DNA of 64,000 bases from positions 34,629,194 to 34,693,193 of the forward strand of contig OY735220.1 of assembly GCA_963457665.1 (NCBI GenBank). The letters are read 5' to 3'. Made by a program: the position numbers and the translations under genes. Below the pieces are notes generated by a model. It was not told the DNA's origin, searched no databases, and saw nothing but the letters and a program-made list of their open reading frames with translations. This DNA is from Thysanoteuthis rhombus. Lineage: Eukaryota > Mollusca > Cephalopoda > Oegopsida > Thysanoteuthidae. Shown one piece after another: positions 1 through 64,000 of the stretch; positions within the stretch are counted from its first letter, which is position 1, and each line of letters starts with the position of its first letter.

Positions 1-1011
1 CTGCAAGAATTTGAAATAATAGTCGTCGGGATTCAAAGACGAGATGACGTGACTTAATCCCCCCCCCCCCAGCAGGACACTAAAGTCGACAGAGAATGAA
101 AGTGTGGACAATGAACACGTAAGAATGGTTGTTGCTTGCGTTTGCAACAGATAAGTTAAAATTAAATATCAAATATCAGACGCCACGGTCTCTTTTAACA
201 TAAATATTTTAAAATCCAATCCTAAAGAAAGGTCACGACCACCAAATGTTTGGTTATGAATTTTCGTACTAAAAATGATATAAAGAAGATGATAGCAACT
301 GCTCAACAGTCAAAATAAAAAGCAGTCAATACAGAACAGTAATTCAAACCACAGGGGAGACTCTATAGGTGGATTTTACTAACCTAGTATTGTCCTGTTT
401 GAGGTACGTTGAGGTGCACGTTTATGAAACATAGCAGGTTTGGTAAGAAACGAAAGTAAACTCATCTTCTTTTCCCTACGACAGATCGGAGCAACATTTT
501 GTCTAGATATTTCATTTTGTGTGAATAGACTCTTTTGCTCTCCCCGGTGTTGCATCTTTTACTGTACACTTGCTAATAAATTCCGGACCGCATTACCCTT
601 CTTGACTTTTGAGCTTACCGTTTGTTGTTGTTTTTTTCCCTCTGGTCCACAGCCGAATACATACACATGCAAGCAGACATCATTCGGCAGCATTAGTCTC
701 CTGTCTTATCTTCTACCTAGCCTTAGCCACGCCAGTTTCGCGTATGACAATATGTCAGGGTAGTCTTGAGGAGATGACACGCCACAAGATAAGTATTACA
801 TGTTCTATGTAACTAGGAAAAGAGATAAGACCGGTTAACTTCTCGTGCTATGCGAGGGAAAAGACAAAGAATGTCACTCCAACAACATCCGACAAATTAA
901 CCAAAATTTTGAAAAAGAAATCTTTTTCGGAAAGCCTACTGGCTGTAGTAAAAGCCATTAATCGCAGAGCTCTGTATCCATATCATGGTTTTAGGATAAC
1001 TGCTGAAAACA
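1..1011. other. No gene or repeat recognised
   Basis: This AT-rich sequence has a poly-C run at about 60-70. The open frames at 440-763 and 909-1157 have no recognisable domain, and their composition matches the surrounding non-coding DNA. I see nothing supportable as a gene. Confidence 0.5.
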
Positions 1012-1013
1012 AT

Positions 1014-1227
1014 GCCCCCCCCCCATTGGACAACTTCCCCCTGGTTAACTACCCTCCACATATATTACTCTTGACACTCATCCTCCTCTCCCCTGAACAA
1101 TTTACTCATGGATGTAATCATTTAAATGGCCAACTAACTGATTTCCACAAATTTTAACTTTAACTTTACAGTTCGTAAACAATTGTTGGAGGGTGGGGGG
1201 CAATTATCCAGTGGGCAGTTGTCCAAG
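1014..1227. mobile_element. Small foldback-like element
   Basis: The left arm (about 1033-1059) reads TTGGACAACTTCCCCCTGG and runs on to ACCCTCCAC. The right arm (1185-1226) is its imperfect reverse complement, with TTGGACAACTGCCCACTGG when read on the minus strand. The arms enclose about 125 bp without coding. Inverted arms made of a repeated GGACAACTGCCC-type word suggest a foldback or MITE-like element. No target duplication was identified. Confidence 0.45.
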
Positions 1228-1235
1228 AAATATCT

Positions 1236-1645
1236 ATCTCACATGGTGCCAAGTGTCTAGAATTCTCCACATCTGCGAGAGAGTGGTATTTTTTAATGTT
1301 CTTGAGTTGAATTGAAGAAACATCATAGTCTCCTTAGCGCCATTCACGACCCTAAACGTTCAAGATGACTTTTACGACAATTCTGCATGCGATTTGTGTT
1401 TTTATAGCTACCCCAGAAAATTGTTTCAGGCTGACAGGGAAAAGAGCGTCGTTGAGGAGCGCTTCGTGCGTGGGTGGAAGCTTGATAGTCGTGGACGGAA
1501 GAAATCTGAGATCAGGACGAAATTTGGACGGAATTATTTCTACACTGCTTGCTACAATAGCAATATTGTTTTGTTATTGTCACCATTAAGATATATTTGG
1601 AAGAGCATGTTCGGAAACGACAGCACAAAGAGAGAAATGTTTGCA
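1236..1645. other. No feature recognised
   Basis: The overlapping open frames at 1365-1589 and 1394-1648 lie in different phases and neither resembles a known family. The region appears non-coding. Confidence 0.4.
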
Positions 1646-1647
1646 TA

Positions 1648-1698
1648 AATGATCTATCTCTCTATATCTGTACATATCTATCTATCTATCCATCTATC

Positions 1699-1729
<31 letters not shown>

Positions 1730-1742
1730 CTATGTCTGAACA

Positions 1743-1797
<55 letters not shown>

Positions 1798-1830
1798 GTC
1801 TGTACGTATCGATCTATCTATTTATTTAAA
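1648..1830 (+). repeat. (ATCT)n microsatellite
   Basis: A tetranucleotide ATCT array is interrupted around 1733-1743 and 1797-1806 by short variant blocks (ATGTCTGAACAT-like and ATGTCTGTACGT-like). Its IYLS-repeat open frames in all phases are translation of the array, not genes. Confidence 0.95.
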
Positions 1831-2283
1831 TCTACTCGTATTTATAGCAGCGCATACACCCCACCTACACGCACAAATACACACTCAAAATGAATAATCT
1901 TTCCACTGAGCAGTGAACTCCCTTGCTTAGGAACCAGTGCACAAGATCTCAGAATCATCATCTCAATTCAAGAAAGACAAACATGAAAATCTACTCCATC
2001 CAGTTTTATCTGAAATTGAATTCCCCTTGTTGGTTTTTCTTCATCTTCTTTCTGATTGTTGGCTATCTTGACTCTCCACGACTTCTTTTCCCTTGTTGGT
2101 CTCAGCCATTTCCTTTTCGTCTTCGTCTCGCGTTGTTGGAACAGAATTGACGATATCATAAATGGCCCCCAAACTGACCTGGTGTGATTGGAAATTGTGA
2201 GCTTTCGGAAATAAGAGTTTATCGAAATGCCCCGGGCCATGTCACAAATAAACCTCAGTCCGAGATCAGGGGGGTACGTAATC

Positions 2284-2285
<2 letters not shown>

Positions 2286-2363
<78 letters not shown>
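2286..2363 (+). repeat. (GT)n microsatellite
   Basis: A GT dinucleotide array is interrupted once by TA near 2316. It is followed at 2436-2462 by a short (GGAA)n purine run. Confidence 0.95.
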
Positions 2364-2366
<3 letters not shown>

Positions 2367-2711
2367 TGAACGACGTGATCGGGAGAAGTTTGGGGAGGGA
2401 ACATAGAGAAAGAGAAAAAGGGGGACGTTCAAAAGAAAGGAAGGAAGGAAGGAAGGAAGAGAGAATCAAGAAAAAAAAAGGAGGAAAGGAATAGGTCTAG
2501 TCAATCACTTTGTTGAAACTGTCACATGATAAATTTCTTTTGGTTACATATCATGAGTGGGATGATCTATTGGAAAAATAGAAAAAATCGGATGATCACT
2601 AAATAAGTCACTTCTCTTGTCTTTTTCGAGCAGTGATCATTGAAAAAGTTTAAATTAAAAAAATAAATAAATAAAAAACAAACAAGCATGAACGCTGCAG
2701 AGCACAAATCA

Positions 2712-2950
2712 GGGACCGATTTATCATAAACGCACATTCCAAATTAAACCCACTCACCACAAAAAACAATGGGGGATGTGGAGAAAAACGTTTTTTCTAG
2801 ACGTAATAAGAAGTATTTATTGAAATTTTCAGCCCATGAGCTTCATCGGTGTGGCCTGTACGCATACATAGCCTGCCTGCCAGCCAGTCAGCCAGACCAA
2901 CTTGAAAACTGAAGGAAGCTATGTTGGCAGTTTTGGTTGACGGTTTCTAA
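2712..2950 (-). repeat. Dispersed repeat A, copy 1 (partial)
   Basis: On the minus strand this reads AACCGTCAACCAAAACTGCC, then the TTCAGTTTTCAAGTTGGTCTGG block, a CTGGCTGGCAGGCAGG stretch, the AGTGGGTTTAATTT block and TTTATGATAAATCGGTCCCT. These blocks occur in the same order in the copies at 21.0 and 28.05 kb. No ORF is present. Confidence 0.7.
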
Positions 2951-2952
2951 TG

Positions 2953-3140
2953 ACAAAACGAAAGAAAGAAAGAGAAGAGCGGGTAAAGTAGGAAAAGAAA
3001 AAGACGGAGACAAACAAAAAGAAGGGAAGAAATAACAAAACGAAGTGTGAGGGGGGTGAAGGAGAACACAAAGAAGGAAAAGAAGATCAAGGATGATGAA
3101 GAAGAAGGAAAAGAGAAAGAAAGAAAGAAAAAACCAGAAA
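2953..3140 (+). repeat. Polypurine low-complexity tract
   Basis: This is a GAAA/AAGG-rich purine run on the plus strand. Lys/Glu-rich plus frames and Phe/Ser-rich minus frames here are composition artefacts. Confidence 0.8.
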
Positions 3141-3518
3141 TAAAATGGAAAAAAAAAATGAAAAACGTTCTCGTTCTGTTCGTATTAATGATAAAATGTC
3201 CGGCTTCGTGCACAAGGAGGATACAATAATAACCGTTGAAATCGTTGTCTTCGTGGAGAAGGTCAGAGAAAGTCTCCGACTGACAATACTTGAGTTGGAT
3301 TCGAAAATAGAGGAATGGATTCGTAATGGCGTGGATGGAGATCCCACGGGATCCATTCGATTAAATCCTTTTCTTTCTTTGCACAAGTTGTATGGCAAAC
3401 GAAGTTGAAATGATATTATACCCCGAGGAATAACTTCAGATATAAGCAATTTTCCTCTCAATGTCTATCTATTCAAAGATAATAACCCCCACGTATGTAT
3501 GTATGTATTATTGGCAGT

Positions 3519-3560
3519 AGAATACCCGGCATTGCCCGGGGAATAAATAACTGTAAATAT
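3519..3560 (+). repeat. CCCGGCATTGCCCGGG terminal motif of a dispersed repeat
   Basis: The sequence AGAATACCCGGCATTGCCCG is followed by GGGAATAAATAA. A related block in inverse orientation (GACAACGCCGGGTACCCTAG) is at 60345-60378. I infer these are ends of an old interspersed repeat; the body of the element is not delimited. Confidence 0.45.
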
Positions 3561-3909
3561 AACAGCACACGGAAATGCGTTCTTGAATATATTTCTTCTT
3601 ACACAACAGAACAAATAAAAAGGGATTATTCACGGTATTTACACATGAAAAGGTAGTAGATTCTAAGAGAATATTCTGATTCACAAAATGATATAAATGA
3701 TGTGGTCCCTTAGTTTGTCAAGGCATCTGAGTACACTATATTAATTATTCTCCCATTGGGTCCCAGTATAAAAGGGTGTTTTCAGAATTTTTGTCTGAAA
3801 ACATATTTCAGAGTTTCACAACGTTTTACTGACAAACAGAAACAAAATCAATTTTTTAGTTCTTAAATTTTTTTTCGATTGGCTGAAAAAAGCTATTTCC
3901 TACTAATAT

Positions 3910-3945
3910 TGACCTTTGGTGACCTCCATTGACCTTGAAGGTCTG
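3910..3945 (+). promoter_or_regulatory. DR4-type cluster of nuclear-receptor half-sites
   Basis: TGACCT occurs at 3910, 3920 and 3930 with an exact 10-bp period, that is three direct half-sites each separated by 4 bp. The inverted AAGGTC follows immediately (3938-3943). TGACCT/AGGTCA is the canonical nuclear-receptor half-site, and spacing of four is the thyroid/LXR-type arrangement. Function is inference, and the cluster may simply belong to an old repeat. Confidence 0.4.
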
Positions 3946-5009
3946 CATCACTCAACATCTTTTTCTGCCCAAGTCGACCTTGCGTACAAATTTACCTCGC
4001 AAAATGTAACTGCTTCGTTGCAGTGTGGCTGAAAATTTTTAATAATCCAAATATGACTTCTGTTGATCTCCAGATTAACACCAACTATCTTACCTTTTTC
4101 TGTCCCAAGTTACCCCCGCCAGAAAAAGACAAAACACTGATAGATTGATAGAAAGATAGATAGACTGATGGATAGATAAGTAAATAGGCTGGTAGTCATT
4201 ATTTTTAATACTGGTGTACAAAACTAACGAGCCTGGAGCCATCAAATTTCGGTCAAACAGGCTTACAACGCTTATGCAGGATATCACCAAAACAAAGATC
4301 TTATTCAAGTATAAAATACAATGGAATTTCTGTTGACATATACAAAATATGAATACTTAAAACGTTCCAATTTATATCCAACCATTTTTAAAAAAATGAA
4401 GTTTGAGTGATAAGAGATTAAAATGAATGCTAATGACAGAACGTGATAATGATTTTTTTAACAGAAATTGACATACGAAGCAAACTATCGTAAGTTTTGT
4501 CAAATGACAGAATAAAAGCAGTAATATTTGCAGACATAATAACCATTACCAGTGATTAATTCAGCAAAAAATTCATTATTTCCTCATGGCTGATAGATTC
4601 ACAAGCAATTGATTTTGCCTCCTGGAGTTCATTCTTGGACGAAAATTGCTTGCTACCCGCATAAAATTGCCTTTTGACGATTGTCCTAACACAGTACAGG
4701 AAAGAAATTCGGAAAATCAGCAAAGATATCACTATGTGTTATTCAAAGAACAAGCTATTTACTTACGTAGATGTAATAAATGACACCTAAGAAGAAAAAA
4801 AAAATCATGAGATTAAAAAAAAAAGGCCTGTTATGAAAATTTCCACCTGCGGAATGTGTTAATGTAATTGTAAAATTTTTAAATAAATAGCACTGTATAA
4901 GAACATATAGCACAAGATAGACGAAAAAAAATTATGCAGTCGCGAAATTAAACAATCTTTTTTCGTTCGTATTTGGGTACATACAACTAAAAATAATGCA
5001 ACTGCATTC

Positions 5010-5015
<6 letters not shown>
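3946..5015. other. AT-rich sequence without recognised features
   Basis: A short degenerate GATA run lies at about 4140-4185. Otherwise the sequence is AT-rich with small homopolymers. I see no ORF with family resemblance. Confidence 0.5.
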
Positions 5016-5105
<90 letters not shown>

Positions 5106-5106
5106 G

Positions 5107-5168
<62 letters not shown>

Positions 5169-5219
5169 CATATATATATATATGTATATATGTAATATCC
5201 AATTATATATACACACACG

Positions 5220-5269
<50 letters not shown>

Positions 5270-5274
5270 CCAAT

Positions 5275-5297
<23 letters not shown>
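5016..5297. repeat. Compound (TA)n / (CA)n microsatellite
   Basis: Long TA runs with ACATA, GTGTGTG and TATTCAT interruptions end in a (CA)n run at 5276-5297. A short duplicated spacer (AATATCCAAT) occurs at about 5193 and 5266. Confidence 0.95.
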
Positions 5298-5305
<8 letters not shown>

Positions 5306-5309
<4 letters not shown>

Positions 5310-5545
5310 TCTTACATTCAGCAGGAGGCCTCTAGTAGCCCTGACAACAAAACTTACCCACAATGCATAGCCCCTGGCAGTGGACTCTGGTTCCACATGG
5401 TACATTTTAATTCACACTCACACAACACACACCACTGATGATGGGAAGAATCCCGAAACATGTATGGACTATTGACATATAAGGATTAATAAACCTTACC
5501 ACCAAAAACTTCACTCCCGAGTCTGTCTCACTCTGTAAAGTACAC

Positions 5546-5546
<1 letters not shown>
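5306..5546 (+). mobile_element. Hammerhead-bearing dispersed repeat, copy 1
   Basis: About 240 bp between two (TA)n tracts is nearly identical to the reverse complement of 56101-56342. It starts ATTCTTACATTCAGCAGGAG and ends AAAGTACACATTA. It carries a hammerhead-ribozyme-like core at 5432-5467. Penelope-like retroelements and retrozymes are known to carry hammerheads in their terminal repeats, so this may be a fragment of such an element. No protein coding was found in it. Confidence 0.6.
5432..5467 (+). ncRNA. Hammerhead-ribozyme-like core
   Basis: The order is CCA (5432-5434), CTGATGA (5435-5441), one extra T, GGGA-AGAA-TCCC hairpin (5443-5454), GAAA (5455-5458), then the palindrome ACATGT (5458-5463), A and TGG (5465-5467). 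CTGATGA and GAAA are the two conserved hammerhead boxes, and GGGA/TCCC would be helix II. The palindrome could form helix III between two copies, giving a GTA cleavage triplet, and TGG pairs with CCA as a short helix I. The extra T before helix II and the weak helix I depart from the consensus, so activity is unproven. Confidence 0.45.

Positions 5547-5622
<76 letters not shown>
5547..5622. repeat. (TA)n microsatellite
   Basis: A perfect or near-perfect TA run of about 37 units directly abuts the right end of the hammerhead repeat. Confidence 0.95.
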
Positions 5623-5628
<6 letters not shown>

Positions 5629-5649
5629 AAACTATTTGAAATGGCCTAC

Positions 5650-5700
5650 CGTTATTACACAGAGAATGAGTCACTTGGCCTAGACAACGCAAATAGATGA
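5650..5700 (-). repeat. SINE-3 tail fragment
   Basis: The block CGTTATTACACAGAGAATGA followed by GTCACTTGGCCTAGACAACG matches the reverse complement of the tail of the SINE at 55785-55950 (TTATGCTGTCTAGGGAAAGT to GTGTAATAAC). The tRNA-like head is absent. Confidence 0.5.
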
Positions 5701-5999
5701 AAGGGAGGTCATTTTTAATAATCAAGTAATATCATGCATTCATATCATCTTCTTTTATAGGCACATTTAGTTAGGGTTACATAAAACAACTATACTGCAC
5801 AATTACCCTTCATTTATCATAAGGTTCCAACTTTTGCAGCCTCTTGTACTAGGTGAGAAAGCCTGAACCAGGATGGGGACAAATGCCTTGTGTGACATCC
5901 CCCCTCGTCACACCTAGCCGACGCCCATGCATGTGTGTGTGTGTGTGTGCGTGGCAATTGCGTAAGTGATATTCACTTCCATTACTGTTCTCCCCAATC
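5701..5999. other. Unrecognised sequence with short (GT)n
   Basis: A (GT)n run lies at 5932-5950. The words AAGGTTCCAACTTT (5821) and CCTAAGGTTCCAACTTT (29441) are shared with the region near 29.45 kb, which hints at another old repeat. Confidence 0.35.
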
Positions 6000-6300
6000 C
6001 ATGGATCAAGCTCATGACGTCTGCAATGTCAATTTCCACCTTTGAATTTGATCGCGACTCAAGAGGAAGTTCTCGGACTTGATTCCTGCTTCTTCCGGTC
6101 TTTCCGTTCTCTCACCCCACCCAGCCCCTCTTCATCCCAAGCAAATGTAAAGTTTTGTTTTTCCTTTCGCCATAATGGCGTGATTAGACGCCCACGTCTC
6201 GCCTTTTCTTACTTATCCTATCAATCACCCAGAAAGAGCCAGTGACGTCACGCGGCGAACCGCAAAGTTTCATACAAGCATTTGCGGAATTCTGAAAATC
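6000..6300. promoter_or_regulatory. GC-richer segment with an exact CRE
   Basis: This is less AT-rich than its surroundings. It contains CTTCCGG (ETS-like), CCATAATGGC, CCACGTCTCGCC and the palindrome TGACGTCA at 6243-6250 followed by CGCGG. Such a combination is promoter-like, but no exon or transcript start is visible. The short frame at 6042-6245 is not recognised. Confidence 0.3.
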
Positions 6301-6554
6301 TTAAAATGATGCCAAAAAAACAGACATTTTGAAGGGATTCGTTTTTTTCTCTCTTTCAAAATTCTGTTTCTTTTTCAGTCTGTATTCTTTCTCTTCCTTG
6401 TTAGTAAATTTCATGTTTTTTTCTGAAGGGTTCGTCGTGTTCGAAAAACAACACCTGCGCTGTGAAACAATTTCGTTCGGATAGGTTGTCAGGGTTTCAA
6501 TGTCGGATGTTCAGGAGAAAATCAACAAGATGAACTGACAAGGAAGACGCAGTA

Positions 6555-6602
<48 letters not shown>

Positions 6603-6603
6603 A
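6555..6603 (+). repeat. (GAT)n microsatellite
   Basis: About 15 GAT/ATG units. This is the same unit that tails the LINE fragments in this window, but no LINE coding is recognisable immediately next to it. Confidence 0.9.
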
Positions 6604-6864
6604 TTGAATAAGGGTAGGAGGAGAAGGTGGGAAGTACAAGGAGGGAGAGGAGGATTAAAAACGAAAAGTTTGAAGACGGGAAGAAAAATTAAGGGGGAAA
6701 TATTTGTATGAATGAACGATGTGAATAGAAAAACAAGAAGAAGCAGACTCTTTTGAAAACCTGCGACGTTGTTTATATAATTTTTGACAGTATTTGGCCA
6801 CATTTGGCTACATTTGGCCACATTTGTTTTCGTTATCAAAATATTAATAATATCAAAAAATATT

Positions 6865-7445
6865 TGGAAGGGAAAAAAAGGGAAAAAATAAGAATGAAAA
6901 AGAGGAAGAAAAAAGAAAGGAAGGAAGGAAGGAAGAATGGAAGGAATGAAGAATGGAACGAAGAAAGAAAGAAGGATTAAAAAGGTAGAAAGGAAGAAAG
7001 AAAGAATAGAGGAAAGAAAGGGAGGAAGGAAGGAAAGAAGGATGAAAAAGGAAGAGAGTGAATGGGAGAAAGATAGTAGGGAGAAAGGAAGGGAAGAAGG
7101 AAGGAAGGAAGAAAGAAAGAAAGAAAGAAAGAAACGAAGGGAGAAAGGACGAAAAGAAGAATAGAAAAAGAAAAAAAGAAAGGAAAAAAGAAAGAAAGAA
7201 TGTAAGAAAGGGAGGGAGGAAGAAAAGAAGGATAAAAAATGAAGATAGAAAGGAGGGAAGAAAGGAAAGAAGGAAGAAAGAAAGAAAGAAAGAAAGGGAG
7301 GAGGGGCGAAAAGAAGGATAGAAAAAGGAAGAAAGAAAGAAAGAAAGGGAGTGAGGAATAAAAGAAAGATGAAAAGAGAAGAGAGAAAGAATGGGAGAAA
7401 GAAAGTAGGAAGAAAGGAAGAAAAGAAGAAAGAAAGAAAAAGGAA
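6865..7445 (+). repeat. Polypurine (GAAA/GGAA) tract
   Basis: About 580 bp of almost pure purine strand built from GAAA, GGAA and AAGG units. The 344-residue Phe/Ser/Leu-rich minus frame (6522-7556) and the Lys/Glu/Arg-rich plus frames arise only from strand composition. The tract could adopt triplex (H-DNA) structure. Confidence 0.9.
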
Positions 7446-8059
7446 ATGTGTGGTGATATACACCCATTGATCGACTAGTATTATATGCTTGCTTACTGAC
7501 GGGACCAATTCTTTTCGAATTGGCCAGAGCTCCTTGCCACGTGATAATAAATGCATTCAATGTTAATAGCTACATCAGTAAGAGTAATGATTCAATTGAA
7601 ATACTCTTGATCATATGAACTTAATTATTATGGATCTTGCTGAAACTGGATAAGTTCCCGTCTTTACTGACTTATATTACCACCAAGATAACTTTTTATT
7701 TCTCATGCAACTATAACTACAATCGAAGAAATATGCGTGTGTGTGCGCACGCACACAAACCGCAAAACCTCGACAACTCACCATTGTTCAAAAATTGACA
7801 TTTGCCAGATAAACTACAAATACTAGATGTATTAGTCTGCACACGATTCAATGCAGAGTTAAGTTTGAAGTTTTTAGGATCAGCGGATTTCAAATAATCA
7901 AATGAAAATTGATAAAAAAAACTTAAGAGATAATAGATATTTCTTCATAGTTTCTATCATTATTTACCTTCACTTCCACACTTAAAAAACTATCTAAAAG
8001 TAGATATAAAACATCTTGATTTGGAACTGTAGAAAGAGGTAACCAAAAGAACCCAAAGC
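7446..8059. other. No feature recognised
   Basis: Non-repetitive AT-rich sequence with a short alternating GT/GC patch near 7735-7755. No supportable gene. Confidence 0.45.
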
Positions 8060-8176
8060 CGTAGTTTCGTAAGACGACGGGGAATTATTTTACATGACAA
8101 TCATGGCAGGCTGTTCCACGAACAATTAATTCCGCCCTCTGTCAAACAAACACCTTTGGAACGTGCATTGTCCTAG
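8060..8176 (+). repeat. Dispersed repeat E, copy 1
   Basis: It shares GTAGTTTYGTA, GGAATTATTTT, TCATGRCAGRCT, CCCTSTSTC and CACCTTTGGAACG, in order, with 24135-24248. The copies are old and have diverged, including short indels. Confidence 0.5.
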
Positions 8177-8404
8177 TCCTTTGAATGGGTTGAGTAACTC
8201 AGTTTACCGGTTGATCAGTTAGAAAATATGGGGAGAGGGCAAGAATAGCAATTTTTTGCAATGGTTAGGGACTTTCTGTAAATCAAATTTGAATTTGTGG
8301 ATGGAATTAAACATAGCTTTTCTCTTTTGTGGTTGGTTGGTTGGTTTGTTCAACGGCATATCAACACTTGATGGGTTATTCAATGCCTAAATCAATGATA
8401 AAAT

Positions 8405-8705
8405 TGATCAGTTTTTTTTTTTTGTAAAAATTAGGAATACGGCTTTTCTTTTTTACAAAAATTGAGAGTATAGTTTTTCTTTTTTAACAAAAATTAGGAA
8501 TATACTTTTTTTCACGAAAATTGGGAGCATACTTTTTCTTTTTTACAAAAATTGGTAATATAGTTTTTATTTTTTTTACACAAATTGGGAATATAGAAAA
8601 ATTGAGAACACAGCTTTTCTTTTCTACAAAAATTAGGAATATAGTTTTTTTTCACAAAATTGGGAGTATAGTTTTTCTTTTTTAAAAAAAATTGGGAATA
8701 TAGTG
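8405..8705 (+). repeat. Minisatellite with a unit of about 36 bp
   Basis: About eight imperfect units follow the pattern TTTTTCTTTTTTACAAAAAT then TRGGAATATAG. On the minus strand the repeat translates into KKNYIPNFCKKEK-type blocks. This explains the 108-residue frame at 8512-8838, which is not regarded as a gene. Confidence 0.85.
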
Positions 8706-8876
8706 TTGGGCTGTGGGAATTGAAAACGGTTTGTTCGAGATCCTTTCCTTTGACCTGTCTGACTTGGTTGGACCTGTTAGGAATTGAACTTCCGCCAGCG
8801 TAGCCTTCAAGGTCATTGGAACATGCAAGGCTCTCCACGACACCAAGGTACTTATTCTCAGAGTCGTCTTCTTTTG
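8706..8876. other. Unassigned segment between minisatellite and SINE-1
   Basis: Less AT-rich than the flanks. Its minus strand is open into the minisatellite, and the non-repetitive part of that frame (about 8710-8838) is protein-like in composition but unrecognised. Confidence 0.3.
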
Positions 8877-9175
8877 TGTCCGCTCTGAGAGTGTAATGCT
8901 TAGCAAGTCTGTCTTACGTGCAGAAGATCTCAGTATGAGTGGATGGAGAACCATTCATTAGGACGAATGTCCCCGTGCACTCAGCAGTAATTGACTACAT
9001 TCTGAGCTGTATAATTAGGTGACTTGTAAGAATGAAACCCTGGTCTCGCTCAGATTCGAAACTTGTAAAGTTCAATAAGCTGACACATATAAAGAAAACT
9101 AGGACTTTGACCGACCGTATATACTCTACCGGAAGTTGTCCTTTCAGAGACGGACGCTTTACTTCCCTCTTTTGT
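8877..9175 (+). mobile_element. SINE-1, copy 1 (tRNA-derived, diverged)
   Basis: It begins GTCCGCTCTGAGAGTGTAAT and retains a degraded tRNA-like head (GTGCAGAAGATCTC around the anticodon arm). It then shares with copy 2 the blocks CATTCATTAGGA, CTCAGCAGTAATTG, TCTGAGCTGT and, near the 3' end, AATAAGCTGACACATA and GGAAGTTGTC. Confidence 0.55.
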
Positions 9176-9601
9176 GACATCGTATTTGAACGCGTTACAT
9201 ATTCCTCCTTTAAAGTCACTGCAAAATGATTTCTTTTGCTATAAAATTCGGAATTCTTTCATCAAAGTATGATATAATCATAGATAAACCAAAAATCCTT
9301 TGATAGAATCAGAATGACAAATTATCCGGATGTATATAAAACTAAAGAATTTGAAATATTTGGCCTTACTCTCCGGTCAAGGAGCAGTTACTGATACATA
9401 GGTTGAACAAATCACTTCTCTGTTCAGTTGTGCGAAAACTGAAAGTGCAGAGAATATGATTCTCTAAACACATTAATATTTGGAGGTACGCATCGATTTT
9501 TTGCTTTTACAAAACATCTAAGTTCTTCTATGCGTTTTCATTCAAATTCTGGAATAAAATAGGTCTAGCTAGTCCCTCAATGAGGCGGCTCAATTGACAC
9601 A

Positions 9602-9905
9602 AGTCCGCTCGGATAGTGTAATAGTTCAACTTCTGCCTTGCATGCAGAAGGTCTCTGGCTCGATTCCCACTGTGAGTATGTGAAACTCCACATTACCATG
9701 AATTCCTCAGTAGCTAATTGTCTGAACTCTAAACTGTGTGATTATGGTGGAAGCATTCATTCAGTGAAGGGGGTATTCGTAAAAAAAACAAAAACTTGCA
9801 GCTATTAAGTTCGAGTCTCAACCGGACTTCAGATTGGCAAGGATCACTAGACTGATACACACAACAGAAACAAGGATTTCTCCATTGGAGGTTGTCTCCC
9901 TTTAC
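9602..9905 (+). mobile_element. SINE-1, copy 2 (tRNA-Ala(TGC)-like head)
   Basis: The head keeps an anticodon-arm hairpin CTTCTGC (9630-9636), a CTTGCAT loop with TGC at the anticodon position, and GCAGAAG (9644-9650). A B-box GGCTCGATTCC follows at 9657-9667. The acceptor stem is not preserved, so this is not a functional tRNA. The tail runs to GGAGGTTGTCTCCCTTTA and is directly followed by a fragment of repeat A. Confidence 0.6.
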
Positions 9906-9907
9906 CT

Positions 9908-10105
9908 CAATTTACAAAGAAAGTTTATGCTAAATTAGTCACTTGGTTTGTGTATTTTGTGCGTTGTAGTGGTTACTGACGAATAAAAATTGAGAAAAAT
10001 TGAGAAAAGTAACTTATTCATTGATCATCCCCTTTCCCAACTTTTTTAATTGATCACCCAAATACAGTTTCTTTTGATTGGCTAACCAAACATGTTTTCA
10101 TTATC
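9908..10105 (+). repeat. Dispersed repeat A, copy 2 (3' part)
   Basis: It contains TCAATTTACAAAGAAAGTTT, ATGCTAAATTAGTCACTTGG, then GAAAAGTAACTTATTCATTG and TTTTTAATTGATCACCC, all in family order. The first half of the family consensus is missing. Confidence 0.6.
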
Positions 10106-10430
10106 AATGTCATCTCATCCCTCATCTTTGTACAGCTTTTATCACTACTTACGAGATCAAAATACTCTCCAACCGTTGAAGAGAATGAAACTCCTTGGTA
10201 ATTAAAAGTCGTAACAAATACGTCAGGAAGATTGTAGAATGCATCGGCTGGAATATAATGATCAAAACAACAAAGATGTGGATATCAGTTTGCGTAATGA
10301 ACATAAATTATACTATGCTTTGTCTCAGGAATAAAAAAAAACACCAGGAAGGCCGAGAAGCTCAGTGGCTGACACGTAGGGAACAAAACAACAAAGATGA
10401 AGATCTGAATAATGCATCGACGATAAGGCA
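10106..10430. other. No feature recognised
   Basis: AT-rich sequence. A short tRNA A-box-like word (AGCTCAGTGGCTGACACG) lies at about 10360-10377 without a matching B-box. Confidence 0.4.
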
Positions 10431-10434
10431 AACC

Positions 10435-10760
10435 AAGACTTTCCACACAGGTTTTTTCAATTTCTTCAGTTTGGCTTGTTTGCTGGCTATGTATACATTT
10501 ATCATGTACTCATGTCATACCAATTGAGCAAGAGGGATGAAAATCTAAACATTCATTTATCATGTCGAGGAAAAACCTTTTTTGCTCTTTGAAATTCCCC
10601 CCCCCCCCAAAATAGGTTTTTAGTGGGTTCAATTTGCAACATAAGTTTATGCTAAATTGGTCCCTTAGTTTGTGTCCGGCAACATTCACGCTTGTCTTTT
10701 TGAAAATCGGAATTTTCTTTTAGTGATTGCTGCTCAACAAAAGGCAATAGGAGTAACTAG
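10435..10760 (+). repeat. Dispersed repeat A, copy 3
   Basis: Blocks include CACACAGGTTTTTTCAATTT, GCTGGCTATGTATACATTTA, poly-C followed by AAAATAGGTTTTTAGTGGGT, TTATGCTAAATTGGTCCCTT, AGTTTGTGTCCGGCAACATT and AACAAAAGGCAATAGGAGTA. The middle of the family is partly deleted. Confidence 0.7.
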
Positions 10761-10984
10761 TAAGGAAATATTTTCAATAATTTTTGAAATAATGAAAAGA
10801 CTCTTAATTCAAGAAACTAAGACAGCATTTCCAGACATGACCCTTGGAATAGAATGCAAGTTCGACTTTTGCTAGAAGCTCTCTCTTTGTTTCGATTTCG
10901 CCTAATTTAATAATTTCAATTATTTTCCATGTTGAGGTTCTTTTTTGTTGGCCGTACAGAGCGCGGGGAAGGATAGTAAGGGCG

Positions 10985-11545
10985 ACCCTGCTCAGGACTT
11001 CATAATCATCATCGTCATCATCCGTCCCCTGCTGGACGAAGGGCTTTTCAAGCTCCTTCCATGTCGACCATGACCGTGCTAACATCTGCCATGTCTTATG
11101 TGCAGATCTCATCTCTCCATCTTATGTCTGCTCTTCTCCTAATACGTTTGCTATCTTCAGGGAACCAATCTTTTAACCTTTTGCACCCCCTGTTATCCTT
11201 ATTTCTTGCTAGGTGTCAAGCCCGTCTCCATTTTTCTATATATTCTGATATTTTCTCCTTTGGCCTGTTTTCTAACTCATTTAGATATTTTTCTATAGTT
11301 TAGTGTTGTTCCTATCATTGCTCTTTACACGGCTCCAAGAAAATTTATTCTGTTTGTTTTCAAGTGAATTAACTTCCGTGTTTCACGTCTGTGCGTCATA
11401 GCTGGTAATACATGATAATATTTCTTATAATACATTTCAAGTACCAACATCTCCATCCACTGGAAGATTGGGATCGTCGGCAAAAAGGTTAAATCTCGGG
11501 TCAACATTCATTTTCAGATGTGCTAGTATCTCTGGCATCGATTGT
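10985..11545 (-). mobile_element. Degenerate RTE-type LINE 3' end
   Basis: Minus-strand frames read PAMTHRRETRKL, then RADIRWRDEI, then a C-terminus WQMLARSWSTWKELEKPFVQ running into an Asp run encoded by a (GAT)n tail at about 11005-11020. The order (PAM-TYG-ETW-like block, RWRDE, final TWxxLExxFVQQ) matches the C-terminal region of RTE-clade reverse transcriptases. Stops and frameshifts show it is dead. It differs clearly from the younger LINE family elsewhere in the window. Confidence 0.6.
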
Positions 11546-11638
11546 CGTCACTGGTTCATGCACCGAATTTGAGCCACATCCCTTACTCGATGATGCTGAT
11601 TAAGATGCTGTTTATTTTCTGTTTTTTTAAATCTGAAT

Positions 11639-11851
11639 CTAGATATCATCATCATCATCATCATCATCATCTTTACTCTTTTTGTATTCTAGGATTTTGG
11701 AGAGTGTCTCATAGGCGTCATATATTCTGGTCTCTGGAGGCCTGAATACGGCTTTATTTTGCACCTCACATTGGAATTGTGTTATCGACAGTGATGTTTG
11801 CTTTTCATATTTCCTCTCTCTAAGCCTCGATAATATTTTTTCACATCTATT
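11639..11851 (-). pseudogene. Open C-terminal coding fragment ending in (GAT)n
   Basis: The minus strand is open for about 70 codons from an upstream TAG at 11852-11854. It contains QCEVQNKAVFRPPETRIYDA and YETLSKILEYKKSK, then an Asp run from (GAT)n, and stops at 11639-11641. The non-repetitive part is protein-like. I do not recognise the family; the (GAT)n tail resembles the LINE ends here, so it may be another retroelement end. No start codon is assigned. Confidence 0.35.
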
Positions 11852-11854
11852 CTA

Positions 11855-12550
11855 AGCTGTGCTCGTTTTTGCAATGAAAAATTTCTTCAGTTGTGTTAAG
11901 TGCGCAATATATTTTAGATGTTGAGATAAGCAGAAATTGGAGATAGGGACAGTTTTGATACTTAGCTGCAGTTTTTCATTGGGGTATACGAAATGTCTGA
12001 ATGTCAGAAACTACAATTCAGACGATTTTCAATAAAATAAGTAATAAACTTATCTAAATCATGTTAATAAAATAAGTAATATTTCAATAAATTTGGTAAT
12101 ATTTTGATAAAATAAATGTTGAAGATATAAGTCTAATTTGATATATTCATATGAAGTATATTTCCTTGTAGATTCATATCTGCAGAATCTAGATATTTCG
12201 AAATGTTTTTTGATTTAATTTCAGATGTGAACTTGACTATAATGTTGACAACACTCCCCTTGCTAGATCTAATCATACGAGAAGAAATAGCACATCTATA
12301 GCTTGACTTTTAGGCTTGTTTTCGTTTTCTCTCTTTTTCCCCCTTGCTTCAATCCTTACCCTTCCTTTCTAATCATGCTTTTAACTATCATTCTTTCTTT
12401 CTCTTTTCAATCCTTACTTTCTCTTATCCCTCATCTCTCGGTCACAACTTTTTTTAGTCAAGCTCCCGCCCAAACCTGGTACAGACTTCGTTTATCTATC
12501 GTCAAAAGAACAACCTCACCAAACTCATTCAAGTTCAAATTTTATAAATC
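11855..12550. other. No feature recognised
   Basis: Very AT-rich sequence includes three short AATAAAATAAGTAATA-like repeats near 12030-12120. The plus frame at 12303-12563 is Phe/Ser-rich and unsupported. Confidence 0.4.
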
Positions 12551-12554
12551 CACA

Positions 12555-12690
12555 GTGATTTGAAATCACGAATAACTGATCGGCAGTCTTGTCTCTTACT
12601 ATATGAGCTACATTGACGAGTCCTACATATCCGCCAAAATTTATGTTGGGAGTACGCAAGAGCTTATTTCACTCTATAAATGAATTCATC
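12555..12690 (-). mobile_element. SINE-2 / tRNA-like repeat, copy 1
   Basis: On the plus strand it reads GTGATTTGAAATCACGAATA, ACTGATCGG, CTTACTATATGAGCTA and GCAAGAGCTTATTTCACTCT. Read on the minus strand it resembles a tRNA: TAGCTCA-like A-box, then TCGTGATTTCAAATCAC at the B-box position. It is in tandem with copy 2. Confidence 0.5.
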
Positions 12691-12700
12691 ATTTCATACC

Positions 12701-12850
12701 GTGATTTGAAATCACGACCAACTGATTAGTAGGTAGGCATCTTACCGACTGAGCGAATCTGAAAAGTCTTTCATGTCATCAAAATTTATCTTACAAAAAC
12801 GCAAGGGCTTATGCCATTCTCATAAATAGATACATTTATACTAATAAACA
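12701..12850 (-). mobile_element. SINE-2 / tRNA-like repeat, copy 2
   Basis: It starts GTGATTTGAAATCACGACCA and contains CTTACCGACTGAGCGAATCT, the reverse complement of a tRNA D-arm/A-box. It continues through AAAATTTATCTTACAAAAAC and GCAAGGGCTTATGCCATTCT. The period relative to copy 1 is about 146 bp. Confidence 0.55.
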
Positions 12851-12934
12851 TATACTTATATTTTTATTTATCTATTGTAAATACAATACTAATTGCAGTA
12901 ATCATCTTCAGTTGAAATAAAAATAGTAGTGTAG

Positions 12935-13190
12935 TTTGTCCCTGCCGCAGCCAGGCTTAAGTCCATTATTCCCCTCCCTCCCTCTTCCTTGTTTTTTCAT
13001 CCCCGCTCTCTCTCTTCCTCTCTATCTCTTACCTCATTCCTTATTTTGCCTTCTTTTTAGTCTACCCGACAACCCACTCTCTCTCTCTCTCTCTCTGTCA
13101 CCCTTCCCGTATACTTCCCCTTTCCCCCTCTCCCACCACCCTGATTCCTGATTTTGTCTTACCCATCGTCTCCCAGCACTCAATTCTTCT
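12935..13190 (+). repeat. Pyrimidine-rich tract with (CT)n
   Basis: A CT-rich strand has a perfect (CT)n run at about 13076-13097. The Leu/Ser/Pro-rich frame 12936-13151 is compositional. Confidence 0.8.
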
Positions 13191-14385
13191 TTCTACCCTA
13201 TCCCTACCCCTTTTTTTTTCATTCCACTCAATTTATTCTTTTGGCACATTAACAAATAAATCAACAACGCCCACTTTCGACCGGAACTCATTACTTTGAC
13301 CCTCTTCCCGTAAGGCGGCTTATCGTCAGCCATCATTGTTCCGAATGATGACGTCAGTACCAGAGGTGCCAACACCGATGCTCGACCAAGAGTAATGGCA
13401 AGAAAATGGTGGAAAAAGAAGCTCGACATTTACAAGCGGATGGACAATGTTGTGTTCCTTCTTTGAAGCAGACGAACACTCAACCTTTTATGACGAACAT
13501 TCTTCACTGGACGATTCAAATTTCTCATTTGAGCAAGTTCTACCGGAAAAAGTGTTAAAACGGCAGACATAAAATGTCGACAAACTACGTACCACGCACA
13601 GTGCAGACTCAGTTGGTTTTCTTCGAAAATAGCTTTCTTACTTCTGCAGTTATAGAAATGTATTCTCGCCTCTTGAATTCAAGCAATTTCTGTGAATTTT
13701 TCTTTTGCTTTATCTTATACAATTCGCCACGTGATTGGCTATATTTTATTTCCTGTAAAATCAGTCATTTGCCGAGAGAGATAACTATAAAATGCTTATT
13801 AAAGTGTAATCCCCCTTCCTTATTTTCATCATTTTTTTTTTCTCGAAAATGCGTAAATTTCTTGTATCTCCATCAACTTTTTTTGAAAGAAGCCTGGATG
13901 AACTGGCGGAACGTCATATAAACTAATAAATCTCATTAGTATACAGCAAGATCGTCGAGCTAAAATATATCAAAGGGATGCAAGTAACGTGGGAAAATAT
14001 AATTTCACTCATACAACTGACGTAATAAAATAGTATTCCATTCATTTCAAAATGAGGTTATGAAAAATGCTGGACAACAGGGCGCTATTCTCCTAGCTCA
14101 CTCCTAAACAAATCATTATCATCTCCGTACATAGAATATTTATCCTTAAATTTCATATACGCCGTCATTTTTTGACGACACGTGTAAACTAGTTGAATTA
14201 TAAGAATAGAGAAATTTTATCTTTCATTATAATAATAACCTGCATATTTCGGTTTCGTTTCGGGTGGTGCGAATTTCTGTTTTTATGACACTTATTTTAA
14301 GCACCCATTTTGCCAAAAGAAAATATCTCTTATCATATTTGCTTGGACTACACCGTGTCTGGCGTAAGGACATGAAAATCATATC
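13191..14385. other. Mostly unrecognised; CRE palindrome at 13349-13356
   Basis: It contains one exact TGACGTCA in a slightly GC-richer patch (13300-13440). No exon is recognisable. The frame at 13574-13921 has no family resemblance. Confidence 0.35.
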
Positions 14386-14389
14386 AAAT

Positions 14390-14710
14390 CAGGAACCGTC
14401 CTCTAAAACTGTCACCAAAACTATCAGAAGGGGTTTCTTCAGTGTTCAAGTGAGTCTGGATAGCTGGTTGTCTGTCTGGTTGGCTATATACGTAAATACA
14501 TTTACTCATTATTACTACAAAAATTTCTTCTTTTTAAAAAAAAATTTTTTCACTCCCCCTGGGTTTTATGGTGTGTGTGAGTGGGGGGGGGGTTAAATTT
14601 ACTATGTAACTTATGCTAAATTGGCCCTTTATTTTATGTCTGGTAGTGTTCACACTCTTTTTTTGAGATTCAAACTTTTTTTTAATGATCACAGCCCTAC
14701 AAGTAATTCA
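14390..14710 (+). repeat. Dispersed repeat A, copy 4
   Basis: Blocks in order: GGAACCGTCCTCTAAAACTG, AGGGGTTTCTTCAGTGTTCA, GGTTGTCTGTCTGGTTGGCT, AACTTATGCTAAATTGGCCC, then TGTCTGGTAGTGTTCACACT and TTTTTTAATGATCACAGCCC. The 3' quarter is missing. Confidence 0.7.
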
Positions 14711-15415
14711 TTTTTTCTAAACAATTTAAAATCTTATGTATTTGTGGGCCATGAGCTGTTAGCTTATCAATAGTCACTTGTGTCACGATTTTTTCAGTTT
14801 TGCTTACATAACCATTGCATTGTATAATTTGTTTACTATATGCTTGCCCACGGGTTATTTATGAACACCTATTAATCTGTGCATAAGTAAATAAGTATAA
14901 ACGCTTTGTGCAGATTCTTAGATCACTTTTTACTAGCAAAGTAAATATTTGTAATTTATTGGCCTCGAAGGCACACTTCTCATCTGTAAGATACGGCGTA
15001 ATACACGTGTAGGCCATGGATAAAACTGAAAAAAATCAAAAGTGGACCATTTCAAAAAGAAGTTGTTGATCAATGGGTTAGGGGTTTTAGCAAATTAACA
15101 CCTTTAATTAGGATTATAACCTTGACAAAGTCATTAATGCGAGTGTCGTGTCTATATGATATATACCTAACCCATGAATACGAAGGTATTTGGAAGTGAA
15201 GTCATAACCGCTGCAGGAAAATCGAAACGAAAACAAAGTGATTCTATTATTGAAATGTCTGATGCATCCGTCGTATTATCTGGCTGTGTAGCAAATGGAA
15301 AAAAAATGATTTCAATATATATGTAAAAAAAAAAAAATAGTTATTTGTTCTTTTGTGAATTTACGGTCACTTTATAACAGATGCTACAATAAATGAATAA
15401 ATATATACATCTATA
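14711..15415. other. No feature recognised
   Basis: AT-rich sequence with short A runs. No coding or repeat relationship was identified within the window. Confidence 0.4.
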
Positions 15416-15416
15416 T

Positions 15417-15476
15417 CGATAGATTGATAGATAGATAGATATAGATGGATAGATAGATAGATAGATAGATAGATAT
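15417..15476 (+). repeat. (GATA)n microsatellite
   Basis: GATA units contain an ATAGATGG interruption. Confidence 0.9.
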
Positions 15477-16095
15477 AATCCGGCTATGAATAGTAATGGA
15501 CGTAATTGTCTTCAGTTCTACGAATGAGTATTGTAATTATTATTACATTTGACAAGATTTTATTTTCTTCAACTTTTGTTGTTTTTTTTTATTGTAACTC
15601 TCACATCATTTTTACATTGTCGACCCTTAAATTCATACAAAGAGAATAGAAAGTCAATTTCAAGGGAAATAAATTCCAATAAAAATCATCTCCCTTTGAC
15701 CATGGTAATTTTTAAAAAATTCAATTCACTAAAGAATTCTGCTATTTTTTTATGCTCTTCCTGGAAGCGTTCCGAGCGATTTATGAACTAGAGAATTAAA
15801 TAAACAGTATGGATTGGAAAGATATGAACGAACCTAAACAACCTGTTTACTTGATAAGTTGGTACAAGAAATTGGTGCGTTCAAACGACTAGAGGGTTAG
15901 AGATGACTCTTATTTCCTATAAATGTTGATAGATTCATTGCTGTAACTCAATGGGCAAAGAACGGTGTGAAACTGTACAATACGGAAGCAGTTAATTGAA
16001 TAAATTCCCGCAAACATGAAGGATATGAAAAGAATTGGATGAAGAGTGATAGATATGAACAAACTGAGATAGATGAATAGAAAACAAAATGATGG
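15477..16095. other. No feature recognised
   Basis: AT-rich, apparently unique sequence. The frame 15549-15791 is unsupported. Confidence 0.4.
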
Positions 16096-16143
16096 ATATT
16101 AACGGACTAATAGAGATAGACAAATAGATATGGGTCGGTTGAC

Positions 16144-16184
<41 letters not shown>

Positions 16185-16195
16185 CAAACAGACTG

Positions 16196-16228
<33 letters not shown>

Positions 16229-16560
16229 CAAACAGACTGAGATAGATAGATATGAAAGAGATAGATATGAATTGGAATAGATAGTGAGATAGATAAATGA
16301 ATATGAACAGACTGAGATAGATAGATAGATAGACATGAACATTGAGATAGATAGATAGATAGACAGATATAAACTGACTGAGATAGATAAGTAGATATGA
16401 AGTGATTGAGATAGATAGGCAGATAAGAACAGATTGAGAATGATACGTAGATATGAACAGATTGAGATAGACAGATGGATATAAGCAGGCTGAGATAGAT
16501 AGATATGAGCATATTGAGATAGATATGAATAAATTGCGAACGATAAAGAATAGACGAAAA
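16096..16560 (+). repeat. Higher-order (GATA)n array
   Basis: GATA runs are punctuated at irregular intervals by a spacer of the type ACAAACAGACTGAGATAGAT or ATGAACAGACTGAGATAGA. It is a two-level array (tetranucleotide plus a roughly 28-60 bp unit). The same ATGAACAGACTGAGAT-type spacer recurs at 23270-23312. The IYLS-repeat minus frames are artefacts. Confidence 0.85.
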
Positions 16561-16734
16561 GGCCGAGACTGGACTAGCTAGCTAGATAGATAATCAACAT
16601 GTCTACACTTATTGAGTATGTTGTTTGTGAATGAAACAAGCTGACATTTTCCCTAGTGGTGACCTGTCAGTATCCAAAGTCCGAATCTGTGAGTCAAGTG
16701 GCCCCCACCCACTTAAAGGACAATCGAATACTAT

Positions 16735-16830
16735 TCTCAATTTGTGCCCGTGTCAAGATGGCCGCCATTTCAACTTGGCATTAAGTTGACGTCATTCTTT
16801 GTCCGCAGGTGACATTCGCTGGCGATAATT
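16735..16830 (+). promoter_or_regulatory. YY1-like and CRE motif cluster
   Basis: GTCAAGATGGCCGCCATTT (16752-16770) contains the AAGATGGCSGC-type core typical of YY1 sites. TGACGTCA lies at 16797-16804. The region is GC-richer than its neighbours. YY1 sites often sit just after animal transcription starts, but no exon is visible downstream, so promoter function is inference. Confidence 0.3.
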
Positions 16831-16989
16831 GTAGAATATCACAAAGAAAACCACCGGACTGACTGTCCTTGTCGGTCAAAAGATAACCACTAGATGACCA
16901 AGCATCACCCTGCCGATGCTAACTTTCGACTTTTTTAGATGCTTTTTTCTTTATCTTATACCTGACATTTCTGTTTTCATATATTTTTG

Positions 16990-17600
16990 TCAACTTATCC
17001 AACTTTTCAGTGTTTTTTGGTTTCTTTAAAAAAGATAATTTCTTTGTTTCTTTATTTCATTCTTTTTTTGTCCTTCCTGTTCTTGTCTACGCCTGTCTTT
17101 GTAAATTCTTTCTTTCTCTATTTCTTCCTTTGTATCTTTGTCTCTTGACATTTTCTTTTTTTCTTTCTTTAATTTCCTTTTTTCTTTGTGATTTCTCTTT
17201 TTTTCTCTATATCCTTGTCTTTTACAATTTTCTTTCTTTCTTTCTTTACTTTTCTTTTTGCTTGATAAAGTCTCTCTCTTTTTCTTTATATCTTTGTCTT
17301 TTGGCATTTATCTCTCTTTCTTTCTTACGTTCTACCTTCACTTGTGTATTTTCTTTATAAAACTTCTTTTTTTTCTTTATATCTTTGTCTTTTGAGATTC
17401 TTCTTGTTTCTTTCTTTACTTTTCTTCTTATCTATAAATTCTCTCTTCCCTTTTTTCATTTCTTCATTGCCTTTCGACATTTTCATTTATTTATTCGTTT
17501 AATCATTTTTTTTAATACATTTCCTCATTTTTGAAAATTAATTCTTTCTTTCTTTCTTTTCATCACTTTCCATAAATTCTTTCCACCTACAACGTTACAT
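16990..17600 (+). repeat. Polypyrimidine (CTTT)n-like tract with internal repeats
   Basis: A TTTC/CTTT-rich strand has a loosely repeated phrase TTTATATCTTTGTCTTTTG (about 17120, 17205, 17286, 17377) spaced 80-95 bp. This indicates an old tandem unit. Phe/Leu/Ser-rich frames are artefacts. Confidence 0.8.
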
Positions 17601-18949
17601 TTCATTTTCTTACTTTCTGTTTCTTGACTCAAGGTTCTTGAACAAATACTTGCTTTGTATATTCGTTTGAATGAAGCATTACTTTTACACCTGGGTGCAA
17701 TATGTGGAAAGAATTAAAACTGATACTATCATAGAACAAAACAAAACAAGACCTGTTGGTGAGAAGGGTGCTGCGTTTTTTTAAAATTATTTTCTTCGGG
17801 TTTTGTTTATCATATGATTCACGGATATATTTGAAAAAAAAAAAAATAGCTACATCAAGAGTCCATTGTTCCAAATGGTAGGTAGAAGATATTTTTTCAG
17901 CAAAATCGTAAGTTTTAAGAATAAGTCCCCATTGTTAAGGGCGGAGAAACAGAAGAAAATAACACTGCTGATAGATATAACTCTTGTTATAACAACCCCC
18001 CCCTCTCTGTCCGTCTCTCTGTCTGTCTGCCTCTGTCTCTCTCTCTCTCTTAACCGTAGAATTTCCTTTATCTGAACTTGTTCTTTTAATCTTCAGTTTA
18101 ACCAGAATAAAACAAAATCATTCTTTGCTCATTATTCTCCTTGTCCTCTCCCCATGCATCGCGTTGTGATACACATAGACACATTATCAGTGATGTTTTC
18201 TGGGGGTCATTAGATGTTTAGGGTCTTTAAACAATCAGACAACTTCCCCAGTTGAAGTTGGTCAAGCTTCAGCTTGTGTCCAGAACCACTTATTCACAGA
18301 CAATGACGCAATCTTTTCTGCCTCAGAAGCCAATTTGATGACCCTTCATCTATTGGGAGAGAGATTCGAAGAAGCGTATTAATATACGTAAAATCTAATA
18401 CTGTAAGGAGGAGTTAATGGACCTGATTGACCCTAACTGAATAATTAATAAATCTGCGTTCTAGAAATTCGGAATTGAACAATCGACAACCCTTGAGTGC
18501 TGAAGAAAGAGACCAATAATAAAAAAGAGACTTCCTTTTCCTATGGATATTGCATATTACAACCGGGGAAGGCCGTTGAATGGCCGTAGAAAAATGTTTG
18601 AACGATAATACTGGGTTAGCCTAAAGAATTTCATTCTTTTCATTCAAAGTAAAACGAAGAGTTTGATTGGCATGAACCAATTTTGTGTCACTTAATGAGG
18701 CTAAATTTTGGAGGAGGTGGGGAGAAAGCTGGGAAAGAAGTACAATGGACGCAGTGTTGTCAATTCGAATGTTTGTTTGTTTTTTGTTTTGATTCTTCGA
18801 TTTTGAGAGTGAATTCCAAATTGAGAAAAAATTAAAGATTGAAAAAATAAAATTTGTGACATTTATTGGGTTGCAAAGCAACCATTTCTAACTCTAATAG
18901 AGTCGTGTCTCAAGCGAAAATCACCAGCCCTAACCTTCTTCTCCCACCC
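17601..18949. other. No gene recognised; (CT)n/(CTGT)n at 18000-18050
   Basis: A short pyrimidine microsatellite follows a poly-C run at 17996-18003. The rest is AT-rich single-copy sequence as far as this window shows. Confidence 0.4.
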
Positions 18950-19530
18950 TCTTTCTCTCTCTCTCTCTCTATTTATCTATCCATCTATCTCTAACCTCTG
19001 CCTTCTCTTTCCTTTTTTCATTTCACTCTTCTCTCTTCTATCTTATTATTTTTCTCTCTTTTCGTCTCATGTTCTTTCTCTCTTTTTCTTTTTCTTTCTT
19101 TTCTTTGAATTTTTTGCTTTTTACCCTGTATCTATCGCATCCTTTCTCTATCTTTGAGACATTTCGTTGGCTTTCCTTCCCTACATCAATTACATTCAGA
19201 CACAACTTTACTAACCCCCTCTTTCTCCCCGTCTCTCTCTCTGTCTGTCTATCTCTATCTATCTATCTCCACCCTTTGCCTTCTCTTTCCATTTTTCAAT
19301 CTCTCTCCTCCCCATTTTACTCTTTTCCCTTCTCTTTTATTTCTTCTTTCTCTCTTCTCGTCTTGTGTTCTTTCTCTCTTTTTCTTTTTCTTTCAACTTG
19401 TTGCTTTTTACCCTGTCTCTATCGCACCCCCACTTTTTTTCTCTATCTTTAAGACATTTCGTTGGCTTTCCTTTCCAATATTAATTACACTCAGACACAA
19501 CTTATTACCCACCTCTTTTTCCTCCGTAAA
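18950..19530 (+). repeat. Tandem duplication of a ~295-bp pyrimidine-rich unit
   Basis: GACATTTCGTTGGCTTTCC at 19158 recurs at 19453 (period 295). The flanking blocks CTGCCTTCTCTTTCC, TTTTTACCCTGTATCTATCG and ATTACATTCAGACACAACTT recur in the same order. The second unit is slightly shortened at its end. The overlapping frames at 19069-19630 are compositional. Confidence 0.75.
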
Positions 19531-21015
19531 TATATTCCTTCTTTCTCAAGGGCCATTTTATAGTGACAAATTACAGACAAAAATGATAATGGACTCTTCA
19601 ATCAGGAAGGTTGAAAATGTAATCAGGTAGTCAGAATTAACGCATGCGTGAATCGTACACAAGAAGTTGATTACACTGTGCGATGCAATTTTTGTTCCTG
19701 TTTAGTGTGTGTGTGTTTCCTGGATTGTTTATGAGTAAAATGTGTTAGAAATGGTTATTATTCCCTTCAAACTTGGTTTTGTGTTCAGGATAGTGATATT
19801 CATTTGTAACTTTTTTTTCTCATTTCAAGTGACTAAAACGTGCAAATTGAGAAGATGTCCCATTGAAAATAAGAAGATTTCAAATTATCACTGTCCTGGT
19901 GGCAAAAGAAAAGTTTGAAGAGAATAAACGACATTCCTATACTTTTTAGACACACTCAATCAGAAAATAACATTTATTAACCAGGAACAAAAAAAAAAAA
20001 AAATGAAAGAAATTTGCACATTGATATATAAATGCCGTGCATTTCATATCCAGCATAAAAACATTCACATGGTCATTGGTGTAAGGCATGATATGAGGAA
20101 TTTTTGTTGCACTAGTCTTACAAGTGGGATAGGTATGACTTAATATTTAACATTTTAAATCTTAGCCTGTTAGCTTGGCTCGAATACCAACCACAGGCAC
20201 TGGTTGGAAATATACGCAACTATTTTAGCCATTGGGCATTCACATACTTATTAGGTTTAAAACTTTATATCAGAATTACAAGTGAAGACATTAATAGAAT
20301 AATAATATACAAATGCTACTAAACGATACTTGGTTCCTGCCAAGATTGTCAAGGTGGGTAACAGTTATTTGTTGTTATTGTCTGGGTAATTTTGGAGGAG
20401 CAGTTTGTCCAAAGGCTTTCTCGATTTCTCCTCCATCGTCCATCGTAGCATATTAGTGATAAGTCATTTTTCTCAAGATAGCAGGAGATAGGATAGAGAG
20501 CACTGAGAGAAGAATATTCACGCCTTTCCCACGGGCATTAATGCAAAGTGGACGGAAGTAGGTTTTTTTTTACTGGATAATCCCGAGTAAGCAATCAATA
20601 ATTATCAAATCCACTCTGGACAGAAGACGTTGCTCAGAAGCTTGGCCTTTTCTTTATTTTCGATGGAAGTAAAAGTCATTTTTAATCTGCAAACACCGCG
20701 TAGCATACATTAAAAAAATCCGTCTTTTTTCTGGCTTGAGAAGTGACAGATGTGACATTTCGGCCAATCATATCAGGATCTTAATCTTCGATCGCTTATA
20801 CAAAAAAGCTTATCTTCATTAGGCGTGTGAAATAAGCAGCGAGACAAGTCACCCCAGTCGACGGCAGAAATTACCCCCGTACAACGCCACTCAAAAGATT
20901 TCAAATCCACGATTGAAAAGCAAGTCTTTTAAGAATTGATTTTATGACATCTTTCCGATAGAGGTCACTAATGGCCGGAAATAGATAAACTGAATCCTGA
21001 ATTCAATCATGTTTA
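19531..21015. other. No gene recognised
   Basis: Apparently unique sequence, AT-rich with a patch of more balanced composition at 20450-20990. No ORF above noise and no repeat partner in the window. Confidence 0.4.
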
Positions 21016-21021
21016 TAAGAA

Positions 21022-21505
21022 ACCGTAAACCTAAACTGTCGATATAGGTTTCCGCAGTTTATTAAGCGAGTTTGGCTGGTTTGGTATGCATGAATGTATA
21101 TATGTATCACTGTATATAGACTGTGCCAATGGAGGTAGAAAGGTGTAAATTTAAACATTTACTTCTTATTATGTTTAGAAAAACGTTGTTTTTTTTTGTT
21201 TATCGAAATTCACCCAATAGGTTATTAGGGGTATTTTAAATCTATAATGAAAGTTCATGTTAATTGGTCCTTTACTCCGTGTCCGGCAGCGTTTGCGCTG
21301 TTTCTCTTTTAATTCAGAGTTTTTAGTGATCTCCGTCCAACAAAGGATGAGAGAAGTGATTTATTCATTGGTCAACTCTCTTTCCAATTTCTTTTATTTG
21401 ATCCTCCTTAACACGACTTGTTGCTAAAAGACGTTAGTCAGGTGACGATTTCTATTGAGTGACTAACATTACCTGTTTTAGGATTACTCAAGAGTTATGA
21501 CATTT
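21022..21505 (+). repeat. Dispersed repeat A, copy 5 (near full length)
   Basis: It runs AAACCGTAAACCTAAACTGT, TATAGACTGTGCCAATGGAG, AACATTTACTTCTTATTATG, AGAAAAACGTTG, TAATTGGTCCTTTACTCCGT, GTGTCCGGCAGCGTTTGCGC, TTTAGTGATCTCCGTCCAAC, ATTCATTGGTCAACTCTC, CTAAAAGACGTTAGTCAGGT and ends near GAGTGACTAAC. No ORF is present, so it is non-autonomous or an internal fragment. Confidence 0.75.
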
Positions 21506-21739
21506 TTGAAAAAAAAAAAAAAAGAATCAAATTTTCCAACTTTTATTCCAAGAATCCAATTTCTCTTTCCATTGTGATTTCCATTCTACGACCTTCTTCA
21601 AGTATATCATGGTAGAGTGTTAATGACTCTTCTCCGAGTTATAGACCGTAGAAGAAAAACATGCTCAAGTTTAACAAAAGTTAATTTTTTTTTCAATATT
21701 ATAATCATTATTGTAAGGAATGCCTAAAGCCCAGTATGG

Positions 21740-22060
21740 AATTGATTCTTTTGTTGCCCGTTGAAAGGATCTGGGATACCGTGCAAAAAGAATTCTGAAA
21801 ATGCTGGTGATATTTTTTCCCAGCAAATTTGTCATTCTTATGGAAAAGACAGAAAAATAGACGGAGAAAAAACTCCCAGAAAACAGACGGGAAAACAGAC
21901 GGAAAAAAGACGGAAAAACAGAGGGAAACACAGAGAGAAACACAGAGAAAAACACAGAGAGAAACAGAGAGAGAAACAGACTGGGAAAGAGACACAGAAA
22001 CTGGCAGAGAAAGAGAGAAGACAGAAAAATAGACAGAGAAACAGTCAGTGAAAGATGCAT
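21740..22060 (+). repeat. GAGA/GAAACA purine-rich low-complexity tract
   Basis: Repeated GGAAAAACAGA and AGAGAGAAACACAGA-type words give Lys/Arg/Gln-rich frames on the plus strand and Leu/Ser/Val/Phe-rich frames on the minus strand. I do not regard these as genes. Confidence 0.7.
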
Positions 22061-22219
22061 CAACAAGACGTTATCGAGATTCATGGTCAGTGAAATATAA
22101 TTAACTCGAAGAAGGAATATTGTAGGTTTGAATAAGGCACCCCATTATGGTATGAACGGATTTCATAACGCAATCATTACTTCCGCCAACTAAGTAGGAG
22201 AAGTATATCTATTCGATCA

Positions 22220-23055
22220 CGTATTTACGTATTTCCGTCTGTCCATACGATATCTCCAAAAAGAATCCAATGAATTGAACCACCAAAGCCATCAAAGGTG
22301 TCGAACAGTTCTATTCTTTTAATTTATACGCACATGTGTTTGTGTGTTTAGTAAGGTATTTGTGTGTTGCAGTGCTCCTATTTACCAACTTGAAAATTGG
22401 CAGTAGTATTCCAGCAGACCCCTCCTGGCTTTTTTGATTTTGGGGAAAAAGATTTTTCTTTACCTTTTTAGGCCTCATTTCAACGGGTTTATTAATAACA
22501 TCTAGATTCCCGAGAATCTGGATGTTTCTAGATGTTTTGCTATAAAACTGTATTTCAGATATCCTTCCATTGGAAAACGACAGTGATGCCATAAAAAGAA
22601 TTTATTCTGATCATATTTACTCTTCGATGGAATATTCTTACATGACTTCAAGTTTGACTCTACGGTCGTTCAATTATTGATTGTAATGTCGAGTTTCAAT
22701 TATTTTTTCTGGAAGATGGACAATGGGAAGAGGATGAAGTTTCGGGAAGGATCCAGGAATTTTGTCATGATTAACAGATTTTTTCCATACATCTATGTAT
22801 ATAATAATACCTGTCCGAATTATTTTAATGACATTTTCTGGAAGGGTAGATAATAAGCTAAGAAAGAAGTGATTAGACCCATTGACAATTACTTCCACAA
22901 CGTTGTAATTATACGTCATTACTACAGAATATCGTCAAAAGTTCATGTCTGTCCACAAGATCTCTCCAACAGTTCCCAATGGATTTCGAGGAAATTTCGA
23001 GGAAGGTTCGGTCGTAGGTTACGAAAGAAATGATTAAATTTTGATGTGAGATAGA
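22220..23055 (+). repeat. Dispersed repeat C, locus 1 (several ~130-bp units)
   Basis: Units share TGTCCAYAMGATATCTCC, AATKGATTTC, AAGAAGTGATTAGAYY, TTYTGGAAGG and GGATCCAGGAATTTT-type blocks at about 22230-22290, 22680-22770, 22800-22890 and 22940-23055. A minus-strand repeat B fragment lies between the first and second. Similar multi-unit loci are at 34.3 and 36.7 kb. Confidence 0.55.
22365..22600 (-). repeat. Dispersed repeat B, copy 1
   Basis: On the minus strand it reads GAATCTAGATGTTATTAATA, AACCCGTTGAAATGAGGCCT, AAAAAGGTAAAG and GCCAATTTTCAAGTTGGTAA, the same order as 52010-52200 and 57310-57480. Confidence 0.6.
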
Positions 23056-23171
23056 GTAAAGAAAACATCTAGAAACAATTTTTCAGAATAGGTCTGGCGG
23101 AGTACTGTTGCCAATTTTCAAGTTTGTAGACAGAACAGTAAGGCCAGGAGCGCTGGATCATGCATATACGC

Positions 23172-23175
<4 letters not shown>
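23056..23175 (+). repeat. Dispersed repeat B, copy 2 (3' part)
   Basis: AGGTCTGGCGGAGTACTGTT, GCCAATTTTCAAGTTTGTAG, ACAGAACAG and GGAGCGCTGGATCATGCATA match the end of the copy at 57430-57500. It is truncated at its right end by a (TA)n run. Confidence 0.6.

Positions 23176-23176
<1 letters not shown>

Positions 23177-23230
<54 letters not shown>
23177..23230. repeat. (TA)n microsatellite
   Basis: A TA run of about 26 units directly follows repeat B. Confidence 0.95.
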
Positions 23231-23234
<4 letters not shown>

Positions 23235-23856
23235 GGCTGCGATTGTTCAATAGATGGATGTATAGACATGAACAGACTTAGATTGATAGATAGATATGAA
23301 CAGACTGAGATATACATACAGGTGGTGTCTATTATGCTTTCATTGGTGATGTTTCAATTGGCATAGATGAATAAATCATATCCTTCACGCAGGGCCATCT
23401 TGTCAATTGCAGACGTTAAAGTAGATGAATCAGGTTTTGCACCGGAGAACCGTATTGTCCTCAGCTTCTGACTTCTTGATATGCTCGACTTGGAAGAAAA
23501 ATGGCCGTTTGATTTTGGGAGGATCTGCACAAGGGTTTCATACACCCTAACCAAGACTTAAAGTTTGAGCTAATTGATGTAACCGAACGACTATTTTTCG
23601 ATTTGAAAGTGATCAAAGGACTTTTGCAACTTTGGTGAATGTTTCAGTTAGCCTAACGAACGGCCAGGTCCTGGGTTTCAGAAAAGAACCGAATTTCAAT
23701 TCTATTCTTATTTTTATGAGTGAATAACATCATAACTGACCACAATCTTGAGTCAATATTGTGTCAGAACGTGGTTTCAAGACTTTCAGTCTTCAATATC
23801 ATTCTCTTACCTTCTCTTTTTCATATCACTCTCAGACATTCCAATCAATTGAAGAA

Positions 23857-23860
<4 letters not shown>
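23231..23860. other. No gene recognised
   Basis: It begins with a GATA/ACAGACT spacer like the 16.1-kb array. The remainder is unassigned. Confidence 0.4.

Positions 23861-23861
<1 letters not shown>

Positions 23862-23914
<53 letters not shown>
23862..23914 (+). repeat. (GT)n microsatellite
   Basis: A perfect GT run of about 26 units. Confidence 0.95.
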
Positions 23915-23917
<3 letters not shown>

Positions 23918-24134
23918 CACTGGAATTATTCAACAACTGTCCTCCATACGATGACATTCGCCAGATATATAAATCAGCACACAAGACAGTGCAGTGCCGA
24001 GTTTTTTTTGCTTTTGTTTTTTAGTCAGGGGTCAGGAAGAAATCTCATGAAAATGAAGAAATTATCCAAGTTCAGATAAATGATTTAGACATAAAATATC
24101 TAATTTGGCAACGTTGAAGAGAAATAATTGAAAT

Positions 24135-24248
24135 ACCTTAGTTTTGTACGGAAATTATTTTTAAGAGTCAATCATGACAGACTATTACGTGCAACATAAA
24201 GCCCTGTCCTTTAAAAATAAGCACCTTTGGAACGGCTCTGTCCTGGAA
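24135..24248 (+). repeat. Dispersed repeat E, copy 2
   Basis: GTTTTGTACGGAAATTATTT, TCATGACAGACTATTACGTG, GCCCTGTCC and GCACCTTTGGAACGGCTCTG align with 8060-8176. Confidence 0.5.
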
Positions 24249-24409
24249 AAACACAATAACACATTGAATTATAGCATACATATTTACGCACATCCAATGC
24301 TGGACCCTATACTGGCAACGAAACTTGAATATCTGTTGGACAATTGAAACAGATCATCATTGAAAATTTGTATACTGGATCTATACCTGGACAAGTGATA
24401 GCCTCCATG

Positions 24410-24530
24410 GCCTAAGGGATTTCCACTGAGTCGAACGCCTTTTTGAAGTCGATAAATGCTATAGTGAGTGGTAGTTTATATTCTACTTCTGTTTCTTTCA
24501 GCTGATTTATCGAATATAGGCGGTCCATGG
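24410..24530 (-). pseudogene. RTE-type reverse transcriptase fragment (motif A), inverted
   Basis: The minus strand encodes MDRLYSINQLKETEVEYKLP followed by LTIAFIDFKKAFDSVE and then a stop. D-F-x-K-A-F-D-S-V is reverse transcriptase motif A with the catalytic Asp, in the form typical of RTE/Jockey-like LINEs. It lies head to head with the plus-strand C-terminal fragment starting at about 24531. No YADD motif follows, so this is a short dead fragment. Confidence 0.8.
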
Positions 24531-25150
24531 TCGAGGACACAAAACTGGAGAAAGAAGATCACTTCATCTACCGAGGACAACGAATCTCCATGAGACTCTC
24601 AAAAGAAGAAGAAATCAAGCAAAGAATCACACTAGGGTGGTAAGACTTTAGCAGAGCCAGCTCAACCTTAAAAAATAATAAGATCCCATTAATCCGAAAA
24701 AGAAGGGTGTATAACCAATGCATCCTCCCAGTAGTCTCTTATGGAGCTGAAACATGGAACCTAACCAAGAGACAGATCCACAAATTAAGAACCATGCAAC
24801 GCGCACATGAAATAATTATACTGGACCTCACATGGAGAGACCACTGGACAGCACAGCACATCCGAGAAAAGACAAGAGTCAGGGACATCATAGAATCCAT
24901 AAAAAATCTCAAATGGCGGTGGGCTGGCCATGTTGCAAGAATGATGGACAACTGATGGACATCGTGACTCACGATATGGATACCCCGAGATCACATGTGC
25001 AACAGAGGCTGGCAGAATATAAGATTGAGAGACGAGCCAGACAAATTCATGAAGTACTGGCTCAGCGATGCCCATGATAGAGAAGTGTTGCGAATCCTGG
25101 GGAATATCTATGTCCAACGACGGACGTTGAGAGACCGGTCATGATTATTG
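24531..25150 (+). pseudogene. RTE-type LINE C-terminal domain, copy 2
   Basis: The plus frame reads KLEKEDHFIYRGQRIS, KEEEIKQRITLGW, a stop, ASSTLKNNKIPLI, RRVYNQCILPVVSYGAETWN, LTKRQ, a middle block with LTWRDH, then RDIIESIKNLKWRWAGHVAR. After a frameshift the C-terminus ends GKVYVQRR-like at TCCAACGACGGACGTTGAGAG. This is the region after the reverse transcriptase catalytic core. An in-frame TAA at about 24642 and later frameshifts make it non-functional. The usual (GAT)n tail is reduced to CATGATTATTG. Confidence 0.8.
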
Positions 25151-25695
25151 AAAATTCACGAGTTTCCCCCGTCTCCAACGGCCAATATGGAACAAACTCA
25201 ACTTCATTGCCAAAGGCGAACGCAAAGAATCAAAAACCTTATTCACAACAATGGAGATCGGATAATGTTAGACATAGATTAATTTCGGGGCGTTCAGTTT
25301 AATTAACAGCAGCCATCGTAAATGCTCACTCAGAAAGAAATTAATAGTATTCATACAACCAGTTGATAAATAGTTTTGCGCCACGTCAGCCTGTCAATAG
25401 CCTGCAATTCCCATATGTTGCACTTGATTCCGCAAGAAATGAAGGTCCTTTTTAGGGAATCCCAAAATGCTTTTTGTGGCCCCATATGTTACTGAGAACA
25501 CAGCGACCTAAATACAAGGATGAAAACAGCAAGATGATTATACTAGCCCCAATAACTTGTGGAATGATAATAATAATGATTTCAGGAAATACAGCTGCAA
25601 CTTTATTAATGTGTTTAATTGGTCCCCCAACTTTCTGTACCATTTAGAACTACTCTTTCCAATGTGTAATTATACTTTTATGCTTTTGTTTTCAG
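25151..25695. other. No feature recognised
   Basis: Short (AAT)n run near 25567-25580. No gene. Confidence 0.4.
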
Positions 25696-25699
25696 CTTA

Positions 25700-26140
25700 T
25701 CCTACTAATATTAAAAGGAAGGGTATACAAACAATGTATCTTACCGATAGTTACCTATGGGACCTATCCAAAAGATTGATCTTCAAACTGAGAACCATTC
25801 AGCGTGCACATGAGAGAATCATGCTCAACTTCACATGGAAAGAACATAAGACAGCTTAGTATATCAGAGAAAACACAAGAGTCCAAGACATCATAGGAAC
25901 TATTGGAAAACTCAAATGGCAATGGGCTGGGCATGTTGCAAGAATGTCAGACAACTGCTTGACATAACATCTCACTATGTAGATCCCCAAGGATCATATG
26001 CGAAACTACGGCCAACAAAAGCGAAATGACGTTACAAGATAGATTCAGAAGATACTGGCTCCGAAATGCCCATAATAGAGAGGTCTGGCGAATCTTGGGA
26101 AAAGTCTTCGTCTAATGAGAGACACTGGCAGGATGATGAC
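25700..26140 (+). pseudogene. RTE-type LINE C-terminal fragment, copy 3 (old)
   Basis: Plus-strand blocks are LSKRLIFKLRTIQRAHERIM, LNFTWKEHKTA, a stop, IRENTRVQDIIGTIGKLKWQ, WAGHVARMSDN, then frameshifts. The end AATCTTGGGAAAAGTCTTCG, GACACTGGCAGGATGATGA corresponds to the ILGKVYVQRRTLKD-GATGAT end of other copies. It is more diverged than copies at 44.2 and 61.4 kb. Confidence 0.75.
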
Positions 26141-26605
26141 TTATAGTAATTCGTGCAACAACACTTTAATAATACTACGTCAAAGTCTGAATCAATCAAA
26201 ATCACACAATTTTAAGTATTCCTGTATTTGTCGACGTCATTATCTGATAAGCAACAAGATGTTCGTTTGAAACGCTGAACAACACGATGAATTCCTTTAT
26301 GGTCAGGTATTCAACTAGAGAAAGAAAGCTTCAAATTCCTGCTGGTTTGAAATTATGCGGGGGAGACGAAACCGGACTGAAAATCTAAAATTACCGGAGG
26401 AAAGAGGAAAAACTTCCTCGGTGCTAATTGGATATTTCCTGTAATAAACTATAAAACCGTGGACTCGTTCTATCAGAAATCTAAATGTTTATATTCTTTT
26501 ATGAGAGATCGACGCTGCGATTTGTATGATGTAAACATGGCCGACATGCAGTGAGCCTGATTGTTTCTTTGGTAGCCATTAGACGGCCCACGCTCCTCTG
26601 TATCG
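26141..26605. other. No feature recognised
   Basis: Apparently unique sequence with no protein-like frame. Confidence 0.4.
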
Positions 26606-26687
<82 letters not shown>

Positions 26688-26688
26688 C
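26606..26688 (+). repeat. Compound (TA)n(GA)n microsatellite
   Basis: A TA run passes directly into a GA run at about 26667, the same junction type seen at 29031 and 59442. Confidence 0.95.
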
Positions 26689-27110
26689 GTGGAAGAGAGA
26701 AGAAAGAGAGCATGAGAAAGAGAGATAGATAAAAAGCAAAGATAGAGTGAGATGAAAGCCAGAGAAAGAGGAGAAAAGGAGAAAGACGGAAAGAGTGAGA
26801 GAAGAGACAAAAAATAGATAGGAACTCAGAGGAAGAGAGGGGAATCAAAAGATAGAGGGGGTGAAAGGGAAAGCAAAAGAGAGACAGAAAAAAGAGAAAG
26901 AAAGAGAGTGAAGAAGAGAGAAAGGAAGAGATATAGAGAAAGAGAGATAGGAAGCAAGGGAGAGAGAGAGAGCACGAAAGAGAAAGCTAGAGAGAGATGC
27001 AGAGCGACAAAAAGAAAGAGGCAGAACGAGAAAGAAAGAGAGTGAGAGAGGAGGGGAGAGACAAAAATAGAGAGGGGAAGAGAGAGAAAAGAGAGAGGGG
27101 GGGAGACATG
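26689..27110 (+). repeat. Polypurine (GAGA/GAAAGA) tract
   Basis: About 420 bp of purine-rich strand, continuous with the preceding GA run. Leu/Ser/Phe-rich minus frames here are artefacts. Confidence 0.85.
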
Positions 27111-27555
27111 ACTTTATGCAATCGTACCTCTACCTATAAATCCCCAGGTTACACAGATACTGACGCAAGAATACACACAAACAAAAGCTCAAGAATCAAT
27201 AACCACAAATGGCATCTACATATGATCAGCCTTTGGCAACAGCTGCTGGGGAACGAGGGAACCGTTCGGCCTTATAGACTGACAGCCCCAACTGGGCCCA
27301 GCGTGTGACAGCTTACTCTACTTTACCTTTTGCAAACTTCAGAGTGCCCGCTTCGCACACCATTCACCGCCCACGCCCACGTGTAGTTCGACCTATTTTG
27401 TTGTAAAACTCCAATCCAAATTGGAGGTTGGAATTGATCGTGTTTTTTCCACCGTAATAATAAGATCAGGAACAGTCCTCACCTGATTTATAGGAATAAA
27501 CTCTTCATTGTTTGTCCGTCCCATTTTGTTAAACCGAACCGATACATCAAATTAA
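27111..27555. other. Less AT-rich unassigned segment
   Basis: 27200-27420 is noticeably more GC-rich (CAACTGGGCCCAGCG, CACGCCCACGTG). The end of the plus frame 26997-27308 falls here but starts in the purine tract, so I do not call a gene. Confidence 0.35.
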
Positions 27556-27560
27556 CATAG

Positions 27561-27705
27561 CGATTTGAAAACACGATCAAATGATCGGAGGGCGACCCTC
27601 TCATCGACTGAGCCAAACTGACAAGTCTCACACATCTGACGAAATTCACCTTAGAAATACGAAAGGGCTTATATCATTCAAATAAATAAATACATTTAAC
27701 CTAGA
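27561..27705 (-). mobile_element. SINE-2 / tRNA-like repeat, copy 3
   Basis: CGATTTGAAAACACGATCAA, ATGATCGGAGGGCGACCCTC, TCATCGACTGAGCCAAACTG and GAAAGGGCTTATATCATTCA align with the tandem pair at 12.6-12.8 kb. The tRNA-like part again reads on the minus strand. Confidence 0.5.
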
Positions 27706-28045
27706 AAAGATATACCTTTATATTTTTTTTTCATCATTTTTATATTTTTTCTTTGATTGTCATTCGGAAAGTAAGTACCAACCCAGTGATCAATCCATTA
27801 ACTGCGAATGACTGACATTTCAGTCGTTGAAGTTCTATGGCTAGAACAATAAGATTTCCATTTTATTGTGATTAATAACAACTCAGTTCTATTTGTGAAT
27901 CAGGGCCTTTTATCTTGGATAGATTGTTTGCAATTGATAAGGGTTTTAGCTTATCTTATCTGACTATTACTCTTTGCCACCTGCTGCAGTTAATGGGTCA
28001 AGTAAGGCATTACTCCGCAAGTCATATTGAGTCCAAATTTCACGT
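27706..28045. other. No feature recognised
   Basis: AT-rich, with no repeat relation seen. Confidence 0.4.
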
Positions 28046-28050
28046 ATATT

Positions 28051-28545
28051 AGAGACCGTCAACCAAAACTGTCACCAAAACCTTGAACACAGGTTTCTTC
28101 AGTTTTCAAGTTTGTCTGGCTGGCTGACTGGCATACAGGCCACACCAATGGAGGTAGAGGGCTAAAAATTTCAACATTTACTCCTTTATTTTTACAATAA
28201 CATTTTTTTTTTCAATTTCTCCGTGAGCACGTTTTTAGAGGCGGGTTTTATCTGCAATGTAAGTTTATATTTTTTTGATCCCTTAGTTTATGTCCGCTAG
28301 CATTTTGAAAATTCAAACTTCTTTGAAAAAAAAAAGAAGCCCAGCATAAAGCAAAAGACGGAACTTATTCATTAATCACCATTTTCCCTAATTTTTCCAT
28401 TGATCACCCCCTTTTCCTCATTTTTTTAGTTGATCACCCCCCAACACGGCATGCTGTCAAAAGACGTAGGTCATGTGACGGTTCCTAATGTGTGACTAAC
28501 CAGACCCCTTTATACACATTTTTTTTCCAAATTAACTTTACAGTT
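28051..28545 (+). repeat. Dispersed repeat A, copy 6 (best full-length copy)
   Basis: It runs GAGACCGTCAACCAAAACTG, CACAGGTTTCTTCAGTTTTC, TCTGGCTGGCTGACTGGCAT, CACACCAATGGAGGTAGAGG, TTTCAACATTTACTCC, TTTTTTGATCCCTTAGTTTA, TGTCCGCTAGCATTTTGAAA, CTTATTCATTAATCACC, ATTGATCACCCCCTTTTCC, AGTTGATCACCCC, GCATGCTGTCAAAAGACGTA, GGTCATGTGACGGTTCCTAA and TGTGTGACTAACCAGACCCC. It is about 480-490 bp with no ORF. Confidence 0.75.
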
Positions 28546-28900
28546 GGAATAATTAATGTGTGAAATGTATTTTTAGATAAATCATATTCCCTGTGCAGGT
28601 ATTAGTATTTCTTTATTGTTTTTTGAAAAAGTCTATGACGACGTAAAAGGAATTCGATAAAAAAAACAAGTTTAGATATGAATTTAGCAATTGCAATTGA
28701 TTCAATTCTTATTTTTATCCCGGACAAAAACATCCGTTTTTTTTTTTATTACAGAGTCACGTGGTGAACATTGTCGGAAATTACGAAGCAAGAAGAGACA
28801 GAAGCATATTATGTGCGTCTACAGTCACCTCTTCAGGGAGGGCTGAGCCAAAGGATGAATTTCAAGGGAAGGGGAAAAAGGGATATATTTGAAATATACA
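28546..28900. other. No feature recognised
   Basis: AT-rich sequence up to the LINE fragment. The frame 28771-28971 only reaches LINE homology in its last 25 codons. Confidence 0.4.
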
Positions 28901-28904
28901 TTTG

Positions 28905-28991
28905 CAGCAAAACCAGAAGAGTATACAACTATTGCATCCTCCCGATAATCACCTACCGAACTAAAACATGAAACCTAACCAAGAGATTGGC

Positions 28992-29060
<69 letters not shown>

Positions 29061-29352
29061 AAGGAAATAAACAAGAGCCCAAGACATCATAGAATCTGCT
29101 TGAAAACTCAAATGGCAATGGGCTGGTAATTTTATAAAAATGGCAGATAACCAATAGGCATCATGACACACAGCCTAGCTCCCCAGTGATAACGTGCGGA
29201 AGCGAGGTCGGCAGACTATAAGATTGTAAGAAGAACTAGGCAAGTCCAGAAAGTATTGGCTCTGCGTCGCTCGAAAGGTCTGGTGGATCCTTGGGAAGGT
29301 CTATGTCCAACGACGGACAATAAAAGACTGATGATGATGATGATGATAATGA
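28905..29352 (+). pseudogene. RTE-type LINE C-terminal fragment, copy 4, split by a microsatellite
   Basis: The left part encodes RVYNYCILPIITYRTKT and NLTKRLA-like residues. It is interrupted by (TA)n(GA)n at 28995-29058 and resumes as GNKQEPKTS-like, LKTQMAMGW and AMSNDGQ-like frames. It ends at CTATGTCCAACGACGGACAA TAAAAGACTGATGATGATG with a degenerate (GAT)n tail to 29352. The array replaces the segment that normally encodes the LRTMQRAHERIML block. Confidence 0.75.
28995..29058 (+). repeat. Compound (TA)n(GA)n microsatellite inside a LINE copy
   Basis: TA run 28995-29030 is followed by GA run 29031-29058. Confidence 0.95.
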
Positions 29353-31370
29353 TGATGCCAGCGAATAATGATACCAACCTTTAATATTGGTATATCAGGT
29401 TGCATAAAATAATTGTACTTTATTATTCTTTGTTGGCCCTAAGGTTCCAACTTTCTAACCCAACGCCCCTGATTGGCGGGGGACTTGTCCCCACCCCTCA
29501 ACAGACACTCAAGGGTAAATTGTATATTATAGCCAATAATTCCAGCCGGTCATTCAGTTATCCTTCATAAAAGCCCCCCCCCCAAATGACAGCGTGTTCT
29601 GATCAGACGCAGTTGCTCTCTCGTCATACAACACGAGGAAACAATAAAATTACCTTCATTTCTAGAACGATTCACGCAGTCCATTTGCAAGTTATGCGTG
29701 TTTTGCTTATGTGGTTATCGTTGAGTAATAGGTTGCGCAAAGATGCTGTGGGAGACAAAGGATTTTGGTTCCACGTGGTTTGGTGTTAGCATCGACGTCA
29801 CTTGAGATCTCGAAGGAGATTGGGAGTTGTACGACCGGAATGCACACCAAGTACGAACGTTGATGCAGAGATGAAACGAAGTGAAAAGGCACTCACACAA
29901 GTATTCAGACGGACAAATAGAACGTACATTTAATATAGTAATGGCAAATAACGAATGAAAATGAAGTACATGTAATGATAACATGAATACGATCGAACGC
30001 GTAAAGAGATGAGAAGAGATAGTGAAAGGTGCTCGCTTTGTTGTCAATAATAGTACAGGCGTTGCTGTCGAAGCAGAGGTCTCAGAACTGCTTTTGGATC
30101 CACAAGGCTTGGAGCGTACCAAGGAATAATAATGGAGACTGGGTTCAGTGTGTATGCCAAACTATCAAGTTGTGTGTGTGACTGGGAGTAGCTGGCAACA
30201 AGTGCTGGGGCCCAAAGCATAAACAGCTAGGAGTGTCGGCGCCAATGAGCGTTTGACCATGGGCTTTCACAGGGGTTGTGATAGGAAGTGACGTTTTCGA
30301 TATCTAGCTAAAAGAAGGGTTTCGTATTTAATTCCTAAGTAAAAGTATAAGGGGTGCTACACATCCATTCATAGTTTCTTAAGCAATTGTGTGTTTTACT
30401 GAGCCCAAGGTAGACTACCTTCCAGCGGGCTACAAAGCTAACTTTCTCACTATGTACTCATAGGTGGAGCAGGAAGTAAATCTATGCCTTTCTGTTGGGC
30501 ATCAATACGAAAGAAATACAAAGTGTCCCAGTCTGAGTTTTAACTTGTCCCGCTGGTTCCATTCTATACCGTTAACCGTTCAGCCACCTACATTTGGTAT
30601 GAGGCCACAGAATGATACCCAATAAGGATCGATCTCACAAGCAATAGCCAACGATATTTGCTTTCTAATGATCGCTGTACGCAAAGTTGCCAGATTAGGC
30701 CATATGGAAATAATCCTAACCTTATCCCAGAGTCTTACTCAACATAGAATGTCACCGAATTTGGAAATCGAACGAATTTGGAAGTGAAGGTTCAATACCA
30801 GCCTCTTACGATTAAGTCCTGGAGATAAAGCCATGATTATCTCCCCTTCTTAACAGATCTGGCAAACCTGGCCGTACGAGAGATGTCCTGTGTAGACAAT
30901 ATGCTCAACTGAGTCAGTTACAATGCATTGCAATTGTTAAGCACCCGGATGTATCGATATTTCTAGCAGTTGATAACGAGACAGACTTGCATGTATTGCT
31001 TTACAAATCTACTCATTAAAAGAATACTAAGTTATGCTTAGTTTAGCACAAGGGTAAAATATTGAAGTACTCCATGAGTATTGACATCAAAAGCAATGAT
31101 CTGGAATATTAGGGTGTTAGCCATCGATGCTATCATTGCGGCAATATTTGAATTTGACAGAATCTGAAAGAGGGCCATAATTTCGAAGCACCCTATAACA
31201 TCGAACTTATCAGCAACTGCTTGCGTGGCAAGCTTACTAGTCCACGCTCCACAAGAATGAAGGTGTAGTTAGGCTCCAGGCCTCAATCACGGAACAGCCA
31301 TTGGATATCTGACTAATCTAGCGTCAATAACCTACACGATTAGTTAGTTATCTAGAAAGGCTAAGAATAA
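29353..31370. other. Two kilobases without a recognised gene or repeat
   Basis: More balanced composition than most of the window (29.7-30.9 kb). The minus frame 29715-30122 (135 residues, Ser/Thr/Phe-rich, with a predicted hydrophobic middle) is the longest non-repetitive frame here but matches nothing I know. A tRNA-like D-arm word, GGTGGCTGAACGGTTAACGG on the minus strand near 30565-30590, lacks a matching B-box. AAGGTTCCAACTTT at about 29443 is shared with 5.82 kb. Confidence 0.35.
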
Positions 31371-31379
31371 AAAAAATTA

Positions 31380-31680
31380 CATATGCACAAAAAACTTCAT
31401 CTCCTAAATAGGTACTTAGTAGTGGGTTCAATTTACAAGGTAAATTTATACCAAGTTGATTTCTCAGTGTGTGCCTGACAGGGTTCAGGTTTGTTTATTG
31501 TTTTTGTTTCATTCATAAATTCAGACTTCTTATTTATCACTGTCCAACAGAAGGCGAATAACTCATTCATCGATCACCCTTTTTTCCATTTTAATTGATC
31601 ACCCCACGATAGCATGCTGCCAAAAGACGTTTTGTATTGAATGAATAGTCAGACCCGTAATACCTTTTAAGTAATCTTTC
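31380..31680 (+). repeat. Dispersed repeat A, copy 7 (3' half)
   Basis: It contains AAATAGGTACTTAGTAGTGG, GTTCAATTTACAAGGTAAAT, GATTTCTCAGTGTGTGCCTG, ATCACTGTCCAACAGAAGGC, TCATTCATCGATCACCC, TTAATTGATCACCCC and GCATGCTGCCAAAAGACGTT. The 5' half is missing. Confidence 0.7.
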
Positions 31681-32056
31681 AGCATTTTGTTTTGTGGACA
31701 GTACTTGATAACACCTTATCAATATATATTCACTAAAAGGTCCTTGCGCAAGTACATATATTTTGCAAGGGTTGTATTTATGTATGCTTACTTGGGTAGC
31801 AATGCCACATTAATATACGTCTGACGGTAAACGACTGACAAGATACACCTTTATGTTAAATTTTGTAAATAATTTTGGTCCCATGTTCCATTTCTTGAAC
31901 ACAGCATTTCGACCGTTGTATCTTCCAGTCGTCTCCGGGTGATGAATTGGTGTATCCTTGATCATCGAACGTGCACATTCCACTGCTTAACTCGGATAGG
32001 GTTAAATGTGTGTCCCAAACACGGATGCGGGGGGTAATTGGTGTTAAATTACGCAT
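31681..32056. other. No feature recognised
   Basis: The overlapping plus (31971-32195) and minus (31856-32113) frames are unsupported. Confidence 0.35.
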
Positions 32057-32170
32057 GTTCCTAGCGATCGGCAAGACTGCTCCCCCGTCTCGATGGTCAA
32101 AATACACTTGCACACGTTCCAGGCGATCGCCGAGACGGCTCCCCTGTCTGTTTGATCAAGAATACACTAA
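32057..32170 (+). repeat. Two-unit tandem duplication, 59-bp period
   Basis: GTTCCTAGCGATCGGCAAGA at 32057 and GTTCCAGGCGATCGCCGAGA at 32116 begin diverged copies. Both continue GCTCCCCYGTCTS, TGRTCAA, AATACACT. This is a GC-rich island within AT-rich DNA. Confidence 0.7.
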
Positions 32171-32520
32171 TTTATCAACCAAAGACGGCCGTTGAGCAAA
32201 ACACTGGGAATTTAGTACGAAGGAAATTAACTAAGATGCTGACAAATATCTAAACAAAACTTTACATGATAATAATCCTTCATATAAGGTTTAGACAAAA
32301 ATTCAGGAACATCTTGGTAGTTTTTTTTTAAGAAGATTATTTCTGTACAAGAAAAAACATGCTTAAGTGTGAGATTTGTCCAAAGTCTTATGAGACTTAG
32401 TGCTATCGACATTTGGACAATTCTTTCACTCATCAAATGCAAGTATGTGTTCTGTTGTGAGGAAAGGAGAAAAGCTTAATAAACAAGAACCGAAAGTTCA
32501 ATGAAGGGTTCACTATAATG
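32171..32520. other. No feature recognised
   Basis: AT-rich, no gene. Confidence 0.4.
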
Positions 32521-32760
32521 TTTAAACGCCATTAATGTCAGATCATTTTAAGTTAGAAGCATCTTATGAGGCTACAACTTTCGATCAAGTTGCAAGTAAA
32601 TCTAACTCAAAAGAGCTGAGAAAATCATAAAGTTTAAACGTCATTATTAACATATCACGTGACCCTGAATGGAAAATTAAATCGATTAAGAAACATCCTA
32701 ATATGAGACACCTTTCCACCAAGTGTCAAGTAAGTTTGACTTAAAACAACATAAAACATG
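32521..32760 (+). repeat. Two-unit diverged tandem repeat, ~112-bp period
   Basis: TTTAAACGCCATTAATGTCA (32521) and TTTAAACGTCATTATTAACA (32633) start the units. Both continue GAARCATCYTA, CAAGTTGCAAGTAAATCTAA versus CAAGTGTCAAGTAAGTTTGA, CTYAAAA and ATAAA. Confidence 0.55.
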
Positions 32761-33230
32761 GGGGCAGCTCTACCGACCCACGTACAGAGCTTTTCATAGA
32801 GAGGCGTTGACGCCACTAAAAACACACGAGATGTTCCTAAATGTATGTATGTAAGCATGCTAGCTCCTGTCAAGGTTGAAAGTGGTTGTAATAATATTTT
32901 TCAGTTATTCATAGCCGGATGGTAGTTATGGGAGTATAGTTTACTCAACTGCTCATCGGCCCACTCTCTACACTGCCATGATTTGTAAGGTACTAATTCT
33001 TTGTATTGCTATTGCATTTAGGTCTTGAGAAACATTCCCATCAACACCTGATATAAGGAATAAGACATGACCGTTTAAAAAAAAGATGATGCACAATTTC
33101 ATCTACCCACGATTCAAATTTCACTTGAAAACAGTTGTCTCCCTTCATCTTCCTTTGAAAGAAATCCAGAAAATGGACGAAATGACAATAAGATTTCAAT
33201 CATTTTGAAACAAAATTTAAAATATTGCCA
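32761..33230. other. No feature recognised
   Basis: Ordinary AT-rich sequence. Confidence 0.4.
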
Positions 33231-33233
33231 TTC

Positions 33234-33235
<2 letters not shown>

Positions 33236-33296
<61 letters not shown>
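33236..33296 (+). repeat. Compound (CT)n(TA)n microsatellite
   Basis: CT run then TA run; this is the reverse-complement form of the (TA)n(GA)n junction seen elsewhere. Confidence 0.95.
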
Positions 33297-33299
<3 letters not shown>

Positions 33300-34255
33300 C
33301 ATTATATATTTTTATACTGAGGTCCAATATAACTCTTCGTTAACAATAACTATAATCATTACATGGTAGTTAAAATATATGAATGTTGAAAAGGAATCTT
33401 TTCAATTCTGCATTAGGCAAGCTCTTTTTGTGAGTCCACCTTTGCAATTACCATTGGGGTGCACTGTCAAACATAAAAAATCTCTTCATTTGTGCATTAT
33501 TTACTTTGTTTATTTATAATGGATGAAAACACGCTCGTGTACACACATACACACATATGTAGATAGATGAATAGATAGATAGATAGATGACAAAAGCAAA
33601 TTTCTATAATAATTGTTTATGTAAATTAAAATCTAGTCTACCTGTCATAAACAGATTTTAAATAATTCATTTTCCAAACATCAAATGTATCAGCTCGGCT
33701 ATTTTCGCAGTACGATTTACATTAACTGAATGACTTGGCCGTCCGAGTCATTGAATACTTTCTGGGACCAGCCATTCTGAAGTGATTTTATTTTTATATT
33801 TTATTTTTCCAATTCTTTATGTAATAGTGGAACCCCTTCTTCCATATTAAAGGTGTTATTTAAGGCTTAAAACAACCAGTTGATAGTAATAGTAGATGAA
33901 ATTAATGTATATTTTCCTGAACTGATGTTTTTCATGCTCGTTAAAAGATATGAATGACCAGTGCTCCAATTCGAGAGATGAGTAAATGAAGACCGATATG
34001 AAAAGATGGCTGCACGCCAAATCTCCAACAGTCAGTCCAACACCATCCCAAGATCCCACTACTTTCTCTGCTGAATGCTAGATGATTCAAGAAGTGGCTC
34101 TCTTCTGACTGCTCTGACACAGCCCATCTGATTGAAATATCATCATACTGATTTGGATACACTTTGCTTCGTTAGATACCTTTCAACGGATTCTCTTTGG
34201 TTCCCCGTCCCGTCGCACGAAGGTATTTTCTTATGGCCCAGTTTGAGCCGTGGAA
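33297..34255. other. No gene recognised; short (GATA)n at 33560-33590
   Basis: The overlapping minus frames at 33856-34162 are unsupported. Confidence 0.4.
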
Positions 34256-34261
34256 ACAAGC

Positions 34262-34670
34262 TGAACAATGAATTTCAAAGGAATTTTGTTGAAGAATAAG
34301 CCACAGTGATCAAATCTTGGGACAGATCTAAGATTTGGAGATATTTTTGCATTCTCCTTTCAGTACATCTTTGTATTCGCGCCTGTCTGTTCATACTGTT
34401 TCTCAAAAACTTCTCAATGAATTTCAACAGAATGTTGTGGAAAATGTGATTAATTGCACGAGAAAGATGTAATTAGATGATCTTGGATGTCCAGTAATTT
34501 GTTTCCTGATTGACAGATATTTTCCTATTTTTGTTTTCGTTTTAACTCAATACATTTCTGTATTGGCTCATGTCTGGCCACACTATATCTCAATGGATTT
34601 CAACGGAATTGCGTAGAATGATGCGCTTCAAGGCAAGATAGAAGTAATTAAGTTTTGAGATGTAACTCGA
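34262..34670 (+). repeat. Dispersed repeat C, locus 2 (three units)
   Basis: Three units at about 34262-34350, 34390-34500 and 34570-34670 share CAATGAATTTCAAMRGAATK, TGTTGWRGAA, GATTAATT and TTTTGAGATGT-type ends. Units are preceded by CTGTCTGTTCATAC- or CATGTCTGGCCACAC-like words. Confidence 0.55.
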
Positions 34671-34851
34671 AAAATTGTGTATATGTGTACTGTACAATGA
34701 AAACTCATGTATCAAAAGATGATAGTAATTATCATTGAAAGCATAAAATTAAGTTTTGTATCAATAACGTAGAGAAAATTGATGATTTCATTATCGTCTG
34801 ATTATGGATTTATCAAAATCTGAAGAGTTAAATAATTTTCGAAATTCTGTG

Positions 34852-35295
34852 TATATCATCATCATTATCATCATCATCAGTCTTTTAACGCCTGTCATTG
34901 GACATAGACCTTCCCCAGGATCCGCCATAATTCTCTGTCATGTCGTGGAGCTAGTATTTTCTGATTTGTCTTGTTCATCTCTCCATCTTGTATTCTGTCG
35001 GCCTCGGTTTCGCATGTGATTCATAAGTCGCGATGGTTGTTTACCATTCTTGCTACATGGCCTGCCCATGGCCATTTAAGTTTTTTAAAAATAGATTCTA
35101 TGATGTCTCGGACTCCTGTTTTCTTTCTGATGTACTGTGCTGTCTTGTGATCTCTCCATGTGAGGTTGAGCATGATTCTCTCATGCGCACGTTGCATGCT
35201 TCTCAGTTTGCAGGTCTGTCTCTTGGTTAGGTTCCATGTTTCAGCTCCATAAGTGACTATTGGGAGGATGCATTGGTTGTATACTCTACTTTTAT
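34852..35295 (-). pseudogene. RTE-type LINE C-terminal fragment, copy 5
   Basis: On the minus strand it encodes RVYNQCILPIVTYGAETWNL, TKRQTCKLRSMQRAHERIML, NLTWRDHKTAQYIRK and VRDIIESIFKKLKWPWAGHV-like residues, and ends near GTCCAATGACAGGCGTTAAA with a (GAT)n tail at 34856-34890. Frame breaks are present. The shared 3' end and tail identify it as the same family as 44.2 and 61.4 kb. Confidence 0.8.
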
Positions 35296-35800
35296 TTGAA
35301 TTGATTTTCCGTTACCAACCCAGGGTCTGTCTACTCAACAAGCTCACTGACCCACATTTGAACTTTTTTTTTCATCCCAGGGCATACAGACCGACAGATC
35401 TGGAAACGCTGCCATATACCTATTTCTTAAAATCCATTTCCATTACTGATTGTTCTTCATACTAAGAAAGTACAAGATACAAGTAACTCACCGGGTTTTG
35501 AAGCCACGGCTCATATGTTTGTGAGATAATATCAGTATTATAGATTTTGTCTACGTCTACAACCTGAGCAAAGGCAATGAGATATGTTGATATAATGATC
35601 CCATGAGAAATGTTTCCGAGCAAATATATAAACTTTTAACAAATCCATCAAAGACTCACCCTTCAAATAAATAATCGCCATTGCCAAATGGTAATAAATA
35701 TCTTCTCCCTTGACGTTCGAAGCCGGTGAAATGACGTCATTTTGCCTGCGAGAGTGTGCTTAATTCCGAGTCAGTTCATCTTTACCTCTTCATTTAATCC
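35296..35800. other. No gene recognised; CRE palindrome at 35732-35739
   Basis: TGACGTCA occurs in CGAAGCCGGTGAAATGACGT. The remainder is unassigned. Confidence 0.35.
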
Positions 35801-35804
35801 TACC

Positions 35805-36560
35805 TTCTTTTTTTTCCCTCCTTCCTCCCAACCTTCATTCAGTCTTTCTGTCTTTTTGTACCTTTCTTCCTTCCGTCTTTCTTTTTTTTCTTCTTCCCTT
35901 CATTCCTTCCTTTTTTCTTCGTTTTTCGTTCTTTCCTTCTTTATTTCTTTCCTTCGTTCCTTCCTTTCTTTATTCCTTCCTTAGTTAATTCCTTCTTTTC
36001 ATCCTTCCTTCCTTTTCTTTCTATTCTTTCTTTTTCTTTCTTTCTCTCTTTCTTTCTTTCTTTTTTTCTTTCTTTCTTTCTCCTTCCTTCTTTTCATCCT
36101 TCCTTCCTTTCTCCCCTCGGCTTTTCTTTGTTTACGTTCGTTTCTTTTTCCCTTTCCGCTTTTCTTCTCTCTTGTTGTTCAACTTTCTTCATTCCTTCAA
36201 ATTTCTTGCACATTTTCTTCACATACATTTTTTCCTTACTTTCTCCCGTTTTTTCATTCTCTCCTTATTCCCCATCTTTTTATTCTCATTTTTCTCCCCC
36301 TCCTCTCTATATTTGCCATTCCGTTTTACATTTTCCTACTTCATTCACTTTCTTCTTCATTACCCTTCCCCCTTCCTTTCTTTCTTCTTCCCTTCCTCCC
36401 TTCCTCGTATTTTCTCTTTCTCGTCCCCTTTTTACTTATTTTTTTTAATCTCCTCTCCTTTTTCTTCACCTTTTCCCTTCAATTATTTTCTCTCATTAAC
36501 CCTTTTCCTTTCTACTTCGTTTCACGATTTCTACCTTCGTTATTTATTTCCTTCTTTCTC
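35805..36560 (+). repeat. Polypyrimidine (CTTT/CCTT) tract
   Basis: About 750 bp of pyrimidine-rich strand with CTTCCTTC and CTTTCTTT words. The 132- and 106-residue Phe/Ser/Pro-rich frames are compositional artefacts. Confidence 0.85.
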
Positions 36561-36669
36561 TTCCCCATGATTGCCCGACTTTACTGAAATACATATTTCA
36601 CGACGGCAGAGCATTTTGACCCGTGTGGAAAGCTTTTTTATTTTCTGTTTTTTTTTACCTCTGCCAACG

Positions 36670-37150
36670 AAACAGTCTGTCTGTTCGTCCACTCAATATC
36701 TCCGAAAATTCTGAATGAGTTTCAATGACATTTCGTGAAAGGGTGACCCATGAGATGGGGAAGAAGTGATTAAATGTTGAGGCGGCTCCACGAATTTTTT
36801 GCTCTTACCTTCCCTGCACCTTAACAATATGTGCAAACAATATCTCCGAAAGTTTCAATGAAAATGGAAGGTTAGACTATTGGGCAAGGAAGAATTGTTG
36901 ATGTGGATCCAGGAATTTCGATACGACGGAGATATATTTCTCCTTTTTTTTTTCATTCGTTGCTACAGTATAGTTAAACATTGAACCACGTGATATTTCC
37001 GTAACTTCTGAATTATTTTCAATGTTTTATTGTGTAAAGGTAGTCCATGAGTTGAGGAAGAATTCTGGAATGGTTCCTAGAATGCTTTATTGCTACCTCA
37101 TCGTACGTGTAATCTGATTTTCATTCAGATTTTAGTACTGACATTGACTG
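36670..37150 (+). repeat. Dispersed repeat C, locus 3 (three units)
   Basis: Units at about 36672-36810, 36835-36930 and 36985-37110 share CAATATCTCCGAAARTT, TGAATKAGTTTCAATGA, GTGAAAGGGTGACCCATGAG-like, AGGAAGAA and TGGATCCAGGAATTT blocks. The multi-unit architecture is the same as at 22.2 and 34.3 kb. Confidence 0.6.
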
Positions 37151-37327
37151 AGGTACGCACTTTCTGAGAGCTTTCTAGTTTCTTCATATGATTCGGTAAG
37201 TAGAATAAGTAAAATGGGAGCTTTTCTTGGCGAACAGGTAAAACAAAAAGATTATTTATTTAAATCTCAGGGCGTACATTTTGTATTTCATTTACGTTGA
37301 TACATTTGCACAATACAAGCACTTACG

Positions 37328-37407
37328 AAGAGAAGAAGAAGAAGAAGAAGAAGAAGAAGAAGAAGAAGAAGAAGAAGAAGAAGAAGAAGAAGAAGAAGAA
37401 GAAGAGA
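37328..37407 (+). repeat. (GAA)n microsatellite
   Basis: About 26 GAA units. The poly-Glu and poly-Lys frames over it are artefacts. Confidence 0.95.
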
Positions 37408-37597
37408 ATATCAAAGATCAGGAGATCACAAATTCTGTTCAAATGTGTTGGGTTAGTGAGGTTTGAGACAAAGATTGTTCTGCTAGAAGAAAATCACTCG
37501 TTAGGAATTTGAGCAAATGGATCTCAGACAATTCTCAAAATATCTACAACATCCAATTAAATAAAAACGCAAAGTGCCTTTATTTATCGATATATAT

Positions 37598-37700
37598 GTT
37601 TACATGTTTGAGATTTGAGGATTGAAATAGGGATGTTTCCGTTCTGTTGGTTGTTCTGCAGGAGTTAGGAGGGGAGATATTTGTATCTTTGTAGGTGAGG
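37598..37700 (+). repeat. Dispersed repeat D, copy 1
   Basis: GTTTACATGTTTGAGATTTG, AGGATTGAAATAGGG, then GGGGAGATATTTGTATCTTT are shared in order with 63235-63330. Confidence 0.55.
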
Positions 37701-38185
37701 GTTTGGCTTGTCTGAGACCAGAAGAGTCATGAGGGAATGATCAGGATAAAAATGATCAATTTTTTGGAAAAGTTTCTTTGGCTGCATTTAACGGATAAAT
37801 GTTGATATACATGGAGTGGAAATGGGAAATGTTGTCTTGAATATTTTTGGTTGATGGTAAGAGAGATTTTAAAGGTGGAATTTGGGTGCGTATTGAGGGG
37901 TCTGTTGTTTGTTAGCCGATTCCTTGTATGCTAATGTTATAATGCATTGCTTTCAAGTGATTCTGTTTCAAATTCAATGCGTTTAAAGGGTTCGGTTTGC
38001 AATCGGGAAATGTTCATACCTCTAGGTTTTCATATTGCATTGGGATATGAAGGTTACTTCGATACATCTGCGTGTTGACCAGTCATGTATTTTTCAATAA
38101 GATGGGCTGTACGAAAGTTGAAATGAATCAGACTAAGTGGTACTATAGATGAAAATCAATCATTTGAGCCAACAGTCTTTAAAAG
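37701..38185. other. No feature recognised
   Basis: No protein-like frame. It could contain older retroelement sequence leading into the reverse transcriptase fragment. Confidence 0.35.
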
Positions 38186-38186
38186 T

Positions 38187-38335
38187 AGCGATTCAACAGT
38201 GGACCACCAACATAGAATAAATCAACTAATCAAAGACTCATTAGAATACAACAAACAACTTTGTCTAGACTTCGTAGATTATGAGAAAGCATTTGACTTG
38301 GTGGAGGATACGTCTTCAATCCAATGCAAGAACAA
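38187..38335 (+). pseudogene. RTE-type reverse transcriptase fragment (motif A)
   Basis: The plus frame from 38187 reads SDSTVDHQHRINQLIKDSLE, YNKQLCLDFVDYEKAFDLVE, DTSSIQCKN. TxDHxxxINQLI-xxSLEYN and LxFVDYEKAFDxVE are the block before motif A and motif A itself (catalytic Asp in VDYEKAFD). Ser in the usual FDSV is Leu here. It is about 50 codons with no start and no downstream YADD box, so it is a relic. Confidence 0.8.
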
Positions 38336-38975
38336 TGTATTAAGAAAAAGTACGTTCAAGGTTGGGTGAGTTTTTCTGTTTGACCAGGGTATTTGTCTTT
38401 TAATCAAATTTTAAGGCACTTCTGTGTTCATTCATTCTTCTCTTGAGAAATGTCAACGTCCCTCCGATATATATATATATATATATATATATGGGGAACT
38501 CGATAGGGACATCCAACAAAGATCAATATCACTGCACAACGAAAGATCTGCAAGATTGGCTTGCTATCAATTGTTTTAGGGTCGTTGTCAAGATTGACGT
38601 AGTAAGGTACAGGACAAAAGGGTTTGAGCGCTCAATGAAGATTGGACTCGATACACTTGCAATGGTCTGCTAAATCTGCTCGCGAGGAATTGCTCTCCTG
38701 AAAACCTTCATACGTGCGGGTTTGTATATCTCTCTCAATAATAATAGATATGTGTATGTTTGAGAATCCCCGCAACAGTTTAATAGAAAACAACTGGTGA
38801 TCAAAATTACACATGGTACCAAAATATCAAAGGCTGTGTAAAACAGAAGAATATTGGAAAGAAATTTACATAAACAGATATTTAAAAATAAGCAACTGAA
38901 GTGACACGAACAGTTTTTTTGAACGAAAAACGTGTTTAATACATTTAGCGTTTAAAGCTGTAAAGCTCTCCAGAC

Positions 38976-38976
<1 letters not shown>
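38336..38976. other. No gene recognised; (TA)n at 38468-38492
   Basis: Short TA run. The rest is AT-rich and unassigned. Confidence 0.4.

Positions 38977-39047
<71 letters not shown>
38977..39047 (+). repeat. Compound (TA)n(GT)n microsatellite
   Basis: TA run to about 38998, then GT run ending exactly where the MITE begins. Confidence 0.95.
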
Positions 39048-39048
<1 letters not shown>

Positions 39049-39270
39049 ATAGTGGTAAGCGAAAGCATTTGACCCCCACTGAATATATCCTATTTGGTTG
39101 AAGAGAATTTTACCAAGATTTTTCTCCAATTATTAGTTTACAGTTGGGACTATTTAGTTTATGTCCGTAGTATAAATTTAAAAAAAGCAACAACTTTCTT
39201 TCTGATTATAGGTTCTCATGCAACAGAATAGGAAACATTTTGAAAGGAACCGAATACTTTTGCCTTTTCC

Positions 39271-39275
<5 letters not shown>
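39048..39275. mobile_element. Tc1/mariner-like MITE
   Basis: The left end TATAGTGGTAAGCGAAAGCA and the right end read on the minus strand, TATAATGGAAAAGGCAAAAG, are imperfect inverted repeats of about 29 bp continuing TTTGACCCC / TATTCGGTTCC. CAGTGG..CAAAAGTATT-type ends flanked by TA are typical of Tc1/mariner elements. The body of about 228 bp has no transposase frame, so it is non-autonomous. Confidence 0.6.
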
Positions 39276-39313
<38 letters not shown>

Positions 39314-39333
39314 GTGTGTGTGTGTGTGTGTGT
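39272..39333 (+). repeat. Compound (TA)n(GT)n microsatellite
   Basis: TA run to 39312, then C and a GT run to about 39332. Confidence 0.95.
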
Positions 39334-39375
39334 CTTTATGTGTGTATGTTTGTGCGTCTTTGCATGTATATGTAT

Positions 39376-39905
39376 CAACAAATTGTTGAGAATAGATATT
39401 GTATTAGAGAAGCTGCAACAATTAAAGTTATCAAGCGCATAGAAGAATAGAACTGAATAGACTGAGATGGATAGATAAATTCAATTATGTATCCAATCTC
39501 TAAAGGTTATTCTCGTAATCAATTATAAATCGAGGCTTGAATTGACGTCATTTATGACACTGCAAAAGTAGCCAACCATATTTTATGATATATGTATGTA
39601 TATCAATTTAATAATGTAATAATATATGCATGCAGGTATGTTAGCGTGTGATTTCTCATACATGTACCAACAAATTGTTTAAAATAGAGAATAAATCGAA
39701 GAATTCGAAGCTGCAACTTTGTCAGCTATTGAGCATATAGACACTTATATCTGTCCATTTATAGAAAGAGATGAATAGATGGATTAAATTATGTATGTAA
39801 TGTGTAGGTCATAAGCTCAATCAATCATAAATGTAATGATTTCCAAAACAAGGTTTGAATTGACGTCATATATGACGTCAGAAAAGTCATCAACCACACT
39901 TCATT
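39376..39905 (+). repeat. Diverged tandem duplication (~293-318 bp offset)
   Basis: CAACAAATTGTT at 39376 and 39669, AGCTGCAAC, ATAGATRGATTAAATT-like, TCAATTATAAAT versus TCAATCATAAAT, and GAATTGACGTCAT at 39539 and 39857 recur in order. The second unit has additional insertions. Three of the exact TGACGTCA palindromes (39543, 39861, 39873) belong to this pair. Confidence 0.65.
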
Positions 39906-40167
39906 TAACTTAACGTCTATTGAATGTTAATATCGACTTTTCACTGAATCTTGTCTCCTGGAAATCTTGAATACGTTTTCTCAGGAGGCTGCTGCTGTCG
40001 GGAAAGGGGTATAAAAAAACAAAACAAAAAAAAAACTGACGACTGAGCAGACATTTTCCAAAAGTCATTGTTGACGCGTCCAAGCGGAAAAAGGCAGAAA
40101 AAATCTCCATTGTTTAATGTTTGTTTGTTTGTTTTTTGGCTAAAATAGCGGCGTAGTTTGCTGACCA

Positions 40168-40170
40168 GAG

Positions 40171-40222
<52 letters not shown>
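40168..40222 (+). repeat. (GA)n microsatellite
   Basis: GA run of about 25 units. Confidence 0.95.
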
Positions 40223-40226
<4 letters not shown>

Positions 40227-40990
40227 TGGTAGGAGCTGAAATCTAATTCGTTCAATACGAATTGTTCGATATTCTTCGAGCAGGAAATGGTACTCCTCTA
40301 TTTGCCCTAAAATCAAGTCTGTTCCGACTGCAAAGATATTCAACTTTTCTTTTTTTTTTAAACAAATACAGATGTATTCAAAGAGTTTTTCGGACAACTG
40401 AATAACTTCTTGTTGTTTCTATGGTTAACACAAAATTTCAGCCGATCCATTCCACGGCTTTCTTCAGATGTAATATCTGAATAAGATGGTAGTAAACTGA
40501 ATTCTTCTACTAGCAGCCACACTGCAACGCAAGATTCGAGAAATGTCGATTTCTCCCTCTTTCCTTGTTAGGCTTGGATTTATTTCTCTCTCTTGTCCCT
40601 GTTGAATAATGGAAGACACACCAGGTTGAACACTGCACTTATCTGGCTTATACGAGGTGTTCAATCATCCGAAAAGCTCTTTGAATGGTAATGACCCTTC
40701 TCAAAACTATAGACAGTACAAATACAAAAGTGATTCTGGAGAAATATCGAGGAGCCAAAGAAAAAAAATTGTTTGTCGGTGATCGTCACTATTCAAGCAA
40801 AAAAATGAAAAGAAAATGACAACATGGAACAAGTTGAGACTGATGATAGTTCGGATTAAGTTTGCAAAAAGTGATGTAACTAGTAAAGTCACAATTATTT
40901 AAGCTGCTGTTTACTTAGGACATAACCAATGAAAGCGGAAATCCTGGCCATTAGTTCAAATAGTAAATAGATAGATGTCAAAGGACGTAT
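40223..40990. other. No feature recognised
   Basis: AT-rich sequence. The frames at 40464-40664 and 40707-40892 are unsupported. Confidence 0.4.
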
Positions 40991-40995
40991 ACATT

Positions 40996-41125
40996 GGCAG
41001 AGAGAAAGAGAGAGAGAGAGAGAGAGAGGGAGGGAGAGAGAGGGAGAGAGAGGAATTGATTGATATGAAAGACTGAGATAGATGTGAATCGTTTATTTAC
41101 ATCTATCTATCTATCTATCTATACA
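40996..41125 (+). repeat. (GA)n and short (ATCT)n microsatellites
   Basis: GA/GGGA run to 41052, then ATCTATCT at 41101-41122. Confidence 0.9.
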
Positions 41126-41521
41126 GACAGACAGACATACAGAAAAGAAACTACTATATAAACAGATTTGGATATAGATAGTCAGATTGGGTTTTTTATG
41201 GATTTGATACATCGATTGATAGACAAGTATAAACACATTTTGCTATCAAGTTTTCATTTCGAGAAATCATTTGATATTCCTAAATTCGATTCTCTGACTT
41301 CATCACGTTTCGTAGAAGTAAAAAAAAAAAACAGCTAGAAATAGCAATACATTTTCTTTTTTAACGACAAAAGAAATTTAGATGGAATGTTCACTCTGAC
41401 CCTAAGATATCAATGACGTCAGCTTATTGATTTGAGCATTACATAACGTGGAATGTCAGGGAAGATTGTAGCGAGCCTATCGACCTGTCCTAATTACGTG
41501 GGAAGTCAACGGAAACGGAAG

Positions 41522-41829
41522 TCAAGGACAGGAAGCAGATGACAGGAATGGCGTCGGTTGATCGTCGTAGTGATGTTGACTTTGACTCAAGAGGGCTGCG
41601 TATTGTGGACAAGAATCGTCCAAAATGGCTTGGCTTAATCTGCTGAGCAGACTGTCAAGACTCGGGACATCATCTCTCCATTCCAGGGGAGGGTCAGAAA
41701 GACATTTCTGACGCCTTCGTGACATCGGTCGCGGAGACTGGGCAAGTTACGTCCTTGTACCAACATTAAACACGATTTTTTGTCTAATTCAGCCCTCGTT
41801 AGTTTGAGGGAATAACTCGATTTGGTCAT
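41522..41829 (-). CDS. Unrecognised protein-like open frames (two phases)
   Basis: A minus frame 41725-41522 begins MSRRRQKCLSDPPLEWRDDV and continues 67 residues without low complexity. An overlapping frame 41829-41635 begins MTKSSYSLKLTRAELDKKSC. The segment is GC-richer than its flanks. No family is recognised and no splice signals are assigned. An exact TGACGTCA lies about 100 bp away at 41414. It may be an exon or a repeat-derived frame; confidence is low. Confidence 0.25.
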
Positions 41830-42128
41830 TTCAATTCCATAGTGTTGCTTGAATCAGACGTTCCTGGTTGAAACCCCTCAACGAGGCTGTAAATGCTACG
41901 GCTGTTGCACGTTTAACAATGTACTAGTAAAATCACTAATGCTTAACCGGATTACCATTGATGGAAGTAAAGCCAAAATCGATGCGCAATACGGAACCAA
42001 TGTTTAATTACTAAACTTGAGAATGCGAATTTTACAGTGTTGAATTTTATCACCTTCCAGGTGTTGAGTTGTTGAGAGAAGGGAGCAGTAACAGAAGTTA
42101 CAGAAATGGAATAGTATGAAGAATAATG

Positions 42129-42129
<1 letters not shown>

Positions 42130-42200
<71 letters not shown>

Positions 42201-42202
42201 TA
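42130..42202. repeat. (TA)n microsatellite
   Basis: TA run with one ACATA interruption, abutting the TIRS element. Confidence 0.95.
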
Positions 42203-42577
42203 TAGTGTCATCTACAGACAGCTGTTTTGATGTATTACATCTCTTCAGTGTGGCCATAGCCTTTCCATTATCCAATCCAGTACTGCGAGGCAGAATTGAA
42301 AACTTCGCTTTAGACCCATAGGCCGATATCCTACCTCTGGACTACGGAACTGGACAGGCAGTAAGGCTGAATTTAAGCGTTATATTTAAATTACACAGAA
42401 ATGCCTCATTCAGCAGAGTGCTCAATTCCTATTGGAGAGCATTGCATAAGCTTACAGTGGATGAGTTACCTCACTTAAAGATATATATCCCACTTGGTGG
42501 CACTGGGTGGACATCGAGTCTATAGCCACACTGAAGAGTCGTAATATGACGACACAGCTGTCTGTGGATGACATTAC
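42203..42577. mobile_element. TIRS element, copy 1: 57-bp TIRs around a tRNA-like core
   Basis: The left TIR (42203-42259) begins TAGTGTCATCTACAGACAGC. The right TIR (42520-42577), read on the minus strand, begins TGTAATGTCATCCACAGACA. Both continue GCTGT, TATTAC, CTCTTCAGTGTGGCYATAG. Inside, the minus strand of about 42275-42350 resembles a tRNA head (CCAGTTCCGTAGTCCAGAGG, AGGATATCGG, a TTCAATTCTGCC-like B-box). No transposase frame. It is a non-autonomous DNA element, a SINE captured between inverted repeats, or a fusion of two inverted SINE copies. Confidence 0.6.
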
Positions 42578-42606
42578 ATGACACATACATGTGAAAATAT
42601 ACATGT

Positions 42607-42607
<1 letters not shown>

Positions 42608-42676
<69 letters not shown>
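42608..42676. repeat. (TA)n microsatellite
   Basis: TA run of about 34 units, flanked on both sides by ACATGTGAAAA words (42587 and 42684), so the array sits inside a short duplicated motif. Confidence 0.95.
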
Positions 42677-42680
<4 letters not shown>

Positions 42681-43710
42681 CATACATGTGAAAAATGACG
42701 GTGTTATTTATACATAGATCGACACCATGGTGCATAGCTCATTCGTAGGTAATTTATGTACAAGATTTTTTATAAATCTCGACTCAACATCAAACATTTC
42801 GTCCATTCACACAAATTCTTTTTTTCTTTTATGTTTGGTTTCAGACGTCCAGCAAATCTGTGACATAACATTCATTACTATGTAATAACGCCTCATTTTG
42901 ATAAAACCCTATAATTAATCTTTTAGCTACATTAATGTGTTTCATATGGATCCATTCATTATAATTTTAGATGATGACAGGAGTCAGACAAAACGTTAAT
43001 ATATACAGCCGTACAAACGTATAATTAAAGATACTAATTTGCATATACGGCTACTGTATGGATAGATATTGACGATTGACATCCCCTATCTTTCTAATTT
43101 TCATTGCATTCTTAGAGTGAAACCATTTACAATGTATTTACATTATCCATTTGAGCTCTATTCTGTCACTAACGCTTGTATTGATTCTTAACCCGTGACA
43201 ACCCCATACTTTTTTAAAAATTTATTCCCATATGTGTGAGGGAAAGAGAGATGTTTGCATGTTCGTACGCATGTGCGTGTGTATGAGATGAAGTATACAT
43301 CGAAAGAAATTTTTGTTCGTGTATTGCGACCAATTAAGATTCGTACTGAATAGACGACGTGTTTGCGATCTCGTCTTCATTCTCGTTAGCAGAAACGTCC
43401 TGAGATTTGAGCAACCCGTCAATTGAATTAATTCTACAATGGTGGTCTTGGCGAGGAAATAAAAAAAGATGAAAAAAAGGGGGGGTTAAAAACAACTTCT
43501 AATGACCACCGGATACAACATACACATTATAGAGGTGGAAGAAGATATCGATAAAATATCTAATGAAGATGATTATGCAGAAAAGTGTATGACGTGTGCA
43601 TCTGCATGTATTGTACGTCCTTATATGGAGTGTGTGTGATGACTTCTAGGTCTGTGCGTGCATGTTTGTACTTTTTGTGAGATTTAATCGAATGAAAATG
43701 TTCTACTTTT
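42677..43710. other. No feature recognised
   Basis: AT-rich, no coding support. Confidence 0.4.
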
Positions 43711-43714
43711 TAGG

Positions 43715-44175
43715 GTTGGTCGACTTTTGAGCATGTGGCTATGGAACAGTGACAACTGAGCGAGGACAATTTGAGCAGGGACAATTGTGCGTGAGATAAT
43801 TGAGCCTTGGGACAATTGAGCGTGCTACAATTTAGTGGAGGTCAATTGACAGATCGTCAGGGAACAAAATTAGCGCTTAGGATGAACCGGGCGAGCTGAA
43901 CTTATGTGACCTTAGCGATACCAGTTCTTACTTAAAAGGCAAGCGGAGCAAAAATATTTGAATTCAAGAGCGTAATTAAAAACAGTATTTTATTTACCGA
44001 TACTATTTTCAACATTATTGTATAATTGACATAAACGACGGAATGTTTACCATAAATCCGCCCAGTTGTCCTCCGCTCAATTATCCGTTCAATCGTCCTC
44101 CGCTCAATTATCCGCTCAACTGTTGGCGCTAAATAGTCGCACACCCAATAGTCAACTGCTTAATAGTAGTCCCAT
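43715..44175. mobile_element. Foldback element candidate with repetitive arms
   Basis: The left arm (about 43715-43850) is built from GGACAATTGAGC-type units (GACAACTGAGCGAGGACAAT, AGGGACAATTGTGCG, TGGGACAATTGAGCGTG). The right arm (about 44050-44175), on the minus strand, reads GCGACTATTTAGCGCCAACA, GTTGAGCGGATAATTGAGCG, GAGGACGATTGAACG. The arms are inverted and enclose about 200 bp of AT-rich sequence. Long inverted arms made of short tandem units are the hallmark of foldback transposons. The minus frame 43932-44144 partly encodes the arm and is not a gene. Confidence 0.55.
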
Positions 44176-44239
44176 GAGATGTGCGAATGCATTTCTATAA
44201 GACACTTTTTGGTCAGTTTGTCGGTTTGTCAGTCACTTG

Positions 44240-44612
44240 ACAGACCCGTAAACTGAGAACCATGCAACGTGCACATGAAAGAATAATGCTGGGCCTCATA
44301 TGGAGAGACCACAAAACAGCACAGTACTTCTGAGAAAAGACAAGAGTTAGAGACATCATAGAATCCATAAAAAATCTCAAATGGCGGTGGGCTGGCCATG
44401 TTGCAAGAATGGCAGACAATCGATGGACATCACGACTCACAACATGGATTCCCAGAGACCACATGCGCAACCGAGGCCGGCAAAATGTTAGATGGAGAGA
44501 CGAGCTAGACAAGTTCAGGAAGTACTGGCTCCGTGACGCCCATGATAGAGAAGTGTGGCAAATCCTGGGGAAGGTCTATGTCCAACGACGGACGCTAAAA
44601 GACTGATGATGA
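44240..44612 (+). pseudogene. RTE-type LINE C-terminal fragment, copy 6 (young)
   Basis: The plus frame encodes RKLRTMQRAHERIMLGLIWR, DHKTAQYF, a stop where other copies have Arg (CGA to TGA), then EKTRVRDIIESIKNLKWRWA, GHVARMADNRWTSRLTTWIP, RDHMRNRGRQNVRWRDELDK, FRKYWLRDAHDREVWQILGK and VYVQRRTLKD. The stop codon TGA merges with a short (GAT)n tail at 44604-44616. It is very similar to the 61.4-kb copy. Confidence 0.85.
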
Positions 44613-44616
44613 TGAT

Positions 44617-45475
44617 AAATATATTAAATATCAACTTTCTCAGCCATATGTACAATTGCTATGAAACCTGGTCCAAAAATACTATTACTAGCACTTCGTT
44701 TGGAAACCTTTTGGAATCGAGAATCATTTTTCTATTATTTTGAAACTCAATCACACACAGCTCTCCCCCCTCTTCAATTTCTTCACTCCGAAAGCCAACC
44801 TCTTCTCCTTCTTCTTCCCTTCGTTCGTATTTTCGTTTATGGAAATAATAGTCACTAATTGTTATAGTTACTAATGATTGGATATTGCTAACAAGTCCCA
44901 TGCTTGAAAGGTTCGTCACTAATCGTTGTTGCAAATAAACGAGACAACAACATGAACAGATATGGACGTAAGAATGGTGGACAGATCGTTGAATAAGTGG
45001 TTCTTGTTTTAATTATTCCTTTGATCTGATCCCAATTCGAATGAAATGTCCAAACGCCAGACAAGCGATGAGTTTGGACATCTTAAATCATCAACCAAGA
45101 ATCTGTTTTTGCAAGAAGCAACCCATTAGTCCAGAGAGACAGCCAGGGAACTCAGTGTTGTCAACTGATAACATTTTTTCGCGCTAAATCAACCTCGAAA
45201 TAGGCATAAACCTCCACAGTATAATGTGCTAAATATAATCACTGTTAGGTATCATGGCTATTTTTAATAGCTAGAAATGGCTATTATCGCCTGAAATGGC
45301 TTGCAAAATTGCTTTAAAATAGCGTTCAATATGGGCTGAAAATAGCGCCAAATGTTGAACGCAAGGAACGCGCAAAACCTAGCGCCAGAAAGAGCTAAAT
45401 CGGCGACATTGCCTGGGATTACGGTGACGTCAGTTAATAAGGATCAGCGATATGAAAAACTGAAATCAACTTGAA
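44617..45475. other. No feature recognised; CRE palindrome at 45425-45432
   Basis: A repeated word (ATAGCGC, GCTATTTT, GGCTATTA) gives a patch of imperfect internal repeats at 45250-45360. No gene. Confidence 0.35.
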
Positions 45476-45479
45476 TTGA

Positions 45480-45765
45480 AGAGCCATTTAAGCATAAACT
45501 TTCATTTAAAATTGACCCCCCCACACACACACACGCACACTAAAAACCTATTTGGGTGGTGATTAAAAAAGACCCAGACTAGAACGTTTTTTTTCCTGGA
45601 CAATATGACGAGTGAATGTTTGAATTTTTACCTATCTAGCTATGCAAATTAGATCTGATCATGTGACTTGTACATAGCCAGCCAGCCAGACCCACTTAAA
45701 AACTGAAAAAGCCTTTGTTGATGTAGACAGTTTTGGTTAACGGTTTGTGGTGAATAGTCTACCAA
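45480..45765 (-). repeat. Dispersed repeat A, copy 8
   Basis: On the minus strand it starts CCACAAACCGTTAACCAAAA, CTGTCTACATC, CAGTTTTTAAGTGGGTCTGG, CTGGCTGGCTATGTACAAGT, then CACCACCCAAATAGGTTTTT, TCAATTTTAAATGAAAGTTT and ATGCTTAAATGGCTC. The 3' quarter is missing. The (CA)n run at 45525-45540 lies at a short C/T-rich position of the family. Confidence 0.7.
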
Positions 45766-45884
45766 ATTATTATTTTACAGAGTGCACGACGCTTCAAAAT
45801 GTCTTTCAAAGGTTATTGACTCTGCTGTCAGAGATGCTCCATCAATTCAACACCGTCGTCAAAAAGTTGAGTCCCTAATGAATG

Positions 45885-46089
45885 AAAAAAGAAAGAAAAA
45901 AGAAAAGAAAAAAGAAAATTTGGGGAGAATAAGAACAGAAAGAAAGGAAGAAGGCAAAAAGGGAGAAAAGAAGAGAAATAAAAAGGGAGAGAGAAGAGGC
46001 GTTGGAAAGGAAAAAGAAGAAAAAAATGAGAATAAAAGGAAGAAAAGGCAAGATAAAAAAGGAATAAAGACTCACAGAGAAAGGAAGAA

Positions 46090-46128
<39 letters not shown>

Positions 46129-46190
46129 AAAACGTAGGAAAAAGAAAGAAAATGGAAGAAAGAAGGATAGAAAAAAGAAGGGAACATAAA
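45885..46190 (+). repeat. Polypurine (GAAA/AAGA) tract
   Basis: About 300 bp of purine-rich strand with a perfect (GA)n at 46092-46122. Lys/Glu/Arg-rich and Phe/Leu/Ser-rich frames on the two strands are artefacts. Confidence 0.85.
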
Positions 46191-47060
46191 CAGAAAGAAA
46201 AAATTAAAAGAATAAGCATGATTTCATCAAAATGAACAAAACTGAATTCATTTCTCCAGACAATACTATTCCAACACTACTAGTCCCATTTTAAATCACT
46301 CATTATTTATAAGTGGGAGTGAATTTGTCATCAATTTTTGCTCATATTACTGTGTCAATGTTATTAGTGCATGACGTCACAAGAGGGCCTAATTAGTAGG
46401 AAGAAAGAAAGAAAGGAAAAGCCTACTCAACTTAATGGTTAATCCGCTACTGACTTCCAAATCATAGAAAAAAAGAAAAGAATTTGTATCGCTCTTAGTT
46501 AGATTCGACTCCGAGCTGATGTCCAGCTGAACGGCCCAAGCCATCGAACACCAGAATCATAAAAAAAAAAAATTAAAATTCATTCGTGGTTATTAATGTC
46601 GGACGAATATCCCATGCTTTTTTCTTTTAATTCTTATGTTTTCACATTTTTCAGATGGTCTCCTCATTATATCATCAGTTTTGATGACAAACAACTTTAG
46701 TTGCATGGAAGTTTTCGCCGAGAAGAAAAAAAAATATACAAGGAACACACTCTTAATTTGTCATCTTTTTCTTGAATCAATCAATTTTCTTATCAAGGTA
46801 TAGATATACGAAAGCATCCCATCGTAGAAATCTGACACTGTCATTTTTTATTGTTGGTGTTTGACATCGAGTAACTATGCAAAATCATCATGATTTTTTG
46901 AGTGCATCTTGTTTTAAATGTATAACTCATCAGTTTTTGGTGAGAAAGTCTTGTTACACAATGTAAACCAACTCCGGTCGGGGCTGAATTTGCACTAATT
47001 GGGAAAGGTACGAACCCATCTTTTCTACCCTAGCTATGAGTGAAAATTGTAAGGCTGATT
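46191..47060. other. No gene recognised; CRE palindrome at 46372-46379
   Basis: AT-rich sequence. No coding support. Confidence 0.4.
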
Positions 47061-47067
47061 GGACTCT

Positions 47068-47352
47068 CTAGCCCTGGGAAGGCAACCAGTCTAGGAGACG
47101 GACAACTCTTGATTCCAAATCAGGAAGTGGAGCCCTGTTTAGGCGGTTTGACGACCAACTTGATGTCCTTCTGGCATCTCCTTCAGCCAAGTTGATGTCC
47201 GAAGTATCATTTTCTGGTTTTCTCTGGACTACAACAGCAAGGCCGAGAGGGTGATTCTGACAACCAGGCATCCTAGGATCTCCATACGCTTCGCCCTGGC
47301 ATGTGACCAAGAGGGGACGCTCTGCTGTATGTAGAGTGAGAACGAAAGCCAT
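47068..47352 (-). CDS. Unrecognised protein-like ORF, possibly repeat-derived
   Basis: The 94-residue minus frame begins MAFVLTLHTAERPLLVTCQG and ends ESRVVRLLDWLPSQG. It has balanced amino-acid use and is GC-richer than the AT-rich DNA on both sides, unlike the compositional frames nearby. After its stop the same frame stays open for about 34 codons, suggesting a longer ancestral frame. No domain is recognised. It may be a fragment of a mobile element, an exon or chance. Confidence 0.3.
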   Translation of the reverse strand: MAFVLTLHTAERPLLVTCQGEAYGDPRMPGCQNHPLGLAVVVQRKPENDTSDINLAEGDARRTSSWSSNRLNRAPLPDLESRVVRLLDWLPSQG

Positions 47353-47789
47353 TCATTCAATACGCTTACTACTCACTCTGTGTCTGACTCGTAGATATTT
47401 TATTTGATATAGTCTAAGAGTTTATGCAGATAGTGATGCTGATGATAATTTTGTGTAGAGTGGTTGAATGGTACTGGTATGGCAGAATGGTGAACTTTAG
47501 TCAGTGGAGAGTTAAAAGAAGAATAAATGGAAATAACATTGAATATTCATGGAAGTGGTGGTGATGAGCAAAATGTGTGGGATGAAGAGATAATATCAAT
47601 CATTCAGTTGATAAGACATCGAGATAATGTCAGCAAATCACCGTAGGAGTTCGGAATGGAGCCACTTCTCAATGAGAGAATAATGACCCCCGGCAAGAGT
47701 GGGCGAGGCTGTCGGGTAGGGACGAGTGGGAAGAAGAAATTGAAGCGCACAAGTGAGAAGAGGTCTGGGAAAAAGACATGAATGAAACA
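47353..47789. other. No feature recognised
   Basis: No gene. The minus frame 47638-47982 mostly translates the neighbouring purine tract. Confidence 0.4.
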
Positions 47790-48020
47790 ATGAATACGAA
47801 TTGATAAAAGATAGAGTAGAGAAAGAAAGTAGTTGAAGAAAAATGAAAGAAAAAAGAAGAAATGTCATGCAGTAAGAAAGACAATAAAAATGATTAAAAT
47901 GAACGAAAAAGAGAAGGAGAGACATAATGATCAAAGAAAGAAGAAAAAAAAGAAACATAAAAAGAGGAAGATTGACCGACAAGAAAAAGAAGAATGAACG
48001 AGAAAAAAAAGGAACATGTC
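47790..48020 (+). repeat. Purine-rich low-complexity tract
   Basis: GAAAGAAAGT, AAGAAAAAAAAGAAAC and related words; no coding. Confidence 0.7.
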
Positions 48021-49200
48021 TATGAAGGTTAGCAGAACTTTTCGACTGGCTCGGGCGTCTATTCAGAAGAAGGAAACTCCAATAGAAAACCTACGATCTC
48101 GGGCCGGACTGATACCGCCGAACTTTGATGGTTTGAAGGGTTAGGACGATAACGCCCGAACTGCACTCCATCTTGAAGCTCCATTGCACAAGCACGAGGG
48201 TCTCGACCAAATTTTAGAACGAAATGAGTGGGACGAAAATGACAAGTGGAAGATGCCCCTGGTAGCTGCAGTTCAAATCCTGCTCCCAGGGAGCTCCGGA
48301 ATAATTAATGGGTTCATTCAAAATCAGGAACTTCTGCAACCGAATAGCGCTATAGCAACACAACCTCCCGACACGGAGAGAAAAAAAAAGGTAGCCTAAA
48401 TGAAGCTAGTCTCCCTCCTACTCAGAATGGTTCACTGTTACCAACGGCTTCTTCAAAATTGGTTGCAGGGCTCAAAAAGGAACCGAAATCGAGGGATAAC
48501 TATTCTCTTAAAAGGTATGATTTTCTGCGAACCTCAATTTTCTCCAGAATGAGATTTTGAAAGAAAAAGAATGAAGGAAAGAATCCAAAGATATTTCAAC
48601 TTTCAAATTCATGAACCGTTCGAAACCACTCTTAAACACGTTGGAACTCTTCAATGAATAGAAGTAAAAAAAAAAATGAAATTATCTTATTTATTGAATT
48701 CAAGAAAATAAGAGAAAACTTCGAAAAAATATTTGATAAGAAGAACCTCGATCAGTTGTTATCCCCCTACATTTGAATTTCAAAAAAATTATGTTCAAGA
48801 ATTAATGTCAAAAGCAACGGGCCAATATTCAAGAAAGATTTTACTTCCACAAAATATTATTAGAGCCGTTACAGGTGGCTCAGTTCATGATATAAAATTA
48901 CTGTTTCTTGATATTTTTTTTTTTGCTGGTGTTTTTGGTTTGTTCCCGTGGAGAATTCATTGTTGCACATAAATCGTAATTGTCAGAATTCTGCACGAAA
49001 AGATGGTAAGTCGAGTTCTTCTGTCTGAATGCATTTGGGATTGTTTTCTCTGGGTATATTTATCCGAGAACTGACATATTCTTAGGATGTTAACCGGGAG
49101 CCAAATAGCCCGCTTATACATGTGTTAATTATTAACACCATGTGAATCTTTTGTTGTAAGTATGAAATAAACTTTGTACGACTTCGAGGATGTGTATGTG
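48021..49200. other. Unassigned; possible tRNA-like arm near 48270
   Basis: 48040-48400 is less AT-rich. The T-arm-like hairpin GCAGTTCAAATCCTGC (48269-48284) resembles a B-box region, but no convincing A-box precedes it. The plus frame 48184-48399 overlaps it and is unsupported. Confidence 0.3.
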
Positions 49201-49214
49201 AGATAGATGAATAG

Positions 49215-49222
49215 ATAGATTA

Positions 49223-49263
<41 letters not shown>

Positions 49264-49302
49264 GACAGAGACAGAAACAGAGAGACAGAGAGAGAGATAG
49301 AG
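49215..49302 (+). repeat. (GA)n/(GACA)n microsatellite
   Basis: GA run, GACA units at 49242-49262, then AGAGACAGAGA-like units. Confidence 0.9.
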
Positions 49303-49534
49303 ATACGTAAGTCTGGCTCAGGCTAGTACATGGCCACTTTTAATCTTCTACTTATCTATTAAGCCACACGATGATTTTTGGTCTTGAGCATTTGCAAAGA
49401 GAGATAACTATTAAATGATAATTATAGAGAAATCTATATTCATTTTTTAAATGCGTAAAAGTCATGGTTCATTTTGATTTAACATAAACAAGAGAATACA
49501 TAGTAAGGGTTTTAACCAGTTAGTTTTTGAAAGA

Positions 49535-49600
49535 TACCGATAAAAAAGTTTTTATTGGGGGTTCAATTTACCGTGTAAATGTATCCTGAACTTCCAAGAA
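49535..49600 (+). repeat. Dispersed repeat A, copy 9 (small fragment)
   Basis: GTTTTTATTGGGGGTTCAAT, TTACCGTGTAAATGTATCCT match the central block TTTTTAGTGGGTTCAATTTA of the family only. Confidence 0.4.
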
Positions 49601-50100
49601 AAACTCAGATGGGTTTTATATAAATGCACAAACGGGGTTGTTCCAATTACTCCAGTAAGGATAGTTACAATTCTCATCTTCATACTCATAGAATGTTGTT
49701 GTTGGTATGCTTTCAAAATGGCCCTGGCCCTCCAATAATGATGGCTAAAATTCTTGGAGTAAGAATGTAAGAATCCTAATTATCATTATGTGGGCTCTTG
49801 GGCCATTTTGAAGACCATTGTAAAAATATTTTGGGCATCTGAGGAACAATCGAAACTCTTTAGACGACAGCATTGCGGCAGGAATGCAACATTTCGAAGT
49901 GTTGAGGAAACTTGCTGTCACCTGGTAACCTGGCAATGTCGCAGAAAAGTACTCATGTGAAAATTCATTAATATCAATAAAAAGAACAAGTATAAGAATG
50001 ATAAGGATAAGTGTTTTGCTGTCACTTGATCCCCAGTAAATCCAACCAGATACAAATATACTGCTGATGTGAAATCTCAATGGGTATCATACAATAATAA
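49601..50100. other. No feature recognised
   Basis: AT-rich with no coding support. Confidence 0.4.
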
Positions 50101-50103
50101 TAA

Positions 50104-50193
50104 TAGAAGAAGAAGAAGAAGAAGAAGAAGAAGAAGAAGAAGAAGAAGAAGAAGAAGAAGAAGAAGAAGAAGAAGAAGAAGAAGAAGAAGAAA
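50104..50193 (+). repeat. (AAG)n microsatellite
   Basis: About 29 GAA/AAG units; the poly-Phe minus frame is an artefact. Confidence 0.95.
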
Positions 50194-50710
50194 GGTGAAC
50201 AGATGGAATAAAAATGAAGATCACATCTGAAAATTTCAGCTACTCTCAACTAGAGAGTGTGGAAATTTGGGTGGGGCTAGGACGACTGACGAACAGCGAA
50301 GGGATCTAGTGAGGGTTAGGCAAAACAGCAACAACAACAAAAGAGACACTGAATGAGGGTAAGGGAATAATAAGAATGGGAGCAGAAAAAAAACTGGCAA
50401 AAACCACACAGACCTATCCACCGGAAATCAACGCCCCCTCCTCTCAGTTGTTCCGTACACTTCACTTCCTTTGACGTCATAGCCTCGTTTCAGCTTCTCA
50501 CAAGCCCAATCTTTCTCTCCCCGACTCTTCACTCTCGACTCGTCGTCTGAAATAAAATTTTATCCATCAGGAATCCCTTAAACTGTGCTCAACTGACCTG
50601 ACCGGGGTCGGGCTTGCTGCTGTCGGCCATTAAACACAGCGAATTGAATCTTAGAAACCATTGGCCCGAAATGAAGAAAGTGTTTGCAACAATTTGCAAG
50701 AAATGAGGAC
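50194..50710. other. No gene recognised; CRE palindrome at 50472-50479
   Basis: More GC-rich at 50410-50640, with TTTGACGTCATAGCC. No exon recognised. Confidence 0.35.
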
Positions 50711-50713
50711 AAC

Positions 50714-50895
50714 GCCATCATCATCATAATCATCGTCATGATCATGATGATGATCATCATCATAACCACCACCAGAACCACCACAGCCATCAACATCATC
50801 ATCACCAGAAGCACCTGCACAGGCAGCACCAGCACCGGCAGCAGCACCACTACCACCATTACCACCACCACCACCACCACCATCATCATTCTTTA
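50714..50895 (+). repeat. Imperfect (CAT/CAC/CAG)n trinucleotide tract
   Basis: CAN triplets dominate both strands. The Met/Val-run and Asp/Gly-run minus frames and the Thr/Ile-run plus frame are artefacts of triplet periodicity. Confidence 0.85.
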
Positions 50896-51760
50896 CGTTA
50901 TTATTGTTATTATTGTTGTTCTTCTTTCTAGATGCCAATTTCAAAAGATTTATCGCACATTTTTTCTCATTTCAATTTTTTTTTTTTTTACCTGCCCTCA
51001 TTTTCTGTTGTTATTTCATCTTTTTCTTTGCGTGAGTAAGTAATCTCGAGAAACATTCTCGCGGGTATTCGCAAATCGTTTAAAATATGACTCAAGGTCA
51101 AGGAGGTCATTTATTACAGACTGATTTGGAGAAAATATTTAGGTACCTCAATCACTCTACAGACACCAAGGAATAGCCTGATTCCCTCGTTTTTTTTTTG
51201 TTTTTTTTTTTTAATGCTACGACGAGTGTCTGATGATAAGTCCCAGAATACAGCAATACAATCAAAACAAATAACATATGTGTCAACTGGACAATCTCGG
51301 ATACGAGTGCAGAATTTCGGAAATTTAATGTGAATGTTTTTGAGCATTTTGTTGAAAATAGATCAAAAAGGATTTTATATTGGCTTCTCTAAAACGTCAG
51401 ATTTTGTCTTGACATTATACTTTGTTAAATCAACTATTTGGCCGAGTAGACTTGAGTCTAGGGTTCTGGAAGGGGATTGGGACGAGAACAAAATAATGGT
51501 ATGATTGGATGTATACTTGGGTATTATGGGCAATATTTCAGTACTTTAGCATATATAGAATAACAGAAATACTATTTTGTTTTATAAATTAGGCCCCAAG
51601 CTTACAAACATTTAGTAGTAATGCTTTTAGGACATTACGTAATAAATTTCTAAAGTTCAGCTTAGGGGCCCGGCTGGTAGATCATCTGTCCCTGTCATTA
51701 TGACACAAAGGGCAGCTGGGCGGTGAAAACTGCGGCGTTAAAAGGCCAACCTTTTGGTTA
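50896..51760. other. No feature recognised
   Basis: AT-rich with T homopolymers. No gene. Confidence 0.4.
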
Positions 51761-51764
51761 ATCA

Positions 51765-51970
51765 CTAGAAACCGTCAGTCAAGACTGTGAACATGGTCAA
51801 TATTTCTTTAGTTTTCAAGTTATTTTCCTGATTGGCTGATTATGTATATATGAATGTATCTCGTGTACAGTCAGCACCAATAGAGCTAGAGTGCTGAAAA
51901 CATTTACTCCTTATTGTGTCTTGAAATAACTTCATATTGTTTTTTGTTTTTTTACCTTCCCCCGAACGAA
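51765..51970 (+). repeat. Dispersed repeat A, copy 10 (5' half)
   Basis: GAAACCGTCAGTCAAGACTG, TTTCTTTAGTTTTCAAGTTA, GATTGGCTGATTATGTATAT, ATGAATGTATCTCGTGTACA, AGCACCAATAGAGCTAGAGT, GCTGAAAACATTTACTCCTT and TTGTGTCTTGAAATAAC. The 3' half is replaced by repeat B. Confidence 0.7.
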
Positions 51971-52009
51971 TCGAGATATAAACATAGAAATGACGCTACA
52001 AGTATTTTT

Positions 52010-52200
52010 CCACTGGAAAACATTAGAGGTATAGTGAAAAGAGATTCAGTAGAATCTAGATGTTATTCATAAACCCTTCAAGATAAGGCCAAAGAAAGAT
52101 TAAAAAGGTCATTTTTTCACTAGGGGTCTCGTGAAGTACCGATGCCATTTGTCAAGTCTCTACACAAAACAGTGTAGTCAGTGTTGCGCTTGAAAACACA
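52010..52200 (+). repeat. Dispersed repeat B, copy 3
   Basis: CCACTGGAAAACATTAGAGG, GTAGAATCTAGATGTTATTC, ATAAACCCTTCAAGATAAGG, AAAAAGGTCATTTT, GATGCCATTTGTCAAGTCTC and ACAAAACAGTGTAGTC follow the order at 57280-57480. Confidence 0.6.
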
Positions 52201-52298
52201 AATGCAAACTCACACACACAAACACACGCACAAAGGATAGAACCATTTGCCACTTTTGGTGGCAAAGGTAGATCAATATATAGTTATCTTACCAGTAT

Positions 52299-52739
<441 letters not shown>

Positions 52740-52808
<69 letters not shown>
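52740..52808. repeat. (TA)n microsatellite
   Basis: TA run of about 34 units. Confidence 0.95.
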
Positions 52809-54085
<1,277 letters not shown>

Positions 54086-54640
54086 CCTAATTCACGTTAT
54101 ATTGGATGACGTCGTCTTTTGTACCTTACGTTTTGCGTTATACAGTATCGGTCAAAAATGAGTACACCCTAGTACGTTTTGTTTTAAAATTAAAAAGTTA
54201 AACTCGACTAAAGTTGACCAGGATTCAATCATTTCAAGTTGAACATTACACAATCAGAATGGATATTATTGGTTATTATTTATGACTAAACTTTACAGAA
54301 TTGAAAATCTGTTCTCAAAAATATAATCATGTATCTGCCCTAAATGAGTACACCTAATTCATGTTTTATTGGATGACATCGTCTCTGTATCACTCCACTT
54401 TTGTGTTATACAATGTTATCCTTGAATGAATGGATACATCCCTACCTCGTTTTTTTCAAGAAAAGTTGATTTTCTTCTAAACCAAACCAAGCAAGTTTTA
54501 TCATTCCAAATGGAACAGAACACAATCAAAAACGGCTGTTAACAGGTATTATTTATTATCTAATTCTACAGCATTGAAACTCTGTTGCGAAAAATATGAA
54601 TATGTTAACCGTCCAAAATGAGTACACCCCTATGAAAGAA
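54086..54640 (+). mobile_element. Two tandem ~267-bp units with Tc1/mariner-like end motif
   Basis: CCTAATTCACGTTATATTGG (54086) and CCTAATTCATGTTTTATTGG (54353) begin units that share GATGACRTCGTC, GTTATACARTRTYR, AAAATGAGTACACC, TCATTYCAARTKGAACA and ATTATTTAT. ATGAGTACACC occurs three times in direct orientation. TACAGTATCGGTCAAAAATG at 54142 looks like a Tc1/mariner terminus, but I see no inverted partner and no transposase. Confidence 0.5.
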
Positions 54641-54734
54641 CGTTATTAATGATCAGAAGTTTGCCTCATCAATAATACCTGATTTTTGATCGTGTAACGT
54701 TCCGATAGAAATGATAAAACCCTGCTGTGTTCAG

Positions 54735-55058
54735 TTTCGCAAATTGAGAACCATGCAACGTGCACATAAAAGAATTATGCTTGGCCTCACATGGAGAGAC
54801 CACATAACAGCGCAGTGCATCTGGGAAAAGACAAGAGTCAGAGACATCATAGAATCCATTAAAAAGTCTCAAATGGCAGTGGGCTGTCCATGTTGCAAGA
54901 ATGGTGGACAATCGATGGACGTGGAACTGAGGCTGGCAGAATATTGGATGGAGAGACAAGCTAGACAAAATCAGAAAGTGCTTGCTCCGCGACGCCCACG
55001 ATAGAGAAGTGTAGCGAACCGTGGGGAAGGTCTATGTCCAACGACGGACGTTGAAAGA

Positions 55059-55098
<40 letters not shown>
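54735..55098 (+). pseudogene. RTE-type LINE C-terminal fragment, copy 7
   Basis: The plus frame encodes RKLRTMQRAHKRIMLGLTWR, DHITAQCIWEKTRVRDIIES, IKK, then a +1 insertion (AAAAAGTCTC versus AAAAATCTC) shifts frame. About 40 bp encoding the RLTTWIPRDH region is deleted around 54920. The end GGTCTATGTCCAACGACGGA is followed by TTGAAAGAATGATGATG and a long (GAT)n tail to 55098. Confidence 0.85.
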
Positions 55099-55186
55099 GT
55101 TTAGGAAAAACTTTCTTATGGGTGATAATGTTTACGTGACTTTGAATAACTTTTTCTTCTTTGTATATATATATATATATATATAT
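55099..55186. repeat. Spacer with short (TA)n
   Basis: TA run at about 55164-55187 abuts the SINE-3 copy. Confidence 0.8.
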
Positions 55187-55330
55187 AATGACTTAGACAG
55201 CATAAACAAAAAAAGAATAGGTTTGCTGCAGGAATTGAACCTGCCACCATTAAGGTAGCTGCTTCAGCGCATCTTTGCTTTTACCCAAACAGCCCAGCCT
55301 GACATAAGCCTTTATACCCGCTATTCTCAT
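55187..55330 (-). mobile_element. SINE-3, copy 1
   Basis: On the minus strand: head GGCTGTTTGGGTAAAAGCAA, AGATGCGCTGAAGCAGC, B-box GGCAGGTTCAATTCCTGC (T-arm hairpin at 55228-55245), then the tail TTTTTTTGTTTATGCTGTCT AAGTCATTA. The anticodon arm is degraded. It is a tRNA-derived SINE, not a functional tRNA. Confidence 0.6.
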
Positions 55331-55469
55331 TTTGTTCATTCTCTGTCCATATCTGCCGTGTTTGTTTCTAACGCAGATGGTTATATTATCAAAAATGTAT
55401 ATATAATCCAATAAAATTTTTATGAATGCGTTGCGCTATTTGTAATCTTTTTTTTTTGGAAAACTTTTT

Positions 55470-55615
55470 TGTCACGGAGAATAAGTCACTCAGCCTAGAG
55501 AGCGTGAATCGGATAAACAACTAAAGAAAATTCAGGCTGTTTAGCACAATGATAAAGAACAACACTACATTGGAGCAACTAACTCATCGGTCATAGGTAG
55601 CAGCATTTCATAGAT
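55470..55615. mobile_element. SINE-3, two fragments head-on
   Basis: 55470-55530 is the tail in minus orientation (GAATAAGTCACTCAGCCTAG, GATAAACAACTAAAG). It is directly followed by a plus-strand head, GGCTGTTTAGCACAATGATA to GGTCATAGGTAGCAGC (about 55536-55602). The two halves have opposite orientations. Confidence 0.45.
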
Positions 55616-55631
55616 ACACAGACGCACATAC

Positions 55632-55632
55632 A

Positions 55633-55697
<65 letters not shown>
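55632..55697. repeat. Compound (CA)n(TA)n microsatellite
   Basis: CA run to 55668, TA run to 55696. Confidence 0.95.
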
Positions 55698-55699
<2 letters not shown>

Positions 55700-55784
55700 G
55701 AGGTTATTTCTCATAACTGTCGTGTTGGAAGAAGCCAGTAGACTGTGAATAAATCAAATGAGAATTTGGTGTGAGAACGGCTGT

Positions 55785-55955
55785 TTAGGCTTACTGATGG
55801 CTATTTAGCTCAGTGATAAGAGCATCGCTACGTTGAAGCTGGTATCCTTTCGATTGCTGGTTGGATTCTTGTTGCAGCCCCATTTTCTTTGATTGTTTAT
55901 TCTATTTATGCTGTCTAGGGAAAGTGATACATTAACCGTGTAATAACAGAAGATC
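55785..55955 (+). mobile_element. SINE-3, copy 3 (best head)
   Basis: The tRNA-like head begins GGCTATTTAGCTCAGTGATA with a good A-box (TAGCTCAGTGATAAGAGC). It has B-box GGTTGGATTC near 55858-55867 and closes with TTGCAGCC. The tail TTTATTCTATTTATGCTGTC TAGGGAAAGTGATACAT is shared with the other copies. Confidence 0.65.
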
Positions 55956-56023
55956 ATTGCGAATAGGTTTGTATATAATACATATATATGTACACATGAA
56001 TACCCATTCTGCTTTATATAAGC

Positions 56024-56025
<2 letters not shown>

Positions 56026-56100
<75 letters not shown>
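56026..56100. repeat. (TA)n microsatellite
   Basis: TA run directly abutting the second hammerhead-bearing repeat. Confidence 0.95.
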
Positions 56101-56102
<2 letters not shown>

Positions 56103-56342
56103 GTGTACTTTATAGAGTGAGACAGACTCGGGAGTGAAGTTTTTGGTGGTAAGGTTTATTAATCCTTATATGTCAATAGTCCATACATGTTTCGGGATTT
56201 CTCCCATCATCAGTGGTGCGTGTTGTGTGAGTGTGGATTAAAATGTACCATGTGGAACCAGAGTCCACTGCCAGGGACTATGCATTGTGGGTAAGTTTTG
56301 TTGTCAGGGCTACTAGATGCCTCCTGCTGAATGTAAGAATGA
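56101..56342 (-). mobile_element. Hammerhead-bearing dispersed repeat, copy 2
   Basis: The reverse complement is nearly identical to 5306-5546, from ATTCTTACATTCAGCAGGAG to AAAGTACACAT. In minus orientation its 3' end abuts a (TA)n tract, as in copy 1. The minus frame QCIVPGSGLWFHMVHFN is open in part but short. Confidence 0.65.
56181..56216 (-). ncRNA. Hammerhead-ribozyme-like core, copy 2
   Basis: On the minus strand: CCA, CTGATGA (56213-56207), extra T, GGGA-GAAA-TCCC hairpin (56205-56194), GAAA, ACATGT, A, TGG. Helix II is unchanged, but its loop is GAAA (a GNRA tetraloop) rather than AGAA as in copy 1. CCA/TGG pairing is conserved. Confidence 0.45.
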
Positions 56343-56908
56343 CCAGCAGGTATTGGGATTTTGGTAAAGCAGCAGCAGTTTGTCTTGGGGAGGGCAGAGT
56401 GTGTCAAGGTAGGGGGTAGTGATGTGGAGATGGATGTTTTGGTATGATTGGGATAGTGTAGGAGGAGGGGTGGTGGGGTCGAGGAGCTACATAGGTATCA
56501 ACCTTAAAAGTTACTGAAAATGTTTTGGCTATGAGTTGAACAGGGGTTATAACAGGCTAAGGTGAAGTTTTTCCTATGGGTCTAGGTGACTTTGAAGCTT
56601 CCATTATTGAATGTGTCTAAGATGTGGGTGTGAGGATATTAATGGTAGGAGTTGTGTGTATTAGTGTTCTGTGTGGTGAGGGTTGTTCAGTTTAGTATTT
56701 TGATGGTGTGTAGTAGTGTTTTAGTAAGTTTTCTAAACTGCTTACTAGTGTTGGAATCAGGTTTTCTAACCCCCCTTCCATATTTAGTGGTAGGGGGCTT
56801 TCCTCATTTTTTGGTAGAGTGTGTGTGTGGGTTGATGTAGGGGTTACCTGCTGGTCAGGGTGTTTGCCTGGGTCTTCAGGATGCTTTCGAAGGGTCAATG
56901 TGATGGGT
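56343..56908. other. GT-rich unassigned segment
   Basis: G/T-rich plus strand (GGGTGGTGGGGTCG, GTGTGTGGGTTG). It follows the hammerhead repeat and may be more of the same element. Short plus frames (56652-56840) are unsupported. Confidence 0.3.
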
Positions 56909-57050
<142 letters not shown>

Positions 57051-57089
57051 ATGAAATAAGTCTTTTTGTGGACTGACATCAGTCTGGAA

Positions 57090-57500
57090 ATTAAAAAAAT
57101 ATATATTTATATTCTGGAGAATCTGCATTTTATTTTCACTGGGAAACACCTAAAACAGAGTGAAAGAAGTAATCAAAAATATCTATGTTCTGCAGAATGA
57201 AGATGTCATTTCCACACGAAAACTTCTGAAATAGAGTAGAAAAACATCCAGAAACATCTACATTCTGGAAAATCCAGATGTCATTTCCAGTTGGAAACTT
57301 CTTGAGGAGAGTGATAAAAACATAGATTCTAAAGAATCTAAACGTCATTCACAAACCCGACAAAATGAGTCCCTCAAAAGATCAAACAGTTTTTTTCCCC
57401 CAGAAATAGAAATTAAAAATAGTAAAGGCTTTAGCGGACTTCTGATGCCGATTTACAAGTCTGTGGACAAAACCCGGAGCGCTAGAGCATACTTGCATAT
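57090..57500 (+). repeat. Dispersed repeat B, copy 4 with tandem ~65-bp units
   Basis: The 5' part contains three or four units of the type CATTCTGGAAAATCCAGATG, TCATTTCCAGTTGGAAACTT, CTGAAATAGAGTGAAAAA (57110, 57190, 57260, 57320). The 3' part, CAAACCCGACAAAATGAGTC through CGATTTACAAGTCTGTGGAC and CCCGGAGCGCTAGAGCATAC, matches the other copies. Confidence 0.6.
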
Positions 57501-57580
57501 AGAAAGGGTCGGAACCCTTCCGTCGTCCCGGGTAGCAACGGTCGTTCAATTGAGTACAACGACCTTATAACGAGAGTGAT

Positions 57581-57829
57581 ATGGCTTCTGCCACGGCCTT
57601 TGACTTCCCTTGTCACTTCCCACGAAGAACTGACGTCCTCCGTGCAATTCTTGCAAGTCTGAAAGTTGTTGATTCCGGACTTTGTTCTATCAATACATCA
57701 ATGTCAGGAATTCAAGGTTTTCAGTACGCAACATTCGTGAGGTCAACAATTACGACTGAAGGTTGTTTTTTTTTTGGAAGTGGAATCTTGAAACTCACTC
57801 CACTACAACCCAATGGTCAAGTGGTTTAA
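57581..57829 (+). CDS. Short unrecognised ORF
   Basis: The 82-residue frame begins MASATAFDFPCHFPRRTDVL, with balanced composition and a GC-richer first half. No family recognised, no splice or polyadenylation signal assigned. It could be chance or part of an exon. Confidence 0.2.
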   Translation: MASATAFDFPCHFPRRTDVLRAILASLKVVDSGLCSINTSMSGIQGFQYATFVRSTITTEGCFFFGSGILKLTPLQPNGQVV

Positions 57830-57965
57830 CGGTCAGAATAGAAGTGGGACTGCGTAGACAGTTTGCAATAAGAATAATTTAATAAGCAATTATTATTTCT
57901 TTCCAAGGTTAATGATAGGGGAATACCACAAATCGAATGGTTTAATCGCATCGATTACCGTGCAT

Positions 57966-57971
57966 CAATCC

Positions 57972-58010
<39 letters not shown>

Positions 58011-58235
58011 ACAATGTGTTCATATCTATCAATCCATCAATTTATCTATCAATCAATTTATGTATATATCTCCCTATCACAAAGTGTCTATATCTATCTA
58101 TTAATCATAATGTGATTATATCAATCTAAACCTATCTATCTATCTATCTCTCTATATATACAGTGTGCTCGTACACGTGAAAATGAATCTCAATCTGATC
58201 CTATCTATCTATTTATCTATCAATCTGATACACAC
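57966..58235 (+). repeat. (ATCT)n microsatellite cluster
   Basis: ATCT runs at 57970-58010 and 58130-58150 with ATCAATCTAT-type degenerate stretches between. Confidence 0.85.
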
Positions 58236-59095
58236 GTTTTATAGCCCTATATCTTAGCTTGGGCCACAGCTAATACTTCAGTGCCTGACATGCGAAGCTG
58301 TGGTTTGGCTTTCAACCTTAAATCAACAAATCTTATGATTCACCAAAATTCCGTCTGTCCGTCCGTCTGCACGTATGCGACAATCTACTGCAAAACCGCG
58401 AAGGATAACCGAATAAAATTTTCTTTGCTTACCAATGAGACCCCGGGAAATGTTTTTTTTTGACAAATCAGTTCCTGAAAATCCCACCAAATATATTTTA
58501 GGGTCTTACGATGAAAATTCAAAAATGGAAACATTTTTATGTCTGCCTATTTTCAGCTACTGTCCGCTAACTATGCTAAAAATGGCTTATTTCCATAGCA
58601 AGCGGGGACTTTTATCGTTCGTCAAGAGGGGGTGAAAGTAAGACTAGTAGGTACTTTGGAATCGGTCTTGGAGAGGGGCTGTGTGTAAGAAGAATAATGA
58701 CTTTCTTTATATCATGTACGTGCGGAGATCGCAAAAAAAACCCCAGAAAGTCATAGATATAAGTTTTCATGAAAAAATTAAATTGAACAATATTTTATTC
58801 CCGCCAATTTATTTTACTAATTCTAATTTTTGACTGCAATTTATTGTTGTTGTTTTGTCAATCTTAAAGTGAAATCTTGCGTAACTACTCGGCTTGAAAC
58901 AAAATTGTGAAATTTGCTTGTCAAATTCATTCAACTTCTTTAAGAACACAAAACAACGAAATGAACGACAAAAATAAAATACCATTCAAATTTTCTCTGC
59001 ACAAATTGGAAACAAGGACATTAGTCCAACGATACGTCTATATTCCACCTGCCATTACTACTTCAAACACTGAAAAGGTTCATATTCAATATATA
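58236..59095. other. Unassigned sequence
   Basis: 58340-58700 contains TCCGTCTGTCCGTCCGTCTG and AGCAAGCGGGGAC, reminiscent of an old interspersed repeat. Short plus frames (58281-58635, 58907-59248) lack support; the last reads through the TIRS copy. Confidence 0.35.
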
Positions 59096-59098
59096 TGT

Positions 59099-60344
<1,246 letters not shown>

Positions 60345-60378
60345 CTTACCTGGACAACGCCGGGTACCCTAGCTAGTA
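60345..60378 (-). repeat. CCCGGCGTTGTCC terminal motif of a dispersed repeat
   Basis: On the minus strand CTAGCTAGGGTACCCGGCGT continues TGTCCAGG, related to 3519-3560. Confidence 0.45.
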
Positions 60379-60550
60379 TATATATTAATGTAGTGCTCGA
60401 TGGGCGGTGATAACAAGATAGGTGGATCTTTGACTATGCAGTGTTTCAGTGGGAGCGTGAAGTTTACCGAATTGCAAAATGTAAAAATAGACAAGAAATC
60501 GAAAGATATATATATATATATATATACATACATACATACATATATATATA

Positions 60551-60985
<435 letters not shown>

Positions 60986-60988
60986 TTA

Positions 60989-61024
60989 TTATGTCATCCA
61001 CAGACAGCTGTTTCGTTGAAGGAA
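60989..61024 (+). mobile_element. TIRS element, left-TIR fragment
   Basis: TTATGTCATCCACAGACAGC, TGTTTCGTTG is a left end in direct orientation immediately after copy 3, where a right end would be expected. Confidence 0.55.
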
Positions 61025-61141
61025 AACGATGAGATTTATCCAAAACATCGGTAAATTTAATAGACGATATGGAATTACGTAAGTTTGAAAATTCAATTCA
61101 GTTTCCAAACTTTCGTGTTTCTATATTGTCTGTTAAATACT

Positions 61142-61205
61142 CCACACACACACACACACACATGTGTACACACACACACACACATATATATATCTACACA
61201 CACAG
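61142..61205. repeat. (CA)n microsatellite with interruptions
   Basis: CA runs separated by TGTGTA, plus a short TA run. Confidence 0.9.
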
Positions 61206-61307
61206 TATATGTGGTATAAATCAGGCTAGCAGTATAACATAATATAATAATATATTAATAATATAAAGCCATTTCTGAAATGTAATAGATTTATTTCATT
61301 GAGTGCT

Positions 61308-61317
61308 CGATATATAT

Positions 61318-61367
<50 letters not shown>

Positions 61368-61371
61368 GCAC

Positions 61372-61409
<38 letters not shown>
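61308..61409 (+). repeat. Compound (TA)n(GT)n microsatellite
   Basis: TA run to about 61366, a CGCACCC spacer, then a GT run to 61408. Confidence 0.95.
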
Positions 61410-61411
<2 letters not shown>

Positions 61412-61448
61412 CAAGTAGTTGTTTTACTGGGGTTCTGGATTTGAGTGT

Positions 61449-62030
61449 TCTCCATGAGACCCTCAAAAGAAGAAGAAATCAAGCGAAGAATCACACTAGG
61501 ATGGCAAGCCTTTGGCAGAGCTAGCTCAACCTTCAAAAATGATAAGATCCCATTAATCCTAAAGAGAAGGGTGTATAACCAATGCATCCTCCCAATAGTC
61601 ACTTATGGAGCTGAAACATGGAACCTAACCAAGAGACAGACCCGTAAGCTGAGAACCATGCAACGTGCACATGAAAGAATAATGCTGAGCCTCACATGGA
61701 GAGACCACAAGACAGCACAGTACATCCGAGAAAAGACAAGACTTAGGGACATCATAGAATCTATTAAAAATCTCAAATGGCGGTGGGCTGGCCATGTTAC
61801 AAGAATGGTAGACAATCGATGGACATCGCGACTCACAACATGGATCCCCCGAGACCACATGCGCAACCGAGGCCAGCAAAGTGTTAGATGGAGAAACGAG
61901 CTAGACAAGTTCAGGAAGTACTGGCTCCGTGACGCCCATGATAGGGAAGTGTGGCAAATCCTGGGGAAGGTCTATGTCCAACGACGGACGCTAAAAGACT
62001 GATGATGATGATGATGATGATGATGATCAC
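61449..62030 (+). mobile_element. RTE-type LINE 3' end, copy 8, longest intact C-terminal frame
   Basis: Homology to the 24.5-kb copy starts at TCTCCATGAGACCCTC (about 61449). The frame is open without stops to 62002 (185 residues from an ATG at 61445). Blocks in order: PSKEEEIKRRITLGWQAFGR, ASSTFKNDKIPLILKRRVYN, QCILPIVTYGAETWNLTKRQ, RTMQRAHERIMLSLTWRDHK, RDIIESIKNLKWRWAGHVTR, WTSRLTTWIPRDHMRNRG, VRWRNELDKFRKYWLRDAHD, REVWQILGKVYVQRRTLKD. This is the region C-terminal to the reverse transcriptase catalytic core, so it is 5'-truncated and cannot retrotranspose. The stop TGA begins a (GAT)n tail to about 62029. Confidence 0.85.
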
Positions 62031-62067
62031 TACATACATTGTTATGAATGTATACGTGTGTATATAT

Positions 62068-62200
62068 TCAGTGGTGGGGGGAACAAGTATTTGAACGCTG
62101 ACAAAATGTTTATTTAGTATACTTCTTATGCTCACATTGACTTAGAATTCACGCAGGTGATGTATTTTGATACGAGATTGACAATTACTAAGAAAAGAGA
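62068..62200 (+). mobile_element. Possible Tc1/mariner-like terminus
   Basis: TTCAGTGGTGGGGGGAACAA, GTATTTGAACGCTGACAAAA resembles CAGTGGTGG...AAGTATTTGAAC ends of Tc1-like elements. No inverted partner was found before the end of the window, so the boundary is a guess. Confidence 0.35.
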
Positions 62201-62752
62201 ATACATACTCCCAAACATACAATGCAGAATAAGATATATTCGTACAGTTAAATTTTGGAATTCAAAATCTTATTAATCTCTTCGAATCATTTTCAACGAT
62301 TAAAAAAATATTTTGAAAATGTTGACTATCTCTCAGGAGACAGCAAAAGAAGTTAAAATACATCAGTCCATATATTCGTTAATTAAAATGTACCCCCTTT
62401 CTCCGTAAATAATCTGTTACCATGAATAATCAGCACTCGCCAATTGAGGTTCAATTTCCAATGAAAAATGTATTATTCCAAGAATAAATTTATACATACA
62501 AATGTGTATGACAGCTATGTTTCCATACATGATATGGACCTAGATTTTTTAAGTTAACATTTTCGGAAGAAATGCAAATTACACTGATTCTTTTAGGATT
62601 TTAACTACGGCTTCGTAATTACAATTTTCATCGTATCTGCTTGATAAATCACGTAGGTTAGTTGTGCACCAGAATAGAACTGGATTAAAGAATCTGCAAC
62701 GTGTGATTGATCGGACCATTTTCAGAAAATGAAAGAATAATTTATTTTTATT
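62201..62752. other. No feature recognised
   Basis: AT-rich, no coding support. Confidence 0.4.
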
Positions 62753-62755
62753 GTG

Positions 62756-62756
62756 G

Positions 62757-62810
<54 letters not shown>

Positions 62811-62813
62811 GTG
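62756..62813 (+). repeat. (GT)n microsatellite
   Basis: GT run of about 28 units with one GC interruption. Confidence 0.95.
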
Positions 62814-63234
62814 TTTTTTTTCATACCAGTGACAAACGTTGACAGGTTTGAGAATGCAGAAATCTTTTTCTTTCAGACCAAATTTGAAAAAAGTTCAAAG
62901 CATTCATAGGGGAAGGAAAGAAAGTGAGCGTTGATGGAAAAAAGAGAATTTTTTTTTCTAATTCACGTCACTCTACGCCATATTATAGCTTTTTTGTAAT
63001 CAATTCTCGGAATAAAAATAATTACCTGAAAGAAAGAAAAAAAGAAAGAAAGGTCAGAAACGAAGTATAAAACGTTTGTTTGTCATTTGACTATTAGGAA
63101 GAGATATTCAAGAGAAAAAGCAGGTATTACATCTCGAAAATTTATCTATTATCACATCAGCATATTTTTGTTGCATTTCAATGGTTTGGCAACCACCTTT
63201 TTTCGAAAAACTTGCAGCTACAAAACTGCATACT
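62814..63234. other. No feature recognised
   Basis: AT-rich, with a short purine run at 63020-63060. Confidence 0.4.
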
Positions 63235-63335
63235 GTTTACATGTTTGAGATTTGAGGAATGAAATTAGGGGACGTGTTTTTAGGTGTTCAGTATAAATGG
63301 AAGAGATAGGTGTTTGTATCTGTCGAGAATCAGGT
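63235..63335 (+). repeat. Dispersed repeat D, copy 2
   Basis: GTTTACATGTTTGAGATTTG, AGGAATGAAATTAGGGG, then AGAGATAGGTGTTTGTATCT align with 37598-37690. Confidence 0.55.
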
Positions 63336-63659
63336 CGGTCTAAAAATTCTTTTGAAAAGGCGGTTGGCAAACATCGAAATGCATCAAAAACATGCTCACG
63401 TGAGAAATAAGAAAAATTGTGATGTAACACCTGTTTTATTTTTAATGCAATAATCATTTTTTTTCGTTTCGGACGTTTTAATAGGGATTAACTAGAGAAA
63501 TTGATTGGAAACATAGTTTTATAACAGAAAAAATGTTGTCAAAAGCTGTCGAAAATGTCGCAGGTTTTGAACAGGGTCTGTTTATTTTTGTTTTTTTTCA
63601 TAATGGAATAAAAAGACTTGAGATGTATTTCATTTTGTTTATCAATTTATTAGTATTAA

Positions 63660-64000
63660 ATATTCATCTCTTTTGTCTTTGTATTATTTTTTCCTTTTCT
63701 CTCTCTTTTTTCTCACAGTATTTCCTTTGTTTTCTCTATCTCTTTTCTCTCTTTTTACCTACTTTTCTTCTTCCTTCTTTTCCTATATGTTCTCTCTGAA
63801 TCTTATTTATCTTCCTCGTCTTTTTTATCTTTCAGTTTCCTTTTTTTCTCCACAAAGTTTCTTTTGTATCACTTTCCTACGTTTTTCTCTAATTTCTTCT
63901 CCTCGTCTCTCTCTCCCTCTCACTCTTTCTTTCTCTTGTTTGTTGCACTCTTGTCTCTTTTCCTCTAAGTTTTCTCTTGTCTCTCTCTTTGATTTTTTTC
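63660..64000 (+). repeat. Polypyrimidine (CTTT/CTCT) tract
   Basis: Pyrimidine-rich strand continuing to the window end. Phe/Leu/Ser-rich frames are artefacts. Confidence 0.85.

Follow-up and report, generated by a model that had tools for sequence, protein, structure and literature searches.

A probable minimal hammerhead ribozyme motif in the terminal repeats of a Penelope-like element from Thysanoteuthis rhombus

Introduction

The question raised by the locus described here is whether a series of short sequence boxes within a dispersed repeat of the cephalopod Thysanoteuthis rhombus represents a hammerhead ribozyme and, if so, to which kind of mobile element this ribozyme belongs. The boxes span 36 nt at positions 5432-5467 (plus strand) of a stretch of 64,000 nucleotides (assembly GCA_963457665.1, contig OY735220.1, positions 34,629,194 to 34,693,193), which was analyzed as a whole and is referred to as the window. 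An earlier note on this DNA had read them as the core of a dimeric hammerhead like those known from Penelope-like elements (PLEs) and retrozymes. Minimal type I hammerhead ribozymes in the terminal repeats (pLTRs) of PLEs were reportedly described by Cervera and de la Pena in 2014 and by Lunse, Weinberg and Breaker in 2017. According to the sections of later articles drawn on here, these minimal motifs are arranged in tandem within the pLTRs and may cleave as dimers (PMC7761336, PMC6155905), and one review states that the role of the hammerhead in PLEs is still a mystery (PMC7761336). The motif, its genomic copies, the element that hosts it and the junctions of its insertions were considered together, and the explanations competing for the same observations are weighed below.

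Anatomy of the Motif and Its Frequency by Chance

The motif opens with CCA (5432-5434), the 5' strand of a putative helix I, and continues with the core box CTGATGA (5435-5441), a single extra T at the junction of core box and helix II (5442) and a hairpin composed of GGGA (5443-5446), the loop AGAA (5447-5450) and TCCC (5451-5454). In other copies the loop reads GAAA or AAAA, and a sublineage carries GAGA and TCTC as the two arms. The second core box, GAAA (5455-5458), overlaps by one letter with the palindrome ACATGT (5458-5463), the proposed intermolecular helix III, which is followed by an A (5464) and by TGG (5465-5467), the 3' strand of helix I. All these letters and positions are as the earlier note had given them for boxes, hairpin, palindrome, A and TGG. 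Helix II is flanked by boxes of the forms CUGANGA and GAAA, and an NUH triplet lies 3' of helix III, namely GTA at 5462-5464, which places the predicted cut between 5464 and 5465. A contact between loop I and loop II is impossible in this arrangement, as helix I comprises 3 bp and is open-ended when judged by eye, and in this respect the motif departs from a canonical type I hammerhead.

A motif search demanded the two boxes together with a U-H site, helices I and II of 3 and 4 bp, and a helix III that is either a palindrome or a hairpin. With these rules, drawn up with the site at 5432-5467 already known, three matches were found on both strands of the window, i.e., 5432-5467 (plus), 56181-56216 (minus) and 59107-59148 (minus); 150 dinucleotide-preserving shuffles of the window gave two matches in total. 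Two of the three matches belong to one repeat, and the third, at 59107-59148, lies in a different repeat. The strand opposite to 5432-5467 was without a motif match by both similarity and motif search, and exact-pattern scans of viral_contigs and genome_contigs returned none.

The covariance-model search proposed in the earlier note as a means of refuting it went against the hammerhead. At the gathering threshold, an Rfam search of the whole window gave no hammerhead at 5432-5467, and no hammerhead model matched after relaxation to E<=10 in 241 nt and in 45 nt around the site. The sole relaxed match in 5320-5560, to UCA1 (5326-5395, 21.3 bits with a gathering score of 80, E 0.0036), was taken as chance. 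Even the different repeat at 59107-59148, which features an ordinary helix II, scored only 20.3 bits with the model Hammerhead_1, below the gathering score of 34, so that the Rfam models seem insensitive to minimal motifs.

The Host Repeat and Its Penelope-Like Element

Comparison with genome copies characterizes the host repeat as a PLE's 3' terminal repeat in 5'-truncated form, composed of pLTR and tail (5309..5550, plus). The tail extends over 86 nt from the predicted cut to the 3' end of the insertion (5465..5550) and is succeeded by a (TA)n tract at the 3' junction (5551..5623), with a TA/CA microsatellite on the 5' side. Thousands of copies are present in the genome (2.73 Gb searched, 514 contigs), which agrees with the dispersed, TA-flanked repeat claimed before. 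The search with the 242-nt repeat in its own genome gave 2260 first-look candidates, of which 40 were scored, all of them listed at 99% or 100%. A second pLTR copy of 242 nt with 97% identity was found by self-comparison of the window (56098..56339, minus); it harbors the match at 56181..56216, with GAAA as its loop. Upstream of it (56340..56900, minus), the middle of a PLE is joined to sequence from the end of the ORF, an internal deletion as judged by eye against the loci L031 and L006. As a further observation in this part of the window, an open frame of 185 aa at 61445-62002 (plus) presumably resembles the C-terminus of a reverse-transcriptase protein of the LINE type.

The assignment to a PLE is derived from copies that extend farther in the 5' direction. 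In the loci L031-L036 the repeat runs into PLE coding sequence, and in L031 the N-terminal frame (5024-5698) is followed in the 3' direction by a frame of 707 aa, the 242-nt repeat and (TA)n. The 707-aa frame matches RVT_1 with an E value of 6.7e-14, as expected of a PLE reverse transcriptase, and GIY-YIG with an E value of 0.0035 and 18.1 bits, which is under the curated cut-off of 22.6. A GIY-YIG match is also present in L032, and three loci with an open frame of 809 aa reach 24.6 bits and hence exceed this cut-off. A PDB sequence search with the 707-aa frame yielded nothing at E<=0.1.

The motif additionally occurs on the 5' side of the coding sequence. Among 29 loci found by the N-terminus (L038-L066), ten have a motif 370 nt 5' of the reference point; in three of these ten, the internally deleted L044, L050 and L060, it is present downstream too. 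Moreover, contig C15 bears one full-length arrangement: exact GAGA/TCTC motifs at C15:2933261 and 2937356, in direct orientation and separated by 4,095 bp, enclose an N-terminus match at C15:2933631. Since the motif is located 3' of the ORF as well as 5' of the N-terminal frame, it belongs to both terminal repeats, and pLTRs at both ends are in turn a property of PLEs. Detailed reading of four loci gave the order motif, tail and leader; some 100 nt 3' of the motif, three of them have an ATG, whereas this codon is mutated in L044.

Internally deleted derivatives of the PLE, apparently in at least two size classes, were noticed among the fetched loci (L044, L049, L050, L059, L060 and others). 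Shorter motif pairs, 1,856 and 1,857 bp apart (G000:C11:18605261/18607118 and C17:31510646/31512502), likewise look internally deleted. For other PLE families, approached via GIY-YIG, the hammerhead pattern was present in none of 16 loci, which were hand-picked from 150 scored and searched over about 1.4 kb 3' of each match; these loci, several of them interrupted by stop codons, are perhaps not PLEs at all. The loci L090-L095, L097-L099, L101 and L102 represent a decayed repeat family whose frame is GIY-YIG-like (AGVYAIPCKDCDKIYIGETSR-like), without a hammerhead by pattern within about 1.4 kb downstream.

Conservation and Covariation of Helix II

The spaced pattern CTGATGAT-N(11-16)-CGAAACATGTATGG is matched 1729+1754 times in the genome, i.e., 3,483 times, with no match for its backwards control; as the copies are related by descent, this figure gives a copy number and not independent evidence. 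A set of 53 motif copies was assembled, with up to six substitutions tolerated across the 36 nt and with eight loci that duplicate the window or L031-L036 excluded from this count as well as from the comparison of diversity. Both boxes are unchanged in all of the 53, the copies having been fetched as those most similar to the 242-nt repeat or the N-terminus, and the loss of the boxes among other copies, named in the earlier note as evidence against the motif, is accordingly not seen. The same holds true for the T before helix II, regarded there as non-canonical: it was confirmed and is common to 53 of 53 copies, so that it cannot be a decay of the window copy alone. The 3-bp helix I is changed in one copy of the 53, and for the palindrome a change was likewise counted in one.

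Across 58 matches, the diversity amounts to 0.0046 in the 32 non-loop sites of the motif vs. 0.021 in the remaining 206 sites of the repeat. One of 136 stretches of the same shape is as low as the non-loop motif, or three of 136 if each stretch drops its two most variable sites, the loop having been left out of this comparison only once its variability was known. With the loop included, the mean diversity of the motif rises to 0.031, and 164 of 207 stretches are as low or lower.

The arms of helix II vary in a restricted manner. Among the 100 matches listed of the 3,483, GGGA/TCCC was found 82 times, GAGA/TCTC eight times, GGGA/TCTC six times and four other combinations once each. Pairing is realized in 397 of 400 cells of these 100 listed matches, a value reached by none of 10,000 shuffles of the 3' arm in a test in which the C next to GAAA is fixed by the pattern and the shuffling ignores descent. 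Genome-wide counts for copies with a 4-nt loop were 202 for GAGA/TCTC, 61 for GGGA/TCTC, 26 for GAGA/TCCC, 23 for GGGA/TTCC and 44 for GGAA/TCCC. One-sided changes comprise 61 G-U vs. 26 A-C at pair 2 and 23 G-U vs. 44 A-C at pair 3 (31 when a cluster of 13 copies on contig C29 is set aside), and no clear preference for wobbles over mismatches emerges from these one-sided changes of helix II. Since mismatches at pair 3 are at least as frequent as wobbles, decay seems to be unconstrained in most copies. The cluster itself, 13 of the 44 GGAA/TCCC copies within one 4-Mb stretch (G000:C29:46249503-50287331), suggests the local duplication of one copy.

The double change from GGGA/TCCC to GAGA/TCTC, common in comparison with its rare mismatched half, is probably one event that was inherited by a propagating sublineage. 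All three checked loci with the 809-aa frame, which had been chosen for a GIY-YIG match inside an open frame, feature, at their 3' end, a helix II of GAGA and TCTC with a loop of 5 nt, and thus stand outside the 202 copies counted above. In the stretches fetched for these loci (L103, L105, L107), no 5' motif was found; the copy in L107 begins 5 nt past the predicted cut, and the stretches of L103 and L105 consist of unrelated sequence. The compensatory change of helix II at the three loci suggests that the fold mattered while copies were made.

A Second Hammerhead-Like Repeat Family

The third match, at 59107-59148 (minus), is a second candidate for a minimal type I hammerhead, situated in a repeat of approximately 59095-59300 and characterized by a GTC site and a 5-bp helix I. 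Its layout is CCACA / CTGAAGA / GTTGTAATACAA(T or C) / GAAA / CAGCTGTC / TGTGG, with the palindrome ACAGCTGT. Copy comparison revealed two further copies of the repeat at 42193-42430 and 60680-60901 (both minus), the former with an A-U variant of helix II. A genome search gave 6,091 first-look candidates, of which 40 were scored, and 20 copies fetched from the 40 scored places were aligned with the three places of the window. In these 23 copies helix II is paired to 99.1%, one pair being changed from U-A to A-U in four of them. For all cells, 97.4% were paired vs. 94.7% in shuffles, and covariation reached 0.131 vs. 0.087; in each case one of 500 shuffles was as high. Pairs changed on both sides and further pair types were not above the shuffles in the same 23 copies. 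The A-U variant has 2,131 exact copies in the genome, with none for the backwards control, and at least three same-strand pairs, spaced by 289, 314 and 311 bp, occur among the 100 places listed (G000:C1:2623363/2623652, C2:20877747/20878061 and C2:72839770/72840081), as in tandem retrozyme dimers.

Hammerhead_1 was also matched at E<=1 in five of the 20 fetched copies, with 22.7 to 25.1 bits and hence below the gathering score; higher-scoring Rfam lines for the fetched copies concern microRNA and other families, mostly on TA tracts. The copies end in AT- or TA-rich sequence soon after the motif. A tRNA finder gave no tRNA in the window and ARAGORN none in the 20 copies, so that the term tRNA-like rests on A- and B-box-like stretches, with one to three mismatches in four copies tried, and on a TCCAGT/ACTGGA pairing seen by eye. 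A PLE sharing the tail of the repeat at 59107-59148 was sought in the 16 GIY-YIG loci, without similarity. This repeat resembles the short hammerhead repeats known as retrozymes. The movement of retrozymes by PLEs is a published proposal (PMC7229834, PMC7761336, in the sections drawn on), and the occurrence in one genome of two hammerhead families with similar TA-rich ends offers a means of testing this idea.

Predicted Folds and Alternative Explanations

According to energy prediction, the minimum-energy fold of the monomer is a rod of -8.3 kcal/mol in which three letters of the core box are paired, and the catalytic monomer fold without helix III is predicted at -4.1 kcal/mol. A hammerhead dimer with a shared ACAUGU helix reaches -14.8 kcal/mol, with -19.4 kcal/mol for the best dimer. 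A dimeric hammerhead would thus be allowed by the prediction, not favored.

An improbable alternative, and the one to be considered first, is that the motif is an imperfect inverted repeat whose RNA forms a rod (CCA/UGG, AUG/CAU, UGGGA/UCCCG) serving as a protein-binding or reverse-transcription signal, the hammerhead order being a non-catalytic relic. This rod is the predicted minimum-energy fold and has helices I and II in common with the hammerhead, so that covariation cannot tell the one from the other. In addition, the hammerhead of an anole PLE was reported, in the sections of that study drawn on here, to be inactive without protein, cutting only with protein present, and to be dispensable for insertion in vitro (PMC11167929). 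Yet only part of CTGATGA and GAAA is paired in the rod, and both boxes are unchanged in 53 of 53 copies, young and related as these are. The rod moreover leaves unexplained why a UH triplet and a palindrome stand in hammerhead register, and why the same layout recurs with other helix letters in the repeat at 59107-59148.

Considerably less probable still is that the motif belongs to a non-autonomous retrozyme, a short tandem hammerhead repeat, instead of a PLE. The many short non-coding copies, as well as internally deleted copies with a motif at both ends, would suit such an element, yet its case is already contradicted: L031-L036 extend into PLE coding sequence (RVT_1 and GIY-YIG in L031, GIY-YIG in L032), the repeat stands on both sides of the ORF in other loci, and the 5' starts vary, 27 of them being distinct among 30. 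A metazoan retrozyme is a short non-coding unit without PLE coding sequence, and the element at 5432-5467 is not of this form. Finally, a chance arrangement is scarcely credible, short as the boxes are and without covariance-model support, in view of two matches in 150 shuffles of the window, 3,483 matches vs. none genome-wide (in copies related by descent), a compensatory change in a propagating sublineage and a PLE context that already contradicts it.

The preferred reading is that the 36-nt motif is a minimal type I hammerhead of a PLE, located here in the 3' pLTR, that the whole element features both pLTRs, and that the window copy is a 5'-truncated PLE insertion between TA-rich microsatellites; to this joint reading a probability of roughly 0.85 is given. 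The dimeric, Penelope-like hammerhead of the earlier note is supported by a pLTR linked to RVT_1 and GIY-YIG, by motifs at both ends, by conserved boxes and by covariation of helix II. The mention of retrozymes does not apply to the element at 5432-5467; a separate, retrozyme-like hammerhead family is found elsewhere in the window.

Insertion Junctions and Implications for the Mechanism

The ends of the insertions provide information about the RNA that was copied. Among 30 fetched copies, 27 distinct alignment starts were recorded, one of them being a locus edge and at least L028 breaking inside the element. A TA repeat adjoins the 3' end of 29 of the 30. Leaving aside the copy that starts at a locus edge, 18 of the other 29 are TA-rich in the 5' flank. 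Past the tail, 42 of the 53 motif copies continue into (TA)n, ten into the leader and one otherwise. At the junction, 5' repeats read ACATTAT, followed by the leader ACATACC..., and 3' repeats pass into the TA repeat. The window copy ends at 5550, 86 nt past the predicted cut. Motif-bearing 3' ends about 86 nt past this position indicate that the template RNA had either not been cut at this site or had been religated after cutting, as such an end cannot come from linear RNA cut at the 3' motif; since the copies were selected by similarity to the whole repeat, insertions ending at the predicted cut would escape notice.

Likewise, 30 leader-bearing copies showed no accumulation of 5' ends at the predicted cut, and none of them starts exactly there. 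Four lie at +5, +12, +12 and +36, 16 at +116 to +330, and ten copies read through, the loci having been selected by N-terminus content, which limits how far 3' the starts can fall. The predicted cut as a simple determinant of 5' ends was rejected because of the absent pile-up. From 3' ends about 86 nt past the cut and 5' ends without a pile-up it follows, for the copies examined, that cleavage sets neither insertion end in a simple linear way. The 3' ends match the situation described for the Anolis element, in which reverse transcription is initiated internally.

A mechanism in keeping with the preferred reading would start from a transcript with two motifs, derived from the 5' and 3' pLTR or from tandem copies. 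The two ACATGT palindromes may pair as a common helix III and the CCA of each motif with the TGG of the other, whereupon the RNA would be cut after GUA. Reverse transcription might then begin inside the downstream leader on a TA-rich nick, as suggested by the anole PLE, on a template that would be either uncut at the 3' motif or cut and then religated. A tentative and rather doubtful extension is that a single PLE-type machinery is responsible for copying the PLE as well as the tRNA-like, hammerhead-tailed repeats of about 300 bp via cut and religated circular RNA, with (TA)n-primed reverse transcription starting downstream of the sealed cut and going round the circle. If true, a circular template would explain the intact motif and tail in insertions as well as partial tandems. 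Thousands of young copies with junctions at the base level already constrain the role of hammerheads in PLEs.

Comparison with Known Systems

Neither of the two hammerhead families was found under a name in the literature searched. By the descriptions that reviews give of published PLE hammerheads, the motif at 5432-5467 resembles these in being minimal, in lacking a proper helix III and in its location in a pLTR, in tandem, with dimers as the proposed form; it differs from them in the extra T before helix II and the helix I of 3 bp.

A further comparison is offered by PAc, the Poseidon element of Anolis carolinensis (PMC11167929, in the sections drawn on). Both elements share a hammerhead at the region of pLTR and ORF, AT-rich targets and 3' ends inside the downstream unit, i.e., the tail. 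In PAc, the ORF begins inside stem II and the cut is located 26 bp into the ORF, whereas here the start of the PLE frame falls roughly 100 nt 3' of the motif, with its ATG mutated in one of the four loci read. An ORF start at stem II of the PAc kind was rejected for the present element, in which the frame from ATGs before stem II stops after 13-14 codons. The same article mentions that self-cleavage of a PLE hammerhead was observed earlier at 3-25 mM Mg2+ (PMC11167929).

With the metazoan non-LTR retrozymes, as portrayed in the parts of PMC7229834 drawn on, the motif has the type I hammerhead, the weak helix III and the occurrence in an animal genome in common; unlike these short tandem non-coding units, the repeat around 5432-5467 belongs to a protein-coding PLE. 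The Penelope families of Adineta vaga, so far as the relevant sections describe them (PMC3846280), likewise display pLTRs as direct repeats, a short 3' tail, 5' truncation and internal deletions. The tail measures 31 bp in the family described there vs. 86 nt past the predicted cut here, and inverted pLTRs are common in Adineta vaga, whereas in L031-L036 the opposite strand lacks the 12-nt core. Taken together, the motif is a well-preserved new case of a kind that is already known, and what is added to it by the present analysis is the family, the compensatory change in helix II and the junction evidence on the template RNA.
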